62,025 nucleotides of DNA from the NCBI GenBank assembly GCA_002162755.1, contig MAAS01000023.1:1-62025 (forward strand). Direction: 5' to 3'. Origin of the DNA: Gammaproteobacteria bacterium 50_400_T64. Lineage in GTDB: Bacteria; Pseudomonadota; Gammaproteobacteria; Pseudomonadales; Porticoccaceae. The notes under the pieces were generated by a model. It saw nothing but the letters and a program-made list of their open reading frames with translations. It did no database searches and was not told the DNA's origin. Of this stretch, positions 1 through 62,025 are shown piece after piece (positions within the stretch are counted from its first letter, which is position 1; every line of letters begins with the position of its first letter). A program made the translations under genes and the position numbers.

Positions 1-26
1 GAAATCACCATAATCCGCACCGCTAT

Positions 27-141
27 GGTGACCCTTGTCGGTCCCCCCGCAATGAACGTCTGTAAACTCCGCCAGGCCCGGAAGGGAGCAACGGTAGCAG
101 ATAATTCGTGTGCTGGGGTGTGGCTGATGAGGGTTGCCACC
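27..141 (+). ncRNA. ffs: Signal recognition particle RNA (4.5S type)
   Basis: Small bacterial SRP RNA that binds Ffh and targets nascent inner-membrane proteins to FtsY. The diagnostic domain IV core is visible at about 80-114: an AGGCCCGGAAGGGAGCA-like stretch with the GGAA tetraloop, followed by the asymmetric loop side AGCA. The ends pair: GGTGACCCT at 27-35 with AGGGTTGCCACC at 130-141, closing one long hairpin of about 115 nt, the length of the E. coli RNA. It lies upstream of dnaX, as in Pseudomonas. The exact ends are inferred from pairing; the promoter would lie at or beyond the left window edge. Confidence 0.95.
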
Positions 142-220
142 TAATTCTCTCTTGCCTATGCACTGCGCCAACGCCTTGTTCGCGCGCGATGATAACTCCC
201 GCTGAATAGGCTATCCGAAT

Positions 221-275
221 CTCCGTATTCTCTATCTACGTATTCCCTATCTCCGTATAATGCCCTGCATATAAT
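221..275 (+). promoter_or_regulatory. Tandem 15-bp repeats and TATAAT boxes upstream of dnaX
   Basis: Two adjacent 15-bp units, ctccgtattctctat (221-235) and ctacgtattccctat (236-250), differ at two positions; a third partial copy begins at 251 (ctccgtat) and runs into TATAAT at 256-261. A second TATAAT lies at 270-275. No good -35 hexamer stands 16-18 bp upstream of either, so this is a candidate dnaX promoter region only. Whether the repeats bind a protein is unknown. Confidence 0.4.
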
Positions 276-317
276 GTGCGGTTTTCAATCGCCGACTTCT
301 ATTGAGGCAAATAAACG

Positions 318-2360
318 ATGAGCTATCAGGTGCTGGCCCGTAAATGGCGTCCGCGTACCTTTGCCGAAATGGCGGGGCAGGAGCATGTACTGCAGGCGCT
401 GATTAACGCCCTCGACAATGACCGCTTACACCACGCCTATTTGTTTACGGGTACTCGGGGTGTGGGTAAAACTACCATCGCCCGTATTCTCGCCAAGTGT
501 TTGAATTGCGAGGAGGGCGTTAGCTCGGTCCCCTGTGGCCAATGCAGTGCCTGTACTGAGATCGCCGATGGCCGCTTTATTGATTTGATTGAAGTGGATG
601 CGGCGTCGCGCACCAAGGTCGAAGACACCCGCGAGCTGCTCGACAACGTGCAGTACATGCCGTCTCACGGGCGCTTCAAGGTTTATCTGATCGATGAAGT
701 ACACATGCTCTCGACTCACAGTTTTAATGCCCTGTTAAAAACGCTGGAAGAGCCACCCGCTCACGTTAAGTTTTTGTTGGCGACGACCGATCCACAGAAA
801 CTGCCAGTGACGATTTTATCGCGCTGCCTGCAGTTCAATCTGAAAAACCTTAGCCCTGAGCGCATTGTTGAACATCTAAGCTTTGTCCTCGGTGAAGAGA
901 AAGTTCCTTTCGAAGAAGCTGCTCTATGGGCTTTAGCCCGCGCCGCCGATGGCAGTATGCGCGATGCTTTGAGTTTGACTGATCAGGCCATTGCTCACGG
1001 TGGTGGCAAGCTCAGCGAGACTGAATTAAGCACCATGCTCGGCAGTATCGACCGCAGCTGGATTATCGCGATTTGTCAGGCCCTCGCCGAGCGCGATAGC
1101 TCGCAGGTTCTGGCCCAGGTCGCCTTGTTGGCCGAGCATGCGCCAGACTTCGGTGCTGCTCTGAGTGAAATGCTTTCGGTGTGGCACCGTGTCGCTATTG
1201 CACAGGTTGTGCCTGAAGCTGCCGATAATAGCCTCGGTGATCAACAGATGATCACCAGTCTGGCGACTAGCCTGGGCCGTGAAGAAGTACAGCTGTACTA
1301 CCAGATTTGTCTGCTCGGCAAGCGAGATTTAGCCCTGGCGGCCGATCCGCGTAGTGGTTTTGAAATGGTGATGCTGCGTTTGCTGGCCTTTCAGCCTGCA
1401 CCGGAAATGGCGATGAAGCCACTGCCCGTACCCACTGCGCAGGCGACGGCCACACCGCCCGTTACGCCAACACCTCAAGCGACCGCACCTGCTATGACGG
1501 CTGATACAGCTCTCGCCCAGGAGGTGGTGGAGCCTGTAAAAAAGCCTGAAGCGCTGGACGCGGTGGCGCACACCACGCCAGTAGCGCCAGCCGTTAAGCC
1601 CCTTGCAGACGTTGTGTCTGAGCCTGAAATAAAGGCAGTAGCTAAAGCTGAAGCAGAGCTGCGACTTGCGCCAGCCCCAGCCCCTGATGTCGCACCGCGC
1701 AATGAAGCCCCTGTTTTTAAGCCACCGGTCGTGCCTGGGCAGAGTGAGAATCCAGCACCTGTTGCTGCGCCATCTTCAGTAGCGTCGATACAGGCAGAGC
1801 CAATACAAGCCGCAGCCACTACACCTGCACCTTCTATAGCTACAAATTTGCCCCCCCAGGCTTTATCGACTCGCCCGCAATCAATTGCGACTGCAGCAGC
1901 CCCTAAGGTTGTCGATAAATCCCAGCCCGCCAGTCTGCCTGTTAGTGATTACCCTTTAAGCAGTCTCGATAATGACCGCTGGTTGGTGTTGTGTAATGCC
2001 TTGCCTATTTCAGGTTTACTCGCGACGGTGGCAGCAAACTCTGTGGTGGAAGAAAACGACGGCCAGCGGCTGTTGTTCCGCCTGGAGAAGGGGCACGATG
2101 CGGTCTATGATCCCGCCTATCAACAGCGCCTCGCGGATGCGTTGGGTGAACATTTTCAGCAAGCGTTAAACGTTGAAATTGTTATCGGGCAGGTCAGTGT
2201 TGAAACGCCTTATCTTTACCGCCTGCGCAAACGTGCCGAACGACAGGCGCTGGCCGTGCAAACCTTGCGTGATGATCCTGTGGCCAAAGCCCTCGAGCAG
2301 CGTTTTGGTGCGAGCTTGAATGAAGCCACCGTGGTGCCGATTGACGAAGTGCATGAGTAG
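318..2360 (+). CDS. dnaX: DNA polymerase III subunits tau and gamma
   Basis: Clamp-loader ATPase of the replicative polymerase. Seen in the 680-residue product: Walker A GTRGVGKT (45-52), zinc cysteines C64, C73, C76 and C79 (same spacing as E. coli), Walker B DEVH (126-129), the SRC arginine-finger motif (168-170), a long Ala/Pro-rich linker (about 375-540) and a C-terminal tau domain. Inside the linker, codons 408-409 form the slippery heptamer A AAA AAG (1538-1544). A Shine-Dalgarno-like AGGAGGT stands 12 nt upstream and a GC-rich stem-loop starts 6 nt downstream. A -1 slip adds one alanine and reaches TGA, giving a 410-residue gamma. First gene of a dnaX-ybaB-recR operon. Confidence 0.97.
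   Translation: MSYQVLARKWRPRTFAEMAGQEHVLQALINALDNDRLHHAYLFTGTRGVGKTTIARILAKCLNCEEGVSSVPCGQCSACTEIADGRFIDLIEVDAASRTKVEDTRELLDNVQYMPSHGRFKVYLIDEVHMLSTHSFNALLKTLEEPPAHVKFLLATTDPQKLPVTILSRCLQFNLKNLSPERIVEHLSFVLGEEKVPFEEAALWALARAADGSMRDALSLTDQAIAHGGGKLSETELSTMLGSIDRSWIIAICQALAERDSSQVLAQVALLAEHAPDFGAALSEMLSVWHRVAIAQVVPEAADNSLGDQQMITSLATSLGREEVQLYYQICLLGKRDLALAADPRSGFEMVMLRLLAFQPAPEMAMKPLPVPTAQATATPPVTPTPQATAPAMTADTALAQEVVEPVKKPEALDAVAHTTPVAPAVKPLADVVSEPEIKAVAKAEAELRLAPAPAPDVAPRNEAPVFKPPVVPGQSENPAPVAAPSSVASIQAEPIQAAATTPAPSIATNLPPQALSTRPQSIATAAAPKVVDKSQPASLPVSDYPLSSLDNDRWLVLCNALPISGLLATVAANSVVEENDGQRLLFRLEKGHDAVYDPAYQQRLADALGEHFQQALNVEIVIGQVSVETPYLYRLRKRAERQALAVQTLRDDPVAKALEQRFGASLNEATVVPIDEVHE
1519..1587 (+). 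promoter_or_regulatory. dnaX: Predicted -1 programmed frameshift signal in dnaX
   Basis: Three elements known from E. coli dnaX occur in order: AGGAGGT at 1519-1525, slippery A AAA AAG at 1538-1544, and a stem-loop at 1551-1587. In the stem GCGCT pairs with AGCGC, then GG/CC, CG/CG and GGTG/CACC, with small bulges and a GCGCA loop. After slipping, the -1 frame reads AAA AAA GCC TGA, so termination follows one extra codon. The elements are read directly; their function is inferred by analogy. Confidence 0.75.
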
Positions 2361-2435
2361 AAATAGTCTGTTAATAAAGCGTATTTACAGTATCCGTAAA
2401 AATGTGAATAGAATAAATGAATTGAGGAGTAAGCC

Positions 2436-2753
2436 ATGAAGCTCGACGACATGATGAAACAGGCCCAGGAAATGCAGGGCAAAATGCAGAAGATGCAGGA
2501 AGAAGTGCAAAATATTGAGGTCAAAGGCGAGTCCGGTGCGGGCATGGTCGAGGTGGTAATGACCGGCCGTCACGATGTGCGCAAGGTAACGCTTGATCCC
2601 AGCTTACTCACAGAAGATAAAGAAATTCTTGAAGATTTATTGGCTGCCGCAGTGAATGATGCAGTGCGTAAAGTAGAGGCTAAAAATAGCGACATGATGG
2701 GTAATTTGACGGCGGGCATGGGCTTGCCCGCTGGCTTTAAAATGCCTTTTTAA
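2436..2753 (+). CDS. ybaB: YbaB/EbfC family nucleoid-associated protein
   Basis: Small dimeric DNA-binding protein found between dnaX and recR in most proteobacteria, associated with the nucleoid and possibly with recombinational repair. The 105-residue product has the family form: an N-terminal methionine- and glutamine-rich amphipathic helix (about 1-30), a beta-strand core with a GESGAGMV-like segment, and a C-terminal helix ending in a Met/Gly-rich tail. The ATG is preceded by GAGGAG at a good distance. It starts 75 bp after dnaX, and recR follows about 100 bp later on the same strand, so cotranscription is likely. Confidence 0.95.
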
Positions 2754-2850
2754 TGCGAGACCTCTTTATTTTGAGAGCGTTTATTTTGAGAACGTATATT
2801 TTACGAACATTTGTTTACGTTTGTTTTTTACAAGTAAGGCACGCTGACTG

Positions 2851-3444
2851 ATGTTTGGCCCCGTTATTGACGAACTCATTGATGCATTGCGTTGCCTGCC
2901 CGGCGTTGGCCCCAAGTCGGCCCAACGTATGGCGCTGTATTTGCTCGATAAAGATCCCCGTGCAGCAGGTCGTTTATCGACCTCTATTCAACAAGCGGTT
3001 GAAAAGGTCGGGCGCTGTCAGCTTTGTCGTATGTTAACGGAAGCCTCGGTGTGTCAAATTTGCGCCAATCAGCGGCGGCAGCCCGACTTGCTGTGTGTGC
3101 TTGAAACCCCGGCGGATCTGTTTGCCATTGAGCAAAGTGGTTCTTACCGTGGGCGTTATTTTGTCTTGTTTGGGCATTTGTCGCCGATTGATGGCATCGG
3201 CCCCGAATCGATTGGCATCGATCAGTTACTACGGCGTCTGGTTGATGAGGAGATTAAAGAATTAATTCTGGCGACTAACCTGACCGTTGAAGGCGAGGCA
3301 ACCGCTCACTACATCGGCACCCATGCTCAGGCTTTAGGCGTTGGTGTGTCGCGCATAGCCCACGGTGTGCCGCTCGGCGGTGAACTGGAATACGTTGACG
3401 GTGGTACTTTGAGCCATGCGTTTAGTAGTCGTACCTTAATTTAA
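2851..3444 (+). CDS. recR: Recombination mediator RecR
   Basis: RecR works with RecO (and RecF) to load RecA on SSB-coated gaps. The 197-residue product has the usual length and domain order: N-terminal helix-hairpin-helix (LPGVGPKSA, about 16-24), a zinc finger with C56, C59, C68 and C71, and a Toprim domain starting near residue 80 ([13 protein letters not shown]) with the conserved [11 protein letters not shown] stretch. Third gene of the dnaX-ybaB-recR group. A weak AAGG ribosome site precedes the ATG. Confidence 0.97.
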
Positions 3445-3470
3445 ATTCAGCGCTTTTTATATTTATAGAT

Positions 3471-3637
3471 CTAGGGAGTTTCTGAATGAGTCTGGACGAA
3501 GTAGATGGCGAGCTAAAATCATTAGATTCAAGGCGCAAAACGCACGTAATAGCGAGCTATTGCGAAGTTTTGCAACGAAGAAGCTGATTATTTTAGCCGT
3601 CAGATACGAGTTCATGGCTTGTTCAGAGGCTCCCTGG
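3471..3637. repeat. 167-bp near-palindromic intergenic element
   Basis: The gap between recR and rnd is mostly one imperfect inverted repeat. The outer arm GGGAGTTTCTGAA (3474-3486) pairs, allowing G-U, with TTCAGAGGCTCCC (3622-3634). Further in, GCTAAAATCATTAG pairs with GATTATTTTAGC, GCGCAAAAC with GTTTTGCAA, and CGTAATAGC with GCTATTGCG at the centre. This is the form of a non-coding intergenic repeat or MITE-like element that folds into one long cruciform or hairpin. No other copy was noticed in the window, and no flanking target duplication is clear. Confidence 0.7.
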
Positions 3638-3675
3638 ATAAAACCCCCTCCAAAATTAATGTTGAGTAGACCCTT

Positions 3676-4854
3676 TTGAGCAGCGAATATTCCCCGGCCA
3701 TTAATTCCCCCGCCATTATGATCACCGACAACGAGGCGCTCGAAAAAGCTGCGCAACGTTGGCAGGAAGTTGACGTTATCGCTCTGGATACAGAGTTTAT
3801 TCGCACTGACACTTTCTACCCGATACTGGCTTTAGTGCAGTTGTGTGATGGTGAAACCACCTGGTTGCTTGACCCTATAGCGCTACCTAAGCCCCAGGGC
3901 TTGATCGATTTATTGGCGAATCCCAAGGTCGTTAAAGTTTTGCACTCCTGCTCGGAAGATCTGGAAACACTGGCCCACAGTCTTGGGCAGTTGCCCGATC
4001 CTTTGTTCGATACACAAACCGCAGCGGCTTATTGCGGGCTGGGGTTTTCCGTTGGCTATCGCGGTGTGGTTAAAGAACTGGCCGGTGTTGAGCTGGACAA
4101 GCACGAGACGCGTTCAGACTGGTTGCAGCGCCCGCTGAGTGATTCGCAGTTAAGTTACGCAGCAGAAGACGTGCATTATTTATTACCTGTTTATCAGGCT
4201 CTGGTCGAGCAACTTAAAAGCCAGCAACGCCTGAGCTGGGTGGAAGATGAAATGCTCGGCAAATTGGCGAACTCCCGTCGTGCCCAGCCGCCAGAAAAGT
4301 ATTACACCCGTGTCAAAGGTGCGTGGAAACTCGATGGGCGCGGGCTGGCTATTTTGCAGGCCCTGACTACCTGGCGAGAAGGCGAGGCACGGCAAGAGAA
4401 TCGCCCCCGTGGACGCATTATTGCAGATAAAGATTTATTGCCAATTTCATTCTTAAAGCCGCCGCTGAATATGGGGCAGCTTAAAGGGACGAATGTGCTC
4501 CACCCGCGAGAGTTGCGTTTGTACGGTGAGAAAATACTCTCTGTTTTCGCTGATATTGACGGCAACGACGGCAAAGGTTTCCCCGCATTATTGCCCAAGG
4601 CCATTCCCCGTGAACATGGCTCGATGTTGAAATCTTGCCGCAAGCTGGTGGTGGCTGCGGCTGAAAAACTGGAGCTGGCACCTGAGGTGTTAGCGCGTAA
4701 AGTCGATCTGGAGTTTCTGGTGCGCTCCATCGCCTACGGCGAAGTGCAATTGCCCGAGGTGCTGGCAAGCGGCTGGCGTTATGAGGCGGTCGGTGAAAGC
4801 CTGTTGAGCCATGCCTCTGAATTGCAGGCTGGTATAAAAACTGATGGGAAATGA
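3676..4854 (+). CDS. rnd: Ribonuclease D
   Basis: 3'-5' exoribonuclease that trims tRNA and other stable RNA ends. The DEDD exonuclease domain is complete: LDTEF with D38 and E40, a second Asp in CSEDLETL, and the last motif YAAEDVHYLL. An HRDC domain follows (about 225-300, RGLAILQALTTWREGEAR). Length 392 if translation starts at TTG 3676. An ATG at 3718 (residue 15) would also give a full domain and resembles other RNase D N-termini; neither start has a strong ribosome site, so the start is unsure. The end overlaps the reading frame of the YcgL gene. Confidence 0.93.
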   Translation: MSSEYSPAINSPAIMITDNEALEKAAQRWQEVDVIALDTEFIRTDTFYPILALVQLCDGETTWLLDPIALPKPQGLIDLLANPKVVKVLHSCSEDLETLAHSLGQLPDPLFDTQTAAAYCGLGFSVGYRGVVKELAGVELDKHETRSDWLQRPLSDSQLSYAAEDVHYLLPVYQALVEQLKSQQRLSWVEDEMLGKLANSRRAQPPEKYYTRVKGAWKLDGRGLAILQALTTWREGEARQENRPRGRIIADKDLLPISFLKPPLNMGQLKGTNVLHPRELRLYGEKILSVFADIDGNDGKGFPALLPKAIPREHGSMLKSCRKLVVAAAEKLELAPEVLARKVDLEFLVRSIAYGEVQLPEVLASGWRYEAVGESLLSHASELQAGIKTDGK

Positions 4855-4867
4855 AGAAAGAATTGCT

Positions 4868-5149
4868 ATGACTGTACTGTGTAAAATTTATAGAAGCGCG
4901 AACAAAAGTGACTGCTATCTTTACGTGCCTTTTGAGAAAGATCTTGAGGACGTACCTGATGCATTGCTGAAACATTTAGGCAAGCTCGAGTCGGCGATGA
5001 CTTTGAAATTAACGCCAGAGCGAAAATTGGCCCAGGCTGATATTAAAGAGGTGCTATCGCAGCTTGACGAGCAAGGCTATTACCTGCAAATGGCATCGAC
5101 CACTGACGAATATATGCAGATTGTTCGCGCGCGCAACGAGAAACTTTAG
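4868..5149 (+). CDS. ycgL: YcgL domain-containing protein
   Basis: Small protein of the YcgL family (function unknown), regularly found beside rnd and ycgN in gammaproteobacteria. The family hallmarks IYRSANKSDCYLYV near the N-terminus and LDEQGYYLQM near the C-terminus are present. I choose ATG 4868 (93 residues) because AGAAAG lies just upstream and the family starts close to this point; an in-frame ATG at 4844 would add eight residues and overlap the end of rnd. Its TAG stop overlaps the GTG start of the next gene (TAGTG), so translational coupling is likely. Confidence 0.88.
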   Translation: MTVLCKIYRSANKSDCYLYVPFEKDLEDVPDALLKHLGKLESAMTLKLTPERKLAQADIKEVLSQLDEQGYYLQMASTTDEYMQIVRARNEKL

Positions 5150-5598
5150 TGGCAGAGTTAGCGCCGGGTTTTTGGAAAAACCGCCCGCTGGATGATCTCA
5201 ACCCCCAGGAATGGGAGGCGTTGTGCGATGGCTGCGGGCGCTGCTGTTTGGTTAAGCTCGAAGACTTTGATAGCGATGAGGTTTACTTCACCAGTCTTGC
5301 CTGTGAGCTGCTCGATACGGAAAGCTGTCGCTGTGCAAATTACAGCCAGCGTTTTGATAAAGTGGCAGACTGCATACAGCTTAGCGCTGAAAAAGTAGAA
5401 AGTATTAACTGGCTGCCATCGACCTGTGCCTATCGGCTGCGACACGAGGGCGAACCACTGCCCGAGTGGCATCCGCTGGTATCGGGGAATCCCGAATCAG
5501 TCCGCGAGGCGGGTATATCGGTGAGTGGGCGGGTGACCTCCGAAGCCCATGTTCACCCCGACAGTATTGAAGAGCATATTGTCTACTGGGTTGATTAA
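5149..5598 (+). CDS. ycgN: YcgN family cysteine-cluster protein (UPF0260)
   Basis: Member of the YcgN/CxxCxxCC group, a short cysteine-rich family with uncharacterised function, thought to bind zinc or an iron-sulfur cluster. Seen in 149 residues: the signature CDGCGRCC (about 27-34), later cysteines in LACELLDTESCRCANY, and the conserved tail VHPDSIEEHIVYWVD. It begins with GTG overlapping the stop of ycgL. The rnd-ycgL-ycgN order is common in related genomes, but no shared role is established. Confidence 0.9.
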   Translation: MAELAPGFWKNRPLDDLNPQEWEALCDGCGRCCLVKLEDFDSDEVYFTSLACELLDTESCRCANYSQRFDKVADCIQLSAEKVESINWLPSTCAYRLRHEGEPLPEWHPLVSGNPESVREAGISVSGRVTSEAHVHPDSIEEHIVYWVD

Positions 5599-5664
5599 GA
5601 GAATTTAGCGGCCGCTTTATTTGCAGGGCTATAATAAAACCCAAAGGGGCCAGAAAGGATAATT

Positions 5665-6057
5665 ATGTATACACCGGAAAACTATTTTTGGGGCTGTGTG
5701 GCTTATATTCTTGGCGTGTTAATGGCCGCGCCATTTATCTGGTGGGCGACGCACCGTATACCCTGGTATCCGCTCAGAGCCTTTTTCCGCATGTTAAGTT
5801 TGGCTCTGTTACTAACCCCTGCTTTCCCCTATGAAGGCATGACTTATCTCGCGCCGGCCTGGGCCATCGCAGCCTTTGAATTGATAAAGCCAACCATGGA
5901 GCACGGTGTGCGCCGTGTGCTGATCCCGATAGGTTTCAGCTTCTTCGTCCTCTACGCTTTAAACCTCTGTGTTTGGCAGTTGTTGAAAGCGCGAGCTGAG
6001 AAGAAAGCCCTGAGTGACACTGGTGATGAGCAGGAAGAGGGTTTTGTTTCTTCCTGA
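5665..6057 (+). CDS. Hypothetical inner-membrane protein
   Basis: I do not recognise this 130-residue protein. It shows about three hydrophobic segments (residues 8-28, 45-70 and 85-110) separated by short basic loops and a charged, acidic C-terminal tail (DTGDEQEEG), as in small integral inner-membrane proteins. AGAAAGGA lies just before the ATG and a TATAAT sequence at 5630-5635 may serve as its promoter. It stands alone, 66 bp after ycgN, and converges with the peptide transporter gene that ends 11 bp away. Composition matches its neighbours. Confidence 0.75.
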   Translation: MYTPENYFWGCVAYILGVLMAAPFIWWATHRIPWYPLRAFFRMLSLALLLTPAFPYEGMTYLAPAWAIAAFELIKPTMEHGVRRVLIPIGFSFFVLYALNLCVWQLLKARAEKKALSDTGDEQEEGFVSS

Positions 6058-6068
6058 AATAAGCATTC

Positions 6069-7619
6069 TCAATGTACCCCGTGCATACCTTTACGCAACA
6101 GCGGCGATAGCATCAATAAAAACACGGCAATAGCCACCGCAAACCAGCCGACATTGCTGTACACATCGAGGGTTCTTGCCAGTGCGCTAGCCTGATCGAG
6201 TACTTCGCCGTCAACTGTTGTGCTGCTAGTCAGCTGGGCGATTTTACTGGCGATAAAGTTAGCACCCGCCGAGGCGAGAAACCACACACCCATCATCATG
6301 CCGACAATGCGCGGCACACTCAGCTTGGTAATCATCGACAGGCCGACGGGCGACAGGCAGAGCTCGCCCGTGGTGTGGAAAAGGTAGATCAGTACCAGCC
6401 ATATCATGCCTATGCCCTGGCCCTCGCTGGCGAGTCGGGCGCCGAAGACCAATACCAGAAAGCCGAGGCCGACCTGAAACAGGGCGAGGGCAAATTTCAC
6501 CGGTGTCGAGGGTTCGCGTCCGCGAGCGGCGAGGCGTGTCCAGAGGATGGAAAATACCGGGGCCAGCAGGAAGATAAAGAAGGCGTTGAAGGATTGAAAT
6601 ACTGAGGCAGGTAGTTCATATCCAAATAGAACGCGGTCAACGCTGCGATCGGCAAAGAGGTTGAGTGACGAGCCTGCCTGTTCGAATAGCGCCCAAAAAA
6701 GCACGGAGAAAAGGATCAGTGTAGCGGCGACGAAGAGGCGGTGGCGCTCCACCGGCTCGCACTTGAGGAAGGCATAGGCGAGGATGACGAGGAGCATCAG
6801 CCCGCCAAAACCGCTCAGAGCCTGGCCAACCAGGGCCTGATGTTGCACCAGTTGCCAGATGGCGAATACGCCGCCGAAACCGCCCAGGTAAATGAGCTGT
6901 TCGCGATTGAGTCCGGCAAAAATACGAGTGGTGAGCTGTGCAGTACTTGGTGGTTCAGCTTTGCCCTGCAGGTGCTGTTGCCCCCTGAGGAAGACCACAA
7001 GGCCGAATAGCATGCCGATGCCCGCCAGGCCAAAGCCGTACTGCCAGCCGTAGGTTTGGCCGAGCCAGCCGCAGAGTAAAGACGATGAAAAAGCACCGAT
7101 ATTAATGCCCATATAAAACAGGGTAAAACCGCTGTCACGGCGCGGGTCGTCGTGACTGTAGAGGGCACCAACCACAGTGGAAATGTTGGCTTTTAGAAAG
7201 CCAACGCCACAAATAATGAAGGCAAGAGAGAGGTAAAATATTTGCAAATAGAAAGGATCACGACTGATACCATTGGATGAGTCGACTGCGATTGGCCCTT
7301 CTATTGCCATGCCTAAGTGCCCGCACACCAATAAAATAGCACCAAAAGTGACGGCTTTACGTGAACCTAAATAACGGTCTGCCAATACACCGCCAATCAC
7401 TGGTGTGACATAGACCAGTGCCGAATAGGCGCCGTAAATAAGAAAGGCCTTTTCATCACTAAACAGGAAGTGCTGGGTGAGGTAGAAAATCAACAGGGCG
7501 CGCATGCCGTAATAGGAAAAACGCTCCCACATTTCGGTCATAAAGCAGACGAATAAACCTTTGGGGTGGCCGAAGAAGGCGGTATCCGCCGAGGCCTTGT
7601 TGGTGGGTGTTACGGGCAT
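6069..7619 (-). CDS. POT family proton-dependent di/tripeptide transporter
   Basis: Inner-membrane symporter of the peptide transporter (PTR/POT, MFS) family, taking up di- and tripeptides with protons. The N-terminal ExxERFxYYG motif is present as EMWERFSYYGMR (about 29-40); the second signature GFTLFYMGINIGA and the C-terminal FLLAPVFSILW and GELCLSPVGLSM stretches are also recognisable. At 516 residues with 12-14 hydrophobic helices it fits DtpA/DtpB-type members. Monocistronic on the minus strand; its upstream region (7620-7847) is shared with the divergent moxR gene. Substrate range cannot be read from sequence. Confidence 0.93.
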   Translation of the reverse strand: MPVTPTNKASADTAFFGHPKGLFVCFMTEMWERFSYYGMRALLIFYLTQHFLFSDEKAFLIYGAYSALVYVTPVIGGVLADRYLGSRKAVTFGAILLVCGHLGMAIEGPIAVDSSNGISRDPFYLQIFYLSLAFIICGVGFLKANISTVVGALYSHDDPRRDSGFTLFYMGINIGAFSSSLLCGWLGQTYGWQYGFGLAGIGMLFGLVVFLRGQQHLQGKAEPPSTAQLTTRIFAGLNREQLIYLGGFGGVFAIWQLVQHQALVGQALSGFGGLMLLVILAYAFLKCEPVERHRLFVAATLILFSVLFWALFEQAGSSLNLFADRSVDRVLFGYELPASVFQSFNAFFIFLLAPVFSILWTRLAARGREPSTPVKFALALFQVGLGFLVLVFGARLASEGQGIGMIWLVLIYLFHTTGELCLSPVGLSMITKLSVPRIVGMMMGVWFLASAGANFIASKIAQLTSSTTVDGEVLDQASALARTLDVYSNVGWFAVAIAVFLLMLSPLLRKGMHGVH

Positions 7620-7847
7620 ATTGTCTGATCCAGTGTGTTTGCTTATTGGTGTGGTGATGCTTGGTTCATAACTGGGGTGATGAATCGATCGAGAGCATAC
7701 TAGCAGTGATGAGTAAGGTGGTCGAAGACTGCTTATATACAGGGGATGGCGTCAATGCAGTGGAGCCGCTAGAATGGCCGGCTTCGCTTATCAATTGAAA
7801 AGTACAATTAGCATTCGAATACATCATTCTTAATTAGGGGGAATATA

Positions 7848-8693
7848 ATGAAATTTACCGGGACAGAACGCTACGTAGCGACAAGTGATCTTCAAATGGC
7901 CGTTAACGCAGCCGTGACATTAGAGCGGCCGCTGCTGATTAAGGGCGAGCCAGGCACGGGTAAAACCATGCTGGCAGAAGAGGTGGCAACGGCTCTTGGC
8001 ATGCCGCTTATCGCCTGGCACATCAAGTCGACCACCAAGGCCCAACAGGGCTTGTACGACTACGATGCGGTATCTCGCCTGCGTGATTCTCAGTTGGGTA
8101 ACGATGATGTTCACGACATCAACAACTACATCCGAAAAGGTAAACTTTGGGAGGCCTTCACTGCCGACGAGCAGGTGGTACTGCTGATCGATGAAATCGA
8201 TAAGGCTGATATTGAATTCCCCAATGACTTGCTGCTTGAACTCGACAAAATGGAATTCCACGTCTACGAAACCGGCGAGCGTGTTGTTGCGAAACGTCGC
8301 CCCATTGTGATTATCACCAGTAACAATGAAAAAGAATTGCCCGATGCTTTCTTGCGTCGCTGCTTCTTTCACTTCATCAATTTCCCCAGTCGTGAAACCA
8401 TGCAGGAAATTGTTGACGTTCACTACCCGAACATCACCAAAGATCTGGTTGACGAAGCTCTCGACATTTTCTTCGACGTGCGCAAGATTCCCGGTCTGAA
8501 AAAGAAGCCATCGACTTCAGAGCTGGTCGACTGGTTGAAGCTGTTAATGTCGGATCAGATTCCCGACGGCATTCTTAAGCAGCGCGACGCCACCAAAGCG
8601 ATTCCGCCTTTGTACGGCGCTTTGTTGAAGAATGAGCAAGACGTGCATCTGCTCGAGCGACTGGCCTTTATGACCCGCAGGGATGCCAAGTAA
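7848..8693 (+). CDS. MoxR family AAA+ ATPase
   Basis: AAA+ chaperone-like ATPase of the MoxR group, which typically act with a von Willebrand factor A partner to mature or activate other protein complexes. Walker A GEPGTGKT (about 37-44), Walker B LLIDEID (about 111-117), sensor 1 TSNNEKELPDAFLRRC and the arginine finger region are present; 281 residues. A strong AGGGGGA ribosome site precedes the ATG. The stop TAA overlaps the ATG of the VWA gene (TAATG), so the pair is translationally coupled. The client is unknown. Confidence 0.93.
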   Translation: MKFTGTERYVATSDLQMAVNAAVTLERPLLIKGEPGTGKTMLAEEVATALGMPLIAWHIKSTTKAQQGLYDYDAVSRLRDSQLGNDDVHDINNYIRKGKLWEAFTADEQVVLLIDEIDKADIEFPNDLLLELDKMEFHVYETGERVVAKRRPIVIITSNNEKELPDAFLRRCFFHFINFPSRETMQEIVDVHYPNITKDLVDEALDIFFDVRKIPGLKKKPSTSELVDWLKLLMSDQIPDGILKQRDATKAIPPLYGALLKNEQDVHLLERLAFMTRRDAK

Positions 8694-9868
8694 TGTTACT
8701 CAACTTTTTTTTCGCACTGCGCAAGGGTGGCCTGCCGGTATCGATTAATGAGTTGCTGACTTTGCTGGAAACCCTGAAGCAACGTATCGCTTTTGCGGAT
8801 ATGGAAGACTTCTACTTTTTGTCCCGTGCCTGTTTGGTGAAGGATGAGCGCAATTACGATAAGTTTGATCGCGCCTTCTCGCTGTATTTTAAGGAGCTGG
8901 ACACCCTTGAGGATTTTCTTGAAGCACTGATCCCTGAAGATTGGTTGCGCTCGGAATTTGAAAAGTCTTTAACGGATGAAGAGAAAGCAGAGATCGAAAG
9001 TCTCGGTGGTCTTGAAAAGCTGATTGAAGCCTTTAAAGAACGGCTCAAAGAGCAACAGGGTAAGCACGAAGGTGGCAACAAGTGGATCGGTACTGGAGGC
9101 ACGTCGCCCTTTGGTAACGACGGTTACAATCCCGAAGGTATTCGCGTTGGCGGCGAGGGCAAGCAAAAGAGAGCGCTTAAAGTCTGGGAAAAGCGGGAGT
9201 TTAGCAACCTTGATGATTCTGTCGAACTGGGTACGCGCAATATTAAAGTCGCCCTGCGCCGTTTACGTAAATTTACGCGGGTGGGTGCTGAGGAAGAATT
9301 AGACCTCGATGACACCATTCGCTCCACGGCAAAGAACGCGGGTCTGCTCGATATTAAAATGGTGGCCGAAAAGAAAAACGCTGTAAAAGTGTTAATTTTC
9401 TTTGATGCCGGTGGTTCGATGGACCCCTATGTAAAGATTTGTGAGGAGTTGTTTTCTGCGGCTAAAACAGAGTTTAAGCATCTGGAATATTATTATTTTC
9501 ACAACATGCTTTACGACTTTGTGTGGCGCGATAACTTTCGTCGCTTTCAGGAAAAGACAGAAACTTATGATTTGCTGCGCACGTATGGCTCCGATTATAA
9601 AATTATTTTTGTTGGTGACGCCTCCATGTCGCCCTATGAAATCGAAAGCCCTGGCGGTAGTGTCGAGTACTACAACAAAGAGTCCGGTTCTGAATGGATG
9701 GAGCGTGTGACCAATTCCTGGGATCGGGTTATTTGGTTAAACCCGGTGCGCGAGGATTACTGGGAGCACACCCCTTCAATTCAACGCGTTCGCCAACTGG
9801 TCGACAATCGTATGTTTCCATTAACTCTGGGTGGCCTTGAAGAGGGTATGGCGCTGTTAACTAAGTGA
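8693..9868 (+). CDS. VWA domain-containing CoxE-like protein
   Basis: Partner of the preceding MoxR ATPase. The first half (about 1-150) is the CoxE-like helical region; a glycine-rich linker with GGNKWIGTGGTSPFG follows, then a VWA domain from about residue 220 (VLIFFDAGGSM). The MIDAS motif is DxGGSM rather than DxSGS; this substitution is usual in this subfamily as far as I know. 391 residues. It overlaps moxR at the start (TAATG), and the GTG start of hrpA overlaps its TGA stop, giving a tight three-gene run. Confidence 0.92.
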   Translation: MLLNFFFALRKGGLPVSINELLTLLETLKQRIAFADMEDFYFLSRACLVKDERNYDKFDRAFSLYFKELDTLEDFLEALIPEDWLRSEFEKSLTDEEKAEIESLGGLEKLIEAFKERLKEQQGKHEGGNKWIGTGGTSPFGNDGYNPEGIRVGGEGKQKRALKVWEKREFSNLDDSVELGTRNIKVALRRLRKFTRVGAEEELDLDDTIRSTAKNAGLLDIKMVAEKKNAVKVLIFFDAGGSMDPYVKICEELFSAAKTEFKHLEYYYFHNMLYDFVWRDNFRRFQEKTETYDLLRTYGSDYKIIFVGDASMSPYEIESPGGSVEYYNKESGSEWMERVTNSWDRVIWLNPVREDYWEHTPSIQRVRQLVDNRMFPLTLGGLEEGMALLTK

Positions 9869-12800
9869 CAGACGCTACTCATAAAGAGACTGCTCACAAA
9901 GATGTAGATCAAACCAGCGTCGATGAAAAGACGCTGCGAAAAGCGATCCGCGGGTGCATGAGCCGGGATCGCTTTCGCTTTTCTCGCCAATTTAAAAATA
10001 TCGAACAGCGTCGTCGTAAGGGCAAGTCCGTCGACCGTGATTTGCAGCGACTGGCAACACAGGCGCAGGCCTCTGAAGCGCTGGTAGCAAAGCGCCGTCA
10101 ACTTCTTACACCCCTGAGTTTCCCCGAAGCCTTACCGGTGAGTGCGCGCCGCGAAGAAATACGCGATGCCATCGCTGCCAATCAGCTGATAATTATCGCT
10201 GGTGAAACCGGTTCGGGTAAAACCACCCAGCTGCCAAAAATATGTTTGGAAATGGGGCGGGGCATTACCGGGCTTATTGGCCACACCCAGCCACGTCGCA
10301 TCGCCGCACGTACCGTCGCCCAGCGCATTGCCGAAGAGGTGAATACGCCGCTGGGTGAGCTGGTGGGTTATCAGGTGCGCTTTCAGGATCACAGTAACGA
10401 CAATACATTGGTCAAGTTAATGACCGACGGCATCTTGCTGGCGGAGATTCAGCACGACCGTTTTCTCAATCGTTACGACACGCTGATTATCGATGAGGCC
10501 CACGAGCGCAGTCTGAATATTGATTTTCTGCTCGGTTATCTCAAGCAGTTATTGCCAAAACGTCCTGATTTAAAAGTCATTATTACCTCGGCAACCATCG
10601 ACGTTGAGCGCTTCTCCAAACATTTTAATGATGCCCCGGTGATAGAAGTTTCAGGCCGTACCTGGCCGGTTGAGATTAACTACCGACCTTTGTTTGAAGA
10701 CGAAGAACTGGCCAGCGGTATTGCCAATACGGTTGAAGAATTGCTGCGTTTGCCGCAACGGGGCGATGTGCTGGTGTTCCTCAGTGGCGAGCGAGAAATT
10801 CGTGAAGCGGCAAAAGAAATACGCCAGCGCAATTTCCCCCATCTCGATGTGCTGCCGCTGTATGCCCGCTTGAGCCTTGCCGAGCAGACTAAAGTCTTTA
10901 AAGCCCATCGCGGTACTCGCGTTGTGCTGGCCACTAATGTTGCTGAAACTTCTTTAACCGTGCCCGGTATTCGCTACGTGATTGATAGCGGTTATGCCCG
11001 CGTTAGCCGCTATAGCTATCGCACCAAGGTACAGCGCCTGCCTATCGAGGCCGTGTCACAGGCTAGCGCCAATCAGCGCTCGGGCCGCTGTGGTCGTGTC
11101 AGTGAAGGTGTTTGTGTGCGCCTTTACAGTGAGCAAGACTTTTTACAGCGCCCAGAATTTACCGACCCCGAAATTGTGCGCACTAATTTGGCGGCGGTTA
11201 TTTTGCAGATGATGCGCCTGGGTATTGGTTCAGTGCGGGACTTTCCCTTTCTTGAACCGCCCGACAGTCGTTTAATTAATGACGGTTTTTTATTGCTCAA
11301 AGAGTTGGATGCTGTTGATGGGCAGGAACAATTAACGCCTACAGGTAAGCCTCTATCGCAGTTTCCCGTCGACCCGCGCATGGGCCGGATGTTGCTGGCG
11401 GGGGCAGAGCAGGGCAGCTTGCGCGAAGTGCTCATTATCGTTGCCATGCTGAGTATCCAGGACCCCCGTGAACGTCCGGCTGATAAACGTCAGGCGGCGG
11501 ATGAAAAGCATCGCCAGTGGCTCGATAAAGATTCAGACTTTATGAGTATCTTGAATCTCTGGCAGCATTTCGAAGAACAGCGCCAGGCATTGACGCGCAA
11601 TCAATTTGCCAAATACTGTAAAAAATCTTTTGTCTCTTATCTGCGCATGGTTGAGTGGCGCGACCTGCACCATCAGCTACACACAGCCTGCCGTGATCTC
11701 GGCCTTGAATCTAATAAACAGCCTGCCGACGCTGATAAGATTCACAAAGCATTGTTAACGGGCTTACTCAGCCACATTGGTTTTCGCCACGAGAGTCGCG
11801 AGTACCTCGGCACACGCAATCGTAAGTTCCATGTTTTCCCCGGTTCCGGCCTCGCTAAAAAGCCACCGAAGTGGGTGATGGCGATTGAGTTACTTGAAAC
11901 GACCCGCCTTTTTGCCCATCACTGTGCCAGCTTCAATGAGGAGTGGTTGCCGGAGCTGGCTGCTCATCTGGTGAAGAAAAGCCACAGTGAAGCCCATTAC
12001 CACGCGGCCCGTGGTCAGGTGATGGCCTATGAAAAACAAAGCCTGTATGGCCTGACTATTGTCGAGCGTCAGAAGGTGGAGTTTGGCACGATCGATGGCA
12101 AGCAGGCGCGTGCGGTGTTTATTCAGTCGGCATTAGTGGAGGGGCTTTACGGTAATAGTCGCTCTGGTGGTCGACGGGGCACAAGCAATAAAAAGGTCGC
12201 TTTTTTCGCCCATAACACGGCTATTCTCAATGAGCTCCACGCGCTAGAAGACCGTCTGCGACGGCGCGATATTTTGGCTGATGAGTCTGCTTTACAGCAG
12301 TTTTACGATGAAATATTGCCGGAAGAAATTATCGGTCTTGCCAGCTTCGAACGCTGGCGCAAGCGGGCCGAGCAGAGTCAGCCGCAATTACTTTATGTTG
12401 GTCGTGAGCAGTTAACACAGAACCAGCCGCTGGAAAGTGAAGAGGCGCAATTCCCTAAAACGTTGAGCTGGGCCGATCACGATTATCAACTGCATTACCT
12501 GTTTGAACCCGGTAATGAGCAGGATGGCGTGAGTGTCGACCTGTCGGTTGAACATCTTAACCAGGTGCCCCGTTATCGTTTTGACTGGCTGGTGCCGGGG
12601 CTATTACGTGAAAAGTGTATTGCCCTAATGAAGGGTCTGCCCAAGCAGTGGCGCAAGAGTTTTGTGCCGGTGCCGTCGTTCGTCGACAAGGTCTTGCCTT
12701 TGTTAACGCCGGACAATAGGCCCTTGCACGAAGGGCTGGGAAAGCAATTAAAGCGTTTGAGCGGTGTTGAGGTGCCCCTCGATTGCTGGACGCCCGATAA

Positions 12801-13830
12801 GCTCGAAGCCTATTATCGAATGAACTTTCGGCTCTTCGATGAGCAGGGCAAGTTACTCGAAAGCGTACGCGATTTAGAACTACTGAAAGCCAAGTATCGA
12901 GACCGCGTGCAGGCAACTATTCGCCAGAGTGATAGCAGCGCTGGTCTGGAAAAGTCTGGGCTTACGAAATGGGATTTTGGCGAGCTGCCAGCACTCAGTG
13001 TCATCAAAAAAGATAAGCATGAAATACGCGCTTATCCCGCATTAAATGATGATAGTGACAGCGTATCTGTTCGTGTCTATGACACGCCAGAACTGGCCAA
13101 TAATAAAACGAGAACGGCCCTGGTGCGCCTGGCAATACTCGAAAACACGACGTCGGTGAAGTATTTACGCAAGTCACTTTTAAAGGGTAAAGACCTGCAG
13201 TTGAAAGCGGCGCATTTACCGGGGCGTGATGTGCTCAATGAAGGCATTATTTTTGCGGCATTTCGCACGGCTTGTTTCGAAGGGCAGGAGATACCCCGTG
13301 ATCAGCAAAGCTACGCCGCTTGCGTCGAGCAGGGCAAGGCCAATATCGTCGCCATTGCGAGTGAATTAGAATCTTTGTTGCTAAAACAAGCGGTAAGCTT
13401 AAAGACCCTCTACGGGCTATTGCGAGAGAATGAACAGCGCTTCCCCGTCGTGGTAAATGATATACGGGCGCAGCTGGTAGCTCTTTACGGCGCAGGTTTT
13501 GTTAGTCAAACCTCCCTGCACTGGCTACGTCAGTGCCCGCGTTACATTGAAGCAGCGTTAGTACGTGTGGAGCGACGGATTGGCGAAGGCAGTAAAGATA
13601 GCGCTGTAATGGCAGAAATAGAGGGCTTTTGGCAGGAGTGGCAGGCCTTGCAGGTAGAGGCGCTGGAGTACCCAGAAGAGATGCTGACTGCGTTGGAAGC
13701 CTTCCGTTACATGATTGAAGAATACCGGGTCTCTGTCTTTGCTCAGCAGTTGAAAACCATCGCGCCAGTATCGGGTAAGCGCTTGCAAAAACAATTGGCG
13801 AAAGTGCAGGCTACGTTGCACAACAGTTAA
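9865..13830 (+). CDS. hrpA: ATP-dependent RNA helicase HrpA
   Basis: DEAH-box RNA helicase linked in E. coli to mRNA processing and rescue of stalled ribosomes. The 1321-residue length is typical. Seen: Walker A GETGSGKT (113-120), DEAH (about 210), SAT motif ITSATIDVERFS, helicase C motifs VLATNVAETSLTVPGI and QRSGRCGR, then HA2, OB-fold and the long C-terminal DUF3418 region specific to HrpA. The GTG start overlaps the previous stop (GTGA). HrpA is not known to work with the MoxR/VWA pair; the overlap suggests cotranscription only. Confidence 0.96.
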   Translation: MTDATHKETAHKDVDQTSVDEKTLRKAIRGCMSRDRFRFSRQFKNIEQRRRKGKSVDRDLQRLATQAQASEALVAKRRQLLTPLSFPEALPVSARREEIRDAIAANQLIIIAGETGSGKTTQLPKICLEMGRGITGLIGHTQPRRIAARTVAQRIAEEVNTPLGELVGYQVRFQDHSNDNTLVKLMTDGILLAEIQHDRFLNRYDTLIIDEAHERSLNIDFLLGYLKQLLPKRPDLKVIITSATIDVERFSKHFNDAPVIEVSGRTWPVEINYRPLFEDEELASGIANTVEELLRLPQRGDVLVFLSGEREIREAAKEIRQRNFPHLDVLPLYARLSLAEQTKVFKAHRGTRVVLATNVAETSLTVPGIRYVIDSGYARVSRYSYRTKVQRLPIEAVSQASANQRSGRCGRVSEGVCVRLYSEQDFLQRPEFTDPEIVRTNLAAVILQMMRLGIGSVRDFPFLEPPDSRLINDGFLLLKELDAVDGQEQLTPTGKPLSQFPVDPRMGRMLLAGAEQGSLREVLIIVAMLSIQDPRERPADKRQAADEKHRQWLDKDSDFMSILNLWQHFEEQRQALTRNQFAKYCKKSFVSYLRMVEWRDLHHQLHTACRDLGLESNKQPADADKIHKALLTGLLSHIGFRHESREYLGTRNRKFHVFPGSGLAKKPPKWVMAIELLETTRLFAHHCASFNEEWLPELAAHLVKKSHSEAHYHAARGQVMAYEKQSLYGLTIVERQKVEFGTIDGKQARAVFIQSALVEGLYGNSRSGGRRGTSNKKVAFFAHNTAILNELHALEDRLRRRDILADESALQQFYDEILPEEIIGLASFERWRKRAEQSQPQLLYVGREQLTQNQPLESEEAQFPKTLSWADHDYQLHYLFEPGNEQDGVSVDLSVEHLNQVPRYRFDWLVPGLLREKCIALMKGLPKQWRKSFVPVPSFVDKVLPLLTPDNRPLHEGLGKQLKRLSGVEVPLDCWTPDKLEAYYRMNFRLFDEQGKLLESVRDLELLKAKYRDRVQATIRQSDSSAGLEKSGLTKWDFGELPALSVIKKDKHEIRAYPALNDDSDSVSVRVYDTPELANNKTRTALVRLAILENTTSVKYLRKSLLKGKDLQLKAAHLPGRDVLNEGIIFAAFRTACFEGQEIPRDQQSYAACVEQGKANIVAIASELESLLLKQAVSLKTLYGLLRENEQRFPVVVNDIRAQLVALYGAGFVSQTSLHWLRQCPRYIEAALVRVERRIGEGSKDSAVMAEIEGFWQEWQALQVEALEYPEEMLTALEAFRYMIEEYRVSVFAQQLKTIAPVSGKRLQKQLAKVQATLHNS

Positions 13831-13984
13831 TTGAGCCATTGCGGCGTCAACATCGTTAGCGTGTTGTTTGTCAGTGGGTCGTTTTTATCGTTATTATAAA
13901 TTTTCCGCTATGCGGAAACTAAGTGTCCAGTGCTTGGTCATATATTGCAGCTTGCAAGGTGACAGAGGCGGGCTAAATAAACGG

Positions 13985-14021
13985 CAATGTTGAAACCAAT
14001 GTTGTAATCAATCATTGTAAT
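13985..14021 (+). promoter_or_regulatory. Repeated motifs upstream of the RiPP precursor gene
   Basis: CAATGTTG occurs twice, 12 bp apart (13985-13992 and 13997-14004), and TTGTAAT twice, 13 bp apart (14002-14008 and 14015-14021), 30-60 bp before the precursor start. Direct repeats at such spacing could be activator or sigma-factor contacts. No convincing sigma-70 -35/-10 pair is visible. Purely a candidate. Confidence 0.3.
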
Positions 14022-14046
14022 AACAGTCTTTTTAGGAGATTTACAA

Positions 14047-14346
14047 ATGTCAGAACAAAAAATCAAACCTCTCGCGGCGGCAGTTGGTGCGGCATTTATG
14101 GTATCAGTAGCCCTTTCCCCCGTCGCTTCTGCGGCTAGCAACCCCTTTCAACTGAGCGAGCTCAGCAGTGGCTATGAAGTCGCTGGTAAAGATGCAGAAG
14201 GCAAATGTGGCGAAGGCAAGTGCGGTGAAGCCAAGCCTAAAGCAGAAACAGAAGGCAAGTGTGGTGAAGGTAAGTGCGGCGAAGCCAAGCCTAAAGCAGA
14301 AAGTGAAGGCAAATGTGGCGAAGGCAAATGCGGCGGTAAGTCGTAA
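14047..14346 (+). CDS. hvfA: HvfA/bufferin-type RiPP precursor with six EGKCG motifs
   Basis: Secreted ribosomal peptide precursor of the HvfA/bufferin family, in which an MNIO enzyme modifies cysteines of EGKCG motifs to yield a copper-binding peptide. The 99-residue product has a Sec signal peptide (charged start, hydrophobic 9-27, ASA cleavage near 29), the family motif NPFQLSELSSGYEVA (32-46), then three near-identical 18-residue units: two EGKCG motifs plus EAKPKAE(T/S), the last unit ending in GKS. All six cysteines (54, 59, 72, 77, 90, 95) sit in EGKCG. AGGAG precedes the ATG. The genes for the modifying enzyme and its partner follow directly. The modification is known for relatives; for this peptide it is inferred. 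Confidence 0.9.
   Translation: MSEQKIKPLAAAVGAAFMVSVALSPVASAASNPFQLSELSSGYEVAGKDAEGKCGEGKCGEAKPKAETEGKCGEGKCGEAKPKAESEGKCGEGKCGGKS
14197..14343 (+). repeat. 54-bp tandem repeat encoding EGKCG pairs
   Basis: Units at 14197-14250, 14251-14304 and a truncated 14305-14343 each encode EGKCGEGKCG followed by a spacer. They differ mainly at synonymous third positions, which suggests recent unit duplication under selection for the peptide. The repeat is coding, in frame, and confined to the precursor gene. Confidence 0.9.
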
Positions 14347-14352
14347 CTTCTC

Positions 14353-15222
14353 ATGACCAACAAGTATCCAGTAACAGGGGCAGGGCTGGGCCTACGGCGC
14401 AGCTTGTTAGAGGCACTTTCAAGTGCTGATGACGCTGTCGACTTTATGGAAGTGGCCCCTGAAAACTGGATAAATGTAGGGGGGCGTTTCGGCCGCCAGT
14501 TGCGCGAATACACCGAACGCTACCCCTTGTTATGCCACGGTTTGTCCCTGTCCATCGCCGGCCCCGCTGAACTGGACTGGGAGCTGTTAAAAAACATTAA
14601 GCAGTTCATGCGCGACCATCAGGTGCGTTGCTACTCCGAACATCTTAGTTATTGCAGTGACGATGGTCATCTCTATGACCTCTTGCCGATTCCTTTTACT
14701 GGCGATGCGGTTAAGTTTGTTGCCAATAGAATTCGTCAGGTGCAGGACTTCTTAGAACAACCCATGGCCATTGAAAATATTTCTTATTACGCAGCCCCTC
14801 AGCAAGAGCTGAGTGAAATTGATTTTATTTGTGCTGTGCTAGAAGAGGCTGACTGTGATTTGTTGCTCGATGTCAATAATATTTACGTCAACAGCATTAA
14901 TCACGGTTACGATGCGGACGATTTCCTCGCCGCATTACCGGGTGAGAGAATCGCCTACGGCCATATTGCGGGCCATTTTGTCGAGGCTGAAGATTTATTG
15001 ATTGATACCCATGGCGCGGATGTGATCGATCCGGTTTGGCGCTTGCTCGATAGCGCCTATCAACACTTCGGGGTTTTCCCCACGCTGCTTGAACGGGACT
15101 TTAATTTACCCCCGGTCAATGAATTGCTGGCTGAAGTAGACGCTATTAAAATGCGGCAAAAAGGCGCTGTTATTGCCTTGCCTGAAAACGTTGATAGCGA
15201 TCAGCGTGAGCTTCAAGCGTAG
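14353..15222 (+). CDS. hvfB: MNIO family RiPP-modifying oxygenase (DUF692)
   Basis: Multinuclear non-heme iron-dependent oxidase that modifies cysteines of the HvfA/bufferin precursor in the cytoplasm. TIM-barrel family landmarks in order: GAGLGLR (9-15), [10 protein letters not shown] (30-39), [10 protein letters not shown] (61-70), SEHLSY (95-100), AIENISYY (139-146), [10 protein letters not shown] (171-180), NHG (183-185), YGHIAGH (202-208), DTHG (218-221) and LLERDF (245-250). The His, Glu, Asp and Asn positions used for iron binding in the family are therefore present. 289 residues, normal length. It starts 7 bp after the precursor stop with no strong ribosome site, so coupling is likely. 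The C-terminal partner gene follows 11 bp later. Confidence 0.93.
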
Positions 15223-15233
15223 CGTTATTGACG

Positions 15234-16025
15234 ATGACTAATGTGAATGAGCGCAGTGAAAATAACGCCAAACTGTCTTTTCAATCAGGCCAGTTTGCCT
15301 TTGCGGCACATCTGCGTGACCCCGCAGTAAACCCGGCACCGGCTGATATTGAAGACCGCCGCGTGGCGATTTATCGAGACCTTATTTACAATAATATAGA
15401 AGCCTTTTTGAGTGGTGGCTTTCCTGTGTTGCGCAGCTTAATGAGTGACGATAGCTGGCATCAGTTGGTGCGTGGCTTTGTTAAAGATCACCGCTGTCAT
15501 ACGCCTTATTTTCTTGAGATCAGTCAGGAGTTCTTACTTTATCTCCGTGAAGGTAAGGCCTGCATTCCCGATCAACTCCCTTTTATTCTTGAGCTTGCCC
15601 ACTATGAATGGGTTGAACTGGCCCTCGATGTGTCGCCCGAAATATTACCTGAGCAAACAACGGACACTACTTTATCGGTCGCTTTACTCGATGCCAGTTT
15701 GCAAATATCACCCCTGGCCTGGCGCCTAAACTACAACTACCCAGTGCACCAAATCAGTGTTGATAACCAGCCCCTGGAAGCGCCAGAACAGCCAACGTCG
15801 CTGGTGGTTTATCGCGGTCCCGATGAGCAAATACACTTCTTTGAAAGTAATGCAGTAACGATGCGACTATTGCAACTGCTAGAAGACGGGCAGCTAAGTG
15901 CTCGCCAGGCGCTGCAACAAGTAGCCATTGAACTACAGCACCCTGAGCCTGAAATCCTTGTTGCTATGGGTGAAAGCATTATTCAGCAGTTATTGGATCT
16001 ATCCATTCTCTATCACCAGCCTTAA
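15234..16025 (+). CDS. hvfC: DUF2063 RiPP partner protein (HvfC-like)
   Basis: Partner of MNIO enzymes; family members bind the precursor leader and present it to the oxygenase. The N-terminal DUF2063 domain is recognisable (about residues 14-100: FAAHLRDP, RVAIYRDLIYNNIEAFLSGGFPVL, HTPYFLEISQEFLLYL); the C-terminal half is the less conserved second domain. I take ATG 15234 (263 residues); a TTG two codons earlier is possible, and neither has a clear ribosome site. It closes the three-gene cluster. A DoxX-like fourth gene (HvfD), found in many relatives, is absent: the next gene is a porin with its own promoter. Confidence 0.9.
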   Translation: MTNVNERSENNAKLSFQSGQFAFAAHLRDPAVNPAPADIEDRRVAIYRDLIYNNIEAFLSGGFPVLRSLMSDDSWHQLVRGFVKDHRCHTPYFLEISQEFLLYLREGKACIPDQLPFILELAHYEWVELALDVSPEILPEQTTDTTLSVALLDASLQISPLAWRLNYNYPVHQISVDNQPLEAPEQPTSLVVYRGPDEQIHFFESNAVTMRLLQLLEDGQLSARQALQQVAIELQHPEPEILVAMGESIIQQLLDLSILYHQP

Positions 16026-16049
16026 GAATAAACGCTTAATAAACAGCCC

Positions 16050-16105
16050 TTGTCACCAAACTGTCATAAAAAAGCAAGCCCCCTGTCATATTAAGTTCCC
16101 ACAAT
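16050..16105 (+). promoter_or_regulatory. Pho box and -10 element upstream of the porin
   Basis: TTGTCAC (16050-16056) and CTGTCAT (16061-16067) are 11 bp apart with an A-rich spacer, the arrangement of a PhoB-binding box. A further CTGTCAT lies at 16083-16089, 22 bp (two turns) downstream, and a CACAAT -10-like hexamer begins 10 nt after it (16100-16105), the same distance as in E. coli phoA. Repeats and spacing are read directly; PhoB control of the porin is inferred. Confidence 0.75.
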
Positions 16106-16174
16106 AGCGCCCAGTTCAAAGCAGAGGTCTAAGACTTCTATTACTAGCGTAATTGTCCAATTTAAGAGGGGACT

Positions 16175-17179
16175 ATGATGAGAAAAACCACTTTGGCCGT
16201 AGCGATTGCATCGGCATCAGCACTGGCACTTCCTGTTTCAGCCTACGCGGTTGGCCCAATCGACGGCAGTGTTTACGGTAAAGTAAATATCAGTGTTGTT
16301 AACGATGACAATGGTACTGATGACCAAATGGAATTGAACAGCAATGCCTCGCGTATTGGTGTTAAAGGCAAAGCTAAATTGACGGATACGCTTTATGTTA
16401 TCTATAAGGCTGAGTACGAGTCTTATTGGGACGATGGTGACAAGAACGGCAATACATTTAGCCAGCGAAATATTATCGGTGGCTTAAAAGGTGACTTCGG
16501 TACTATCTGGGGCGGTAGGCACGATACCCCAACTAAGCTGGCACAGAAGAAGGTTGACCTGTTTAACGATCTCGAAGGCGATATCAAGCAGGTGATGGCG
16601 GGTGAGACTCGTGCCTCCAACATCGTTAACTACACCACCCCTAAATTTAGTGGCTTCTCTGCTTCTGTTGCGACTATCTTCGGTGAAGATCGTAGCGATA
16701 ATGATAAAGATGGCTTCTTCGATAGCTACTCAGCTGTTGCTCAATATGAAGTTGATGGCGTGTATGTCGCTGTCGCTATTGATGAAAATGTTAAGTCAGG
16801 CAGTAAGTCTCAAGGCATGGGTAAGGATTACGTCAACATCTTTCGTGTTGTCGGTCAATTTCCCATCGGCCCCGTCACTTTGGGTGCCATGTGGCAGAAT
16901 GCTGAAGAAGGCGACAGTGCTGCAACCGGTGTAAAGCTGGATGAAGACAGCTGGCATGTTAGTGCCAAGTGGAAAGTGGGTAACGGATACACGTTGAAAG
17001 CTCAGTACACTGAGTCGGATGATGACGTGTCTGACAACGATGCTGACATGATGTCTTTCGGTCTTGATAAGAAGCTGGGTAAGAAAACCAAGGTCTTCGC
17101 TTTTTATACCACGTTGGATAAAAGCACAGCGGCTGACGATTCAGACTGGATTGGTGTTGGACTTGAGCATAAGTTCTAG
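16175..17179 (+). CDS. Gram-negative porin, probably phosphate-starvation regulated
   Basis: Outer-membrane beta-barrel porin of the trimeric general-porin type (334 residues). Signal peptide MRKTTLAVAIASASALALPVS with cleavage near AYA (about 25). The barrel start GSVYGKVNISV, the strand pair RNIIGGLKGDFGTIWGGRHDTP and an aromatic C-terminus ending in Phe (GVGLEHKF), needed for BAM recognition, are visible; the loops are Asp-rich. GAGGGG precedes tandem ATGs at 16175 and 16178. A Pho box with matching -10 lies about 70-125 bp upstream, and a strong terminator follows, so it is probably monocistronic. Anion or phosphate selectivity is suggested by regulation only, since acidic loops do not argue for it. 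Confidence 0.9.
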   Translation: MMRKTTLAVAIASASALALPVSAYAVGPIDGSVYGKVNISVVNDDNGTDDQMELNSNASRIGVKGKAKLTDTLYVIYKAEYESYWDDGDKNGNTFSQRNIIGGLKGDFGTIWGGRHDTPTKLAQKKVDLFNDLEGDIKQVMAGETRASNIVNYTTPKFSGFSASVATIFGEDRSDNDKDGFFDSYSAVAQYEVDGVYVAVAIDENVKSGSKSQGMGKDYVNIFRVVGQFPIGPVTLGAMWQNAEEGDSAATGVKLDEDSWHVSAKWKVGNGYTLKAQYTESDDDVSDNDADMMSFGLDKKLGKKTKVFAFYTTLDKSTAADDSDWIGVGLEHKF

Positions 17180-17221
17180 GTCGAGTATCTGATATGTAGC
17201 ATCTTTTAGATGTTGCGTTCT

Positions 17222-17258
17222 ACAGCCGGAGATTGCAGAATCTCCGGCTGTTTTATTT
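17222..17258 (+). terminator. Rho-independent terminator of the porin gene
   Basis: Perfect 13-bp inverted repeat ACAGCCGGAGATT / AATCTCCGGCTGT with a GCAG loop (17222-17251), followed by TTTATTT. It lies 43 bp after the porin stop. Confidence 0.93.
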
Positions 17259-17296
17259 GTATGATTACTTCGTGTGCCGATAGAGGTTTTAAATTC

Positions 17297-17782
17297 ATGA
17301 GAGTTTGTCTAGTTACTACCCTGTTATGTTGCGCTCTGTACCCCGTCAGTCTATTCGCGGCTAGTGGGGATAAGAGTGCTCCAGCTGAAGTCAATTGTGA
17401 AGAAAGTGTCGATGCGGCTGATGACATGAACTTTGCCGATAATATTATCGAATGCAATGATGAAGCTGTGATTATTTACGATAAAACATCGCATAAAAAG
17501 TTTATGACTCGCAAGGCTTTGCCTCTAAAGACCTATGAAAAACAGCAGCGGAGTGGGACAAGCACTGTGATTGTGGAGGCGCCGGTTCATCTGCCCGGAA
17601 CTACCTTTATTATCCGTTCGGCTTATAAACTGGATACTCCTCAAGCGGCTTTGGCACCGCTGCACCAGCAAATGGCGACCTACTGTCCTTACGGTTGGGA
17701 GCTGGAGCGTCAGTGGAGTCGCCCTGTTGAGGCAGACTACTACCTACACTACGAATTCACTTGTGCAGATATTGCCCAGTAA
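17297..17782 (+). CDS. Hypothetical secreted protein
   Basis: Not recognised. ATG 17297 is chosen because AGAGG lies 10 nt upstream and the product then begins with a clear Sec signal peptide (MRVCLVTTLLCCALYPVSLFA, cleavage near residue 22). Longer in-frame starts would run back through the porin terminator. The mature part (about 140 residues) holds an acidic stretch with cysteines, a TSHKKFMTRKALPL segment and a C-terminal region with CPYGWELERQWSR. Four mature cysteines could form two periplasmic disulfides. It is flanked by terminators on both sides and so is probably a single-gene unit. Confidence 0.75.
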   Translation: MRVCLVTTLLCCALYPVSLFAASGDKSAPAEVNCEESVDAADDMNFADNIIECNDEAVIIYDKTSHKKFMTRKALPLKTYEKQQRSGTSTVIVEAPVHLPGTTFIIRSAYKLDTPQAALAPLHQQMATYCPYGWELERQWSRPVEADYYLHYEFTCADIAQ

Positions 17783-17868
17783 CCAGCAAAAGGCTGGGGT
17801 ACCGCATCGTGGCTATCCTCTGAGGCAGCCCATTTCTGAGTACTAGCGGGTTAGCATCTTGAGTAAGA

Positions 17869-17895
17869 AAGCCCTGTAACAGCAGGGCTTTTTTA
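17869..17895 (+). terminator. Rho-independent terminator
   Basis: AAGCCCTG (17869-17876) pairs with CAGGGCTT (17883-17890) around TAACAG, followed by TTTTTA. It ends the transcript of the unknown secreted protein, about 90 bp after its stop. Confidence 0.88.
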
Positions 17896-18014
17896 TGGGC
17901 GCAAGGACGGTGGAATTGCATCATTATTTGCCGCTATCATCCGGCCTAAAGTTTGACTAAAATGTGCCTCAATCTAAACTGAAGTTATTATAAATAAACG
18001 AGACGGAACCCTAG

Positions 18015-18725
18015 ATGTTACTGAAAGTTAGTGTAATAAGGCATATGTTGTTACTTGCTTTGTTGATGCCGGGGCTGGTGATTGCGGGATCAACTGAAAA
18101 CGACCCCTTCGAGAGTTACAATAGAGTCATATTCTCCTTTAACGATAAGGTTGATCGCTGGGTGCTAAAGCCAGTGACCAAAGGCTATCTTTTTGTTACG
18201 CCTGATTTTTTGGAACGTGGTGTATCGCGGATGTTCTCCAATATTAGTGAAGTACGCAATATTGTTAACGATGTATTACAGGGTAAAGCAGGGCAGGCCG
18301 GAAATGATACGGGCCGGTTGTTGATCAATTCGACCTTTGGTATCGCAGGTTTTTTTGATGTGGCACGACATGCGGGTCTCGAAAAGTCAGATGGCGAAGA
18401 TTATGGCCAAACTTTTGGTGTCTGGGGCGTTGAGGAAGGAGCCTATCTTGTATTGCCCCTGTTGGGGCCGCGTACACTGAGAGATACGCCAGGAATTCTA
18501 CTGGATATTTTCTTAGACCCCGTTGGGGTAATTAACCATGTGCCGACACGTAATCAGGTCTATGGTGTTCAAGTTGTTTCATTAAGAGCCGATTTGCTTG
18601 AAGCTGAAAAGCTAATTAGCGGTGACAGATATAGCTTTGTTAGAGATGTTTATTTGCAACGTCGTGAGTTTTTGGTTAATGATGGCGAAGTCGAAGATGA
18701 TTTCGGTGATGATGACTATAATTAG
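18015..18725 (+). CDS. mlaA: MlaA (VacJ) family phospholipid-asymmetry protein
   Basis: Outer-membrane component of the Mla pathway, which removes mislocalised phospholipids from the outer leaflet. The family signatures DPFESYNRVIFSFNDKVDRWVLKP (about 30-53), NDVLQGK, LLINSTFGIAGFFDVA and a DYGQTFGVWG stretch are clear; 236 residues is usual. Odd: the N-terminal hydrophobic segment (LLLALLMPGLVIAG) has no lipobox cysteine, so unlike E. coli MlaA this protein is probably not lipidated. The acidic tail EVEDDFGDDD is also notable. The partner-switch pair follows in the same direction, an order also seen in Pseudomonas. Confidence 0.93.
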   Translation: MLLKVSVIRHMLLLALLMPGLVIAGSTENDPFESYNRVIFSFNDKVDRWVLKPVTKGYLFVTPDFLERGVSRMFSNISEVRNIVNDVLQGKAGQAGNDTGRLLINSTFGIAGFFDVARHAGLEKSDGEDYGQTFGVWGVEEGAYLVLPLLGPRTLRDTPGILLDIFLDPVGVINHVPTRNQVYGVQVVSLRADLLEAEKLISGDRYSFVRDVYLQRREFLVNDGEVEDDFGDDDYN

Positions 18726-18771
18726 TCAGTATTTAACCGTTATCTCAATTGGTCAGTAAAGAGGTGTAAGG

Positions 18772-19962
18772 GTGTCAAATAGCCGCGCCTTAATTGTTTC
18801 CTCAGGTATCGAACGTAGGAAACAGTGGAAGGAGGATCTGCTGTCGGGAGACTGGCAGGTACGTTGCGTTGAAAGTCGGGATGAAGCCCTTGTTGCTATC
18901 CCTGACTTCCTGCCGGTTTTGATGTTGCTGGATGTCCTCGCCGATGAACATACGAGTGAAATAGACGAACATTTTGCTCAGCGCTGCAGAGATTCCGGTT
19001 TAGCTGTCATTATTATCTTTAGCCAACCAACCCCAGAAGATATAGCCGTGAGTTTTCGCCGCGGCGCCATTGATGTGCTGATAGAACCTTTTGGTAGAGA
19101 TGAACTCTTTCAGGCAATTGCCCGGGCGGGCGATTTTAAAGATCTTTACCAACAGAACATGGGCTATCGAGGGCAGCTGGAACGGGCAAATAAAGAATTA
19201 CAGGATAGCCTGAATACTCTGCGCATGGATCAGATGGCGGGTCGGCAGGTACAGCTTAATTTATTACCCTTTGGGCCAGTTACCCAGGGTGAATACACCA
19301 TCTCTCATCAAATTGTCCCCTCGCTATTTCTCAGCGGTGATTTTGTTGGTTACTCCGTCGCCTTCGATCGGTTTATATTATTTTATGTGGCCGACGTGTC
19401 AGGTCATGGCGCCTCTTCAGCCTTTGTTACCATCATGCTTAGCTACATTATTCGCCAGATTATTCGCCGGCATATTAATGAAGGTGACCCCTCGGCTTTA
19501 TTGAATGCGCCTGAAGGGCTGGTAGAGCACGTTAATCGGCATATTATGGCTCTGGAGCTTGATAAGCATCTGACCATTTTTGCCGGTTCTATCGATACGC
19601 AACGCCATGTTCTACGTTACGTTATAGGTGCGCAGCTACCTTTACCAATAGTGATAACTGAAGAAAAAGTGGTGTTTTTGCCGGGTAAAGGTAAGCCTGT
19701 CGGTTTGTTTGAAGATGCCAGCTGGTCAGTTGAGGAAATGGCACTTCCTGAGAACTTCACCTTGCTCGTTGTCTCCGATGGTTTGTTTGACTGTATCAGC
19801 GGTGACTCAATGGATGAAAAAGAACAGGCGATATTAGCCGCGTGTCAGCGTGTTGGGCCGGCAGGTGGACACGATGCTCTCTGTCGAGAGCTGGGTATTG
19901 ATAAAATAGAAAAGGCACCGGATGATGTGTCGGTGATGACGGTAATTAGGCAGCATGGATAA
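18772..19962 (+). CDS. rssB: RssB-like PP2C phosphatase with degenerate receiver domain
   Basis: Receiver-PP2C fusion of the partner-switching type (RssB of Pseudomonas, also like HsbR); it would dephosphorylate its STAS partner, encoded next. The PP2C/SpoIIE domain (about 180-395) keeps its metal residues: SGDF, ADVSGHG, VSDGL and the final PDDVSV, so it should be active. The receiver (1-125) keeps D54 (LLDVLAD), but the acidic pair after strand 1 is replaced by SS (LIVSSGIE) and the conserved Lys by Glu (IEPFGRDEL). Normal phosphorylation is therefore doubtful. GTG start with GAGG 7 nt upstream. The STAS gene overlaps its end by 8 bp. Confidence 0.9.
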   Translation: MSNSRALIVSSGIERRKQWKEDLLSGDWQVRCVESRDEALVAIPDFLPVLMLLDVLADEHTSEIDEHFAQRCRDSGLAVIIIFSQPTPEDIAVSFRRGAIDVLIEPFGRDELFQAIARAGDFKDLYQQNMGYRGQLERANKELQDSLNTLRMDQMAGRQVQLNLLPFGPVTQGEYTISHQIVPSLFLSGDFVGYSVAFDRFILFYVADVSGHGASSAFVTIMLSYIIRQIIRRHINEGDPSALLNAPEGLVEHVNRHIMALELDKHLTIFAGSIDTQRHVLRYVIGAQLPLPIVITEEKVVFLPGKGKPVGLFEDASWSVEEMALPENFTLLVVSDGLFDCISGDSMDEKEQAILAACQRVGPAGGHDALCRELGIDKIEKAPDDVSVMTVIRQHG

Positions 19963-20461
19963 AGGCAAAATTTTTGTTGGTCAGACGAACGGCAATTATC
20001 TGATCAGAATGAGCGGTGATGTCAGGGTCACCTTGTGCGCCTCGCTTAATCACTATGTGGAAAGCATATTTGGGCATGACAATGTAACAAGTGTGCTGGT
20101 TGATTTGTTAGAAACAGAAGGTGTTGATAGCACAACGTTAGGCCTGCTTACCAAGCTTGCGTTATCCACCAAGCGTCATTACGGCATCGTCCCAATTCTA
20201 TTTTGTGAAAACCCCGGTATTTTAAAAACCCTTGAAGCGATGTCTCTTGATGAGCTCTTTACGATTATTCGAGAGGGGCCGCCTACGAGTCATGATGCAA
20301 AGGCGCTTGAAGAGCTACCCTGTGATGATTGTGATGAAGCTGAAGCTCGGCGTAGTGTACTAGAGGCGCATCGCCTGTTAGTTGAGGTTAACCCACAGTG
20401 TGAGCCGGAGTTTATTGACTTGATTCGTTACCTCGAAGATGAGGTTGGCAAACAGAGCTAA
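19955..20461 (+). CDS. rssC: STAS domain anti-sigma factor antagonist
   Basis: Partner of the preceding phosphatase. The STAS domain (about 1-110) has the phosphorylatable site as VDSTTLG with S59, matching the DSxxLG motif of SpoIIAA-type antagonists. A C-terminal extension (about 115-168) with CDDCDEAEARRSVLEAHRLL is specific to this subgroup. 168 residues. It overlaps the phosphatase gene by 8 bp, hence coupled translation. No anti-sigma kinase is encoded nearby, so the third partner must lie elsewhere. The downstream pga operon converges on it. Confidence 0.9.
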   Translation: MDKGKIFVGQTNGNYLIRMSGDVRVTLCASLNHYVESIFGHDNVTSVLVDLLETEGVDSTTLGLLTKLALSTKRHYGIVPILFCENPGILKTLEAMSLDELFTIIREGPPTSHDAKALEELPCDDCDEAEARRSVLEAHRLLVEVNPQCEPEFIDLIRYLEDEVGKQS

Positions 20462-20501
20462 CTGTAAATAGGGCATGGCGCAGAGTTATTCTCAATAAAG
20501 G

Positions 20502-20996
20502 CTATGTCAGTCGGTCGCCTTCAGATGCTGTTTCTAAAGAGCTGTAAATATTGTCGAGTTTAGTCTCTCTTAGTGTGATCTCACCTTTCTCTGAAATGAC
20601 TATCGTCGAGATTTTATTCGATTGAGCAGCATCGAGCGCTATTTCCGAAATATTGAGCAGTTGCAGAAAGTCATTTTTCTGAACAGGTGGTAAGGGTTTG
20701 CGGCGGTCTATACCCTTGAAACGTGAAAAATTATAGAAAGCCCAAAGAGCAAGGGTGCCTGTAAGAGCGAGAGTAATAGCAATAAAAGTGGGTAAAGCTT
20801 GAATGAAGGCATCGAAGCCATCCGCCATGACCAGCTCTTTCTGGAAAAATCGAATTTGAAACCACCAGCCAGCAACGGTGATAAGAGGTACCCACAAATA
20901 AAACCAGATAACCCAAAATATGAGTGTGAGTAAGGCTGATGAATATTTTAGCCGTAGAGTCTGAAGTTTTGGCGTGTCGATAATAAATTTATTCAT
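20502..20996 (-). CDS. pgaD: PgaD, poly-N-acetylglucosamine synthase subunit
   Basis: Small inner-membrane partner of PgaC, needed for PNAG polymerisation and for activation by cyclic di-GMP in E. coli. 164 residues from ATG 20996, with two hydrophobic helices (about 21-45 and 70-95: LIFWVIWFYLWVPLITVAGWW and IAITLALTGTLALWAFYNF) and a basic cytosolic tail. The ATG overlaps the end of pgaC (GATGAATAA). PgaD sequences vary a lot; identification rests on the two-helix form and its place at the end of a clear pgaABC run. Confidence 0.88.
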   Translation of the reverse strand: MNKFIIDTPKLQTLRLKYSSALLTLIFWVIWFYLWVPLITVAGWWFQIRFFQKELVMADGFDAFIQALPTFIAITLALTGTLALWAFYNFSRFKGIDRRKPLPPVQKNDFLQLLNISEIALDAAQSNKISTIVISEKGEITLRETKLDNIYSSLETASEGDRLT

Positions 20997-22245
20997 CACG
21001 AAGCCCCCTGTCTGGGCTAACCCAGGTGGCGGGAGCGCCTTTTTTTCGTGATAAAGCGCGTGGAATACCCAGGACAACGGCTATTACATTAATCAGCCAA
21101 TAAGCAATGGGGAACCAGATCATCCAGAAATAATATTTCCATATATTTTTTTCATAACGGGACTCAATAGAGAGGCTAATGGCGAATTGTATAAGGCAGG
21201 TAATCCCTAATAGAACGCCGCCCCAGCTAGGTAATAAGGAGTGAACTCGGATTTCTTCGGGTAGATCAATAAAATAACCTGCAACCCAAAGTGCCATAGT
21301 GGCAACAATACTGAATGACCAAAAAATACTGGTGATAAATTCAATATAAACCATCCACATACGCCGTGATTTCCAGACGCCCAGGTCTTTAAAATACTTT
21401 AGAAAAACTTCAATGCCGCCCTGCGCCCAACGTATTCTTTGGCGTAATAAGCCCGAGTACGTTTCAGGCATTAAAATCCAGCACATTGCTCTTGGCTCAA
21501 AGCGGATATCCCAATGGTCGAGCTGCAGCTTCCAGCTAATATCAATATCATCAGTGATCATATCGGTAGACCAATACCCAACTCGGTGTAAAGCGGATTT
21601 TCGAAAGCCGGCGACGACACCCGATACCGTAAAAATTCGGCCATAAACCCGTTGGGCCCGTTTAATAAGCCCAACGATTGCCGAAAATTCGCCAACCTGA
21701 ATTTTCCCCAATAGCGATGATCGCGTTCTTATTCTCGGATTACCTGTAACAGCGCCAACTCGCGGGCCATTAATAAAGTGTTTCATCATCCAACTGGCGG
21801 CATCTTCATCCAGCAGGGCGTCACCGTCAATACAAATTAGGAATTCGTTGTTTGAGGCCATAGCACCCATATTGAGCGCGGCAGCTTTCCCCAGGTTTTT
21901 ACGAAAATGAATGACACGCACTTGTTTATGTATTGACGCGAGTTGATTAAGGATTTCACCGGTTTTGTCTGTGCTGGCATCATTGATAGCGATAATCTCA
22001 AAACTCGGATAATTCTGCAGTAGAAGTTGTTCGATCGTTTCGAGAGCATTCTCAGCTTCATTATGGCAGGGCACGAGAATACTAATGGGTGGCGGTGTCT
22101 CGAGTTGAGGGGGCGATGCCTGCTCTTTCCTCTCCCAGCGAAAATAATAAATGAGCGCACCCGACATCCATAAATAGGCCATAAAGAGCGGGTAATAGAG
22201 GGCGAAGCCAAAAAGAATGTCACTGATGGTAGCGAGTTCAATCAT
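20989..22245 (-). CDS. pgaC: PgaC, poly-beta-1,6-N-acetyl-D-glucosamine synthase
   Basis: Inner-membrane family 2 glycosyltransferase polymerising UDP-GlcNAc into PNAG. The 418-residue product has an N-terminal membrane segment, the GT-A domain (about 50-280) with VPCHNE, INDASTD, the ICIDGDA aspartates and the TDDID motif, then the processive QRIRWAQGG motif (QxxRW), and C-terminal helices. The cyclic di-GMP response of the E. coli enzyme works through PgaC/PgaD and may apply here. The gene starts 4 bp after the pgaB stop. Confidence 0.95.
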   Translation of the reverse strand: MIELATISDILFGFALYYPLFMAYLWMSGALIYYFRWERKEQASPPQLETPPPISILVPCHNEAENALETIEQLLLQNYPSFEIIAINDASTDKTGEILNQLASIHKQVRVIHFRKNLGKAAALNMGAMASNNEFLICIDGDALLDEDAASWMMKHFINGPRVGAVTGNPRIRTRSSLLGKIQVGEFSAIVGLIKRAQRVYGRIFTVSGVVAGFRKSALHRVGYWSTDMITDDIDISWKLQLDHWDIRFEPRAMCWILMPETYSGLLRQRIRWAQGGIEVFLKYFKDLGVWKSRRMWMVYIEFITSIFWSFSIVATMALWVAGYFIDLPEEIRVHSLLPSWGGVLLGITCLIQFAISLSIESRYEKNIWKYYFWMIWFPIAYWLINVIAVVLGIPRALSRKKGAPATWVSPDRGLRDE

Positions 22246-22249
22246 CGAC

Positions 22250-24184
22250 TTACAATGCCAGGGGTGAGGTGTTTAATGAAATGCTGGACCTTATGGTGTG
22301 CAAGCTGGGGTGTTGATCTAAAAAATTATCGGGGTAGTAGCCAATGTGCTTTACACCGAGGCGCATCAGTAAATTAAATTGACTTGCCAATGTGTCGTTT
22401 GGAATCGGACTGCTTGTTCTCCAGTCTACAGATTGAAGTTCAAAGAGTGTTTTGTCGAATGAGGGATCGTGAATGGCTGCGTTTTTAGTGAGATTAAATA
22501 ACCACTGTCGAGGGTTTTTGGATTGCTCCATATAGGGCATTGCCATAATCGCAGTATAGTCATAAGTTCTCAGCATATCTGGATAACTTTGATTAAACCA
22601 CTCGCTGCTATTTTTATTTAAAACGACATTCGCATAAATATTTCGCGCTGTTTTTATAGTTGGCCTGTAGTGTTTGACTTTCTCAGCAAGGTCTATAGTC
22701 AATTGTGTTATTTGATGGGTTTTAATGGCCTGCCATTCACGTTTTAAAGGGCCTCTTAAATTTTCAATCGTTAAATCACCCATGCCTAGAGTACTTGCAG
22801 CGCTACGAAGTGCAGCAGGGCTAAAATCTTCATAGTCGCTGAGGTAAGCGTCATCATGAAAAAGAAGCCCCGCGAAGTTAGTGTGTTGAGCAAGGTCTTC
22901 GTAAATATCTGTAATTAATTTTCGAGCAGTATTATTAAAGGGCGATAGTCTTAAGTAGCCGGCCCCATTGCTTACTAGCTTGTCCTTCTCAAGACGCTGT
23001 ACTCGCATGCTCTCTGTGCCGTGTATCTGAAAAGAGAGTACGGGCATCCATGCGTAGACATTAACATTGCTACGGGTTTTAAGTTGCCAGGCAACGCGAT
23101 TGAAGAGGTCGCGCCGGACTGGGAGGTGACGATTGGGGAAATAGAGGGCGTCAGCATTGCCATCGCCATCGGGATCTGAAAATGCCTGTAAGAAAACGGT
23201 GTTGATTTTCATGGCTTTAATACGATCGAGTAGCTGACTTAAATTCCTGTCCTCTTGTGAAACGTTTTCGTCATAGACATAATCAAGATCGACATGGGCA
23301 ACGCGAACGGGTTCTGCTGCCTCAACATGGCGCAGTGAATAGACGAAGTCAGTCAGAGGGGGGTTGCCTTGAATCAGTATGCGATTTATTGAGCCTTTAA
23401 GTGGAGACTCGTTACGACCATCGTTAAGTGTTAATGAAAATTTATGGCCTAAGGATGTTGCTATTTCCTCGGTGAGTAGGCTGAAAGCCCCGTAAGGCCA
23501 TACGATCGCTCGAGGTTTAATCCCTGTTAGGTTTTTAATAAACTGACTGTTTTGTTGTAAATCAGTAAATATTCGTTTTCTATACTGAACTTCATTCTCG
23601 TAATGGTGCCTTTTCTTATCAAACTGAAACGTAACGGCAGCAGGCTGGGTATTGCCCTGTGGATTAGATAAAACGCCACGGTGTAAATCGAAACTGTGTG
23701 AGGCAATCTCAACAAGCGTCAACTTGCTAATCGTTCGGATTTCTTCCGGGCTCATAAAAAAATCACGAGGCTTTAATTCTTTCGCACCATAGCTGACTTG
23801 TTGGTCAGCGGCTGTTGTTGACCATTTTCCGACTAGAGCGACAATGGCGGGGTATTGGTACTCTTTTAACAGCGGTAATACATGGGTGTAAAAGCTTTTG
23901 TAACCATCATCGAAAGTTAATAAAAAGGCATTTTCGGGTAATTCTTTATCACCGTTCTCAGCCGCAATAATATCGTCAAGATTGATGGCGTGATAGTTGT
24001 GTGCCTTCAGCCACTCAAACTGTGCAACCAGGTTATCCGTACTAACGGCCATTTGGTCCTTGTCCACAATGCCGTCGACATCATCGCGAATATCGTGATA
24101 ACAAAGTGACAGGTAGCTATTGGCGGCCAGGCTTAGTTGACTGACAAGGAATAGCGATAGAAAAATAAGAGGCTTAAAAGCCAT
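22250..24184 (-). CDS. pgaB: PgaB, PNAG N-deacetylase
   Basis: Periplasmic/outer-membrane enzyme that partly deacetylates PNAG for export. The N-terminal polysaccharide deacetylase (NodB) domain shows SLCYHDIRDD and LTFDDGYKS, with the later SHS-type histidine motif IASHSFDLH; the C-terminal glycoside-hydrolase-like domain (about 290-640) starts near VRVAHVDLDYVYD. 644 residues, close to E. coli PgaB. The signal peptide MAFKPLIFLSLFLVSQLSLAA lacks a lipobox cysteine. The ATG overlaps the pgaA stop (TAATG). Confidence 0.95.
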   Translation of the reverse strand: MAFKPLIFLSLFLVSQLSLAANSYLSLCYHDIRDDVDGIVDKDQMAVSTDNLVAQFEWLKAHNYHAINLDDIIAAENGDKELPENAFLLTFDDGYKSFYTHVLPLLKEYQYPAIVALVGKWSTTAADQQVSYGAKELKPRDFFMSPEEIRTISKLTLVEIASHSFDLHRGVLSNPQGNTQPAAVTFQFDKKRHHYENEVQYRKRIFTDLQQNSQFIKNLTGIKPRAIVWPYGAFSLLTEEIATSLGHKFSLTLNDGRNESPLKGSINRILIQGNPPLTDFVYSLRHVEAAEPVRVAHVDLDYVYDENVSQEDRNLSQLLDRIKAMKINTVFLQAFSDPDGDGNADALYFPNRHLPVRRDLFNRVAWQLKTRSNVNVYAWMPVLSFQIHGTESMRVQRLEKDKLVSNGAGYLRLSPFNNTARKLITDIYEDLAQHTNFAGLLFHDDAYLSDYEDFSPAALRSAASTLGMGDLTIENLRGPLKREWQAIKTHQITQLTIDLAEKVKHYRPTIKTARNIYANVVLNKNSSEWFNQSYPDMLRTYDYTAIMAMPYMEQSKNPRQWLFNLTKNAAIHDPSFDKTLFELQSVDWRTSSPIPNDTLASQFNLLMRLGVKHIGYYPDNFLDQHPSLHTIRSSISLNTSPLAL

Positions 24185-26658
24185 TAAAACCTCCAGTTGA
24201 GTGATAAATAGTAACTCCAGGATAGCTCGTCATCCCCGTCGTAGAGATTACTTGCTCGTTTAATGCCATAAATAAGTTCAAACCTGTAGTCTGCTGTCCA
24301 GCGGTGCTCGTATTGCAGGCCCCATGTTTCACCCGCGCTGTAATTTTTCTGATTGTAGAGCCCCGCACTAATAATTAAACGTTGATGGAAAGAGTCTTCG
24401 TATCTTCTCCAGCTCAACCAGTCATTTTCAAGTGCAATCGTTCCTGCTAAATCACTGTCTGGATTAAAATAAATGACATTTGATTTTGAATTGCGAGAGG
24501 AGTAGAGGTCAACACGGGTTGAAAACTTATAGTTATATTGGCTATACCATCGTTCTTGCCAAAATCCGCTAATACTTTTTCGCTCATTACTATCAGAGAA
24601 ATCCAGGTAGGACAGGTTTAATCCTGTCAACCTGGATTCATGCCAGCGATATTGCCCGCCCCATGAAGCAGATTTTGCATAAATACCTTGGTTCAATGCA
24701 CGGAGTGGCGTCTGACTACTTAGTGATTCTAGCGCAAAGGAGTTACTCCAATGATCGTCAAATTCATAGACACCATTCAAGCTGACACCAAAGCGGTCTT
24801 TTTTATAATGGTCGTAGTGAATTTCAGTCATTAAAAATATGTTGGCCGCTGTGTATTCAAGGCCGATGCCTTCGTGATTGAGTAATCCATCGCCTTCGGT
24901 AAATTTTGCCTGACTGTGTCGTTGATGGATATAGATTCTATAGTTGTAATCCAGGGGGCGGGAATAAAGGTAGCTGTTAATGTTTAGGCTTCGACTACCG
25001 TTAATACCATTGATGTTGTTGCCGTTACTGGAGCTATCTGAGGTGCTGATCTCCGTTTTAAATTCACGCATATTGTGGATGCCCCACAATTTGTTTTGCG
25101 TGGCAATGCCTTTATCTTTTGGATAGAGGTTAAACAATGACTCGATTGAGATTTCTGCTTGTTCGTATTGCTTAAGCGCAAGCTGGTTTCGGGCTTGCCC
25201 CATGCGTAAGCCAATATGTTTTGGTTCCTGAGTGAGACCAATATCATACTCACCCTGGGCTTTGCGTGGCCAGCCGCGCCAATAGTCAATATTAGCAAGC
25301 TCTTTACGAAGGTCCGTGTTGTAGGGGGCGAGTTGGTGGAGTGTTTCTATCTGTTGCTCTGCCTCCTGCAAGTTGTCCGCATAAGCGAGACTCAGCGCTG
25401 AGACAGTTTCAGATTGTGTTTTTCTAGGGTTGGGTTTGCGAAGAGGTCTTTCCCCTTTGCCCCAAATATAAGGGGGCTGTTTGGCGGCTACCTGTTTAAT
25501 CCAGGCTTGTGCGGTATCTGGTTTTTCATTCTCTATGTAGGCATAGAAGAGGGAGAGGTCAAGATTGACATTTTCCTGCGACACCGCCTGTTTTACATCT
25601 AAGTAACACGCCTCGGCTTTGTCAGGGTCTTCAAGGTAGAGATGGGCGTCACACACTGCTATTTGAGCATAAGCAGGCACCTTGATACTTGCAGCGATTA
25701 ATTCATCGTACAGGTTAATTGTTTCATTCATCCGTAGCCTGTTTCTAAATGCGACTAATAAATCAAATTGAGCGTTTAGTGTGAAGGGGGAGGTATCACC
25801 AAATTCAGAGTGAAAGTCACGTATATTTGTTTTCAGCTCGCGAATGGCTATTTCAATTTCATCGAAATGGTCTTTCTCTTGTTCGGTCGGTATTCCTGCC
25901 CAGCGAATTTGATGGGCAGCCATGTCCGTTCGAATACGTGCAAGGTCGTCTTTGCTAAATAGAGACGGGTCTTTGATCATGCTGTCGGCCAGGTGGGATG
26001 CGCCAATGCTATTGAGGATTAGTATTTTTTTTCGAAGAATGACCGGGTCGTTGGGGTGGATAGTAAGGAGGCGTTGGTAAATGGATAGGGCGGCAATACG
26101 CTTGTTCTGTGCTTTATGTAAATAAGCAAGAGCATTAAGTAGCTCAATGTTATCCGGGTGCATTTTTTCCAGCGGTAATAAAACACCCTCTGCCAATTTA
26201 ACTTTATTTTGATCAACATAAACGAGACCGAGACCAATCTCCCCATCAAGGAAGCCTGGAAAACGCCTGCCCATTACTCGATATACGTTTTCAGATCGGG
26301 CATAATTTAATTGTTGCCGATAGGCGATTGCGAGTGTGTTTAAGACATATCTAGGCGCTTGTTTTAATGGGATGTCTTTGGCGTGGTTTGTTATTTGTGG
26401 GTGCTTTCCAGCCCAGCCAAGAATAGAAATATAATCATAAAAAAATCGATTGGGTTTTTCGTGTTTGTTTCCCAGGCCTTTAAGTGTTGTTAAGGCCGGT
26501 GAGTAGTGACCGCTTTGCGCTTGGAGAATGGCGTGTTTATGTTTTGAATCATCGGTATTGCTGGCATTGGCTACACTTGTGAGCAGGCAGATAATGAAAA
26601 AAAGTACAGCTTTGACGAAACCATAATTTATTGTCTTTTGTATTGCGCTTATATTCAT
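24184..26658 (-). CDS. pgaA: PgaA, PNAG outer-membrane porin
   Basis: Outer-membrane exporter of PNAG: a periplasmic TPR superhelix (about 35-500) followed by a beta-barrel (about 520-824). TPR-like repeats are readable (GEIGLGLVYVDQNKVKLAEG, ELLNALAYLHKAQNKRIAAL). The barrel is rich in alternating aromatics and ends in LNWRF, with the C-terminal Phe. 824 residues, usual length. The signal sequence follows a somewhat long N-terminus (hydrophobic segment about 15-32). First gene of the pgaABCD operon; the gap to the upstream terB-like gene is only about 50 bp, so a promoter there would be compact, or transcription could come from tal. Confidence 0.94.
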   Translation of the reverse strand: MNISAIQKTINYGFVKAVLFFIICLLTSVANASNTDDSKHKHAILQAQSGHYSPALTTLKGLGNKHEKPNRFFYDYISILGWAGKHPQITNHAKDIPLKQAPRYVLNTLAIAYRQQLNYARSENVYRVMGRRFPGFLDGEIGLGLVYVDQNKVKLAEGVLLPLEKMHPDNIELLNALAYLHKAQNKRIAALSIYQRLLTIHPNDPVILRKKILILNSIGASHLADSMIKDPSLFSKDDLARIRTDMAAHQIRWAGIPTEQEKDHFDEIEIAIRELKTNIRDFHSEFGDTSPFTLNAQFDLLVAFRNRLRMNETINLYDELIAASIKVPAYAQIAVCDAHLYLEDPDKAEACYLDVKQAVSQENVNLDLSLFYAYIENEKPDTAQAWIKQVAAKQPPYIWGKGERPLRKPNPRKTQSETVSALSLAYADNLQEAEQQIETLHQLAPYNTDLRKELANIDYWRGWPRKAQGEYDIGLTQEPKHIGLRMGQARNQLALKQYEQAEISIESLFNLYPKDKGIATQNKLWGIHNMREFKTEISTSDSSSNGNNINGINGSRSLNINSYLYSRPLDYNYRIYIHQRHSQAKFTEGDGLLNHEGIGLEYTAANIFLMTEIHYDHYKKDRFGVSLNGVYEFDDHWSNSFALESLSSQTPLRALNQGIYAKSASWGGQYRWHESRLTGLNLSYLDFSDSNERKSISGFWQERWYSQYNYKFSTRVDLYSSRNSKSNVIYFNPDSDLAGTIALENDWLSWRRYEDSFHQRLIISAGLYNQKNYSAGETWGLQYEHRWTADYRFELIYGIKRASNLYDGDDELSWSYYLSLNWRF

Positions 26659-26709
26659 TTACGGTTATGGCTTGTTGGGTTGAAATAGGGTTCGTATTCG
26701 GACACGGGA

Positions 26710-27180
26710 CTAAACTCTATTTAATTCATGTTTAACAAGACTCTTTGCTTTGATAAATTGACTGTGGGGCAAATAGATTAAATCGGCCACCTTGCGAATC
26801 AAACTTTCTTCGTGTTTATCGAGAACATTGTCTATAAATGCGACATGCCACATGTGTTTGATGAGCTCGAATTTATCGTCGGCGGAAAAATGTAGATTAA
26901 CCTGCCCGGTAAACTCATAGAGTGAGGTGGAGTCTGCGACTTCACTCTGGGCCAGGCTGAATAGCTCCTCACATTCCTCTGTGGATAGATCAAAGGTGCT
27001 TGTTAGTAAGGCTTTGACAGACGCCTGCTCTTTTTCGTCGATCAAATTATCGCTGAGCATGGTTTCAATCAACAGTGCGGCACTGGCTTTTTGGATGTTT
27101 TTCAGCGGCTTATCAATTCCCCCTTCCGTTTCAGGATTTAAGATTTTTTCCTGAAAGAAAGTTTTTATTTTACTGATCAT
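26710..27180 (-). CDS. TerB-like protein
   Basis: 156-residue all-helical acidic protein of the TerB superfamily (COG4103 type). Recognisable core: [26 protein letters not shown] (about 35-60), an aspartate-bearing helix pair, then [33 protein letters not shown] (about 105-137). Family members are often annotated as tellurite resistance but there is no tellurite operon here; a general metal-binding or membrane-stress role is more careful. The ATG overlaps the tal stop (ATGA), so the two genes are coupled. Confidence 0.85.
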
Positions 27181-28142
27181 GCGGCTTGCCCTTTGATAAT
27201 AGGGGTGAGCATATTTTCCAGTGCCACCTGGTCGCGGATAAACAGGCGAATGCCTTCAGCGAGTTTTTCACTGGCCATCGCATCGTTGTTAATATCGAGG
27301 CGGAAACTACTGGGGTCGTAGTTTAATTTTGGGGTTTTATTGTCGAGTTTATCACTGGATAACTTACGTTCTACACTACCCGTTTCCGCTTCAAGTTCAG
27401 CGAGCAGAGCGGGGCTAATGGTCAGCTTGTCACAACCTGCGAGGGCTTCAATTTGACCGATATTACGGAAGCTGGCACCCATGATGATGGTGTTATAACC
27501 ATGGGATTTGTAATAGTCGAAGATAGCGCTAACAGACATAACGCCCGGGTCGAGTTCGGCACTGGCAAAACCGTTTTCGCTGCGGGCTTTATACCAATCG
27601 TGTATGCGACCAACAAAGGGTGAGATTAAGTGGGCACCTGCATCTGCCGCAGCCGCGGCCTGCGCGAGATTAAACAATAAGGTTAAATTACAGTTGATCC
27701 CCTTTTCCTGCAGTGCTTTCGCGGCTTGAATACCTTCCCAGGTGGCGGCTATTTTGATTAGCACACGGTCTTTTTCAACACCTTGTTGCTGGTACAGATC
27801 GATTAATTTATGGGCGCGCACAATGGTTGCTTTGGTGTCAAAGGAAAGGCGGGCATCGACTTCAGTGGAAATTACGCCGGGAATTAATTTGAGGATTTCA
27901 CAACCAAAGCGAACCGCGACCTGGTCGCAGGCATCGGCCATGGGGTCACGACTACTCGAACTTACCTGGGCGCAGGTCGCTTGCAATAGCGGCTGATACT
28001 CAGGCATTTGTGCCGCTTTTAAAATTAGCGAGGGGTTGGTCGTCGCATCCTCAGGGTGATAGGTGGCAATGGCGTTAATATCGCCGGTATCGGCGACTAC
28101 TGATGTCATGGTTTTAAGCTGTTGCAGTTTTGTGCTCATCAT
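27177..28142 (-). CDS. tal: Transaldolase
   Basis: Pentose phosphate pathway enzyme exchanging dihydroxyacetone units between sedoheptulose 7-phosphate and glyceraldehyde 3-phosphate. Class I TalB type, 321 residues. The Schiff-base lysine is K130 in [11 protein letters not shown]; the start signature DATTNPSLI (32-40) and FVGRIHDWY are also present. Start at tandem ATGs (28142 and 28139). It is upstream of, and overlaps, the terB-like gene. In Pseudomonas tal lies close to mlaA and the rss pair; here the pga operon intervenes. Confidence 0.97.
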
Positions 28143-28187
28143 TCCTCACAGGGTCATCGGTTCGCGTGGCAGGTGTGTCTTAGTCGC

Positions 28188-29225
28188 TTACGTATTTGAT
28201 CGGTCTGCTGCATAGTTACTCATCAACGCAAGCGCTTCAAGTAGCACCTTTATATCAGCGTCATCTCTATGGGCTTTTTCACTAATCAAGCGGCGGAATT
28301 TTCTTGCCCCAGGTTGGCCGTGGAATAAACCCAGTATATGGCGAGTAAGATAGTGCAGGCGGGCACCACTCAATAGCGACCGCTCTACAAAGGGTAGAAA
28401 TTTTTCCAAAATTTCGAGGCGTGTTAGGGATGCTTTATTCTGTCGATAAAACAGAGAGTCCATTTCAGCAAGCAGGTAAGGGTTGTGATAAGCCTCGCGG
28501 CCCAGCATCACACCATCAACGTGCTGAAGATGGCTGTTAATTTGTTCGATACTGTCAATGCCACCATTAATAATAAATTCACACTCGGGAAAGCGACGTT
28601 TGAGCTGGTAAACAGCGTCATAAATCAGTGGCGGTATGCTGCGGTTATCTTTGGGGCTAAGGCCTTGGAGCAGGGCGTTGCGGGCGTGGACGATAAAAGC
28701 ATCACAGCCAGCATCGCTATTAATACCGACAAAATCCTCTAATTCCCCGTGGCTGGTTTGATTGTCAACGCCGATACGGTGTTTCAGGGTCACGGGGAGT
28801 TCGACGGCATCCTTCATCGCGGCAATACATTGGGCGACCAATTTTGGCTCCTTCATCAGGCACGCGCCAAAACGGCCCTTTTGCACACGGTCACTAGGGC
28901 ATCCGCAGTTCAAATTGATTTCATCGTAGCCGTATTGTGCGGCAATTTTGGCACAGGCAGCGAGGGCCGTGGGGTCGCTACCGCCCAGCTGTAGCGCAAC
29001 AGGGTGCTCGGCTTCATCGAAGGCGAGGTGATAGTCCGCATCACCGTGCAAGATGGCTCCGGTGGTAATCATTTCGGTGTAAAGCAAACTGTGTTGGCTG
29101 ATAAGGCGCAAAAAATAGCGACAATAACGGTCTGTCCAGTCGAGCATGGGGGCGACGCAAATACGCCGTTGAACTGGGGGCTGGATATCCCCCGTTAATC
29201 TGGTTTTAGAGGTGTTTTCGGTCAT
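28188..29225 (-). CDS. dusA: tRNA-dihydrouridine(20/20a) synthase DusA
   Basis: FMN-dependent reductase forming dihydrouridine at tRNA positions 20 and 20a with NADPH. The DusA start RRICVAPMLDWTDRYCRYF (about 21-39) differs from DusB/DusC and identifies the subgroup. NLNCGCPSDRVQ, the catalytic cysteine in GRFGACLMKEP and INGGID follow. 345 residues. Same strand as tal, 45 bp upstream of it. Its promoter probably lies in the 190-bp gap shared with the divergent aldehyde dehydrogenase. Confidence 0.96.
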   Translation of the reverse strand: MTENTSKTRLTGDIQPPVQRRICVAPMLDWTDRYCRYFLRLISQHSLLYTEMITTGAILHGDADYHLAFDEAEHPVALQLGGSDPTALAACAKIAAQYGYDEINLNCGCPSDRVQKGRFGACLMKEPKLVAQCIAAMKDAVELPVTLKHRIGVDNQTSHGELEDFVGINSDAGCDAFIVHARNALLQGLSPKDNRSIPPLIYDAVYQLKRRFPECEFIINGGIDSIEQINSHLQHVDGVMLGREAYHNPYLLAEMDSLFYRQNKASLTRLEILEKFLPFVERSLLSGARLHYLTRHILGLFHGQPGARKFRRLISEKAHRDDADIKVLLEALALMSNYAADRSNT

Positions 29226-29416
29226 CGCTGTTGATCGTTTACCTGAGCTTTAATGCAATGCATTTTACCCTGTATAAGCCCAGTGAATCGAGCGACGTCT
29301 CATGTTATATTGCCGCGCTGAAGAATTCCTGATAAAGGTCGCTGTGCTGTTGGCCAACACCTTTTAATTAGAACGTAAAACTGTATAAATAATTATGGGC
29401 TTAGGAGGCTTATCCG

Positions 29417-30865
29417 ATGATCACTAGAGATAAAATGTATGTGAACGGCCAGTGGCAAACGCCTGCTGGCGACAGTGTTGCAGAGATTGTTAACCCGGCG
29501 ACAGAAGCAGTGGTTGCTAAAGTCAGCCTGGGAAATGAAGCCGATATTGATGTTGCAGTACGCGCTGCCCGCGCTGCCTTTGACAGCTGGTCACAAACGC
29601 CGGCTGAAGAGCGAGCTGTTTATCTTGATAAAATCGTTGCGGGTTTAGAAGCGCGCACGGACGATTTGGCCGATGCTATTACCTCTGAAATGGGCGTCCC
29701 CGTTATGTTGTGTAAAGGGGCGCAAATTGGCAACCCCGTCTTTACCTTTAAAGAAGCGGCCGAGCTGGCGCGTAACTACGAATTTGAAAGCGATCACGGC
29801 AGTACCCACGTGGTACGTGAAGCGGCTGGCGTTTGCGGCTTAATTACGCCGTGGAATTTTCCACTCAATCAAATCGCTGGCAAGCTTGCCCCGGCACTGG
29901 CGGCAGGTTGTACCGTTGTCTTAAAGCCGAGTGAACTGGCACCGCTTGATGCTTTTATTCTCGCTGAAATTATTGATGAAGCGGGTTTGCCAAACGGTGT
30001 CTTTAATCTGGTTGTTGGTGCTGGCCCTGTGGTTGGTGAAGCATTATCTAGCCACCCAGAAGTAGATGTTGTTTCTATTACTGGCTCAACCCGTGCGGGT
30101 GCTGCCGTTGCTGTTGCCGCCGCGCCGACTATTAAGCGTGTTTGTCAGGAGCTGGGCGGTAAGTCAGCGAACATTATTCTCGACGATGCCGATTACGCTC
30201 GTGCTGTAAAAGGCGGCGTGCGCCTGTCCATGTTTAATAGCGGGCAGGCCTGTAACGGCCCCACGCGTATGCTTATTCCCCGTAAAGATCAGGCTGAAAT
30301 TGAAGAGATTGCCCTTAAGGCCATCGAAACAATTAAGATTGGCAACCCCTTAGAAGATGACACTTACATGGGCCCGCTGGCCAACAAGGCTCAGTACACG
30401 CGTGTATTAAGTTTTATTCAGCGCGGTATTGATGAAGGCGTTACGGTATTGGCCGGTGGTACTGATAAACCAGAAGGCTGCGATAAGGGTTACTACATTA
30501 AACCTACAATCTTCACCAATGTGAGTAATGACATGCTCAGTGCTCAGGAAGAGGCTTTTGGTCCTGTTCTGTGCCTGATTCCCTACGACACGGAAGAAGA
30601 GGCTATCGCCATTGCTAATGACAGTCCCTATGGTTTGTCGAGCTACATTCAGTCGAGTGATATTGAGCGCGCCCGTAAAGTGGGTCGTCAAATGCGTGCC
30701 GGCCACGTCGAGTTAAACGGTGCTCGCTTTGATCAGGGCGCACCTTTCGGTGGTTATCGTCAGTCGGGCAATGGCCGTGAACATGGCCAGTGGGGTTTAG
30801 AGGATTACCTCGAAACGAAAGCGATGATTGGTTATATACCGCGTAAGCCAAAGCCTAAAAAATAA
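29417..30865 (+). CDS. NAD(P)-dependent aldehyde dehydrogenase
   Basis: Aldehyde dehydrogenase superfamily, oxidising an aldehyde to a carboxylate. Seen in 482 residues: the oxyanion Asn motif TPWNFPLNQ (about 139-147), cofactor-binding KPSE, SITGSTRAG, the general-base Glu in CQELGGKSANI and the catalytic Cys in NSGQACNGPTRM (about residue 286). It resembles the branch acting on broad aliphatic or semialdehyde substrates; the true substrate cannot be told. Ribosome site AGGAGG just before the ATG. Monocistronic, ended by the strong bidirectional terminator shared with the amidohydrolase. Confidence 0.93.
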   Translation: MITRDKMYVNGQWQTPAGDSVAEIVNPATEAVVAKVSLGNEADIDVAVRAARAAFDSWSQTPAEERAVYLDKIVAGLEARTDDLADAITSEMGVPVMLCKGAQIGNPVFTFKEAAELARNYEFESDHGSTHVVREAAGVCGLITPWNFPLNQIAGKLAPALAAGCTVVLKPSELAPLDAFILAEIIDEAGLPNGVFNLVVGAGPVVGEALSSHPEVDVVSITGSTRAGAAVAVAAAPTIKRVCQELGGKSANIILDDADYARAVKGGVRLSMFNSGQACNGPTRMLIPRKDQAEIEEIALKAIETIKIGNPLEDDTYMGPLANKAQYTRVLSFIQRGIDEGVTVLAGGTDKPEGCDKGYYIKPTIFTNVSNDMLSAQEEAFGPVLCLIPYDTEEEAIAIANDSPYGLSSYIQSSDIERARKVGRQMRAGHVELNGARFDQGAPFGGYRQSGNGREHGQWGLEDYLETKAMIGYIPRKPKPKK

Positions 30866-30871
30866 GGTTTG

Positions 30872-30920
30872 ACCCACGCATAAAAAAGCCCGCTGTTTGC
30901 GGGCTTTTTTATGCGTGGGT
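30872..30920. terminator. Bidirectional rho-independent terminator
   Basis: Perfect 22-bp inverted repeat (30872-30893 / 30899-30920) with a TGTTT loop; the core GCCCGC/GCGGGC is flanked by A- and T-runs, so it works on both strands. It separates the convergent aldehyde dehydrogenase and amidohydrolase genes. Confidence 0.95.
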
Positions 30921-31009
30921 GATTATGGTTAACAAAATGATAGCCTTTCTTAGAGCTCGCTAATAACTATGCTAATAATTACGAATCGAGCCTGAAATCA
31001 CTTTACCCC

Positions 31010-32719
31010 TTATAACGTTTTGGCCAGAGGGCCACGCAAGAGCTTGCCCGGGTAGGTGCCGGTATGCTCACCGTCGCGCATCAAAACCACGCCGTTAACG
31101 ATGGTCGATGAGATACCTTCGGCTTTTTGAACAAGGCGTCGCGCCCCAGTCGGTAGGTCGTGTTTCACTTCTGGCATCAAAGGGTTAATGGTATCGGGGT
31201 CGAAAACATTAATGTCTGCCGCCATACCTTCCTTGATCAAACCTCGGTCGTCAAAGCCCCAGGCTGAACCTGTGTCATGGGTAATCATTTTGATGGCTTC
31301 TTCCAGCGTGAAAGCATTCTCTTCACGTACCCAATGAGCGAGCACGTGGGTTTGCAGAGATGAATCCATGATCTGCGAAACGTGAGCACCGGAGTCGGAA
31401 AAGGTGACGACTGAACGAGGGTGACGCATCATTTCCAGTACGTGATCCTGATTTTCATTAAACAGGGGCTGGCGGAAGAAGACCTTCAAGTCGTGTTGCA
31501 GGGCGATTTCTATCATTGCATCGACGGGGTCAAGGTGAAGCTCTTCGGCAATTTCAGCCACGGTTTTGTGCGGCCCTTTAATGGTATTCATCACCAGTAG
31601 CCAGTTGTAATCGGGGCGGCGCATTTCCGCACCGACTGCTTTGCCTTCCTGATGGCTAGCGCTGGCGGATTCGACGAGACGGGCGCGCATGACCGGGTCT
31701 TGCAGGCCCACTTTTTGTTCGGCCAATGACAACTCGCGGAATTCTTTCCACACCGGGAATTTATCAAAGGGCAGGCGCGTTTCGAAAGACATCATCACAT
31801 TGAGGGCGCGGCTGTGTACCTGGGCAAACATGGTGCCGCCCAGCTCTGCGGTTTCGTTTAACAGGTCGAAATAGGGAGGCCAGATATCGGGAGCGCGCCG
31901 GGCGCTAAACATACCCCAGGTCACGGGGCGGCCCGATTCCACGGCGAGGTCACGTAGGCGTACTTGATATTCACGTTGTGACGCCGGGTCGCGCCCGGCT
32001 TCCTCGCTGGCGATTTCGAAAATACCGGCGTCCAGTTCACTCATTACACCGACCAGTTCTTTGACCTCATCCCAGGTAGCCAGCCGGCTGGAGACCGGAC
32101 GCCCCTCGGGGGTTTGGTGATTGCGAGTGCGAGAGGTAGAAAAGCCGATGGCACCAGCGCGAATCGAGTCGGCCAGTTCCTTCTTCATAATTGCCATATC
32201 GGCTTCTGTGGCTTCATCGGTAAAGGCGCGCTCGCCCATGGCGTAAGTGCGAAGGGCGGAGTGGCCGACGTAGCCGCTGTAATTGATGCCCTTGGGTAGC
32301 GCTTCCAGAGCGTCGAGGTATTCGGGGTAGGTTTCCCAGGTCCAGTCGATACCGGCTTCCATCGCCGCACCGGAAATGTCTTCCGCACGCTCGAGGTTAC
32401 GTACCACAAAGTGCTTATCTTTGGCGGCGCAGGGGGCCAGCGTAAAGCCACAGTTGCCCATGACGACAGTGGTAATGCCGTGCCATACCGAGCAAGTACC
32501 CAGTGGGTCCCAGGAAATTTGTGCATCCATATGAGTGTGGCCGTCAATAAAGCCGGGCGTGACGACTTGCCCTTTGGCGTCGATAACTTCCGTGGCATCA
32601 CCATCGACACTGCCAACGGTGGTGATAATGCCGTCTTTAATGCCAATGTCAGCATTAAAGCGTGCAGCACCAGAGCCATCGATAATGGCGCCATTTTTGA
32701 TGATTAAATCATAGTTCAT
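31010..32719 (-). CDS. N-acyl-D-amino-acid deacylase family amidohydrolase
   Basis: Zinc amidohydrolase of the D-aminoacylase group. The product from ATG 32719 (569 residues) starts with the typical beta-sandwich strand MNYDLIIKNGAIIDGSG; GGGAG stands just upstream. A longer reading frame exists but its extra 44 residues look unlike the family. Metal motif GFIDGHTHMDAQ (HxH), NCGFTLAPC with the bridging Cys position, a catalytic Asp in VVTFSDSGAHVSQ, and a C-terminal GMAADINVFD closing the sandwich are present. Substrate unknown; D-amino-acid derivatives, dihydropyrimidine-like or other amides are possible. Confidence 0.9.
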   Translation of the reverse strand: MNYDLIIKNGAIIDGSGAARFNADIGIKDGIITTVGSVDGDATEVIDAKGQVVTPGFIDGHTHMDAQISWDPLGTCSVWHGITTVVMGNCGFTLAPCAAKDKHFVVRNLERAEDISGAAMEAGIDWTWETYPEYLDALEALPKGINYSGYVGHSALRTYAMGERAFTDEATEADMAIMKKELADSIRAGAIGFSTSRTRNHQTPEGRPVSSRLATWDEVKELVGVMSELDAGIFEIASEEAGRDPASQREYQVRLRDLAVESGRPVTWGMFSARRAPDIWPPYFDLLNETAELGGTMFAQVHSRALNVMMSFETRLPFDKFPVWKEFRELSLAEQKVGLQDPVMRARLVESASASHQEGKAVGAEMRRPDYNWLLVMNTIKGPHKTVAEIAEELHLDPVDAMIEIALQHDLKVFFRQPLFNENQDHVLEMMRHPRSVVTFSDSGAHVSQIMDSSLQTHVLAHWVREENAFTLEEAIKMITHDTGSAWGFDDRGLIKEGMAADINVFDPDTINPLMPEVKHDLPTGARRLVQKAEGISSTIVNGVVLMRDGEHTGTYPGKLLRGPLAKTL

Positions 32720-33085
32720 TATTATTGCTCCCGATGCTCTGCAGCATCGCCAGTTAAAGACATTATTGGATAAATACGATGACGTCAGATTTGCAATCCA
32801 TTCATACAAGGTTGATGGATTACCAAGGCTGAGTACTTCATTTGTCGACACGCCACAGTTTTTATTTATATTTATTCGTCAGAGCATAAACCACAGGCAG
32901 TGGGAATGCCATGTCTGGCATGCGTGCTACGTGCGGGCCGAAATCCCTTGCTGAGCAAAGGGTTGTTGTATGGGGTGGCGATATTTTTGCTTTAATTAGC
33001 GGCTTAGAACGTGTAGAAAGTCCATCCAGCCATTCAATATACCCTTCGATTGCCAGAAGTGGTGCGGCTAATAAATAATCACACT
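32720..33085. other. Intergenic region between divergent genes
   Basis: 366 bp between the amidohydrolase and thioesterase starts. It should hold both promoters. I see only the amidohydrolase ribosome site (about 32727-32731) and no convincing -35/-10 pair, hairpin or conserved short gene. Small open frames here lack ribosome sites and protein-like composition. Confidence 0.6.
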
Positions 33086-33919
33086 ATGACGAAGGGCGTT
33101 TTTTTGAAATCTTTATTTGTTGAAAAAAATGGCTGTTACATCCCCACAGAACATGCGGCTAGTCCCTGGGGGCCAGTCACCATTCACGGTGGTGCCTCTG
33201 CCGGTTTAATGACGAGTTTAATAGAGGAGCAGTTCCCTACAGATACCATGCAATTGGCGCGCTTAACGGTGGATCTTTTCCGCCCCGTGCCAATGGCTGC
33301 GCTAGAACCACGCAGCCGTATTATTCGCGATGGCAAGCGGATAAAAGTACTGGAGGTGTCTTTGTTTAACGAGGGAAAAGAGATATGTCGTAGCAACGCA
33401 TTGATCGTCGAGAAGCAAGATATCGTATTACCCACTCATGCTCAGTTACCCGAGCTGCCACCTCAAAAAATTATCGATGCCTTTGCCCAGGATGAGGTGA
33501 TTGGCATTAATGCTATTAATACAGCGTCGGGGGTTGAGTATCCACCGGGCCTGCATACTTTAATCCCCTTAAAGCCAATATTTCTCAACCTGGGTGTGGG
33601 GCGAGGTTGTTCCTGGGTGCGGCTGCCGTTAAATGTACGAGAGGGTATTGAAAATTCACCGCTAGTGAGTGTCGCCACGTTGTCTGATTTTAGTAATGGT
33701 TTTGCTCAGCTGTATTTAAGCCCCGAACAAGGGTTTATTAATGCCGACATTACGCTGAATCTACACCGCATGCCGGTTGACGACTGGATTGTTATTGACG
33801 CGTACACCCGTGCTCAGCCCAACGGTATCGCCATGGTTGAGACCGTGCTCTATGACCAGCACGGGATGATAGGTCGGGTTAGTCAGTCGAATATGACGAT
33901 GAGCACGTTTAGACAATAG
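33086..33919 (+). CDS. Thioesterase family protein (TesB-like acyl-CoA thioesterase)
   Basis: Double-hotdog acyl-CoA thioesterase-like protein of the 4HBT_3 type. The N-terminal hotdog has WGPVTIHGGASAGLMTSLIE (about residues 30-49) and the strand pair LARLTVDLFRPVP; the C-terminal hotdog has FSNGFAQLYLSPEQGFINADITLNLHR and the final GMIGRVSQSNM. I take ATG 33086 (277 residues); a TTG 36 bp upstream is possible, and neither has a good ribosome site. Its role (acyl-CoA release or degradation) is not fixed by neighbours: a J-protein gene converges 7 bp downstream. Confidence 0.85.
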   Translation: MTKGVFLKSLFVEKNGCYIPTEHAASPWGPVTIHGGASAGLMTSLIEEQFPTDTMQLARLTVDLFRPVPMAALEPRSRIIRDGKRIKVLEVSLFNEGKEICRSNALIVEKQDIVLPTHAQLPELPPQKIIDAFAQDEVIGINAINTASGVEYPPGLHTLIPLKPIFLNLGVGRGCSWVRLPLNVREGIENSPLVSVATLSDFSNGFAQLYLSPEQGFINADITLNLHRMPVDDWIVIDAYTRAQPNGIAMVETVLYDQHGMIGRVSQSNMTMSTFRQ

Positions 33920-33926
33920 GCTGCTT

Positions 33927-34640
33927 TTAGCCAATCAGTGTATCTTTTGCCGCGTTGATTTTAGCGGCCAGGTAATCATTGCCGCCTCTGTCCGGGTGAA
34001 GTTTCTGAATCAGCCGTTTGTGGGCTTTAATGATTTCTTCTTTGCTGGCACCTTCTTCAAGGCCGAGAATTTGCCAGGCTTCATTTTTTGCCGTGGCAGT
34101 ATCGGGCTGGCTGTACTGTTGCTGATACTGCTCGTTACCGCTGTTGTGAAAACGGCGGGCCAGGTAGGCGCTGAGTAAGCGGGCGGCCTGGGGATCTTCG
34201 TTGCGCCATTGGGCGAGTAGGGGATCGAGCTGTTCGCGGCTCAAAGAGGATAGAGCCTGCCCCGTAAATTCCCCCTTGAGTACTTTGCCGTCAATGCTGC
34301 CATTGCCGATATTAACTTTAATTTCTATCGATTCGGCGCGTAGTGTCGGGCCAAATTTCGGGCCGCCGCTGCGTTGCCAGGCCTGCAGCATGGGCAGGGC
34401 GCGCATCAGCAGGCCTGCAGAGTTTTTCAATAGGGGTAAAAGGCCGGCGAGGGCGGCGGCCAGCCAGTGGGCGCGGCCGCTGAGTACCAGCGCCAGGGTC
34501 ACGCCAAACAGGCCGATAAAGATCAAGCGCCACAGGGCGGCCTTGCGCTCTTTTTCGGGTTTTTTCTGTAAGGCTTTGGCTTGTTGAATAAAGTACCAAA
34601 CAATAAAAGCGACGGCGATAAGTAGAATTAAACGTGGCAT
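33927..34640 (-). CDS. Membrane-anchored J-domain protein
   Basis: DnaJ-domain co-chaperone with N-terminal membrane helices (about 3-20 and 40-75) and a C-terminal J-domain (about 187-237) holding the HPD tripeptide as KLHPDRGGND, needed to stimulate DnaK. The middle holds a Q/Y-rich linker (EQYQQQYSQPDTATAKN). The J-domain at the C-terminus resembles DjlA/Tim14-type membrane J-proteins, but there is no DjlA TerB domain. 237 residues. Separate unit on the minus strand; trhP lies upstream on the same strand. Confidence 0.88.
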   Translation of the reverse strand: MPRLILLIAVAFIVWYFIQQAKALQKKPEKERKAALWRLIFIGLFGVTLALVLSGRAHWLAAALAGLLPLLKNSAGLLMRALPMLQAWQRSGGPKFGPTLRAESIEIKVNIGNGSIDGKVLKGEFTGQALSSLSREQLDPLLAQWRNEDPQAARLLSAYLARRFHNSGNEQYQQQYSQPDTATAKNEAWQILGLEEGASKEEIIKAHKRLIQKLHPDRGGNDYLAAKINAAKDTLIG

Positions 34641-34726
34641 AAATGATCGTTAGTTATTGGGGGTCATTACTATACTGTTGATTGGCGCTGCTGCGTACAG
34701 CTATCTGGCAGTGCAGCGCGCTCGTA

Positions 34727-36118
34727 TTAACCGGGTAAATAACGCATCAATAAAGCGTGGGAGTCGACATTAGTCAGGCTCGTATCGGCAATGGGAATAC
34801 GCACCACATGGCCGGAACCGGGGGCGGCACTCATTGCAACGCCTTCGGTATTCTCAAGGTCGTTAAGCTGAAAGGTGTGGTTACCCTGTGGGGTAATGAG
34901 TTCGAGAGTATCGCCCCGTTCAAAGCGATTTTTCACCTCAATCGTCAACCAGCCATTTTGCGTGTCGGTATCGATAATTTCACCGACGAATTGTTGCTGG
35001 CTATTACTGGAAGCACCCTTGCCATAGTTTTGATAAGCCTCGGGTACGTGACGACGATAGAAGCCCTCGGTGTAACCGCGATTGGCGAGGTGGTCGAGTT
35101 CACCCATCAGGCTCATATCGAAGGGTTTGCCGTTAACGGCTTCGTCAATGGCACGGCGATAGGTTTGTGCAGTACGGGCTACGTAATAATGGGACTTGGT
35201 GCGGCCTTCAATTTTCAGGGACTGAATGCCGAGATCGATCATGCGCGGCACGTGCTGTACAGCGCGCAGATCTTTCGAATTCATAATATAGGTGCCGTGC
35301 TCGTCTTCGTAGGCGGGCATAAATTCGCCGGGGCGATTGGCTTCCTGCAATAGCACCAGCGGTGGTTCATCAAAGCCCTGGGTGCTGGCCGGTTCACCGG
35401 CTTGCTCGGTCGAATCGCCCGGATTCCACGACTGTACATTAGGATCATGTATGTTGGGGTCAAGGGGAGTGATGTTACCGGTTTCATCCTGGGTAGCTTC
35501 GTGGGCCTGGTATTTCCAGCGGCAGGCATTGGTGCAGGCACCCTGGTTAGGGTCGCGGTGGTTCATATAGCCCGACAGCAGGCAGCGCCCCGAATAGGCA
35601 ATGCACAGTGCGCCGTGGACAAATACTTCAAGCTCCATCTCTGGGCACTCGTCGCGAATTTCGGCGATTTCATCGAGGGACAATTCGCGGGATAAAATCA
35701 CCCGGCTGAGGCCCTGTTTATACCAGAACTTTACCGACGCATAGTTCACCGCATTGGCTTGCACCGAGAGGTGGATCGGCATGTCGGGCCATTTCTCACG
35801 TACCAGCATGATCAAGCCGGGGTCCGACATGATCAGTGCATCCGGACCCATGGCGATAACCTCGGCCATATCGCGGATATAGGTTTTTACCTTGTTGTTG
35901 TGGGGCGAGATATTGCTGGCGATGTAGAACTTTTTATCCTGCTTGTGCGCCTCGGCAACGGCCTCGGCCATAATATCGAGGTGGTTAAACTCGTTGTTCC
36001 GCACGCGTAGGCTGTAGCGTGGTTGTCCGGCGTATACGGCATCGGCCCCATAGGCGAAAGCGTAACGCATACTTTTGTAGGTTCCGGCGGGGGAGAGCAG
36101 TTCGGGCATAGCTGGCAT
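34727..36118 (-). CDS. trhP: Prephenate-dependent tRNA uridine(34) hydroxylase TrhP
   Basis: Formerly YegQ, U32 peptidase family. It hydroxylates U34 of tRNAs to 5-hydroxyuridine, the first step to cmo5U, using prephenate. The family start MPELLSPAGTYKSMRYAFAYGADAVYAG (about 4-31), the YSLRVRNNEF motif, the cysteine-bearing HGALCIAYSGRCLLSGY and the GACTNACRWKY segment are all present; 463 residues is close to E. coli YegQ. The partner enzymes CmoA and CmoB are not in the window. Confidence 0.94.
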   Translation of the reverse strand: MPAMPELLSPAGTYKSMRYAFAYGADAVYAGQPRYSLRVRNNEFNHLDIMAEAVAEAHKQDKKFYIASNISPHNNKVKTYIRDMAEVIAMGPDALIMSDPGLIMLVREKWPDMPIHLSVQANAVNYASVKFWYKQGLSRVILSRELSLDEIAEIRDECPEMELEVFVHGALCIAYSGRCLLSGYMNHRDPNQGACTNACRWKYQAHEATQDETGNITPLDPNIHDPNVQSWNPGDSTEQAGEPASTQGFDEPPLVLLQEANRPGEFMPAYEDEHGTYIMNSKDLRAVQHVPRMIDLGIQSLKIEGRTKSHYYVARTAQTYRRAIDEAVNGKPFDMSLMGELDHLANRGYTEGFYRRHVPEAYQNYGKGASSNSQQQFVGEIIDTDTQNGWLTIEVKNRFERGDTLELITPQGNHTFQLNDLENTEGVAMSAAPGSGHVVRIPIADTSLTNVDSHALLMRYLPG

Positions 36119-36304
36119 GATGAGGACTATCGTTAAAATAAAATGGGGCGCTATTTTAGCCTATATAAGGCTTTGAAATAACAATTATTATCAGTCGAGT
36201 ATTGCTACCGCGTGGCTGAGTTTTTTACCGAGAAGTAAACGACTTGCTGTGCTCATAGCTTATAATGTGCGCCCACCTATTTCGCCCGCAGAGGAAACCG
36301 CACA

Positions 36305-37516
36305 ATGGCTATTTCTGGTACAGCATCAGCAGATTCTTTGAGCATCGGTACACCCTTTTCCCCGTCCCCAACGAAAGCTTTGCTCTGCGGTTCTGGCGAG
36401 CTGGGTAAAGAAGTGGCTATTGAGTTAAAACGTATGGGGCTAGAGGTTATTGCTCTCGACCGTTACGATAATGCCCCAGCGATGCAGGTGGCAGATCGCT
36501 CTTATACGCTGTCAATGCTCGATGGCCCCGCGCTGCGCGACATCATTGAACGAGAAAAGCCCGATTATGTGATCCCCGAAATTGAAGCTATCGCGACTGA
36601 TACGTTGATTGAGCTCGAAGCTGCCGGTGTGAATGTTGTACCTACGGCGCGAGCGGCAAAACTCACCATGAATCGGGAGGGTATACGTTGTCTGGCGGGT
36701 GAGGAATTGGGCCTGGCAACCTCGACCTATCGCTTTGCCAGCACGCTTGAAGACTTCGAGGCAGCGGTGGCTGAAATTGGCATTCCCTGCCTGATAAAGC
36801 CAATTATGAGCTCATCCGGCAAAGGACAAAGCCTGATCCGCGAGGCCGGTGAAGTCGCTGCTGCCTGGACCTACGCTCAGGAAGGCGGCCGTGCTGGCGC
36901 GGGGCGAGTGATTATTGAAGGCTTCGTCGACTTTGATTATGAAATTACTCTGCTCACCGTACGTCACCGTAACGGCACCCGTTTTTGTGAGCCGATTGGT
37001 CATCGCCAGGAAGAGGGTGACTATCGGGAATCCTGGCAGCCCCAGGTGATGTCTGACAAGGCACTGGCGGCAGCTCAGGCAATGGCTGAGAAAGTTACAA
37101 CGGCCCTGGGTGGTTGGGGGATATTTGGCGTTGAGTTGTTTATTAAGGGCGATGAAGTGATTTTCAGTGAAGTGTCTCCGCGTCCCCACGACACGGGTAT
37201 GGTGACGATGATCTCTCAGGATCTCTCCCAGTTTGCCCTCCATGTGCGCGCTATTCTTGGCTTGCCGCTGCCGAATATCCAACAGCATGGGCCATCGGCT
37301 TCTTCCGTCATATTAGTTGAGGGTGATTCGAATGCGATTAGTTTCTCCAATCTTGAACAGGCTTTAACTGAGCCCGATACCCAGATTCGCTTGTTTGGTA
37401 AACCCGAGGTCAAAGGCCGGCGGCGTATGGGTGTCTGTCTGGCGCGGGGCGAGTCTATCGATGATGCCAGAGCGAAGGCGATGAAGGCTTCAGCAAGTGT
37501 TAACGTTAGCCTATAG
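36305..37516 (+). CDS. purT: Formate-dependent phosphoribosylglycinamide formyltransferase PurT
   Basis: ATP-grasp enzyme making formyl-GAR from GAR, formate and ATP in purine synthesis (alternative to PurN). Seen: [23 protein letters not shown] nucleotide/GAR region (about 26-48), [11 protein letters not shown], the ATP-grasp loop [12 protein letters not shown] (about 163-174), [10 protein letters not shown] and the metal-binding [14 protein letters not shown]. 403 residues, slightly longer than E. coli PurT because of about 10 extra N-terminal residues. Single gene with its own upstream region. Confidence 0.96.
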
Positions 37517-37632
37517 ATGTGCCATTACTAGCGGATATGACTGCCGGATAAAGACAGGCCTGCATTTCAATAGCCGGTTAGAAATCAGGCAATAGATGTG
37601 TAAAAAATAAACAATAAAAATGAGGGCAGGCT

Positions 37633-37956
37633 ATGCATAAGTATTTATTAGCGGTGGTTTTTTGTTGGTTGGCGCTGGGCGCAAATGCAGAGCGGGCAGA
37701 GTTTCAGGTAGTGTTAAAAAACAATCGCTTTAGCCCAGCAGAAGTGCAGGTACCAGCGAATAGCTTGCTTTGGCTGGTGATTGAAAATAAAGGTGATAGT
37801 GCTGAGGAATTTACGAGCAAAGACCTTCATCGGGGAAAAATTATTGCCGCTGGCAAGACGGAGAAAATTAAAATAGGCCCCTTAAAAGCGGGCTCATACC
37901 ATTTTTCTGGTGCTTTTAATCCAGAGACAGCGCAGGGTGTGGTGATAGCAAAATAG
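37633..37956 (+). CDS. Cupredoxin-like periplasmic protein
   Basis: 107-residue protein with a Sec signal peptide (MHKYLLAVVFCWLALGANA, cleavage near 19) and a cupredoxin fold of the EfeO/P19-associated type: NNRFSPAEVQVPANS, EEFTSKDLHRGKIIAAGKT and GPLKAGSYHFSGAFNPETAQG. In relatives a glutamate (EFES) and a histidine (EFHPETA) serve as metal ligands; here the histidine position reads Asn (AFNPETA) and the second Glu is Thr, so metal binding may be weakened or lost. GAGGG precedes the ATG. Iron-transport genes usually beside such proteins are absent; the next gene, on the other strand, is the MarR regulator. Confidence 0.85.
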   Translation: MHKYLLAVVFCWLALGANAERAEFQVVLKNNRFSPAEVQVPANSLLWLVIENKGDSAEEFTSKDLHRGKIIAAGKTEKIKIGPLKAGSYHFSGAFNPETAQGVVIAK

Positions 37957-37972
37957 TGTTTTTAAATGCTAT

Positions 37973-38443
37973 TTAATGGCTGTTGGTTTGCTGTTTTTTT
38001 GATCGTGAAGGCGAGTAGTGGGCGCTTAAGGATTTGAGCATTTGCGCCAGCTGAAGCTTGATCATGTCGTCATCTCCCGCCGCAATATCTTCATTTAATC
38101 GATTGATAACTCTCTCTACAGCTTTTTCCAGATCGCTCTGCAGGGCTTTCGATTTGTCGGTCAAATAAACCCGCGTTACACGCTTATCTGTGGGGTCGGC
38201 GCGACGACTGACATAGCCCTGCTCTTCTAATTGGGCGAGGGTTCTGGCTACGGCGCCCTTGTCGGCCTGCAGGCGATTGGCCATTTCCTGTTGGGTCAGG
38301 CCCTCGTTGATGTAGAGCATAAAGAGATAGGAGATGCGCCCCGAACCGATACCCAATGGTGCCGTTTCCGCTTCCAGGGCTTTCATCATGGCCCGATAGA
38401 GCAGGCCAATTTGTCGTACCACGTTATCCGCGAGATCAATCAT
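37973..38443 (-). CDS. MarR family transcriptional regulator of the efflux operon
   Basis: Winged-helix regulator, 156 residues. The DNA-binding core is plain: GLTQQEMANRLQADKGAVARTLAQLEEQGYVSRR (helix-turn-helix, about 53-86) followed by the wing DPTDKRVTRVYLT. Its start overlaps the end of the emrB-like gene by 8 bp, so it is the last gene of the emrA-emrB-marR operon and probably represses it until a small molecule binds. The direct repeats upstream of emrA are one possible binding site. Confidence 0.9.
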   Translation of the reverse strand: MIDLADNVVRQIGLLYRAMMKALEAETAPLGIGSGRISYLFMLYINEGLTQQEMANRLQADKGAVARTLAQLEEQGYVSRRADPTDKRVTRVYLTDKSKALQSDLEKAVERVINRLNEDIAAGDDDMIKLQLAQMLKSLSAHYSPSRSKKQQTNSH

Positions 38444-40001
38444 TGGCTAAGACTAGCTCCTTGTCATCTTTAGCTGTGTCCTCAGTCGCTTGCCGCTGAG
38501 GCAGGCGCTTGGGAATAAAGGGGGTTAATAGTACAACGGGGATATAGGCCAGAGCACAGTAAATAAAGGTATCACTCAGTGCGAGGGTCGATGCCTGCAA
38601 GGTACTTAGCCGTTCAGCCATTGCCCACATTACTGCTTCGTTATCGCCGGCCAGTGCCATTAAGGGTTGAAAGGCAATATCTTTACCGTGCTCGAGCGGT
38701 GTGAGGTTTTCAACTAAATGCTGGCGATGGAAAATAGTGCGGTTTTGCCACACGGTAATGCCAATGGCGATGCCTAGACTTGAGGAGAACATGCGGAAGA
38801 AGTTGAAAAAACCGGCGGCGGAAGGGGTTTTTTCAGGGGGCACGCCGATCAGTGACAAGGCCATGAGTGGTGGAAACATAAAGGCAAAGCCGATACCCAT
38901 AATCACCCGTGCGAAGAACATGGAGCTAAAGGTGGTTTCAACGGTACACAGAGACTGCAGGTAAATGCCGTAGGCGATAAAACCACTGCCAACAATCATT
39001 AAGTGGCGCAGGTTCAGTTTAGCCAGATGCTTGCCGACGATGAGCATGCCAAAAATGGGCACCAGGCTAGTGCCAGCCATGGCGAGCCCTGCCCAGGTGG
39101 CTGTATAGCCGAGTACCGACTGCATCCAGATGGGGTAGAGCACGGTGGTGGTGTAGTAGCTGATGTAGAAAATGGCCGCAATAATTGAACAAATAACAAA
39201 ACTCGGTATTTTCAGCAGGGTGTAGTCGACAATAGGATGGGGCTCGCGCCGCTCCCAGACAATAAAGCCGATAAAGCCAATCACTGCGATATTCAACATC
39301 AGGCGGATTTCTGACGAACCGAGCCAGTCCAGCTCGTGGCCCTTGTCCATTACCAGTTGCGCGAGCAGCACGACAATAGCGAGCAGCAGCATGCCGACCA
39401 CATCGATAGGTTCCTTTTTGGTCTCGGTTTCATCGTGTTTCATGCTGGCCCAGACGACCCAGGCGCAGAATATGCCGACCGGCACATTCATGTAGAAAAT
39501 CCATGGCCAGCCAATGGTATCGGTAATATAGCCGCCAATAATAGGGCCAAGCACAGGTGCCACGCCGGAGGTCAAGGCCCATAAGCCGAGGGCAAAGCCA
39601 TGTTGCTGGGGTGGGAAAATTCGCAGTAATACGGTTTGCGAGAGTGGCACGATTAAACCGCTGGATAGCCCCTGCAGGGCGCGGAAGAAAATCAGCGTTT
39701 CGAAATTGGTCGCCATGCCACAGAGGCAGGAGGTGAGTGTGAAAAGACCAATCGCAATCGTGAAGGTCTTAATTTGACCATAGCGCTTAATCACCGAGCC
39801 GCTGAGAGGCAGCATAATGGCCAGGCAAACAGCGTAGGAAGTGAGAACCCAGGCACCCTGGGAGGGTGTTGCACCCAAGCTGCCGGAGATAGCGGGCAGG
39901 GATACCACGGCAATCGTGGTATCGAGAATATTCATGAAATTGGCGGTGGATATGGCGACCGCTGTGAGCATCAGCGGTAGTCGGGTTGTTGGTATCGCCA
40001 T
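38436..40001 (-). CDS. emrB: DHA2 family multidrug efflux MFS transporter (EmrB-like)
   Basis: Proton-driven 14-helix exporter of the DHA2 group. Seen in 521 residues: the N-terminal TM1 motif NFMNILDTTIAVVSLPAISGSLG, the antiporter motif C region LGPIIGGYITDTIGWPWIFYMNVPVG, and LPLSGSVIKRYGQ (motif A). It needs the membrane-fusion protein encoded just upstream and a TolC-type outer-membrane channel, not in the window. The ATG start touches the emrA stop (overlap of one base). Confidence 0.93.
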   Translation of the reverse strand: MAIPTTRLPLMLTAVAISTANFMNILDTTIAVVSLPAISGSLGATPSQGAWVLTSYAVCLAIMLPLSGSVIKRYGQIKTFTIAIGLFTLTSCLCGMATNFETLIFFRALQGLSSGLIVPLSQTVLLRIFPPQQHGFALGLWALTSGVAPVLGPIIGGYITDTIGWPWIFYMNVPVGIFCAWVVWASMKHDETETKKEPIDVVGMLLLAIVVLLAQLVMDKGHELDWLGSSEIRLMLNIAVIGFIGFIVWERREPHPIVDYTLLKIPSFVICSIIAAIFYISYYTTTVLYPIWMQSVLGYTATWAGLAMAGTSLVPIFGMLIVGKHLAKLNLRHLMIVGSGFIAYGIYLQSLCTVETTFSSMFFARVIMGIGFAFMFPPLMALSLIGVPPEKTPSAAGFFNFFRMFSSSLGIAIGITVWQNRTIFHRQHLVENLTPLEHGKDIAFQPLMALAGDNEAVMWAMAERLSTLQASTLALSDTFIYCALAYIPVVLLTPFIPKRLPQRQATEDTAKDDKELVLAND

Positions 40002-41131
40002 TAGGGCTGGCTACCAACAGGTAAGTTCTCGGCAATAATACGATCGACCATAGCTTGACCGTCGGCTTTCCAGTAGGCATAGACGCCGCTGACATCGATT
40101 GGGGTGGCTTTCGGTGTTTGATTCAATTGCAGGCCGTCCCGCTGGCTGGTGTCGATGGAGACATGTAACGAGGTGCCCAGGGGCAGAGGCTTCTCTCGTA
40201 CGGTGTCGCCCACCAGTTCGATGCGTACCGGAACACGCTGAACGATTTTCAACCAATTGCCGGTGGCATTTTGTGCGGGTAACAGTGAAAAGACGGCTCC
40301 AGTGCCGGTGCCGCCGCCAATGACTCTGCCCTCGTAGTGTATTTCTTCACCGTAGAGGTCGGAGGTGATTGTGACAGGCTGGCCGAGGCGTAAATTGCGC
40401 AACTTGGTTTCTTTGAAATTGGCTTCCACCCACACCTTATTTAATTGCACGAGTTGAAACAGGGGCTTGCCGACTTTGACGATGTCACCGGGGGAGACAA
40501 AGCGTTTGGCGATATGCCCAGAGACCGGTGCAACGACCTTGCTTTTATTGAGGTCGGAGCTATAGCCTCTGACCCCGACCGCAGCTTGTTTGACATCGGG
40601 GTGCTGGGCGATGGGCAGGCTGGTGGCGTTGATTTCTGCCTCTGCCAGAGCCTGACGTGCAGTGTTCAATGCGGCGGCGGTGACGGCCATGCGCAGTACC
40701 GACATATCGAGCTCCTCTTTGGAGATCATATTTTTCTTTGCCAGCGTCTTGCGCCGTTCGGCTTCATTCTTGGCCAGTGCATGGGCGGCTTGATATTCGA
40801 TGACTTCTGCCTGGCGGCGTTTGACTTTTTGTTTTAAGGCTGCGACCTCCTGTACCGCACGGGCCAGCTGGCTTTGTGCGCGGTTGAGGGCACTTCGTGA
40901 TGTGCCGCCGTCGAGCTTGACCAGAGCCTGGCCGGCCTCGACATAGTCCCCTTCTTCGGCGCCGAGCCACAACACGATGTCTTCCATGCGTGAGCTGACG
41001 GTAATAATGTCGCCGGTAGTATAGGCATTGTCGGTCGCGACAAAGTGTCGATTATCTAAATAATTCATCACCACATAGCTCACAGCGCTAAGCAGTAGGA
41101 TGACAATTAACAGACTCCAGGAACGTCTCAT
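40001..41131 (-). CDS. emrA: EmrA-like membrane fusion (HlyD family) protein
   Basis: Periplasmic adaptor bridging the EmrB-like pump to an outer-membrane channel. One N-terminal helix (about 4-22, LLIVILLLSAVSYVV), first lipoyl half VSSRMEDIVLWLGAEEGDYVEAGQALVKLD, a coiled-coil hairpin (about 85-165), then the second lipoyl half KVVAPVSGHIAKRFVSPGDIVKVGKPLFQLV and a beta-barrel. 376 residues. First gene of the efflux operon. Confidence 0.93.
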   Translation of the reverse strand: MRRSWSLLIVILLLSAVSYVVMNYLDNRHFVATDNAYTTGDIITVSSRMEDIVLWLGAEEGDYVEAGQALVKLDGGTSRSALNRAQSQLARAVQEVAALKQKVKRRQAEVIEYQAAHALAKNEAERRKTLAKKNMISKEELDMSVLRMAVTAAALNTARQALAEAEINATSLPIAQHPDVKQAAVGVRGYSSDLNKSKVVAPVSGHIAKRFVSPGDIVKVGKPLFQLVQLNKVWVEANFKETKLRNLRLGQPVTITSDLYGEEIHYEGRVIGGGTGTGAVFSLLPAQNATGNWLKIVQRVPVRIELVGDTVREKPLPLGTSLHVSIDTSQRDGLQLNQTPKATPIDVSGVYAYWKADGQAMVDRIIAENLPVGSQP

Positions 41132-41240
41132 AGGGGCTCTTACCGTTTTAAAACATGACTCGAAACAAGGTGATATTTCACGCGTTTCAAGTCGTGTTTA
41201 TTTTGCTTTTAGGAAGGGTTGGGTCAGGGCGTGGATTGTA

Positions 41241-41268
41241 ACGTTGATAGTGCAACGTTGATAGTGCA
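41241..41268. repeat. Tandem 14-bp direct repeat, possible operator
   Basis: ACGTTGATAGTGCA occurs twice without a gap (41241-41254, 41255-41268). The junction makes the 8-bp palindrome CAACGTTG (41253-41260). On the minus strand the repeats read TGCACTATCAACGT, upstream of emrA. It may be a regulator site (MarR or other); function is inferred from position only. Confidence 0.5.
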
Positions 41269-41355
41269 ACCAGTGTTATGCGGGGTATAACTTGTACTTA
41301 TTGTTTGTCCTTAGGTTTACCGTATAAGCGTTGTGGGGATAAAACAGACGGCCAT

Positions 41356-41384
41356 AAAAAAGCCCCGCAAATGCAGGGCTTTTC
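41356..41384 (-). terminator. Rho-independent terminator of acnB
   Basis: On the minus strand AAAAGCCCTGC pairs with GCGGGGCTTTT (one G-U pair) around ATTT, followed by a T-run. It lies about 70 bp after the acnB stop. Confidence 0.88.
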
Positions 41385-41450
41385 TTAGGGCGCTTGTTAA
41401 GGTAGGGCGAGTAGCCTACCTAGGTACTCTCAAGCCAGGTACGCCCAAGT

Positions 41451-44069
41451 TTAAGCACTTTCAACAATCTGCTCTGCCGCAATCAGCTTGCCGTCATCGG
41501 CCGCTGCCTGGAAGGAGGCAATCTGATCGAAATTCATGTAGCTGTAAATTTCATCAGCCATTGAATCGATGCTTGACGCTTTCTCGAGGTATTCCTCTGG
41601 CGTAGGCAAACGACCCAAAATGCCACTAATCGCAGCCAGTTCAGCTGAACCCAGGAAGACATCGGCACCATCACCCAAACGGTTGGGGAAGTTACGGGTT
41701 GAAGTGGAGATAACCGTCGACCCCGGTGCAACTCGCGCCTGGTTGCCCATGCACAACGAGCAGCCGGGCATTTCGGTGCGAGCACCAACGCGGCCGTAGA
41801 TGTTGTAGTAGCCTTCTTCCATCAGGGTGTGCTCGTCCATACGTGTGGGCGGCACAATCCAGAAGCGCGCTTTCAGCTCACCAGGTTTGGTTTGCTCAAG
41901 TAGTTTGCCTGCAGCGCGGAAGTGACCGATGTTGGTCATGCACGAACCGATGAACACTTCTTCAATGCTGCTGCCCGCAACGCTGGAAAGCAGACGCGCA
42001 TCGTCGGGATCGTTGGGTGCGCAAATGATGGGCTCTTTGACTTCGTTGAGGTCAATTTCGATAATCGCTGCGTATTCTGCATCGGCATCGGCAGCCATCA
42101 ATGAAGGTGCGGCCAGCCACTCTTCCATTTTCACGGCGCGGCGTTCGAGAGTACGAATATCGCCATAGCCCTGAGAGATCATCCAGCGCAACATGGTGAT
42201 GTTAGAGCGCAGGTATTCGGCAACGGCGTCTTCGTCCATTTTAATGGTGCAACCGGACGCGGAGCGCTCGGCAGAAGCATCGGATAATTCAAAGGCCTGC
42301 TCAACCGTGAGACCTTCAATACCTTCAATTTCCAGTACGCGGCCAGAGAAGATGTTCTTCTTGCCTTTTTTATCAACGGTCAACAAACCCTGCTGAATAC
42401 CGTAGTAGGGAATGGCGTGAACCAGATCGCGCAGCGTAATGCCGGGCTGCATTTTGCCTTTAAAACGCACCAGTACAGATTCAGGCATATCCAGAGGCAT
42501 AACGCCGGTGGCGGCAGCAAAAGCCACCAGACCAGAACCCGCGGGGAAAGAAATACCCATGGGGAAGCGCGTGTGTGAATCGCCGCCGGTGCCGACAGTG
42601 TCGGGCAACAGCATACGGTTCAACCAGCTGTGAATAATGCCGTCGCCGGGGCGCAAAGAAACACCGCCACGGTTTTTAATAAAGTCGGGCAGGCTGTGCT
42701 GAGTTTCGATATCAACGGGCTTGGGGTAGGCCGCGGTGTGGCAGAAAGACTGCATTACGAGATCGGCTGAAAAGCCCAGGCAAGCCAGATCTTTCAGCTC
42801 GTCGCGGGTCATTGGGCCAGTAGTGTCCTGTGAACCAACGGTAGTCATCAGTGGCTCGCAGTAAGTGCCGGGGCGAATACCTTCAACGCCGCAGGCCTTG
42901 CCAACCATTTTCTGAGCCAGGGTGAAACCTTTGCCGGTATCGACAGGCTGAGCCGGTGCGCGGAAAGCTTCGCTTTCTGCCAGGTCGAGAGCTTCGCGGG
43001 CACGCTTGGTGAGGCCACGGCCGATGATCAGGTTGATACGTCCGCCAGCCTGTACTTCATCGAGAATAACGTCGGACTTGAATTCAAATTCAGACAGTAC
43101 ATTGCCACTGTCGTGGTCGAGGATTTTGCCCTCGTAGGGACGGATCTCGATCACCTGACCGTAGTCAATTTTTTCAACCGGGGCTTCAAAAACCAGTGCG
43201 CCGGAATCTTCCATAGTGTTGAAGAAGATGGGAGCCACTTTACCACCGATGCAAATACCGCCGCCGCGCTTATTAGGTACGCCGGGCAGATCGTCGCCCA
43301 TGTACCAAAGTACAGAGTTGGTGGCTGATTTACGCGAGGAGCCGGTGCCGACAACATCGCCAAGAAAGGTCACAGGGTGGCCTTTCTTCTTTAATTCATT
43401 GATTTGCTCTTCGTTGTTCTGAATGCCTTCGCGGGGGATTTTGTACATCGCTTTGGCGTGAACGGGGATGTCCGGGCGCGACCAGGCGTCGGGTGCCGGT
43501 GACAGGTCATCGGTGTTGGTTTCGCCAACCACTTTAAAGACAGTGGTCACAATTTTTTCAGCAACGGTGGGGCGAGCGGTGAACCACTCGGCATCGGCCC
43601 ATGACTGGATCACGGCTTTCGCGTTGGCATTACCCGCTTTGGCTTTCTCGTCGACATCGTGGAAGGCGTCAAACATCAGCAGGGTGTGCTTCAGTTGCTC
43701 ACCTGCGAGTGCGCCGAGCTCAGTGTCGTCCAGAGCATCGACCAATGTGGTGATGTTGTAACCGCCGAGCATCATGCCCAGTAGCTTAATGGCGTGGGCT
43801 TTGTCGATTAAAGGAGATGTTGCTTCGCCTTTAACAATGGCAGAGAGGAAACCGGCTTTAACGTAGGCGGCTTCATCAACGCCGGGTGGTACGCGGTTGG
43901 TGATGAGGTCGAGTAATAATTCGTCTTCGCCAGCGGGTGGCGCTTTTAGCAGCTCAACCAGGTCGGCGGTCCACTCAGGGCTCAGGGGTTTCGCGGGTAC
44001 GCCTTCTGCGGCGCGTTCTTCTACGTGTTTGCGGTATGCTTCTAGCACGGTAATTTTCCTTTCATTCAT
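41451..44069 (-). CDS. acnB: Aconitate hydratase B / 2-methylisocitrate dehydratase
   Basis: TCA-cycle enzyme isomerising citrate and isocitrate; also acts on 2-methylisocitrate. 872 residues with the AcnB domain order: N-terminal HEAT-like domain (about 1-160), swivel domain, then the catalytic domains. The [4Fe-4S] ligands are seen in FIGSCMTNIGHFRAAG and GCSLCMGNQARV (three cysteines). GDSHTRFPMGISFPAGSG is also present. AcnB of E. coli binds mRNA when it loses iron; that may hold here. Monocistronic with terminator. Confidence 0.97.
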   Translation of the reverse strand: MNERKITVLEAYRKHVEERAAEGVPAKPLSPEWTADLVELLKAPPAGEDELLLDLITNRVPPGVDEAAYVKAGFLSAIVKGEATSPLIDKAHAIKLLGMMLGGYNITTLVDALDDTELGALAGEQLKHTLLMFDAFHDVDEKAKAGNANAKAVIQSWADAEWFTARPTVAEKIVTTVFKVVGETNTDDLSPAPDAWSRPDIPVHAKAMYKIPREGIQNNEEQINELKKKGHPVTFLGDVVGTGSSRKSATNSVLWYMGDDLPGVPNKRGGGICIGGKVAPIFFNTMEDSGALVFEAPVEKIDYGQVIEIRPYEGKILDHDSGNVLSEFEFKSDVILDEVQAGGRINLIIGRGLTKRAREALDLAESEAFRAPAQPVDTGKGFTLAQKMVGKACGVEGIRPGTYCEPLMTTVGSQDTTGPMTRDELKDLACLGFSADLVMQSFCHTAAYPKPVDIETQHSLPDFIKNRGGVSLRPGDGIIHSWLNRMLLPDTVGTGGDSHTRFPMGISFPAGSGLVAFAAATGVMPLDMPESVLVRFKGKMQPGITLRDLVHAIPYYGIQQGLLTVDKKGKKNIFSGRVLEIEGIEGLTVEQAFELSDASAERSASGCTIKMDEDAVAEYLRSNITMLRWMISQGYGDIRTLERRAVKMEEWLAAPSLMAADADAEYAAIIEIDLNEVKEPIICAPNDPDDARLLSSVAGSSIEEVFIGSCMTNIGHFRAAGKLLEQTKPGELKARFWIVPPTRMDEHTLMEEGYYNIYGRVGARTEMPGCSLCMGNQARVAPGSTVISTSTRNFPNRLGDGADVFLGSAELAAISGILGRLPTPEEYLEKASSIDSMADEIYSYMNFDQIASFQAAADDGKLIAAEQIVESA

Positions 44070-44373
44070 TGGTTGGCTTTACCCACTGCGGTGGTGACCG
44101 GGCGCGGGGCTATCAATGACTCACATCAATGGGAGGGCAGACAAAAGCCCGGGGCGGATTCTACAGTAAAAACAACTATTTGTAATGGTTTGCAGGCCCT
44201 TTGCTGGGTAAAATGAGGCGTATGACTGTGTGCTGAATGCAATAAACACAGCTTGCCACTGCTTGTGGGGGGCGAGTCTTGCAGTACAATGTTTCATGTA
44301 TGTGTCGCCCAAGCCAGCTGTGTTGTTAAAGCTGCTGCGGCATGGATTTGTATTTATCGACCGGAACTTTTTT

Positions 44374-44865
44374 GTGATTAATAACGATGTACTACGCCGT
44401 ATCCGCTACACCTTTGATTTTAGCGATGACAAAATGATAGCGATTTTCGCCCTCGCGGACTACAAAGCGACACGGGCGGAAATTAGCGCCTGGCTTAAAA
44501 AAGACGAAGACCCCGAAGGTGAAGTGTGTAAAGACCCGTACCTGGCGATGTTTCTTAATGGCTTAATTAATGACCGGCGCGGTAAAAGAGAAGGCCCCCA
44601 GCCCGAGCCTGAAAAGCGCTTAAGCAATAATGCTATTTTTATGAAATTGAAAATTGCGCTTAATCTAAAGGCGGAAGACGTACTAGAAATACTCGAGCTA
44701 GCGGGCTTTGCCATGAGCAAGCACGAGCTCAGTGCCTTTTTCCGTAAGCCCGGGCATAAACACTACCGCACCTGTCACGATCAAATTCTGCGTAACTTCC
44801 TCAAGGGCGTACAGCTTAAATACCGCCGCAGCGATGAGGCAACAAACCCCTCGGTGTGGAAATAG
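44374..44865 (+). CDS. DUF1456 family protein (YehS-like)
   Basis: Protein of unknown function with two DUF1456 repeats, each starting with a pattern like INNDVLRRIRYTFDFSDDKMIAIFALA and NNAIFMKLKIALNLKAEDVLEILELAG. I choose GTG 44374 (163 residues) because homologues begin at this point and GGAA lies about 8 nt upstream; the frame is open for another 144 bp but that part looks non-coding. The C-terminal half repeats the first (ISAWLKK versus LSAFFRKPGHKHYRTCHDQILRNFLKG). Often single-copy near metabolic genes; no role is known. Confidence 0.85.
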   Translation: MINNDVLRRIRYTFDFSDDKMIAIFALADYKATRAEISAWLKKDEDPEGEVCKDPYLAMFLNGLINDRRGKREGPQPEPEKRLSNNAIFMKLKIALNLKAEDVLEILELAGFAMSKHELSAFFRKPGHKHYRTCHDQILRNFLKGVQLKYRRSDEATNPSVWK

Positions 44866-44917
44866 CGGCTGAAAAACAAGTACGCGCCCAGTCAGTAAAA
44901 AACGATAAGGAACAACA

Positions 44918-45352
44918 ATGACAGAGCAAACCATTGCCGAGCAGTGTGTGGCAAAAATCATCGGCAACGATAATGTTGTCAATGGCCTGGGTATTCGTTT
45001 GGTAGAGGCTGAGCAGGGACGAGCCGTGCTGACCATGACCGTGCGTGAAGATATGCTCAACTCCTTAGGCCAGTGTCACGGTGGCATGAGCTTCACCCTG
45101 GCTGATGCCGCCTTTGCTTGTGCCAGTGTGTCGCACAATCAGGCGGGTGTCGGTGCTCATGCAGCAATGGATTATATTCGTCCGGGAATGCTAGGTGATG
45201 AGCTCACCGCTACTGCGACAGTTCGCCATCAGGGGCGGTCGGCGAGTTTGGTTGAGGTGGTTGTCGAGAATCAAAAAGGTAAGCAAATCGCTTTTCTCCA
45301 TGGGCGCTCTCATAATTTTGACCAGCCTTTTATTGAAAGTGAAGTGGGCTAA
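44918..45352 (+). CDS. paaI: PaaI-type hydroxyphenylacetyl-CoA thioesterase
   Basis: Hotdog-fold thioesterase hydrolysing dead-end hydroxylated phenylacetyl-CoA in phenylacetate breakdown. The 144-residue product has the PaaI signature: HGGMSFTLADAAFACASVS (about 49-67, with the catalytic Asp) and YIRPGMLGDELTATATVRHQGR. GATAAGGAAC before the ATG gives a good ribosome site. A thiolase follows on the same strand, the order of paaI-paaJ. No ring-oxygenase genes are in the window, so the full paa pathway must lie elsewhere if present. Confidence 0.88.
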   Translation: MTEQTIAEQCVAKIIGNDNVVNGLGIRLVEAEQGRAVLTMTVREDMLNSLGQCHGGMSFTLADAAFACASVSHNQAGVGAHAAMDYIRPGMLGDELTATATVRHQGRSASLVEVVVENQKGKQIAFLHGRSHNFDQPFIESEVG

Positions 45353-45435
45353 ATTTCGTAAATTTAAGTCCGAAAAAACCCCTTTAATCGTTATTTGATT
45401 TTTAATAGACAGTTATGTACAGCAACGAGGCAAAC

Positions 45436-46638
45436 ATGAAAGATGCATTTATCTGCGATGCCATTCGCACACCCATTGGCCGTTTCGGTGGCTCCCTTTC
45501 CTCGGTTCGTGCCGACGATTTAGGGGCGATTCCTATCAAAGCTTTAATGGCGCGCAACCCGCAGGTTAACTGGTCGGCGGTGGACGATGTTTACTACGGC
45601 TGTGCTAATCAGGCGGGCGAAGACAACCGCAATGTGGCGCGCATGAGTGCCTTGCTAGCGGGCCTCGATAGCGCGGTGCCCGGCGTGACGCTTAATCGCC
45701 TGTGTGGTTCGGGTCTTGATGCCGTGGGCAGCGCTGCGCGGGCCATCCGCTGTGGCGAGGCCGATCTGGTCATTGCGGGTGGTGTTGAATCCATGTCCCG
45801 TGCGCCGATGGTGATGCCAAAAGCCGATAGCGCCTTTAGCCGCAATGCTGAAATTTACGACACCACACTGGGCTGGCGCTTTGTGAATAAACTGATGAAG
45901 AGTCAGTACGGCACCGACTCCATGCCTGAAACCGCAGAGAATGTCGCCGCCGATTACGGCATTGAGCGGGAAGCTCAGGATGCGTTTGCGCTGGCCAGCC
46001 AACAGCGAGCCGCAGCGGCACAGGCCAATGGCATATTGGCCCAGGAAATTTGCCCGGTGACCATTCCCCGTCGTAAACAGGAACCTTTAATTTTCGATAA
46101 AGACGAACATCCCCGCGCCACCAGCCCTGAAGCGCTGGCTAAATTGGGTACACCTTTTAAAGAGAATGGCACGGTTACTGCGGGCAATGCCTCCGGTATT
46201 AACGACGGCAGTTGTGCCCTGTTATTGGCCTCAGCCTCGGCAGTGGCGGAGTACGGTTTGCTGCCAAAAGCACGGATTGTCGCCATGGCCAGCGCCGGTG
46301 TTGACCCTCGAGTCATGGGCATAGGCCCGGTGCCGGCAACGCGTAAAGTGCTGGCGAGTGCCGGTTTAACGCTTGAGCAAATGGACGTCATCGAACTGAA
46401 CGAAGCCTTTGCCGCCCAGGGTTTGGCGGTCACTCGCGAACTGGGTTTGGCCGATGATGCCGCCCATGTAAACCCCAATGGTGGTGCCATTGCACTGGGT
46501 CATCCCCTCGGTGCCAGTGGTGCGCGACTGGCAACTACCGCCATGTATCAACTGCAGCGCACCGGTGGGCGCTATGCACTTTGCACTATGTGTATAGGGG
46601 TGGGGCAGGGTATTGCGCTGATTATTGAGCGGGTTTAA
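45436..46638 (+). CDS. pcaF: 3-oxoadipyl-CoA thiolase
   Basis: Thiolase cleaving 3-oxoadipyl-CoA into succinyl-CoA and acetyl-CoA, the last step of phenylacetate and beta-ketoadipate routes. The start [31 protein letters not shown] is characteristic of PcaF/PaaJ. Catalytic C90 ([12 protein letters not shown]), the His in [15 protein letters not shown] and the second Cys in CIGVGQG are present. ATG 45436 (400 residues) is preferred because CGAGG lies just upstream; an ATG seven codons earlier is possible. Confidence 0.92.
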
Positions 46639-46698
46639 ATGCCCTTAAGGCATTAGAGTAAAGACCACAACACGCGTTTTAATGATGGGAATGACACA

Positions 46699-48672
46699 AT
46701 GAAGAAACTTTGGGAACCCTCAGCGGCACGTCAGGCAGCCTCTAACATGAGCGCTTATATGAGCTGGCTCAGTGAGCGTACCGGGCAGCCCTTTAGCGAT
46801 TACGACAGTCTCTATCAGTGGTCGATAGCAAACCTTGAAGAGTTCTGGCAAAGCATTTGGGATTATTTCGAGATGCAATCGCCAACTCCCTATCAGCAAG
46901 TGCTTTCGAGTAAGACCATGCCCGGTGCCCGCTGGTTTGAAGGGGCGAGTGTCAATTTTGCCGAGCACATTTTTCGTGCCGGTGACGATAGCCGTCCGGC
47001 TATCATGGCGGAGTCTGAGTTTCGTGAACTCTATGAAGTCAGCTGGGCCGAGTTGCAGGAGAAGGTCGCCAAGCTCGCCCATTACTTACGCGAACTAGGT
47101 GTTGAGAAGGGCGACCGGGTCGTGGCGTATATGCCCAATATTCCCGAAACCGTTATCGCCTTTTTGGCGGCTAATTCTATCGGCGCGGTGTGGTCCAGCT
47201 GCTCGCCCGATTTCGGCACCAGCAGTGTGGTTGACCGCTTCCAGCAAATATCGCCGAAGGTACTCTTTGCCGTAAATGGCTATACCTACAATGGCAAAAA
47301 TATTGATCGCTGTGGGGAAGTGGCTTTATTACAGCAGCAATTGCCCAGCCTCGAACGAGTGATTACGCTCGACTATGTGAGTAGCGAGGGTGTTGATAAC
47401 AATAAAATTCAGGGCGATGCCTTTATCGACTGGGAGCAGGCGCTGGATAATACAGCCACTGAAATCGTCTTTGAGCAATTGCCCTTTGACCACCCCATTT
47501 GGACGCTTTATTCATCGGGCACCACCGGCATCCCCAAGGCTATTACCCACGGCCATGGTGGTATTTTACTCGAGCAATACAAGTACCTGGCTTTACACTG
47601 TGATATTCAACCGGGCGACCGGTTCTTCTGGTTTTCAACCACCGGCTGGGTGATGTGGAATCTCTGCCTTTCATCGATGCTGGCGGGTTCGGTGTTGGTG
47701 ATGTATGACGGCAATCCGGCCTACCCCGAGGTAGACAGGCTCTGGTCACTGGCCGAACGAGCACAACTCCAACAGTTTGGTGGTGGAGCGGCCTATTATA
47801 TTGCGGGCATGAAAGCGGGGCTGGAACCGGGTAAAAAGTTTGACCTAAGCCGTTTAAAAACCCTGGGTTCCACGGGTTCGCCTTTACCAGAAGAAGGTTT
47901 TGAGTGGATTTATAACAGCGTTAAAGAAGATATTTGGCTAACTTCCATGAGCGGTGGTACCGATATCGCCTCTGCTTTTATAGGGCCATCACCACTTTTA
48001 CCGGTGTATTCTGGAGAGATTCAATGCCGCATGCTCGGTGTCGATGTGCGCGCCCTCGACGACGATGGCAATGCGCTGGTTGGTGAAGTGGGTGAAATGG
48101 TGATCACTCAGCCCATGCCGTCTATGCCGATTTATTTCTGGAACGATACTGACGATAAACGCTATAAAGAAAGTTATTTTGAAGAGTACCCCGGTCTATG
48201 GCGTCACGGCGACTGGATGGTTTTATCCAGTGAGGGCACGCTGCAAATTATGGGGCGCTCCGATTCGACGCTTAATCGTGGCGGTATTCGCATAGGCACC
48301 AGTGAAGTTTATCGCGGTGTTGAAAATGTCGATGCCATTGCCGACAGTCTGGTGGTTAGCATTGAGCTATCCGGTGGTCGCGCTTACATGCCACTATTTG
48401 TGCAACTAAAACCGGGGCTGACTTTAAACGACGATATTGTGAAACAAATTAAAGTCGCCCTGCGTAAAGACTTCACGCCGCGCCATGTGCCCGATGAGGT
48501 TTTTCAAGTTGATGAAATACCCTACACTATGACCGGTAAAAAACTCGAAACGCCGGTGAAGAAAATATTGATGGGTTTTGATCTGGAAAAGTCGGTGAAT
48601 AGGGATTCCATGCGCAACCCGGAGACGATCGATTATTTTATCGACTTCGCTGAAAAAACGCGCAGTATGTAA
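46699..48672 (+). CDS. Acetoacetyl-CoA synthetase
   Basis: AMP-forming acyl-CoA ligase converting acetoacetate to acetoacetyl-CoA, used for ketone or poly-hydroxybutyrate metabolism. The N-terminal ACAS extension (FSDYDSLYQWSIANLEEFWQSIWDYF, about 33-58), P-loop YSSGTTGIPKAITHGHGG (about 273-290), GWVMWN, and the C-terminal adenylation lysine region MTGKKLETPVKKIL are present; 657 residues is normal. Acetoacetyl-CoA made here could feed a thiolase, but the neighbouring PcaF is of another type. Confidence 0.92.
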   Translation: MKKLWEPSAARQAASNMSAYMSWLSERTGQPFSDYDSLYQWSIANLEEFWQSIWDYFEMQSPTPYQQVLSSKTMPGARWFEGASVNFAEHIFRAGDDSRPAIMAESEFRELYEVSWAELQEKVAKLAHYLRELGVEKGDRVVAYMPNIPETVIAFLAANSIGAVWSSCSPDFGTSSVVDRFQQISPKVLFAVNGYTYNGKNIDRCGEVALLQQQLPSLERVITLDYVSSEGVDNNKIQGDAFIDWEQALDNTATEIVFEQLPFDHPIWTLYSSGTTGIPKAITHGHGGILLEQYKYLALHCDIQPGDRFFWFSTTGWVMWNLCLSSMLAGSVLVMYDGNPAYPEVDRLWSLAERAQLQQFGGGAAYYIAGMKAGLEPGKKFDLSRLKTLGSTGSPLPEEGFEWIYNSVKEDIWLTSMSGGTDIASAFIGPSPLLPVYSGEIQCRMLGVDVRALDDDGNALVGEVGEMVITQPMPSMPIYFWNDTDDKRYKESYFEEYPGLWRHGDWMVLSSEGTLQIMGRSDSTLNRGGIRIGTSEVYRGVENVDAIADSLVVSIELSGGRAYMPLFVQLKPGLTLNDDIVKQIKVALRKDFTPRHVPDEVFQVDEIPYTMTGKKLETPVKKILMGFDLEKSVNRDSMRNPETIDYFIDFAEKTRSM

Positions 48673-48717
48673 GGTGGTTACTCAACCATTATCTAATTTT
48701 TAACGTAAGGTGTTTAT

Positions 48718-49245
48718 ATGAAAAATACAAATTTTTTGCTTAAAAAGGTATTAATTACAGTCGCTGTATTATTGCTTTGTATTCAAGCTGTTGCTGACGA
48801 TACGAGCATTATCGCCGGTATTAAAAATCTTAAAACGCCTGCGGCCAATTATTTTTCGGGTGGGCAGCCCACAGACGAGCAACTCACAGCCCTGGCGGGT
48901 GAGGGCGTAAAGCATGTCATCAATCTGCGGCCCGCATCGGAAACACCAAAACTTGATGAAGCCAGCCTGGTGGCAGATAAAGGGATGATCTACCACTTAC
49001 TGCCTGTCGATGGCGCAGCGGGCTTGACCTTGAATAATGTAAAAGCCCTCGATCAGCTATTTAAGCAGGCCGGAGACGAGAAGGTTTTCCTCCACTGTGC
49101 CAGTGGTAATCGGGTGGGTGCGCTAATGGCACTGCGTTCTGCGCTGATTTATGGTGAAGATAAGGATGAGGCAATCGCAAAGGGTAAAGCCTGGGGGCTC
49201 ACTCGTCTGGAGCCAGAGGTGCTGCGCTTGATCGGCGGTATTTAG
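48718..49245 (+). CDS. Periplasmic DUF442/phosphatase-like protein
   Basis: 175-residue protein with a Sec signal peptide (hydrophobic about 11-26, cleavage near AVA). The mature part has the DUF442 pattern: FSGGQPTDEQLTALAGEGVKHVINLRP at the start and a catalytic-like loop FLHCASGNRVGALMALR. The loop is C-x4-R, closer to rhodanese or DUF442 loops than to the C-x5-R of tyrosine phosphatases, so its activity is uncertain. Ribosome site TAAGG. Possibly cotranscribed with the acetoacetyl-CoA synthetase 46 bp upstream. Confidence 0.85.
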   Translation: MKNTNFLLKKVLITVAVLLLCIQAVADDTSIIAGIKNLKTPAANYFSGGQPTDEQLTALAGEGVKHVINLRPASETPKLDEASLVADKGMIYHLLPVDGAAGLTLNNVKALDQLFKQAGDEKVFLHCASGNRVGALMALRSALIYGEDKDEAIAKGKAWGLTRLEPEVLRLIGGI

Positions 49246-49583
49246 TTTAGGGCTCGCCATTAACGGGTGGACTTCCAGTGCTCCGCCAATACAAGGTTGT
49301 CGGAGTACAACTAATTATCCTCTTCACCTCTGTCAACGAAATGTATTGCAATTACGTTGATTGACGAAGGCTCCATTTTTTAGCTGATTTATAGTGGATA
49401 CATTTAATAGATAAACCCCCTTTTTTTACCGGTTAATTAAGCAGCGATGGAGACAGCCCTGATATTCCAGGTCTTAATCTTAGTTGCTAAATATAGATGG
49501 GCCTTTAACTTATAGTTTAAGTTTAATCGGTATTTTTACGTAATAGTCGTTGTATAAAATTTGATGTTGTAACGGAGCTAGCT
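49246..49583. other. Intergenic region before the OmpA-family lipoprotein gene
   Basis: 338 bp. A TATAAA at 49553-49558 could be the -10 of the lipoprotein gene, but no good -35 is seen. AT-rich with no repeat, terminator or short gene that I can support. Confidence 0.5.
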
Positions 49584-50231
49584 ATGAACAAAGTACTAAT
49601 ACTATGTCTTGCCATCGTCTTGGGTGGGTGCACGTCGACTGATCCTTATACAGGTGAGCAAAAAACCAGCAATACGGCAAAAGGTGCGGGTATTGGTGCG
49701 ATTGCCGGTGCTCTTGTGGGTATGGCTGTATCCAGTAAATCAGATCGGGGCAAAGGCGCATTGATTGGTGCTGCCATTGGTGGTGGAGCTGGTGCTGGAG
49801 TTGGCCATAGCATGGATAAGCAAGAGGCCGCGTTACGTACCAAGCTTGAAGGCACTGGAGTTAGCGTAATTCGTGAGGGCAATAATATACGCCTGATAAT
49901 GCCCGGTAATCTTACCTTTGATGTTGGCAGCTATGATGTGAGATCCCAGTTTTATGCGACCCTTGAGTCCGTTGCTATTATTCTGAAAGAGTTTACTCAA
50001 ACGAATATTCGCGTTGCTGGCCATACAGACTCCACAGGGAATGATAGCGACAATCAGACACTTTCAGAACGAAGAGCTAACAGTGTTGGCCAGTTCCTGA
50101 TCACTCAGGGCGTGATGTCGGGGCGAGTATCCACAGCGGGTTATGGCAAGCGCTATCCTACTGCCAGTAATGACACTGCAGCAGGGCGTGAGACTAACCG
50201 TCGGGTTGAACTCGAACTGGTTTCGTTTTAA
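49584..50231 (+). CDS. OmpA family outer-membrane lipoprotein (YiaD-like)
   Basis: Lipoprotein with peptidoglycan-binding OmpA domain. Lipobox LGGC (Cys16) after a short hydrophobic segment, then a glycine-zipper region (about 33-75: GAGIGAIAGALVGMAV and GALIGAAIGGGAGAGVGHS), then the OmpA domain (about 105-213) with VAGHTDSTGNDSDNQTLSERRANSV and ETNRRVELEL. 215 residues, as in E. coli YiaD. Ribosome site GGAG upstream. Single gene. Confidence 0.93.
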   Translation: MNKVLILCLAIVLGGCTSTDPYTGEQKTSNTAKGAGIGAIAGALVGMAVSSKSDRGKGALIGAAIGGGAGAGVGHSMDKQEAALRTKLEGTGVSVIREGNNIRLIMPGNLTFDVGSYDVRSQFYATLESVAIILKEFTQTNIRVAGHTDSTGNDSDNQTLSERRANSVGQFLITQGVMSGRVSTAGYGKRYPTASNDTAAGRETNRRVELELVSF

Positions 50232-50276
50232 TAAATCAATGGAAAACAATACGACCAACAACGAGGTACATCGTCT

Positions 50277-51116
50277 TTGCGAGTCGTATTAAGATTCGAT
50301 CAGGATTGTCTCGCTAATGCCAAAGAGCTTGCGCAGACTCTGCAATTACCCTTGCTCAGTAGTGATCAGTCGCTTTCTGAGAATGTTGATTTTGAATTGC
50401 GGCTGGGCGCTGAAGGGCTCTCCTTACGGGAGCAGTCTCTTTCAAGTGAAGCGGCTGTTGCGAAAACCAGAAAGGCAGCCCGTAGAGGGCTAAAAGATAA
50501 GATAAAGGTAGATGTACGCTGTGATTTTATTAATGGTGAATTACGTCATCGCCGCCTCTACGGTGGTGGTAAAAACCAGATGATCCTCAAGGCCACTGGC
50601 CTTAATAAGCACAAACCCTCAATAATGGATTTAACCGCAGGTCTGGGCCGCGATAGCTATGTGCTGGCAACAGCCGGGGCGAAGGTGACGATGTTTGAAC
50701 GCCAGCCCATTGTTGCCGCATTGCTTGCCGATGGTTTGCAACGCTTGCGAAGCGGTGGTGATGAGCAGGAATTAGCCATTGCTCAGCGCTTATTTCTCCA
50801 TCAGGGTGATAGCCTCACTTGTGTTTCGGGACTTGCTGAGCAAGAAGCGCCCGATGTGATTTATCTCGATCCGATGTTTCCTGAGCGAGGGAAAACAGCC
50901 AAGGTTAAAAAGTCGATGGCTTTTTTTCATCATTTGGTCGGGAGTGATGATGACGCTGCTGCTTTATTACCCCTGGCTCTGGCTACAGCTCGCTACCGGG
51001 TAGTGGTTAAACGGCCTCGCCATGCGCCACCTTTGGCGGATATGGAACCGGGGCTATGTTTTGAAGGGAAGTCGACACGCTTTGATGTTTATCCCCTCAA
51101 AAAAATGCCGTCATAA
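50277..51116 (+). CDS. rsmJ: 16S rRNA (guanine(1516)-N(2))-methyltransferase RsmJ
   Basis: SAM-dependent methyltransferase of the small subunit RNA. Seen: the motif I DLTAGLGRDSYVLATAGA (about 120-137), FERQPIVAALLADGLQRL, the catalytic DVIYLDPMFPERGKTAKVKKSM, and the N-terminal domain pair FELRLGAEGLSLRE. 279 residues. The TTG start is used because GAGG lies 10 nt upstream and no ATG suits the frame. Located 45 bp after the lipoprotein gene. Confidence 0.93.
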   Translation: MRVVLRFDQDCLANAKELAQTLQLPLLSSDQSLSENVDFELRLGAEGLSLREQSLSSEAAVAKTRKAARRGLKDKIKVDVRCDFINGELRHRRLYGGGKNQMILKATGLNKHKPSIMDLTAGLGRDSYVLATAGAKVTMFERQPIVAALLADGLQRLRSGGDEQELAIAQRLFLHQGDSLTCVSGLAEQEAPDVIYLDPMFPERGKTAKVKKSMAFFHHLVGSDDDAAALLPLALATARYRVVVKRPRHAPPLADMEPGLCFEGKSTRFDVYPLKKMPS

Positions 51117-51132
51117 AACTTTTTTCTGCGTT

Positions 51133-52029
51133 TTAATCTGACTTCAATTTTACGGGTGTCTTACTACGTAAGGCCAAAATACTGCCCGCTGCAATTAACC
51201 CAAGACCGATAAAGGCGTTGATTGTCCATTCATAATCTTCGTAAACGGTGGATATTAGAAGCGCGACAATGGGGAAAATAAGGAAGGTGTAGCCGCCTTT
51301 ATCGGGGCCAATAAGTTCGAGTAAGCGCAGGTAAAAACCAAAGCCTAAAGCAGTGCCAAATACGGCCAGGTAAATCAGTGCTGCGGAATATTGCAGGGTG
51401 TATTCATAATTAAATGTTTTACCGCCAAATAGGGCGACGAGAAGCAGCAGAAGGCAGCCATAAAACATGCCCCAAGCATTATATTGCACGACGGGTAGTT
51501 GTCGTTGTGTGCTCATCCACGTGGCCGTAATGCTGCCCATAGAGGCAAGGAAGGTGGCCAGCAAAGCCAGTAACAAGCCTCGAATACTGTCATTGGCAAA
51601 GGATATACCCGTTAATTCTGCCGAGAAAACCAGGGCGATGCCGGCAACACCCACCAGAGCACCTGTCAATGCAGGTAAGCTGGTTTTATTGCCGAGAATA
51701 ATCCGTGCCGTAAAAATGTTAATAAAAACAATGGTTGAAAAAACCACGGCAACAAGACCGCTAGTGAGCATGCCCGTTGCCTGATAAACCAGATAGTAGT
51801 TACCGGAAAAAAGAAAAAACCCCAGTAATAAAAAGCTGAGGTGATCTTTGATAGGAAAGCGTAAGGACAGGTTTTTTCCAAGACACCAGGCGAAGAGTAC
51901 CAGGGCGGCAATGGCGTTACGGTAAAAAGCGGAAACACTGGGGTCGACAACACCGAGGTGAAGTTTGACGGCTATCCAGGTTGAGCCCCAAATTAACACC
52001 GTGGCACTAAATAATAAAAATACCTGCAA
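51133..52029 (-). CDS. DMT superfamily EamA-type exporter
   Basis: Ten-helix drug/metabolite transporter with two EamA repeats: first with WGSTWIAVKLHLGVVDPSVSAFYRNAIAAL (about 14-43), second beginning near GLLLALLATFLASMGSITATWMS. 298 residues. Substrate unknown; relatives export amino acids or metabolites. It converges with rsmJ (16 bp apart) and lies 45 bp downstream of dapE on the same strand. Confidence 0.92.
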   Translation of the reverse strand: MQVFLLFSATVLIWGSTWIAVKLHLGVVDPSVSAFYRNAIAALVLFAWCLGKNLSLRFPIKDHLSFLLLGFFLFSGNYYLVYQATGMLTSGLVAVVFSTIVFINIFTARIILGNKTSLPALTGALVGVAGIALVFSAELTGISFANDSIRGLLLALLATFLASMGSITATWMSTQRQLPVVQYNAWGMFYGCLLLLLVALFGGKTFNYEYTLQYSAALIYLAVFGTALGFGFYLRLLELIGPDKGGYTFLIFPIVALLISTVYEDYEWTINAFIGLGLIAAGSILALRSKTPVKLKSD

Positions 52030-52074
52030 GGTTTTTCCTGCTATTAATTATATTGTATTGAAAACAGAGGGCGG

Positions 52075-53223
52075 CTAACAGAGTAAATTCTTGAGTATGC
52101 TTTGATAGATAGTGCTGAGTTTGTCGAGATCACTGGCAACGATTTGCTCGTCGACTTTGTGAATGGTCGCATTAACTGTACCGAGTTCAATCACCTGGGT
52201 ACCGAGTTTGGCTATAAAGCGACCATCAGAAGTGCCGCCACTAGTCGATAGCGCTGTGTCGAGGCCGGTTTCTTTTTTAATGCTGTCAACGACGGCTGTG
52301 ACTAGATCGCCGGGCTCTGTAATAAAGGGCTCGCCGCTCAAATTCCATTCAATGTCATAGCGCAGTTCGTGTTGCGCAAGAATAGCTTCGACCCTTTGCT
52401 GCAGCTCTGGCGCGGTGACTTCGGTTGAAAAACGAAAGTTAAAAACAACCGTCACATCACCGGGAATAACATTGGTCGCGCCGGTACCGCCATTAATATT
52501 CGATACCTGAAAACTGGTGGCCGGGAAAAAGTCATTACCTTCATCCCAGTGCTGGGCCATTAACTCAGCCAGTGCAGGGGCAGCGCGGTGAATGGGGTTG
52601 TCGGCCATGTGAGGGTAGGCGATATGCCCCTGCGTACCCTTAATAGTGAGTATGGCGTTGAGGGAGCCTCGGCGGCCATTTTTAACCATATCACCTAATT
52701 GTTGATTGCTCGATGGCTCGCCGATAACACACCAGTTGGGAATGGTTTTCTGTTCGCGCAACCAGTCGACGACTTTAACCGTGCCATTAATAGCCGGGCC
52801 TTCCTCATCGCTGGTGATTAGAAAAGCAATGCGGCCTGTGTGATTGGGGTGTTCTTCAACAAAGCGTTCGCAGGCCGTTACCATCGCGGCCAGTGCGCCT
52901 TTCATATCGGCTGCACCGCGCCCGTATAAAATATCATCCGCAATTGTCGGTTCAAAAGGGGGCTGCTGCCAGTCTTCGAGCTTGCCCGTTGGTACGACAT
53001 CGGTATGGCCAGCAAAACACAGTACGGGGCCGGACTCGCCTTTGACGGCCCAAAAATTATCGACATCAGCAAAGGGCAAACGATGGATAGCAAAACCGAG
53101 GGCTTGCAGGCGCTCAATCATTACGTCCTGACAACCACCGTCGAGAGGTGAGACCGAGGGCCTGCTGATAAGGTCGCAGGCCAGACTCAATGTGGCGGAT
53201 AATGTTTCGTTGTCTTGCGTCAT
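52075..53223 (-). CDS. dapE: Succinyl-diaminopimelate desuccinylase
   Basis: Zinc M20 peptidase giving LL-diaminopimelate, in lysine and peptidoglycan synthesis. Metal and catalytic residues: [11 protein letters not shown] (His and Asp), [22 protein letters not shown] (catalytic Glu plus ligand Glu), and the C-terminal His in [30 protein letters not shown] marks the start. 382 residues. dapD lies upstream on the same strand. Confidence 0.96.
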
Positions 53224-53334
53224 GATTTTGGTTTCGTTGTTCTGCGTTAATACTGGAAAGCGTGATCTTTAACGAGCTAGCCGACCCTGCATTCAGGTCA
53301 GCTTGCTCTATTTTTGATTTTCTAAGGAGTACGC

Positions 53335-54369
53335 TTAGTTATGGGCGTGCAGCGCTTCATTAAGTTCAACGGCGGTCTGATTCGTTAAGCATTCAATCGC
53401 ACCGCTAACGGAGTTGCGACGGAATAACAAATCGGACTTTCCGGCTAACTCTCGCGCTTTGGTTTCACCGGCGACTTGTTTGCTGTCGTCGAGCATCACT
53501 ACTTTAGTGCCGGCCGTAATGTAAAGTCCGGCTTCGACAATACAGCGATCGCCCAGAGGTATTCCGATACCGGCATTGGCGCCGAGCAGACATTCTTTAC
53601 CGACAGAAATAATAATATTACCGCCGCCTGAAAGGGTGCCCATGGTCGAGCTGCTACCACCGAGATCGGAACCCGCACCGACAAAAACGCCAGCGGAAAT
53701 GCGACCTTCGATCATATTGGGGCCTTCGGCACCGGCGTTAAAGTTGACGAAGCCTTCGTGCATGATGGTGGTGCCTTCGCCAATATAAGCGCCGAGTCGC
53801 ACGCGACGGGCATCGGCGATTCTGACACCGGCGGGAACGACGTAGTCACTCATTTTGGGGAATTTATCAACACTGTCGACGCTGAGGTTCTGGCCATTAA
53901 TACGCGCAGCTATCTGTCGAGCCGGTAATTCGGCGAGGTCGATAGCGCCTTCGTTGGTCCATGCGACATTGGGTAGAGAGCCAAAAATACCGCTCAGGTT
54001 TATGCCATGAGGCCTGACCAGACGGTGGGAAATTAATTGAAGCTTTAAATAGGCTTCGGGCACGGAACCGGGCTCGTCGTCGCTGGCGAGAATAGTCGCT
54101 ACACATGAGCGCTTGCTGTTGAGCAGGGATTTAACGGCATCGGCCTGGGCGCTTTGCTGCTGTTTATCCAGCACATCGGCAAGGCTTTGCAGTGTATTGT
54201 TGTCGAGATTAATTACCACATTGCCTTCACTGTAATTGAGGGCTTCACTGAGTGCGGCGGCGATTGCAGCATCGGGGTTTAGCAGGGGGGCTGGGTAAAA
54301 TACTTCGAGCCATTCGCCTTTTTTGTTCTGGGTGCCAACACCGATACCTACACTGTAGAGCTTTGTCAT
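53335..54369 (-). CDS. dapD: 2,3,4,5-tetrahydropyridine-2,6-dicarboxylate N-succinyltransferase (long form)
   Basis: Acyltransferase feeding the succinylase branch of lysine synthesis; DapC and DapE act after it and are both in this window. This is the long 344-residue DapD of Pseudomonas and actinobacteria, not the 274-residue E. coli type. The left-handed helix is plain (VRLGAYIGEGTTIMHEGFVNFNAGAEG, NIIISVGKECLLGANAGIGIPLGDRCIVEAG). The N-terminal domain has VGIGVGTQNKKGEWLEVFYP. Confidence 0.96.
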   Translation of the reverse strand: MTKLYSVGIGVGTQNKKGEWLEVFYPAPLLNPDAAIAAALSEALNYSEGNVVINLDNNTLQSLADVLDKQQQSAQADAVKSLLNSKRSCVATILASDDEPGSVPEAYLKLQLISHRLVRPHGINLSGIFGSLPNVAWTNEGAIDLAELPARQIAARINGQNLSVDSVDKFPKMSDYVVPAGVRIADARRVRLGAYIGEGTTIMHEGFVNFNAGAEGPNMIEGRISAGVFVGAGSDLGGSSSTMGTLSGGGNIIISVGKECLLGANAGIGIPLGDRCIVEAGLYITAGTKVVMLDDSKQVAGETKARELAGKSDLLFRRNSVSGAIECLTNQTAVELNEALHAHN

Positions 54370-54393
54370 TTGTTGTGCCTCGTTACTTGATTG

Positions 54394-54747
54394 TTATTTG
54401 CCAGTGGTAAAAATATTGCTGTATGTGTCTGCTTTAAAGCCGACATAAACCGCGCCGTCGATTTCAAGTACGGGGCGTTTGATAAGCGTTGGTAGTTCGA
54501 GCAGGAGTGCGTTAACACTGTCTGCATCGAGGTTTTCACGCCTTGCTGGATCGATCTTCTTCCAACTGGTGCTACGTTTATTGAGCACCACTTCCCAACC
54601 GAGGGCGTCGATCCAGGTGGCGACCTGTGCTTGCGTTAAGCCATCGTCACGCACATCGTGAAAGTTGAAGTCAATATTGTGTTCTTCCAGCCAGCGGCGA
54701 GCCTTTCTGACGGTATCGCAATTTTTAATGCCGAAAAGTGCAGCCAC
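54394..54747 (-). CDS. ArsC/Spx-family reductase-like protein (YffB)
   Basis: 117-residue thioredoxin-fold protein. GIKNCDTVRKARRWLEEHNIDFNFHDVRDDGLT (about 6-38) is typical of the YffB/Spx branch; only one catalytic cysteine is present and the arsenate-binding arginine triad pattern of true ArsC is not evident, so it is unlikely to detoxify arsenate. It belongs with dapD (24 bp downstream on the same strand), a common pairing in gammaproteobacteria. Confidence 0.9.
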   Translation of the reverse strand: MAALFGIKNCDTVRKARRWLEEHNIDFNFHDVRDDGLTQAQVATWIDALGWEVVLNKRSTSWKKIDPARRENLDADSVNALLLELPTLIKRPVLEIDGAVYVGFKADTYSNIFTTGK

Positions 54748-54856
54748 AAGTTATTGCCTCCATTTTTTGAAATCAATTGAGTCTTGAAAAACGGGGCTAG
54801 GATAGCAAAAGCGACTCTCGAGTACATTCTGTTTATGCGCCTCTTTAGCATACCCC

Positions 54857-54890
54857 ATAAAAAAACCCTGCTTTAGCAGGGTTTTTTTAT
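54857..54890 (-). terminator. Strong bidirectional terminator hairpin without an obvious gene
   Basis: Perfect 16-bp arms (54857-54872 and 54875-54890) with a TT loop; core CCCTGCT/AGCAGGG with A-run and T-run on either side. It lies about 110 bp upstream of the arsC-like gene, not at any known gene end. Confidence 0.85.
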
Positions 54891-55054
54891 TTACCTTAGA
54901 ATGTAGTGATCAATTAGCAGAGCGTTGCTTAAGTCATAAAAAAGTGACCTTGCATGAATTGGTGCATTGATACAGCGTATGACCCGAGCGGATTAGAGAA
55001 TAAGAGAAAAAGGCCATGAACAGGGGAAAACAGTTAATATTCGAATACCAACCA

Positions 55055-55094
55055 GATAATAAAAAGCCCTGATTTATCAGGGCTTTTTATTATC
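55055..55094 (-). terminator. Terminator of the PEP-CTERM gene
   Basis: Perfect 18-bp arms (55055-55072 and 55077-55094) around TTTA; core AAAAGCCCTGA/TCAGGGCTTTT. It stands about 20 bp beyond the PEP-CTERM stop on the minus strand. Confidence 0.93.
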
Positions 55095-55113
55095 TTCTGC
55101 TCACTAAGGCTAC

Positions 55114-55800
55114 TTAGGCAGCTTTCTTTTTCCTGGAAAACCCTAGCCCTGCTAACCCAAGCCCTAATAAGGCCAATGATGCAGGCTCAGGAACACCTGC
55201 AGGAGGGGGAGTTATTGCATGTTCACCCACTCCGGTAGTGAAATTATCCCATGAAGTTATTCCACCAGGATCAGTTCCCGAAACGCGTAAAGCTGAAATG
55301 AATGTAGTCGGCTCGAAAATCACACCGAAAAACTCTGTTCTGTTAGAGCCAAATACTGACGTGAAATCAAAATGAGTAACAAGTTGAGTGATAGCGTTGG
55401 TAAGTGATATGCGCATACCGCCACCGTCATTATCAACCACATCAAAACCAACGGCGTTAACAGCTTGTGGAAAAGTCACATCAAACTCAATGTGAGTTGC
55501 GTTACTTCGGTTGCCACGAATATTAGTACCAAAACTTCGTATCTGACTTCCATTTCCAGTTTCAGAAAACATGTTACCAAAGGTTGACGTAAATGAACCA
55601 TTTCCAGAGGCTCCGGCAAGAGTATCAATGCCAAATGACTGAAGTTGTGATTCCCAATCTGCACGTGCTTGTGCCGGTGATTGTGTAACTGTTGCGGATA
55701 GCGTGCTTGAGCCTTGAAAAAGTATAGGAACGGCAGATGCGCTTGCTGATATAAAGGATACAGCGACTAAACTAGCTAATTTTAATACCTTGTATTTCAT
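55114..55800 (-). CDS. PEP-CTERM sorted extracellular protein
   Basis: Secreted protein carried to the surface by exosortase. 228 residues: Sec signal peptide (hydrophobic about 6-23, cleavage near ASA), a beta-rich body with repeated Asn/Thr/Ser and GFDVVDNDGGGMRIS, and the C-terminal sorting tail VPEPASLALLGLGLAGLGF followed by SRKKKAA. No other known domain. No exosortase or EPS genes lie in this window. It is isolated, flanked by a terminator and a gene remnant, between the lysine genes and nth. Function unknown; such proteins often relate to exopolysaccharide and flocs. Confidence 0.9.
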   Translation of the reverse strand: MKYKVLKLASLVAVSFISASASAVPILFQGSSTLSATVTQSPAQARADWESQLQSFGIDTLAGASGNGSFTSTFGNMFSETGNGSQIRSFGTNIRGNRSNATHIEFDVTFPQAVNAVGFDVVDNDGGGMRISLTNAITQLVTHFDFTSVFGSNRTEFFGVIFEPTTFISALRVSGTDPGGITSWDNFTTGVGEHAITPPPAGVPEPASLALLGLGLAGLGFSRKKKAA

Positions 55801-56246
55801 TATCTTTCCCGTTTAAAAGTTATATAGATTTGTACATCATACACCAAGCATAAAGCATGCCGGAGTTATAACCTGCTGATATTTATAGAAATATTTTTTA
55901 TTGAGTTAGTCAAAACAAATGAAGTGTAAAGTTTTTCGACACTTTGACCTTCTTTCTAAAGAAATAGAACAACAAGAAGAACTTTTATCTCATCATCAGG
56001 GCGCTCATTTGGATTAACTTTTTTATCCAAATAACGGCCAAAGCCAATAACCAACATAGCAAGAAAATCAACCCAAGCTAGCGACACCATCATTTTTGAT
56101 GTTTTATTGTCTGGCTCAGCGCGTTTCATAGAAGAAGCTCATTAAACTTATTTTTTGTCAGGGTGAAGCGATGAAAGTAAGGTCAAAAATTCCTGTGCAT
56201 CCACAGCACCATTCTCCTGTGCTTTTATGGATTTACAAAACAATGC
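55801..56246. other. Gene-poor region upstream of the PEP-CTERM gene
   Basis: 446 bp. It holds a 57-codon remnant-like frame (55956-56129, minus) and, next to nth, 32 open codons in frame after the nth stop (56151-56246, minus). The rest is AT-rich and presumably carries the PEP-CTERM promoter; no terminator or repeat was identified. Confidence 0.6.
55956..56129 (-). pseudogene. Probable N-terminal remnant of a TIGR02281-type aspartic protease
   Basis: A 57-codon frame starting MKRAEPDNKTSKMMVSLAW with a hydrophobic helix and then LDKKVNPNERPDDEI. The W...L...F..LDKKxNPN pattern resembles the N-terminus of the membrane-anchored retropepsin-like protease family TIGR02281, which normally continues into EVVLxRNRxGHYVxxG and the DTGAT catalytic motif. 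Here the frame ends within a few codons and none of the catalytic part is found downstream. No ribosome site. It could alternatively be a short single-helix protein. Confidence 0.45.
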
Positions 56247-56900
56247 TCAGGCCTTTTTAGTGATAGCGGCCTTCTTACGTTTTGGATAGCAGGTGGTACA
56301 AATTTCGCACACCGTGCCATCGCAGCCCCGTGCTGAGCAGTATTCGCGGCCGTAGTAAATAATTTGCAGGTGAAGGGCGTTCCACTCTTCTTTTGGAAAA
56401 AGCCGTTTCAGATCTTTCTCCGTTTGCACGACATTTTTTCCACTGGTGAGCCCCCAGCGTTGCGCTAGCCGGTGAATGTGGGTGTCGACGGGAAAGGTCG
56501 GGTGGCCAAAACCTTGCGACATCACCACGCTAGCCGTTTTGTGGCCGACGCCGGGGAGGGTTTCCAGCGCCTCCATATCTTCAGGCACTTCGCCGTCGTA
56601 GTCGTCCACAAGGATTTTAGAAAGTCCGGCAATGGCTTTTGATTTGCGGGGTGAAAGGCCGCAGGGGCGAATAATGCCGAGAATGGTTTCGACCGGCACA
56701 TGGCACATATCATCGGCATTATCGGCGAGAGAAAAGAGCGCAGGCGTCACGGTATTAACCCGGGCATCAGTGCATTGAGCAGAAAGTAATACGGCAACCA
56801 GTAGCGTGAAATTGTTGCTGTGGTCGAGGGGGATGGGCTGGGTCGGGTAATGTTTGGCCAGCGTCTCAAGAATATAAGCGACTCGTTGCTGTTTCAGCAT
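56247..56900 (-). CDS. nth: Endonuclease III
   Basis: DNA glycosylase/AP lyase removing oxidised pyrimidines. 217 residues. Helix-hairpin-helix LPGVGHKTA with the catalytic Lys (about 120) and the catalytic Asp in FPVDTHIHRLAQRW are present. The C-terminal cluster region reads C-x4-C-x4-C-x2-C-x2-C (YCSARGCDGTVCEICTTCY), not the C-x6-C-x2-C-x5-C of E. coli; enough cysteines remain for a [4Fe-4S] cluster but the spacing is unusual. The ATG is one base from the dapC stop, hence coupled. After its TGA the frame stays open for 32 codons. Confidence 0.93.
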   Translation of the reverse strand: MLKQQRVAYILETLAKHYPTQPIPLDHSNNFTLLVAVLLSAQCTDARVNTVTPALFSLADNADDMCHVPVETILGIIRPCGLSPRKSKAIAGLSKILVDDYDGEVPEDMEALETLPGVGHKTASVVMSQGFGHPTFPVDTHIHRLAQRWGLTSGKNVVQTEKDLKRLFPKEEWNALHLQIIYYGREYCSARGCDGTVCEICTTCYPKRKKAAITKKA

Positions 56901-58111
56901 TACAGCGTCTCAATAAAGTATTTGATGCGCTGTGCAGCTTCTTCGCACTGGGCGAGCGGTGCAACGAGGGCCATGCGAATACGCTGCTCACCAGGGTTGC
57001 CCGTTGCCGTATCACGGGCCAGATAGCGCCCGGGTACCACGGCGACGTTTTGCGTGGCGAGTAGCTCGCGGGTGAATATGTCGTCGGCAATGGGTGTTTG
57101 CGGCCAGAGGTAGAAGCCAGCATCGGGCTGGCTGAATGTCATTACCGGCTTGAGTATCTTCGTTACGGCACTAAATTTCTCGCGGTACTGTCGACGGTTG
57201 TTGAGCACATGTTGTTCATCACCCCAGGCCGTAACGCTGGCCCACTGGTGTTGAATGGGCATGGCGCAGCCGTGGTAGGTGCGATAGAGCAAAAACTGTT
57301 GGATGATATCGGCATCACCGGCGACAAAGCCGGAGCGTAGGCCGGGCAGATTGGAGCGCTTTGATAAGCTGTGAAAAACCATGCAGCGTTTAAAATCATC
57401 CCGGCCGAGTTCGGCGCAGGCCTGTAATAAACCGGGTGGTGGCTGGTCTTCATCAGCGTAGATTTCGGAATAACACTCGTCGCTGGCAATGACAAAGTCG
57501 TGGCGGTCGGCCAGAGCAATGAGCTCTTTCAGGGTGTCGAGCCCGAGTACAGAGCCCGTCGGATTGCCCGGTGTGCAGATGTAAACCAGTTGGCAGCGTT
57601 GCCAGTCAGCCTCACTGAGGCTGGAAAAGTCTGGCGCGAAATTGGTGTCTTTTGTACAGTTTAAAAATACCGGCTCGGCACCCGCGAGCAAGGCAGCACC
57701 TTCGTAGATTTGATAGAAGGGATTGGGCATTACCACCGTGGGATTCTTGCTGGGGTCTACGACCGCCTGAGCAAAGGCGAATAAAGCTTCGCGGGTGCCG
57801 TTAACGGGCAATATATGTTGTTCCGGATTGGGTGTCGCCTTTAGCTTAAAACGACGGCTCAGCCACTCGGCTATTGCCTGGCGCAGTTCCGGAATACCCT
57901 TGGTGCCGGGGTAGGCGCTAAGGCCGCTGGTTTGTTCGATGCCGTTGATGTGAGCAAGTAGCGTGTCGATAACGAGCTGTGGTGCGGCATGCTTTGGCTC
58001 GCCAACGGAGAGGCTGATGGCGGGTAATACATCGGGTGTTTTTACACCTGCGAGCAGAGTCTTTAGCTTTTCGAAGGGGTAGGGTTGTAGCTGCTGTAGG
58101 TCGGGATTCAT
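56900..58111 (-). CDS. dapC: Succinyldiaminopimelate transaminase
   Basis: PLP aminotransferase of the lysine succinylase pathway, of the kind found in Pseudomonas (class I/II, distinct from ArgD). 403 residues: ISLSVGEPKHAAPQLV, SAYPGTKGIPELRQAIAEW, the PLP-stacking region PVNGTREALFAFAQ, VYICTPGNPTGSVL, ASDECYSEIY and the Schiff-base Lys in FHSLSKRSNLPGLRSGF. It sits between nth and glnD on the minus strand, overlapping nth by one base. Together with dapD and dapE it covers three steps of the same pathway. Confidence 0.93.
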   Translation of the reverse strand: MNPDLQQLQPYPFEKLKTLLAGVKTPDVLPAISLSVGEPKHAAPQLVIDTLLAHINGIEQTSGLSAYPGTKGIPELRQAIAEWLSRRFKLKATPNPEQHILPVNGTREALFAFAQAVVDPSKNPTVVMPNPFYQIYEGAALLAGAEPVFLNCTKDTNFAPDFSSLSEADWQRCQLVYICTPGNPTGSVLGLDTLKELIALADRHDFVIASDECYSEIYADEDQPPPGLLQACAELGRDDFKRCMVFHSLSKRSNLPGLRSGFVAGDADIIQQFLLYRTYHGCAMPIQHQWASVTAWGDEQHVLNNRRQYREKFSAVTKILKPVMTFSQPDAGFYLWPQTPIADDIFTRELLATQNVAVVPGRYLARDTATGNPGEQRIRMALVAPLAQCEEAAQRIKYFIETL

Positions 58112-58201
58112 TGTTTTCTCTTTGCGGTTTGTCGTCTCGCTAAATGCTGATCAGTGGCAGTGATTTTATTAAATTAAGTTATTCAATTGCGCACTGCAGG
58201 T

Positions 58202-60925
58202 TTAATCGCGCTGTTCTATCAACTCCATCGTCGTGCCCGAGCTTTCCTCTTCGAGGTTTCGAGTGTTAAGTTCACGACAAATGGTTTGCTCAATTTCGTT
58301 GCATAAATCCAGATCTTCAATCGCCCCATTATTTTCATCGGTAAGATAAAAAACATCTTCAACCCGTTCACCCAAAGTGGCAATTTTAGCGCTGTGTAGG
58401 TGCAGGTTGAAACGCATAAATATTTGGCCGAGCTGGGCGAGCAGGCCAGGGCGATCCGGGGTGATAACTTCAAGATAGGTGGTGCGGGAGTCGTGGCTGT
58501 GATCGATATGGGCGGAGGTGCCAATGGTTAGCTGTTTAAGCTGTCGTGGTGTGCGGCGGTTAACCTCAACGTTATGCTTATCTTTGGTGAGCAACGCTTC
58601 ATTGAGTTTGCGGATTACTGTTTCGACCTTATTGCCGCGGGTGGCAAAAGGCCGGCCCTGATCATCGAGCACATAAAAAATATCATAGGTGTGATTTTCG
58701 TTGCCGGTGTAGAGCCGCGCATCAAGGATATTCAGGCGCAATGTGTCGAGGGTGGCGGCGATAATGGGGAACACATTACTTAGCCCTTTTGTGTGAATGA
58801 AAATCCGCGTCACGCTGTCGTCTTCCATGCCGGCATCTTCGATCAAAATGACGGGAAGGTTGGGGTCTTCGGCCGTAATGACGGCTTTAACCCCCCGTGT
58901 AATCACGCTGGCGCTTTCTCGTAAAAAAAGATCACTCTCCATGTCGCTCCACAGCGCGGTACTTTGCTCCTGTGTAATGCCTTCTTGTTCGAGTAGCGCT
59001 ACCGTTTCGTTACGGGTGTTTTCAATCCATTTTTGCTTGTTAATGGGGTTTTCCAGTCCGCGTCGTAAGGCATCGCGAGTTTGGAAATAGAGTTGCCGCA
59101 TTAATGCGCCTTTCCAGTTGTTCCACAAGGTGGGATTGGTGGCATTCATGTCCGCGACTGTCAGTGTTAGTAGGTGGTCGAGGTGTATCTGATCACCGAC
59201 CAGCAGGGCAAATTTGTGGATGACATCGGGGTCGGAAATATCCTCACGCTGGGAGATGCTCGACATTAGCAGGTGACTCTCGACTAGCCAGCAAACCAGG
59301 TCGGTTTCCTGCTCGGTAAAACCGTGTTGTTGGGCGAATTTTCTGGCATCAACAGCACCCAGTTTTGAGTGGTCGCCGCCGCGGCCCTTGGCAATATCGT
59401 GATAGAGGCCGGCAATGAGCAGCAGTTCGGGCTTGGGCAGGTTTTTTAATACATGGGAAGCGACGGGGAACTTCTTTTCCTCTTCGGCATTACCCAGTCG
59501 ACGAATATTGCGAATCAGCTGGATAGTGTGAGCATCAACCGGATAGATATGAAATAGGTCATGCTGCATCAAGCCGATGATTTTATCGAACTCGGGCAGA
59601 TACTTGCCGAGTATGCCGTAACGGGTCATGCGTTGTAGTTGCGTAGTTAACCGCCCCTTACAGCGAAACAGGCGCATAAACAGTTTGTGGTTGTTGGGGT
59701 CGCTACGAAAGCTGTCATCAATTTGGTGACGATATTGGCGGATTTGTTGAATGGTAGTTGAACGCACGCCTTGAATTGACGAGTCCTCGCCGAGTAAAAC
59801 GAAAATCTCGAGCAGGGCAGAGGGCTGATCAGCGAACAGATGGTCATCGACGGCTTCAATATAATCGTCACGTACTTGAAAGCGCGTATTAATGGTGCGA
59901 ATGACGTTTTTCTTGTTATTCCTGTTAACGACTTCATCCATGTACTGCAGCAGCATGTCGTTTTGTTCACGCATGGCCAGCACTACGCGATAGTAGCGTT
60001 GCATAAATTGCTCAACAGCCAGGCGCTCTTTGGTGTCCTGGTAGCCAAACATTTGTGCCAGTTTACGCTGTGAATCAAAGAGTAGCCGTTCTTCAGGCCG
60101 CCCGGCGATCAGGTGTAAGCCATAGCGTACGCGCCACAGAAAGGCCTGGCCTTTACGCAGTAATTCGTATTCTTCAGCAGCGAGAAAGTGGGTGTTAGCG
60201 AGCTCGGCCAGTGTGCGTTTGTGAAAATGTCGTTTTGCTACCCAACCAATGGTTTGAATGTCTCTAAGCCCACCGGGGGCCTCTTTTATATTAGGCTCGA
60301 GGTTGTATTCAGTATTGCCGTGTTTCTCGTGTCGCTGGTTTTGCTCGTCATGCTTAGCCTGAAAAAACTGCTCGGCGGGCCATATTTTCGCGGGCCCTGT
60401 CTTTTCATTCATCTGCAGACGTAGTTCAGTATTACCAGCAAGCGTGCGGGATTCCATTAAATTGGTGGCGACCGTGATATCGGCTTTCGCCTCTTCAACG
60501 CAGTGTGCGAGGGAGCGTACGCTGTGGCCAATATTGAGTTGAATGTCCCAGAGGAAGGTGAGGAAGCTTTCGATGCTTGATTTGTAGGGCTTGTGGTTTT
60601 TACGCTTAGTTAAAAGCAGTAAGTCGATGTCGGAGTAAGGATGGAGTTCGCCGCGGCCGTAGCCGCCGACCGCGAGCAGGCTGATGTTTTTATCCCAGCT
60701 AAAACGCTGCCAAGCGTGAAAGAGAATACAGTCGATAAAATCCGCACGCTCGTGTACCAGTGTTTCGATGTCCTCACCTTGCTCAAAGCGGTTGTTGAGG
60801 CAGGTGTCAGCGCCATGGATGGCGTCCCGAAAAATAGTTTGTGCGTCCTCCGTAGCAAGATCCGTGAGAAAGCGTTTTTCGTCAAAAAAAAGGGGTAGGG
60901 GACGCGGTTCGGGAGCTGTATTCAT
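58202..60925 (-). CDS. glnD: Bifunctional uridylyltransferase/uridylyl-removing enzyme GlnD
   Basis: Nitrogen sensor that uridylylates and deuridylylates PII. 907 residues with the expected order: nucleotidyltransferase GGYGRGELHPYSDIDLL (about 87-103), PII-uridylyl glycosyl domain with EYNLEPNIKEAPGGLRDIQT, HD domain (LIAGLYHDIAKGRGGDHSKLGA, about 510-531), then two C-terminal ACT domains, the last near YLEVITPDRPGLLAQLGQIF. Monocistronic or downstream of map on the minus strand. Confidence 0.96.
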   Translation of the reverse strand: MNTAPEPRPLPLFFDEKRFLTDLATEDAQTIFRDAIHGADTCLNNRFEQGEDIETLVHERADFIDCILFHAWQRFSWDKNISLLAVGGYGRGELHPYSDIDLLLLTKRKNHKPYKSSIESFLTFLWDIQLNIGHSVRSLAHCVEEAKADITVATNLMESRTLAGNTELRLQMNEKTGPAKIWPAEQFFQAKHDEQNQRHEKHGNTEYNLEPNIKEAPGGLRDIQTIGWVAKRHFHKRTLAELANTHFLAAEEYELLRKGQAFLWRVRYGLHLIAGRPEERLLFDSQRKLAQMFGYQDTKERLAVEQFMQRYYRVVLAMREQNDMLLQYMDEVVNRNNKKNVIRTINTRFQVRDDYIEAVDDHLFADQPSALLEIFVLLGEDSSIQGVRSTTIQQIRQYRHQIDDSFRSDPNNHKLFMRLFRCKGRLTTQLQRMTRYGILGKYLPEFDKIIGLMQHDLFHIYPVDAHTIQLIRNIRRLGNAEEEKKFPVASHVLKNLPKPELLLIAGLYHDIAKGRGGDHSKLGAVDARKFAQQHGFTEQETDLVCWLVESHLLMSSISQREDISDPDVIHKFALLVGDQIHLDHLLTLTVADMNATNPTLWNNWKGALMRQLYFQTRDALRRGLENPINKQKWIENTRNETVALLEQEGITQEQSTALWSDMESDLFLRESASVITRGVKAVITAEDPNLPVILIEDAGMEDDSVTRIFIHTKGLSNVFPIIAATLDTLRLNILDARLYTGNENHTYDIFYVLDDQGRPFATRGNKVETVIRKLNEALLTKDKHNVEVNRRTPRQLKQLTIGTSAHIDHSHDSRTTYLEVITPDRPGLLAQLGQIFMRFNLHLHSAKIATLGERVEDVFYLTDENNGAIEDLDLCNEIEQTICRELNTRNLEEESSGTTMELIEQRD

Positions 60926-60985
60926 GGTGTCTGTGAATGCTTATCTATGAGGGAAGGTGCATTATGCGTGCGTGCAAGTCGGCGC

Positions 60986-61756
60986 TTAAAATGACTCGTC
61001 AGGGCGGGCTGTAAGTACATCGACCCCGGTGGCGGTGACTAGCAAGGTGTGCTCCCACTGTGCTGACAGGCGGCCATCACGGGTTTCTACAGTCCAGCCG
61101 TCGGACTTGAGCTTAGTGTGCTGTTTGCCCGCGTTGACCATGGGCTCGATAGTAAAGGTCATGCCTTCTTCCAGCACCAGGCCAGTGCCCGCTTTACCGT
61201 AGTGCAGTACCTGCGGTTCTTCGTGAAATTCGCTGCCAATGCCATGGCCGCAGTATTCGCGCACCACTGAATAATGCATGCCCTCGGCATGTTGTTGTAC
61301 TACTTGGCCAATATCGCCCAGGCGATTGCCGGGTTTGACTTGTTCGATGCCGAGGTAGAGGCATTCCTGGGCAACCTTGATGAGCCGGTCTGCATGGCTA
61401 GGTGTTTTGCCAATGCAGAACATCATGCTGGTGTCGCCGAAATAACCGTCTTTAATCACTGTAATGTCGAGATTGATGATGTCGCCACTTTTTAGCACTT
61501 TATTGGGTGCGGGAATACCGTGACAAATTACCTGGTTCACCGAGGTGCAGATTGATTTCGGGAAGCCGCGATAATTGAGGCAGGCGGGTATAGCCTCTTG
61601 CACATCGACCATGTAGTTATGGCAAAGGGTGTCGAGCTCAAGGGTGCTGATGCCCGCTTGTACGTGGGGGGCAATCATTTCGAGAACATCGGCAGCCAGC
61701 TTGCCAGCAACGCGCATTTTTTCAATTTCTTCAGGTGTTTTGATACTAACGGACAT
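60986..61756 (-). CDS. map: Methionine aminopeptidase, type I
   Basis: Removes N-terminal methionine from nascent proteins. From ATG 61756 (256 residues) the product starts MSVSIKTPEEIEKMRVAGKLA, as in family members; a longer frame would add 19 unlike residues. Metal ligands: LDITVIKDGYFGDTS (two Asp), the HGIGSEFHEEP His pair, FTIEPM and the final QWEHT Glu. Divergent from the probable rpsB leader, the usual arrangement. Confidence 0.96.
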   Translation of the reverse strand: MSVSIKTPEEIEKMRVAGKLAADVLEMIAPHVQAGISTLELDTLCHNYMVDVQEAIPACLNYRGFPKSICTSVNQVICHGIPAPNKVLKSGDIINLDITVIKDGYFGDTSMMFCIGKTPSHADRLIKVAQECLYLGIEQVKPGNRLGDIGQVVQQHAEGMHYSVVREYCGHGIGSEFHEEPQVLHYGKAGTGLVLEEGMTFTIEPMVNAGKQHTKLKSDGWTVETRDGRLSAQWEHTLLVTATGVDVLTARPDESF

Positions 61757-61917
61757 GGGCTCAGACAACGACAGTGAATAAGCGGAGCATTGTAACCATT
61801 TTGACCGAGGCAATGGGAATTCCGTCAGTGAGTCTCTTAATAAATCAGAGGGGGATGGCGTCGTTGGTGCGGTGCTGTAAATTGCCCCAAGTTCTTCTAA
61901 TGGGGTGTCAGTTGTGG

Positions 61918-62025
61918 TATAAAGCGCGCCCCGATGGAATGGCCACCGGGGTTAACTTTAACGACTCACACTTACCGACACATTGGCTTGGGTGCCTGCT
62001 TGATTAAAAAGCGGGTTAGACAATG
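61918..62025 (+). promoter_or_regulatory. Probable rpsB promoter and leader (incomplete)
   Basis: The right edge, divergent from map, has TATAAA at 61918-61923 (a possible -10; the -35 is weak) and then a leader. Near its end GCCTGCTT (61994-62001) and AAGCGGGT (62009-62016) form a hairpin with GATTAAA loop, preceded by TTGGGTGCC-like sequence as in known gammaproteobacterial S2 leaders. The map-rpsB order supports it, but the S2 coding part is not in the window, so this is a tentative call. Confidence 0.4.

Follow-up and report, generated by a model that had tools for sequence, protein, structure and literature searches.

The operon at 14047-16025 on contig MAAS01000023.1 of Gammaproteobacteria bacterium 50_400_T64 raises two questions: what its short, cysteine-rich precursor peptide is for, and what controls its expression. 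The window analyzed is the whole 62,025-nucleotide stretch of which this locus is part. A precursor, a multinuclear-iron-type enzyme (MNIO; DUF692) and a DUF2063 partner in tight spacing had been proposed from the sequence, and all three are borne out by open reading frames (ORFs) and by NCBIfam and Pfam profiles (Table 1). The genes lie on the plus strand with gaps of 6 and 5 nt, and the hvfC-type ORF starts at TTG, with an in-frame ATG two codons downstream. They are the only recognized genes between the end of hrpA (13830) and a porin gene (16175); neither a DoxX nor a regulator gene was seen in this interval by ORFs, NCBIfam or Pfam, and the original prediction was right that no copper-regulator gene adjoins the operon. 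Profile scores and conservation of the operon in relatives exclude chance, and the operon as read is genuine.

Table 1. Features of the operon and of the second MNIO locus in the same genome
Feature	Position	Strand	Basis
Sigma-E/ECF-like promoter element, GAAACT-N16-GTCATA	13915..13942	+	104 nt before hvfA start codon; conserved; function putative
hvfA-type RiPP precursor, 99 aa	14047..14346	+	Six EGKCG motifs (three pairs); passes NF050137, falls short of NF050188
Probable Sec signal peptide, ~30 residues, end ...SPVASAA	14047..14136	+	Sequence inspection
Conserved leader motif NPFQLSELSSGY (NPF-x4-L-x2-GY)	14140..14175	+	NPF...GY in 49/49 family precursors
Core, three EGKCGEGKCG units, 54-bp tandem repeat	14197..14343	+	Motif count and repeat detection
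hvfB-type MNIO (DUF692, PF05114) maturase, 289 aa	14353..15222	+	NF003818, PF05114, 3bww match, invariant residues
hvfC-type partner (DUF2063 + NGO1945 C-terminal domain/RRE), 265 aa	15228..16025	+	NF050145, PF09836, PF22106
Fused BufB-DUF2063 protein, 585 aa	L072:5565-7322 (own genome contig C29)	-	Between DUF2282 precursor and ECF sigma gene

The MNIO scored 444.7 bits with the HvfB model NF003818 (cut-off, 360) and 352.6 bits with PF05114 (MbnB_TglH_ChrH), and its 267.5 bits with the BufB model NF050167 fell under the cut-off of 310. The partner reached 299.9 bits with the HvfC model NF050145 (cut-off, 142) and exceeded the Pfam cut-offs for PF09836 (DUF2063; 89.5 bits) and PF22106 (NGO1945_C; 99.1 bits). 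For the precursor, NF050137 (KCGExKCG_twice, HvfA family metallophore) gave 76.8 bits against a cut-off of 19.5, and the stricter HvfA equivalog NF050188 gave 64.1 bits against 95 with nearly the whole model covered; a Pfam search of the precursor found nothing at E 0.01. Because the NF050188 score is below its cut-off, the precursor is HvfA-like and the strict HvfA name is withheld. An EGKCG-repeat precursor, an adjoining HvfB-type MNIO and a PME-type 1 (DUF2063 + RRE) partner are the genes of the Buf_EGKCG/oxazolin group (captophorin, Lys-Cys). The operon falls outside bufferin 1 (DUF2282), as the precursor gave no DUF2282 match at that threshold and the NF050167 score is too low.

The N terminus of the precursor, by eye, has a basic start, a hydrophobic stretch and an A-x-A motif. 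The NPF...GY motif follows the signal region in all 49 family precursors, a set picked by KCG motifs that comprises 48 siblings and the window, one per fetched locus. This leader is probably the recognition segment for the RRE of HvfC. The mmr leader is likewise conserved, and a model of its RRE contact has been given (PMC12538549); in the fontiphorin study every single alanine change before the core was tolerated (PMC12668002), which argues against one essential leader residue. As originally described, the six cysteines, the only ones in the precursor, all lie within EGKCG motifs, arranged as three EGKCGEGKCG pairs with EAKPKAE-T/S spacers. At the DNA level the core is a 54-bp tandem repeat of 2.6 copies with 88% matches.

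Ten residues of the MNIO (H62, H97, E141, D173, N175, H204, H208, D218, H220, and E247) are the same in all 88 aligned rows; 8 rows are duplicates from contigs fetched twice, so that 80 sequences are distinct. The best PDB match is 3bww (E 2e-74), which is said to be closely homologous to HvfB and to have a diiron site (PMC13419390). Replacing any one of N175, D242, and H244 inactivates HvfB (PMC13419390); these correspond by position or motif to N175, D218, and H220 of the window enzyme, the pairing of D218/H220 with D242/H244 being our own motif match.

Four characterized systems (oxazolin, fontiphorin, gonophorin, and bulbicupramide) each combine an MNIO and a DUF2063 partner with EGKCG repeats and are reported to carry thiooxazoles and to bind copper (PMC13419390, PMC12668002, PMC12538549). 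HvfA of Haemophilus influenzae, the oxazolin precursor, has three AEGKCGEGKCG motifs and six modified cysteines and is served by HvfB and HvfC homologues (PMC13419390); unlike the window operon, that of H. influenzae has a DoxX-like gene (HvfX), and its induction depends on RpoE2, an extracytoplasmic function (ECF) factor of another group (PMC7907618). MmrA of Microbulbifer, encoded by the marine cluster mmrABC, also carries three two-Cys cassettes in EGKCG units, with all six cysteines modified (loss of 24 H), and the product, bulbicupramide, binds Cu(I); the available text names no further biosynthetic gene, the flanking ORFs were judged nonparticipating, the leader is conserved and the core variable (5-8 Cys), and the three-Lys repeat before each cassette is missing from the window precursor (PMC12538549). 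Fontiphorin of Fontimonas thermophila (fonABC) is made by a minimal ABC cluster without DoxX and also has EGKCG repeats, but carries seven 5-thiooxazoles (PMC12668002). Bufferin 1 (DUF2282) clusters share the MNIO, the DUF2063 partner, the Sec signal, and the link to copper, and differ in their precursor family and in the occurrence of sigma and anti-sigma genes (PMC12452194). About 2,000 EGKCG precursors have been reported, and their core genes occur "in various combinations" (PMC12452194), and the window operon adds one species to this already described family of copper-peptide gene sets.

The profile matches of all three genes, the invariant MNIO residues, the 3bww homologue, and the four characterized relatives argue for a captophorin (oxazolin-type) RiPP operon, hvfABC, encoding a six-thiooxazole Cu(I) peptide from a sigma-E-like promoter read in trans, a reading to which we give a probability of about 85%; the precursor score below the HvfA equivalog cut-off counts against it. 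Gene identities, motifs, leader and promoter conservation, and neighborhood are observed at the locus itself; chemistry, copper binding, and export are proposed by analogy with the studied relatives. The RRE of HvfC would bind the precursor through the leader, and the iron enzyme HvfB would oxidize the six KCG cysteines to 5-thiooxazoles (-4 H each, -24 H in total). The modified peptide would then leave via Sec, and its thiols would bind Cu(I), probably in the periplasm. Of the multisite copper peptide originally proposed, homology upholds the family assignment and the chemistry, with copper binding as the role best supported by analogy; its status as a variant does not stand (see below).

The putative promoter provides the evidence on regulation. 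Alignment of seven upstream regions from the genus revealed a long conserved block, which reads GGAAACTAAGTGTCCAGTGCTTGGTCATA in the window, 104 nt before the ATG. Of 48 upstream regions in the family (the window and 47 siblings), 39 carry the strict pattern GAAACT-N15-17-GTC[AT][TGC]A, compared with a mean of 0.04 and a maximum of 1 in 100 dinucleotide shuffles and 0 on the opposite strand; the spacer was 16 in 38 of the 39. Sigma-E promoters of Escherichia coli have a spacer of about N16. The E. coli elements are GGAACTT and TCAAA (PMC2893595), compared with GAAACTA and GTCATA in the window; three of the nine family regions that miss the strict pattern have GGAACTT-N15-GTCAGA, in which the -35 part is exact. 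A relaxed pattern matched 44 of the 48 regions but was chosen after the strict misses had been seen, so the argument here draws on the strict counts alone.

The family loci also served to define the strict pattern, which leaves a sample from the order as its sole independent test. Forty regions from other families were hand-chosen among the MNIO matches listed, 33 with an EGKCG-type precursor and 7 without; upstream sequence can be read for 31 of the 33 (L193 lacks it and L184 has an unreadable start). The pattern occurred in 9 of the 33, from three family labels (f38, f41, and f47), and in none of 100 shuffles, and was absent from 22 of the 31. The absences include L186 and L203, whose precursors resemble MmrA only by description. 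No repeated tetramer pair was clearly prominent among the 24 order-sample misses (top count of 5, compared with 3 to 4 in shuffles). A further set of relatives (18 loci with upstream sequence) gave three matches, seemingly from family genomes already counted, and none outside the family of the window, so the element is not general. Genome-wide counts in the organism itself did not exceed controls, with two matches to the strict pattern versus three in the control and three to GRAACTT-N15-17-TCWRA versus 11 for the reversed pattern; these counts speak against a wide regulon, and only conservation at orthologous sites carries weight.

A candidate regulator is present: the genome encodes a homologue of RpoE, with an RseA/MucA-like gene directly after it (naming by eye), and this RpoE is found in all seven genus genomes. 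Upstream of rpoE in these genomes (seven, with the L160 row uninformative) a weak AAC-N17-GTCA-like conserved arrangement is discernible by eye. ECF control of such operons is already known, because induction of the corresponding H. influenzae operon by HOCl is RpoE2-dependent, RpoE2 being an ECF factor (PMC7907618), and homologous Neisseria genes are cotranscribed with the sigma-E gene, with the consensus GTMAGBWTT, a spacer of 12 to 13, and CGTCTAAH (PMC2893595, PMC7907618). The promoter type in the window appears to be a different wiring, and a literature search judged by titles and abstracts found no report of it upstream of such operons. The conserved promoter, together with the ECF dependence in H. 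influenzae, supports the regulatory part of the captophorin reading; judged from sequence, an envelope-stress sigma factor would act on it in trans, with transcription forming part of the envelope-stress response. Reading in trans could explain the missing local regulator. A CueR-like MerR gene lies on another contig of the genome (L169, contig C4) and scored 145.4 bits against a curated cut-off of 147.4. Tentatively, at odds slightly short of even, a common GAAACT-N16-GTC promoter would place the EGKCG operons of this family within the core sigma-E (RpoE/AlgU) regulon, together with a scattering of those from other families in the order.

The same promoter bears on the function of the peptide. 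It could be mainly an oxidant- or envelope-stress product, with thiols directed at oxidants in the periplasm such as HOCl and with copper binding as a secondary property, as the sigma-E-like element and the RpoE2-dependent HOCl induction in H. influenzae (PMC7907618) would allow. Mmr proteins of Microbulbifer were undetected with or without added copper, E. coli gained only slight protection or growth benefit, and the authors were hesitant to assign a copper-protection role (PMC12538549), which also weighs against such a role here. Against a primarily oxidant-related function, relatives bind copper (PMC12668002, PMC13419390, PMC12538549), bufferins raise growth under copper stress (PMC12452194), and no trial of a mature EGKCG peptide against oxidants was found in the literature available in part. 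This alternative is rather unlikely, and the Cu(I)-binding captophorin is preferred.

The original prediction went further, treating the three-unit, six-motif precursor without a DoxX partner as a variant with up to three paired metal sites. The locus does have exactly three pairs and no DoxX nearby, but a separate subfamily with defined metal stoichiometry, marked by the lack of DoxX, is highly improbable. HvfA and MmrA have the same form (PMC13419390, PMC12538549), and the number of perfect pairs in the 49 family precursors ranges from 1 to 6 (6 precursors with one pair, 13 each with two, three, and four, 3 with five, and 1 with six), so the novelty of the three-pair form is unsupported. How common this form is had been proposed as a check, and the answer of 13 in 49, with the literature on HvfA and MmrA, rules it out as unusual; the exact combination of six motifs, three pairs, and six cysteines occurs in 4 of the 49 (window, L083, L097, and L100). 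These precursors are fewer than all EGKCG places in the family, as some genomes hold further ones. The EGKCG model NF050137 matched in 57 of 112 genomes of the taxonomic family and an MNIO was present in 67; within the genus the figures are 6 of 7 and 7 of 7, and in the seventh genome the leader is present and the precursor partly reads N. Because motif number varies among 6, 7, and 8 within the genus and the core is a 54-bp DNA repeat, the number of repeat copies can probably drift freely. Copper loading of EGKCG peptides is moreover suspected to be stochastic, up to four Cu having been seen on an MBP fusion in the fontiphorin study (PMC12668002), contrary to the proposed stoichiometry. The restriction to ABC genes is no variant either, given the minimal cluster of fontiphorin and the mmr cluster, for which no extra biosynthetic gene is named.

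The absence of DoxX beside the operon was correctly observed but is not a special feature, as the sibling loci and a scan of downstream ORFs show. With a profile built from the genome's own two DoxX genes, DoxX was found in 1 of 48 sibling EGKCG loci (L133), within flanks of up to ~5 kb that are shorter at contig ends in some loci and with the proviso that a divergent DoxX may escape the profile. Of 89 downstream ORFs listed for family and other loci together, 73 were scanned with Pfam, with matches to MlaA (28), Porin_5 (9), Porin_O_P (8), Porin_4 (6), and DoxX (3). An ABC operon without a neighboring DoxX gene, often followed by an mlaA or porin gene, is usual in this family. Downstream of the operon the window encodes a Porin_4 porin (16175-17179), a 190-aa protein without a name (17210-17782), and MlaA (18015-18725). 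One family genome carries its HvfC homologue as two separate ORFs (L124:1230-1976), through frameshift, assembly error, or decay. The only RNA element found in the window with Rfam at gathering scores is a bacterial small SRP RNA (RF00169, 73 bits) at 36-132.

The rest of the genome, which the original prediction had proposed to search, holds two DoxX genes and a second MNIO locus, which is of the bufferin 1 type and includes an ECF sigma gene. The DoxX (PF07681) genes, on contigs C31 and C25, both lie beside DEAD-box-helicase-like genes (named by eye), and no MNIO gene was found in the 10 to 11 kb fetched around each. The second MNIO locus, on contig C29, has a DUF2282 (bufferin 1) precursor, a fused MNIO-partner protein of 585 aa, and an ECF sigma gene with a downstream 225-aa ORF. 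The fusion matches MNIO_BufB over residues 12 to 269 (332.6 bits, above cut-off) and DUF2063 over residues 309 to 403, so that both marks of bufferin 1, precursor and enzyme, are present. That the window locus is silent or relict, its MNIO serving another precursor, is very doubtful: the undetected Mmr proteins of the Microbulbifer proteome (PMC12538549) and this second, DUF2282-type precursor would favor it, but all three frames are intact, catalytic residues, leader, and repeats are conserved, the precursor ends 6 nt before the MNIO, and the DUF2282 locus has its own MNIO and partner.

Among the six other genomes of the genus, two (G091 and G090) have similar fused frames of 579 to 583 aa, and frames of 524 aa occur in two other family genomes (G024 and G046). 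Across 293 genomes sampled from the order, the matches listed included no other stop-free frame spanning both domains. For 369 genomes sampled from the class, several of the DUF2063 matches listed lie in open frames of at least 500 aa, and the MNIO-DUF2063 fusion may for this reason be scattered more widely. An engineered HvfB-HvfC fusion has been used (PMC13419390); no mention of natural fusions was found in the literature, in sources available in part, an absence that does not prove them missing from print.

The leads worth keeping from this locus are the conserved sigma-E-like promoter and the natural enzyme-partner fusion elsewhere in the genome. On the role of EGKCG peptides, copper sequestration, an oxidant-induced operon in Haemophilus, and proteins undetected under copper in Microbulbifer are all on record. 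If the family operons do belong to the sigma-E regulon, their peptides would be envelope-stress products rather than copper-responsive ones, which could bear on why the cluster of a relative is not induced by copper. The conserved promoter thereby offers a testable prediction of when EGKCG peptides are made.
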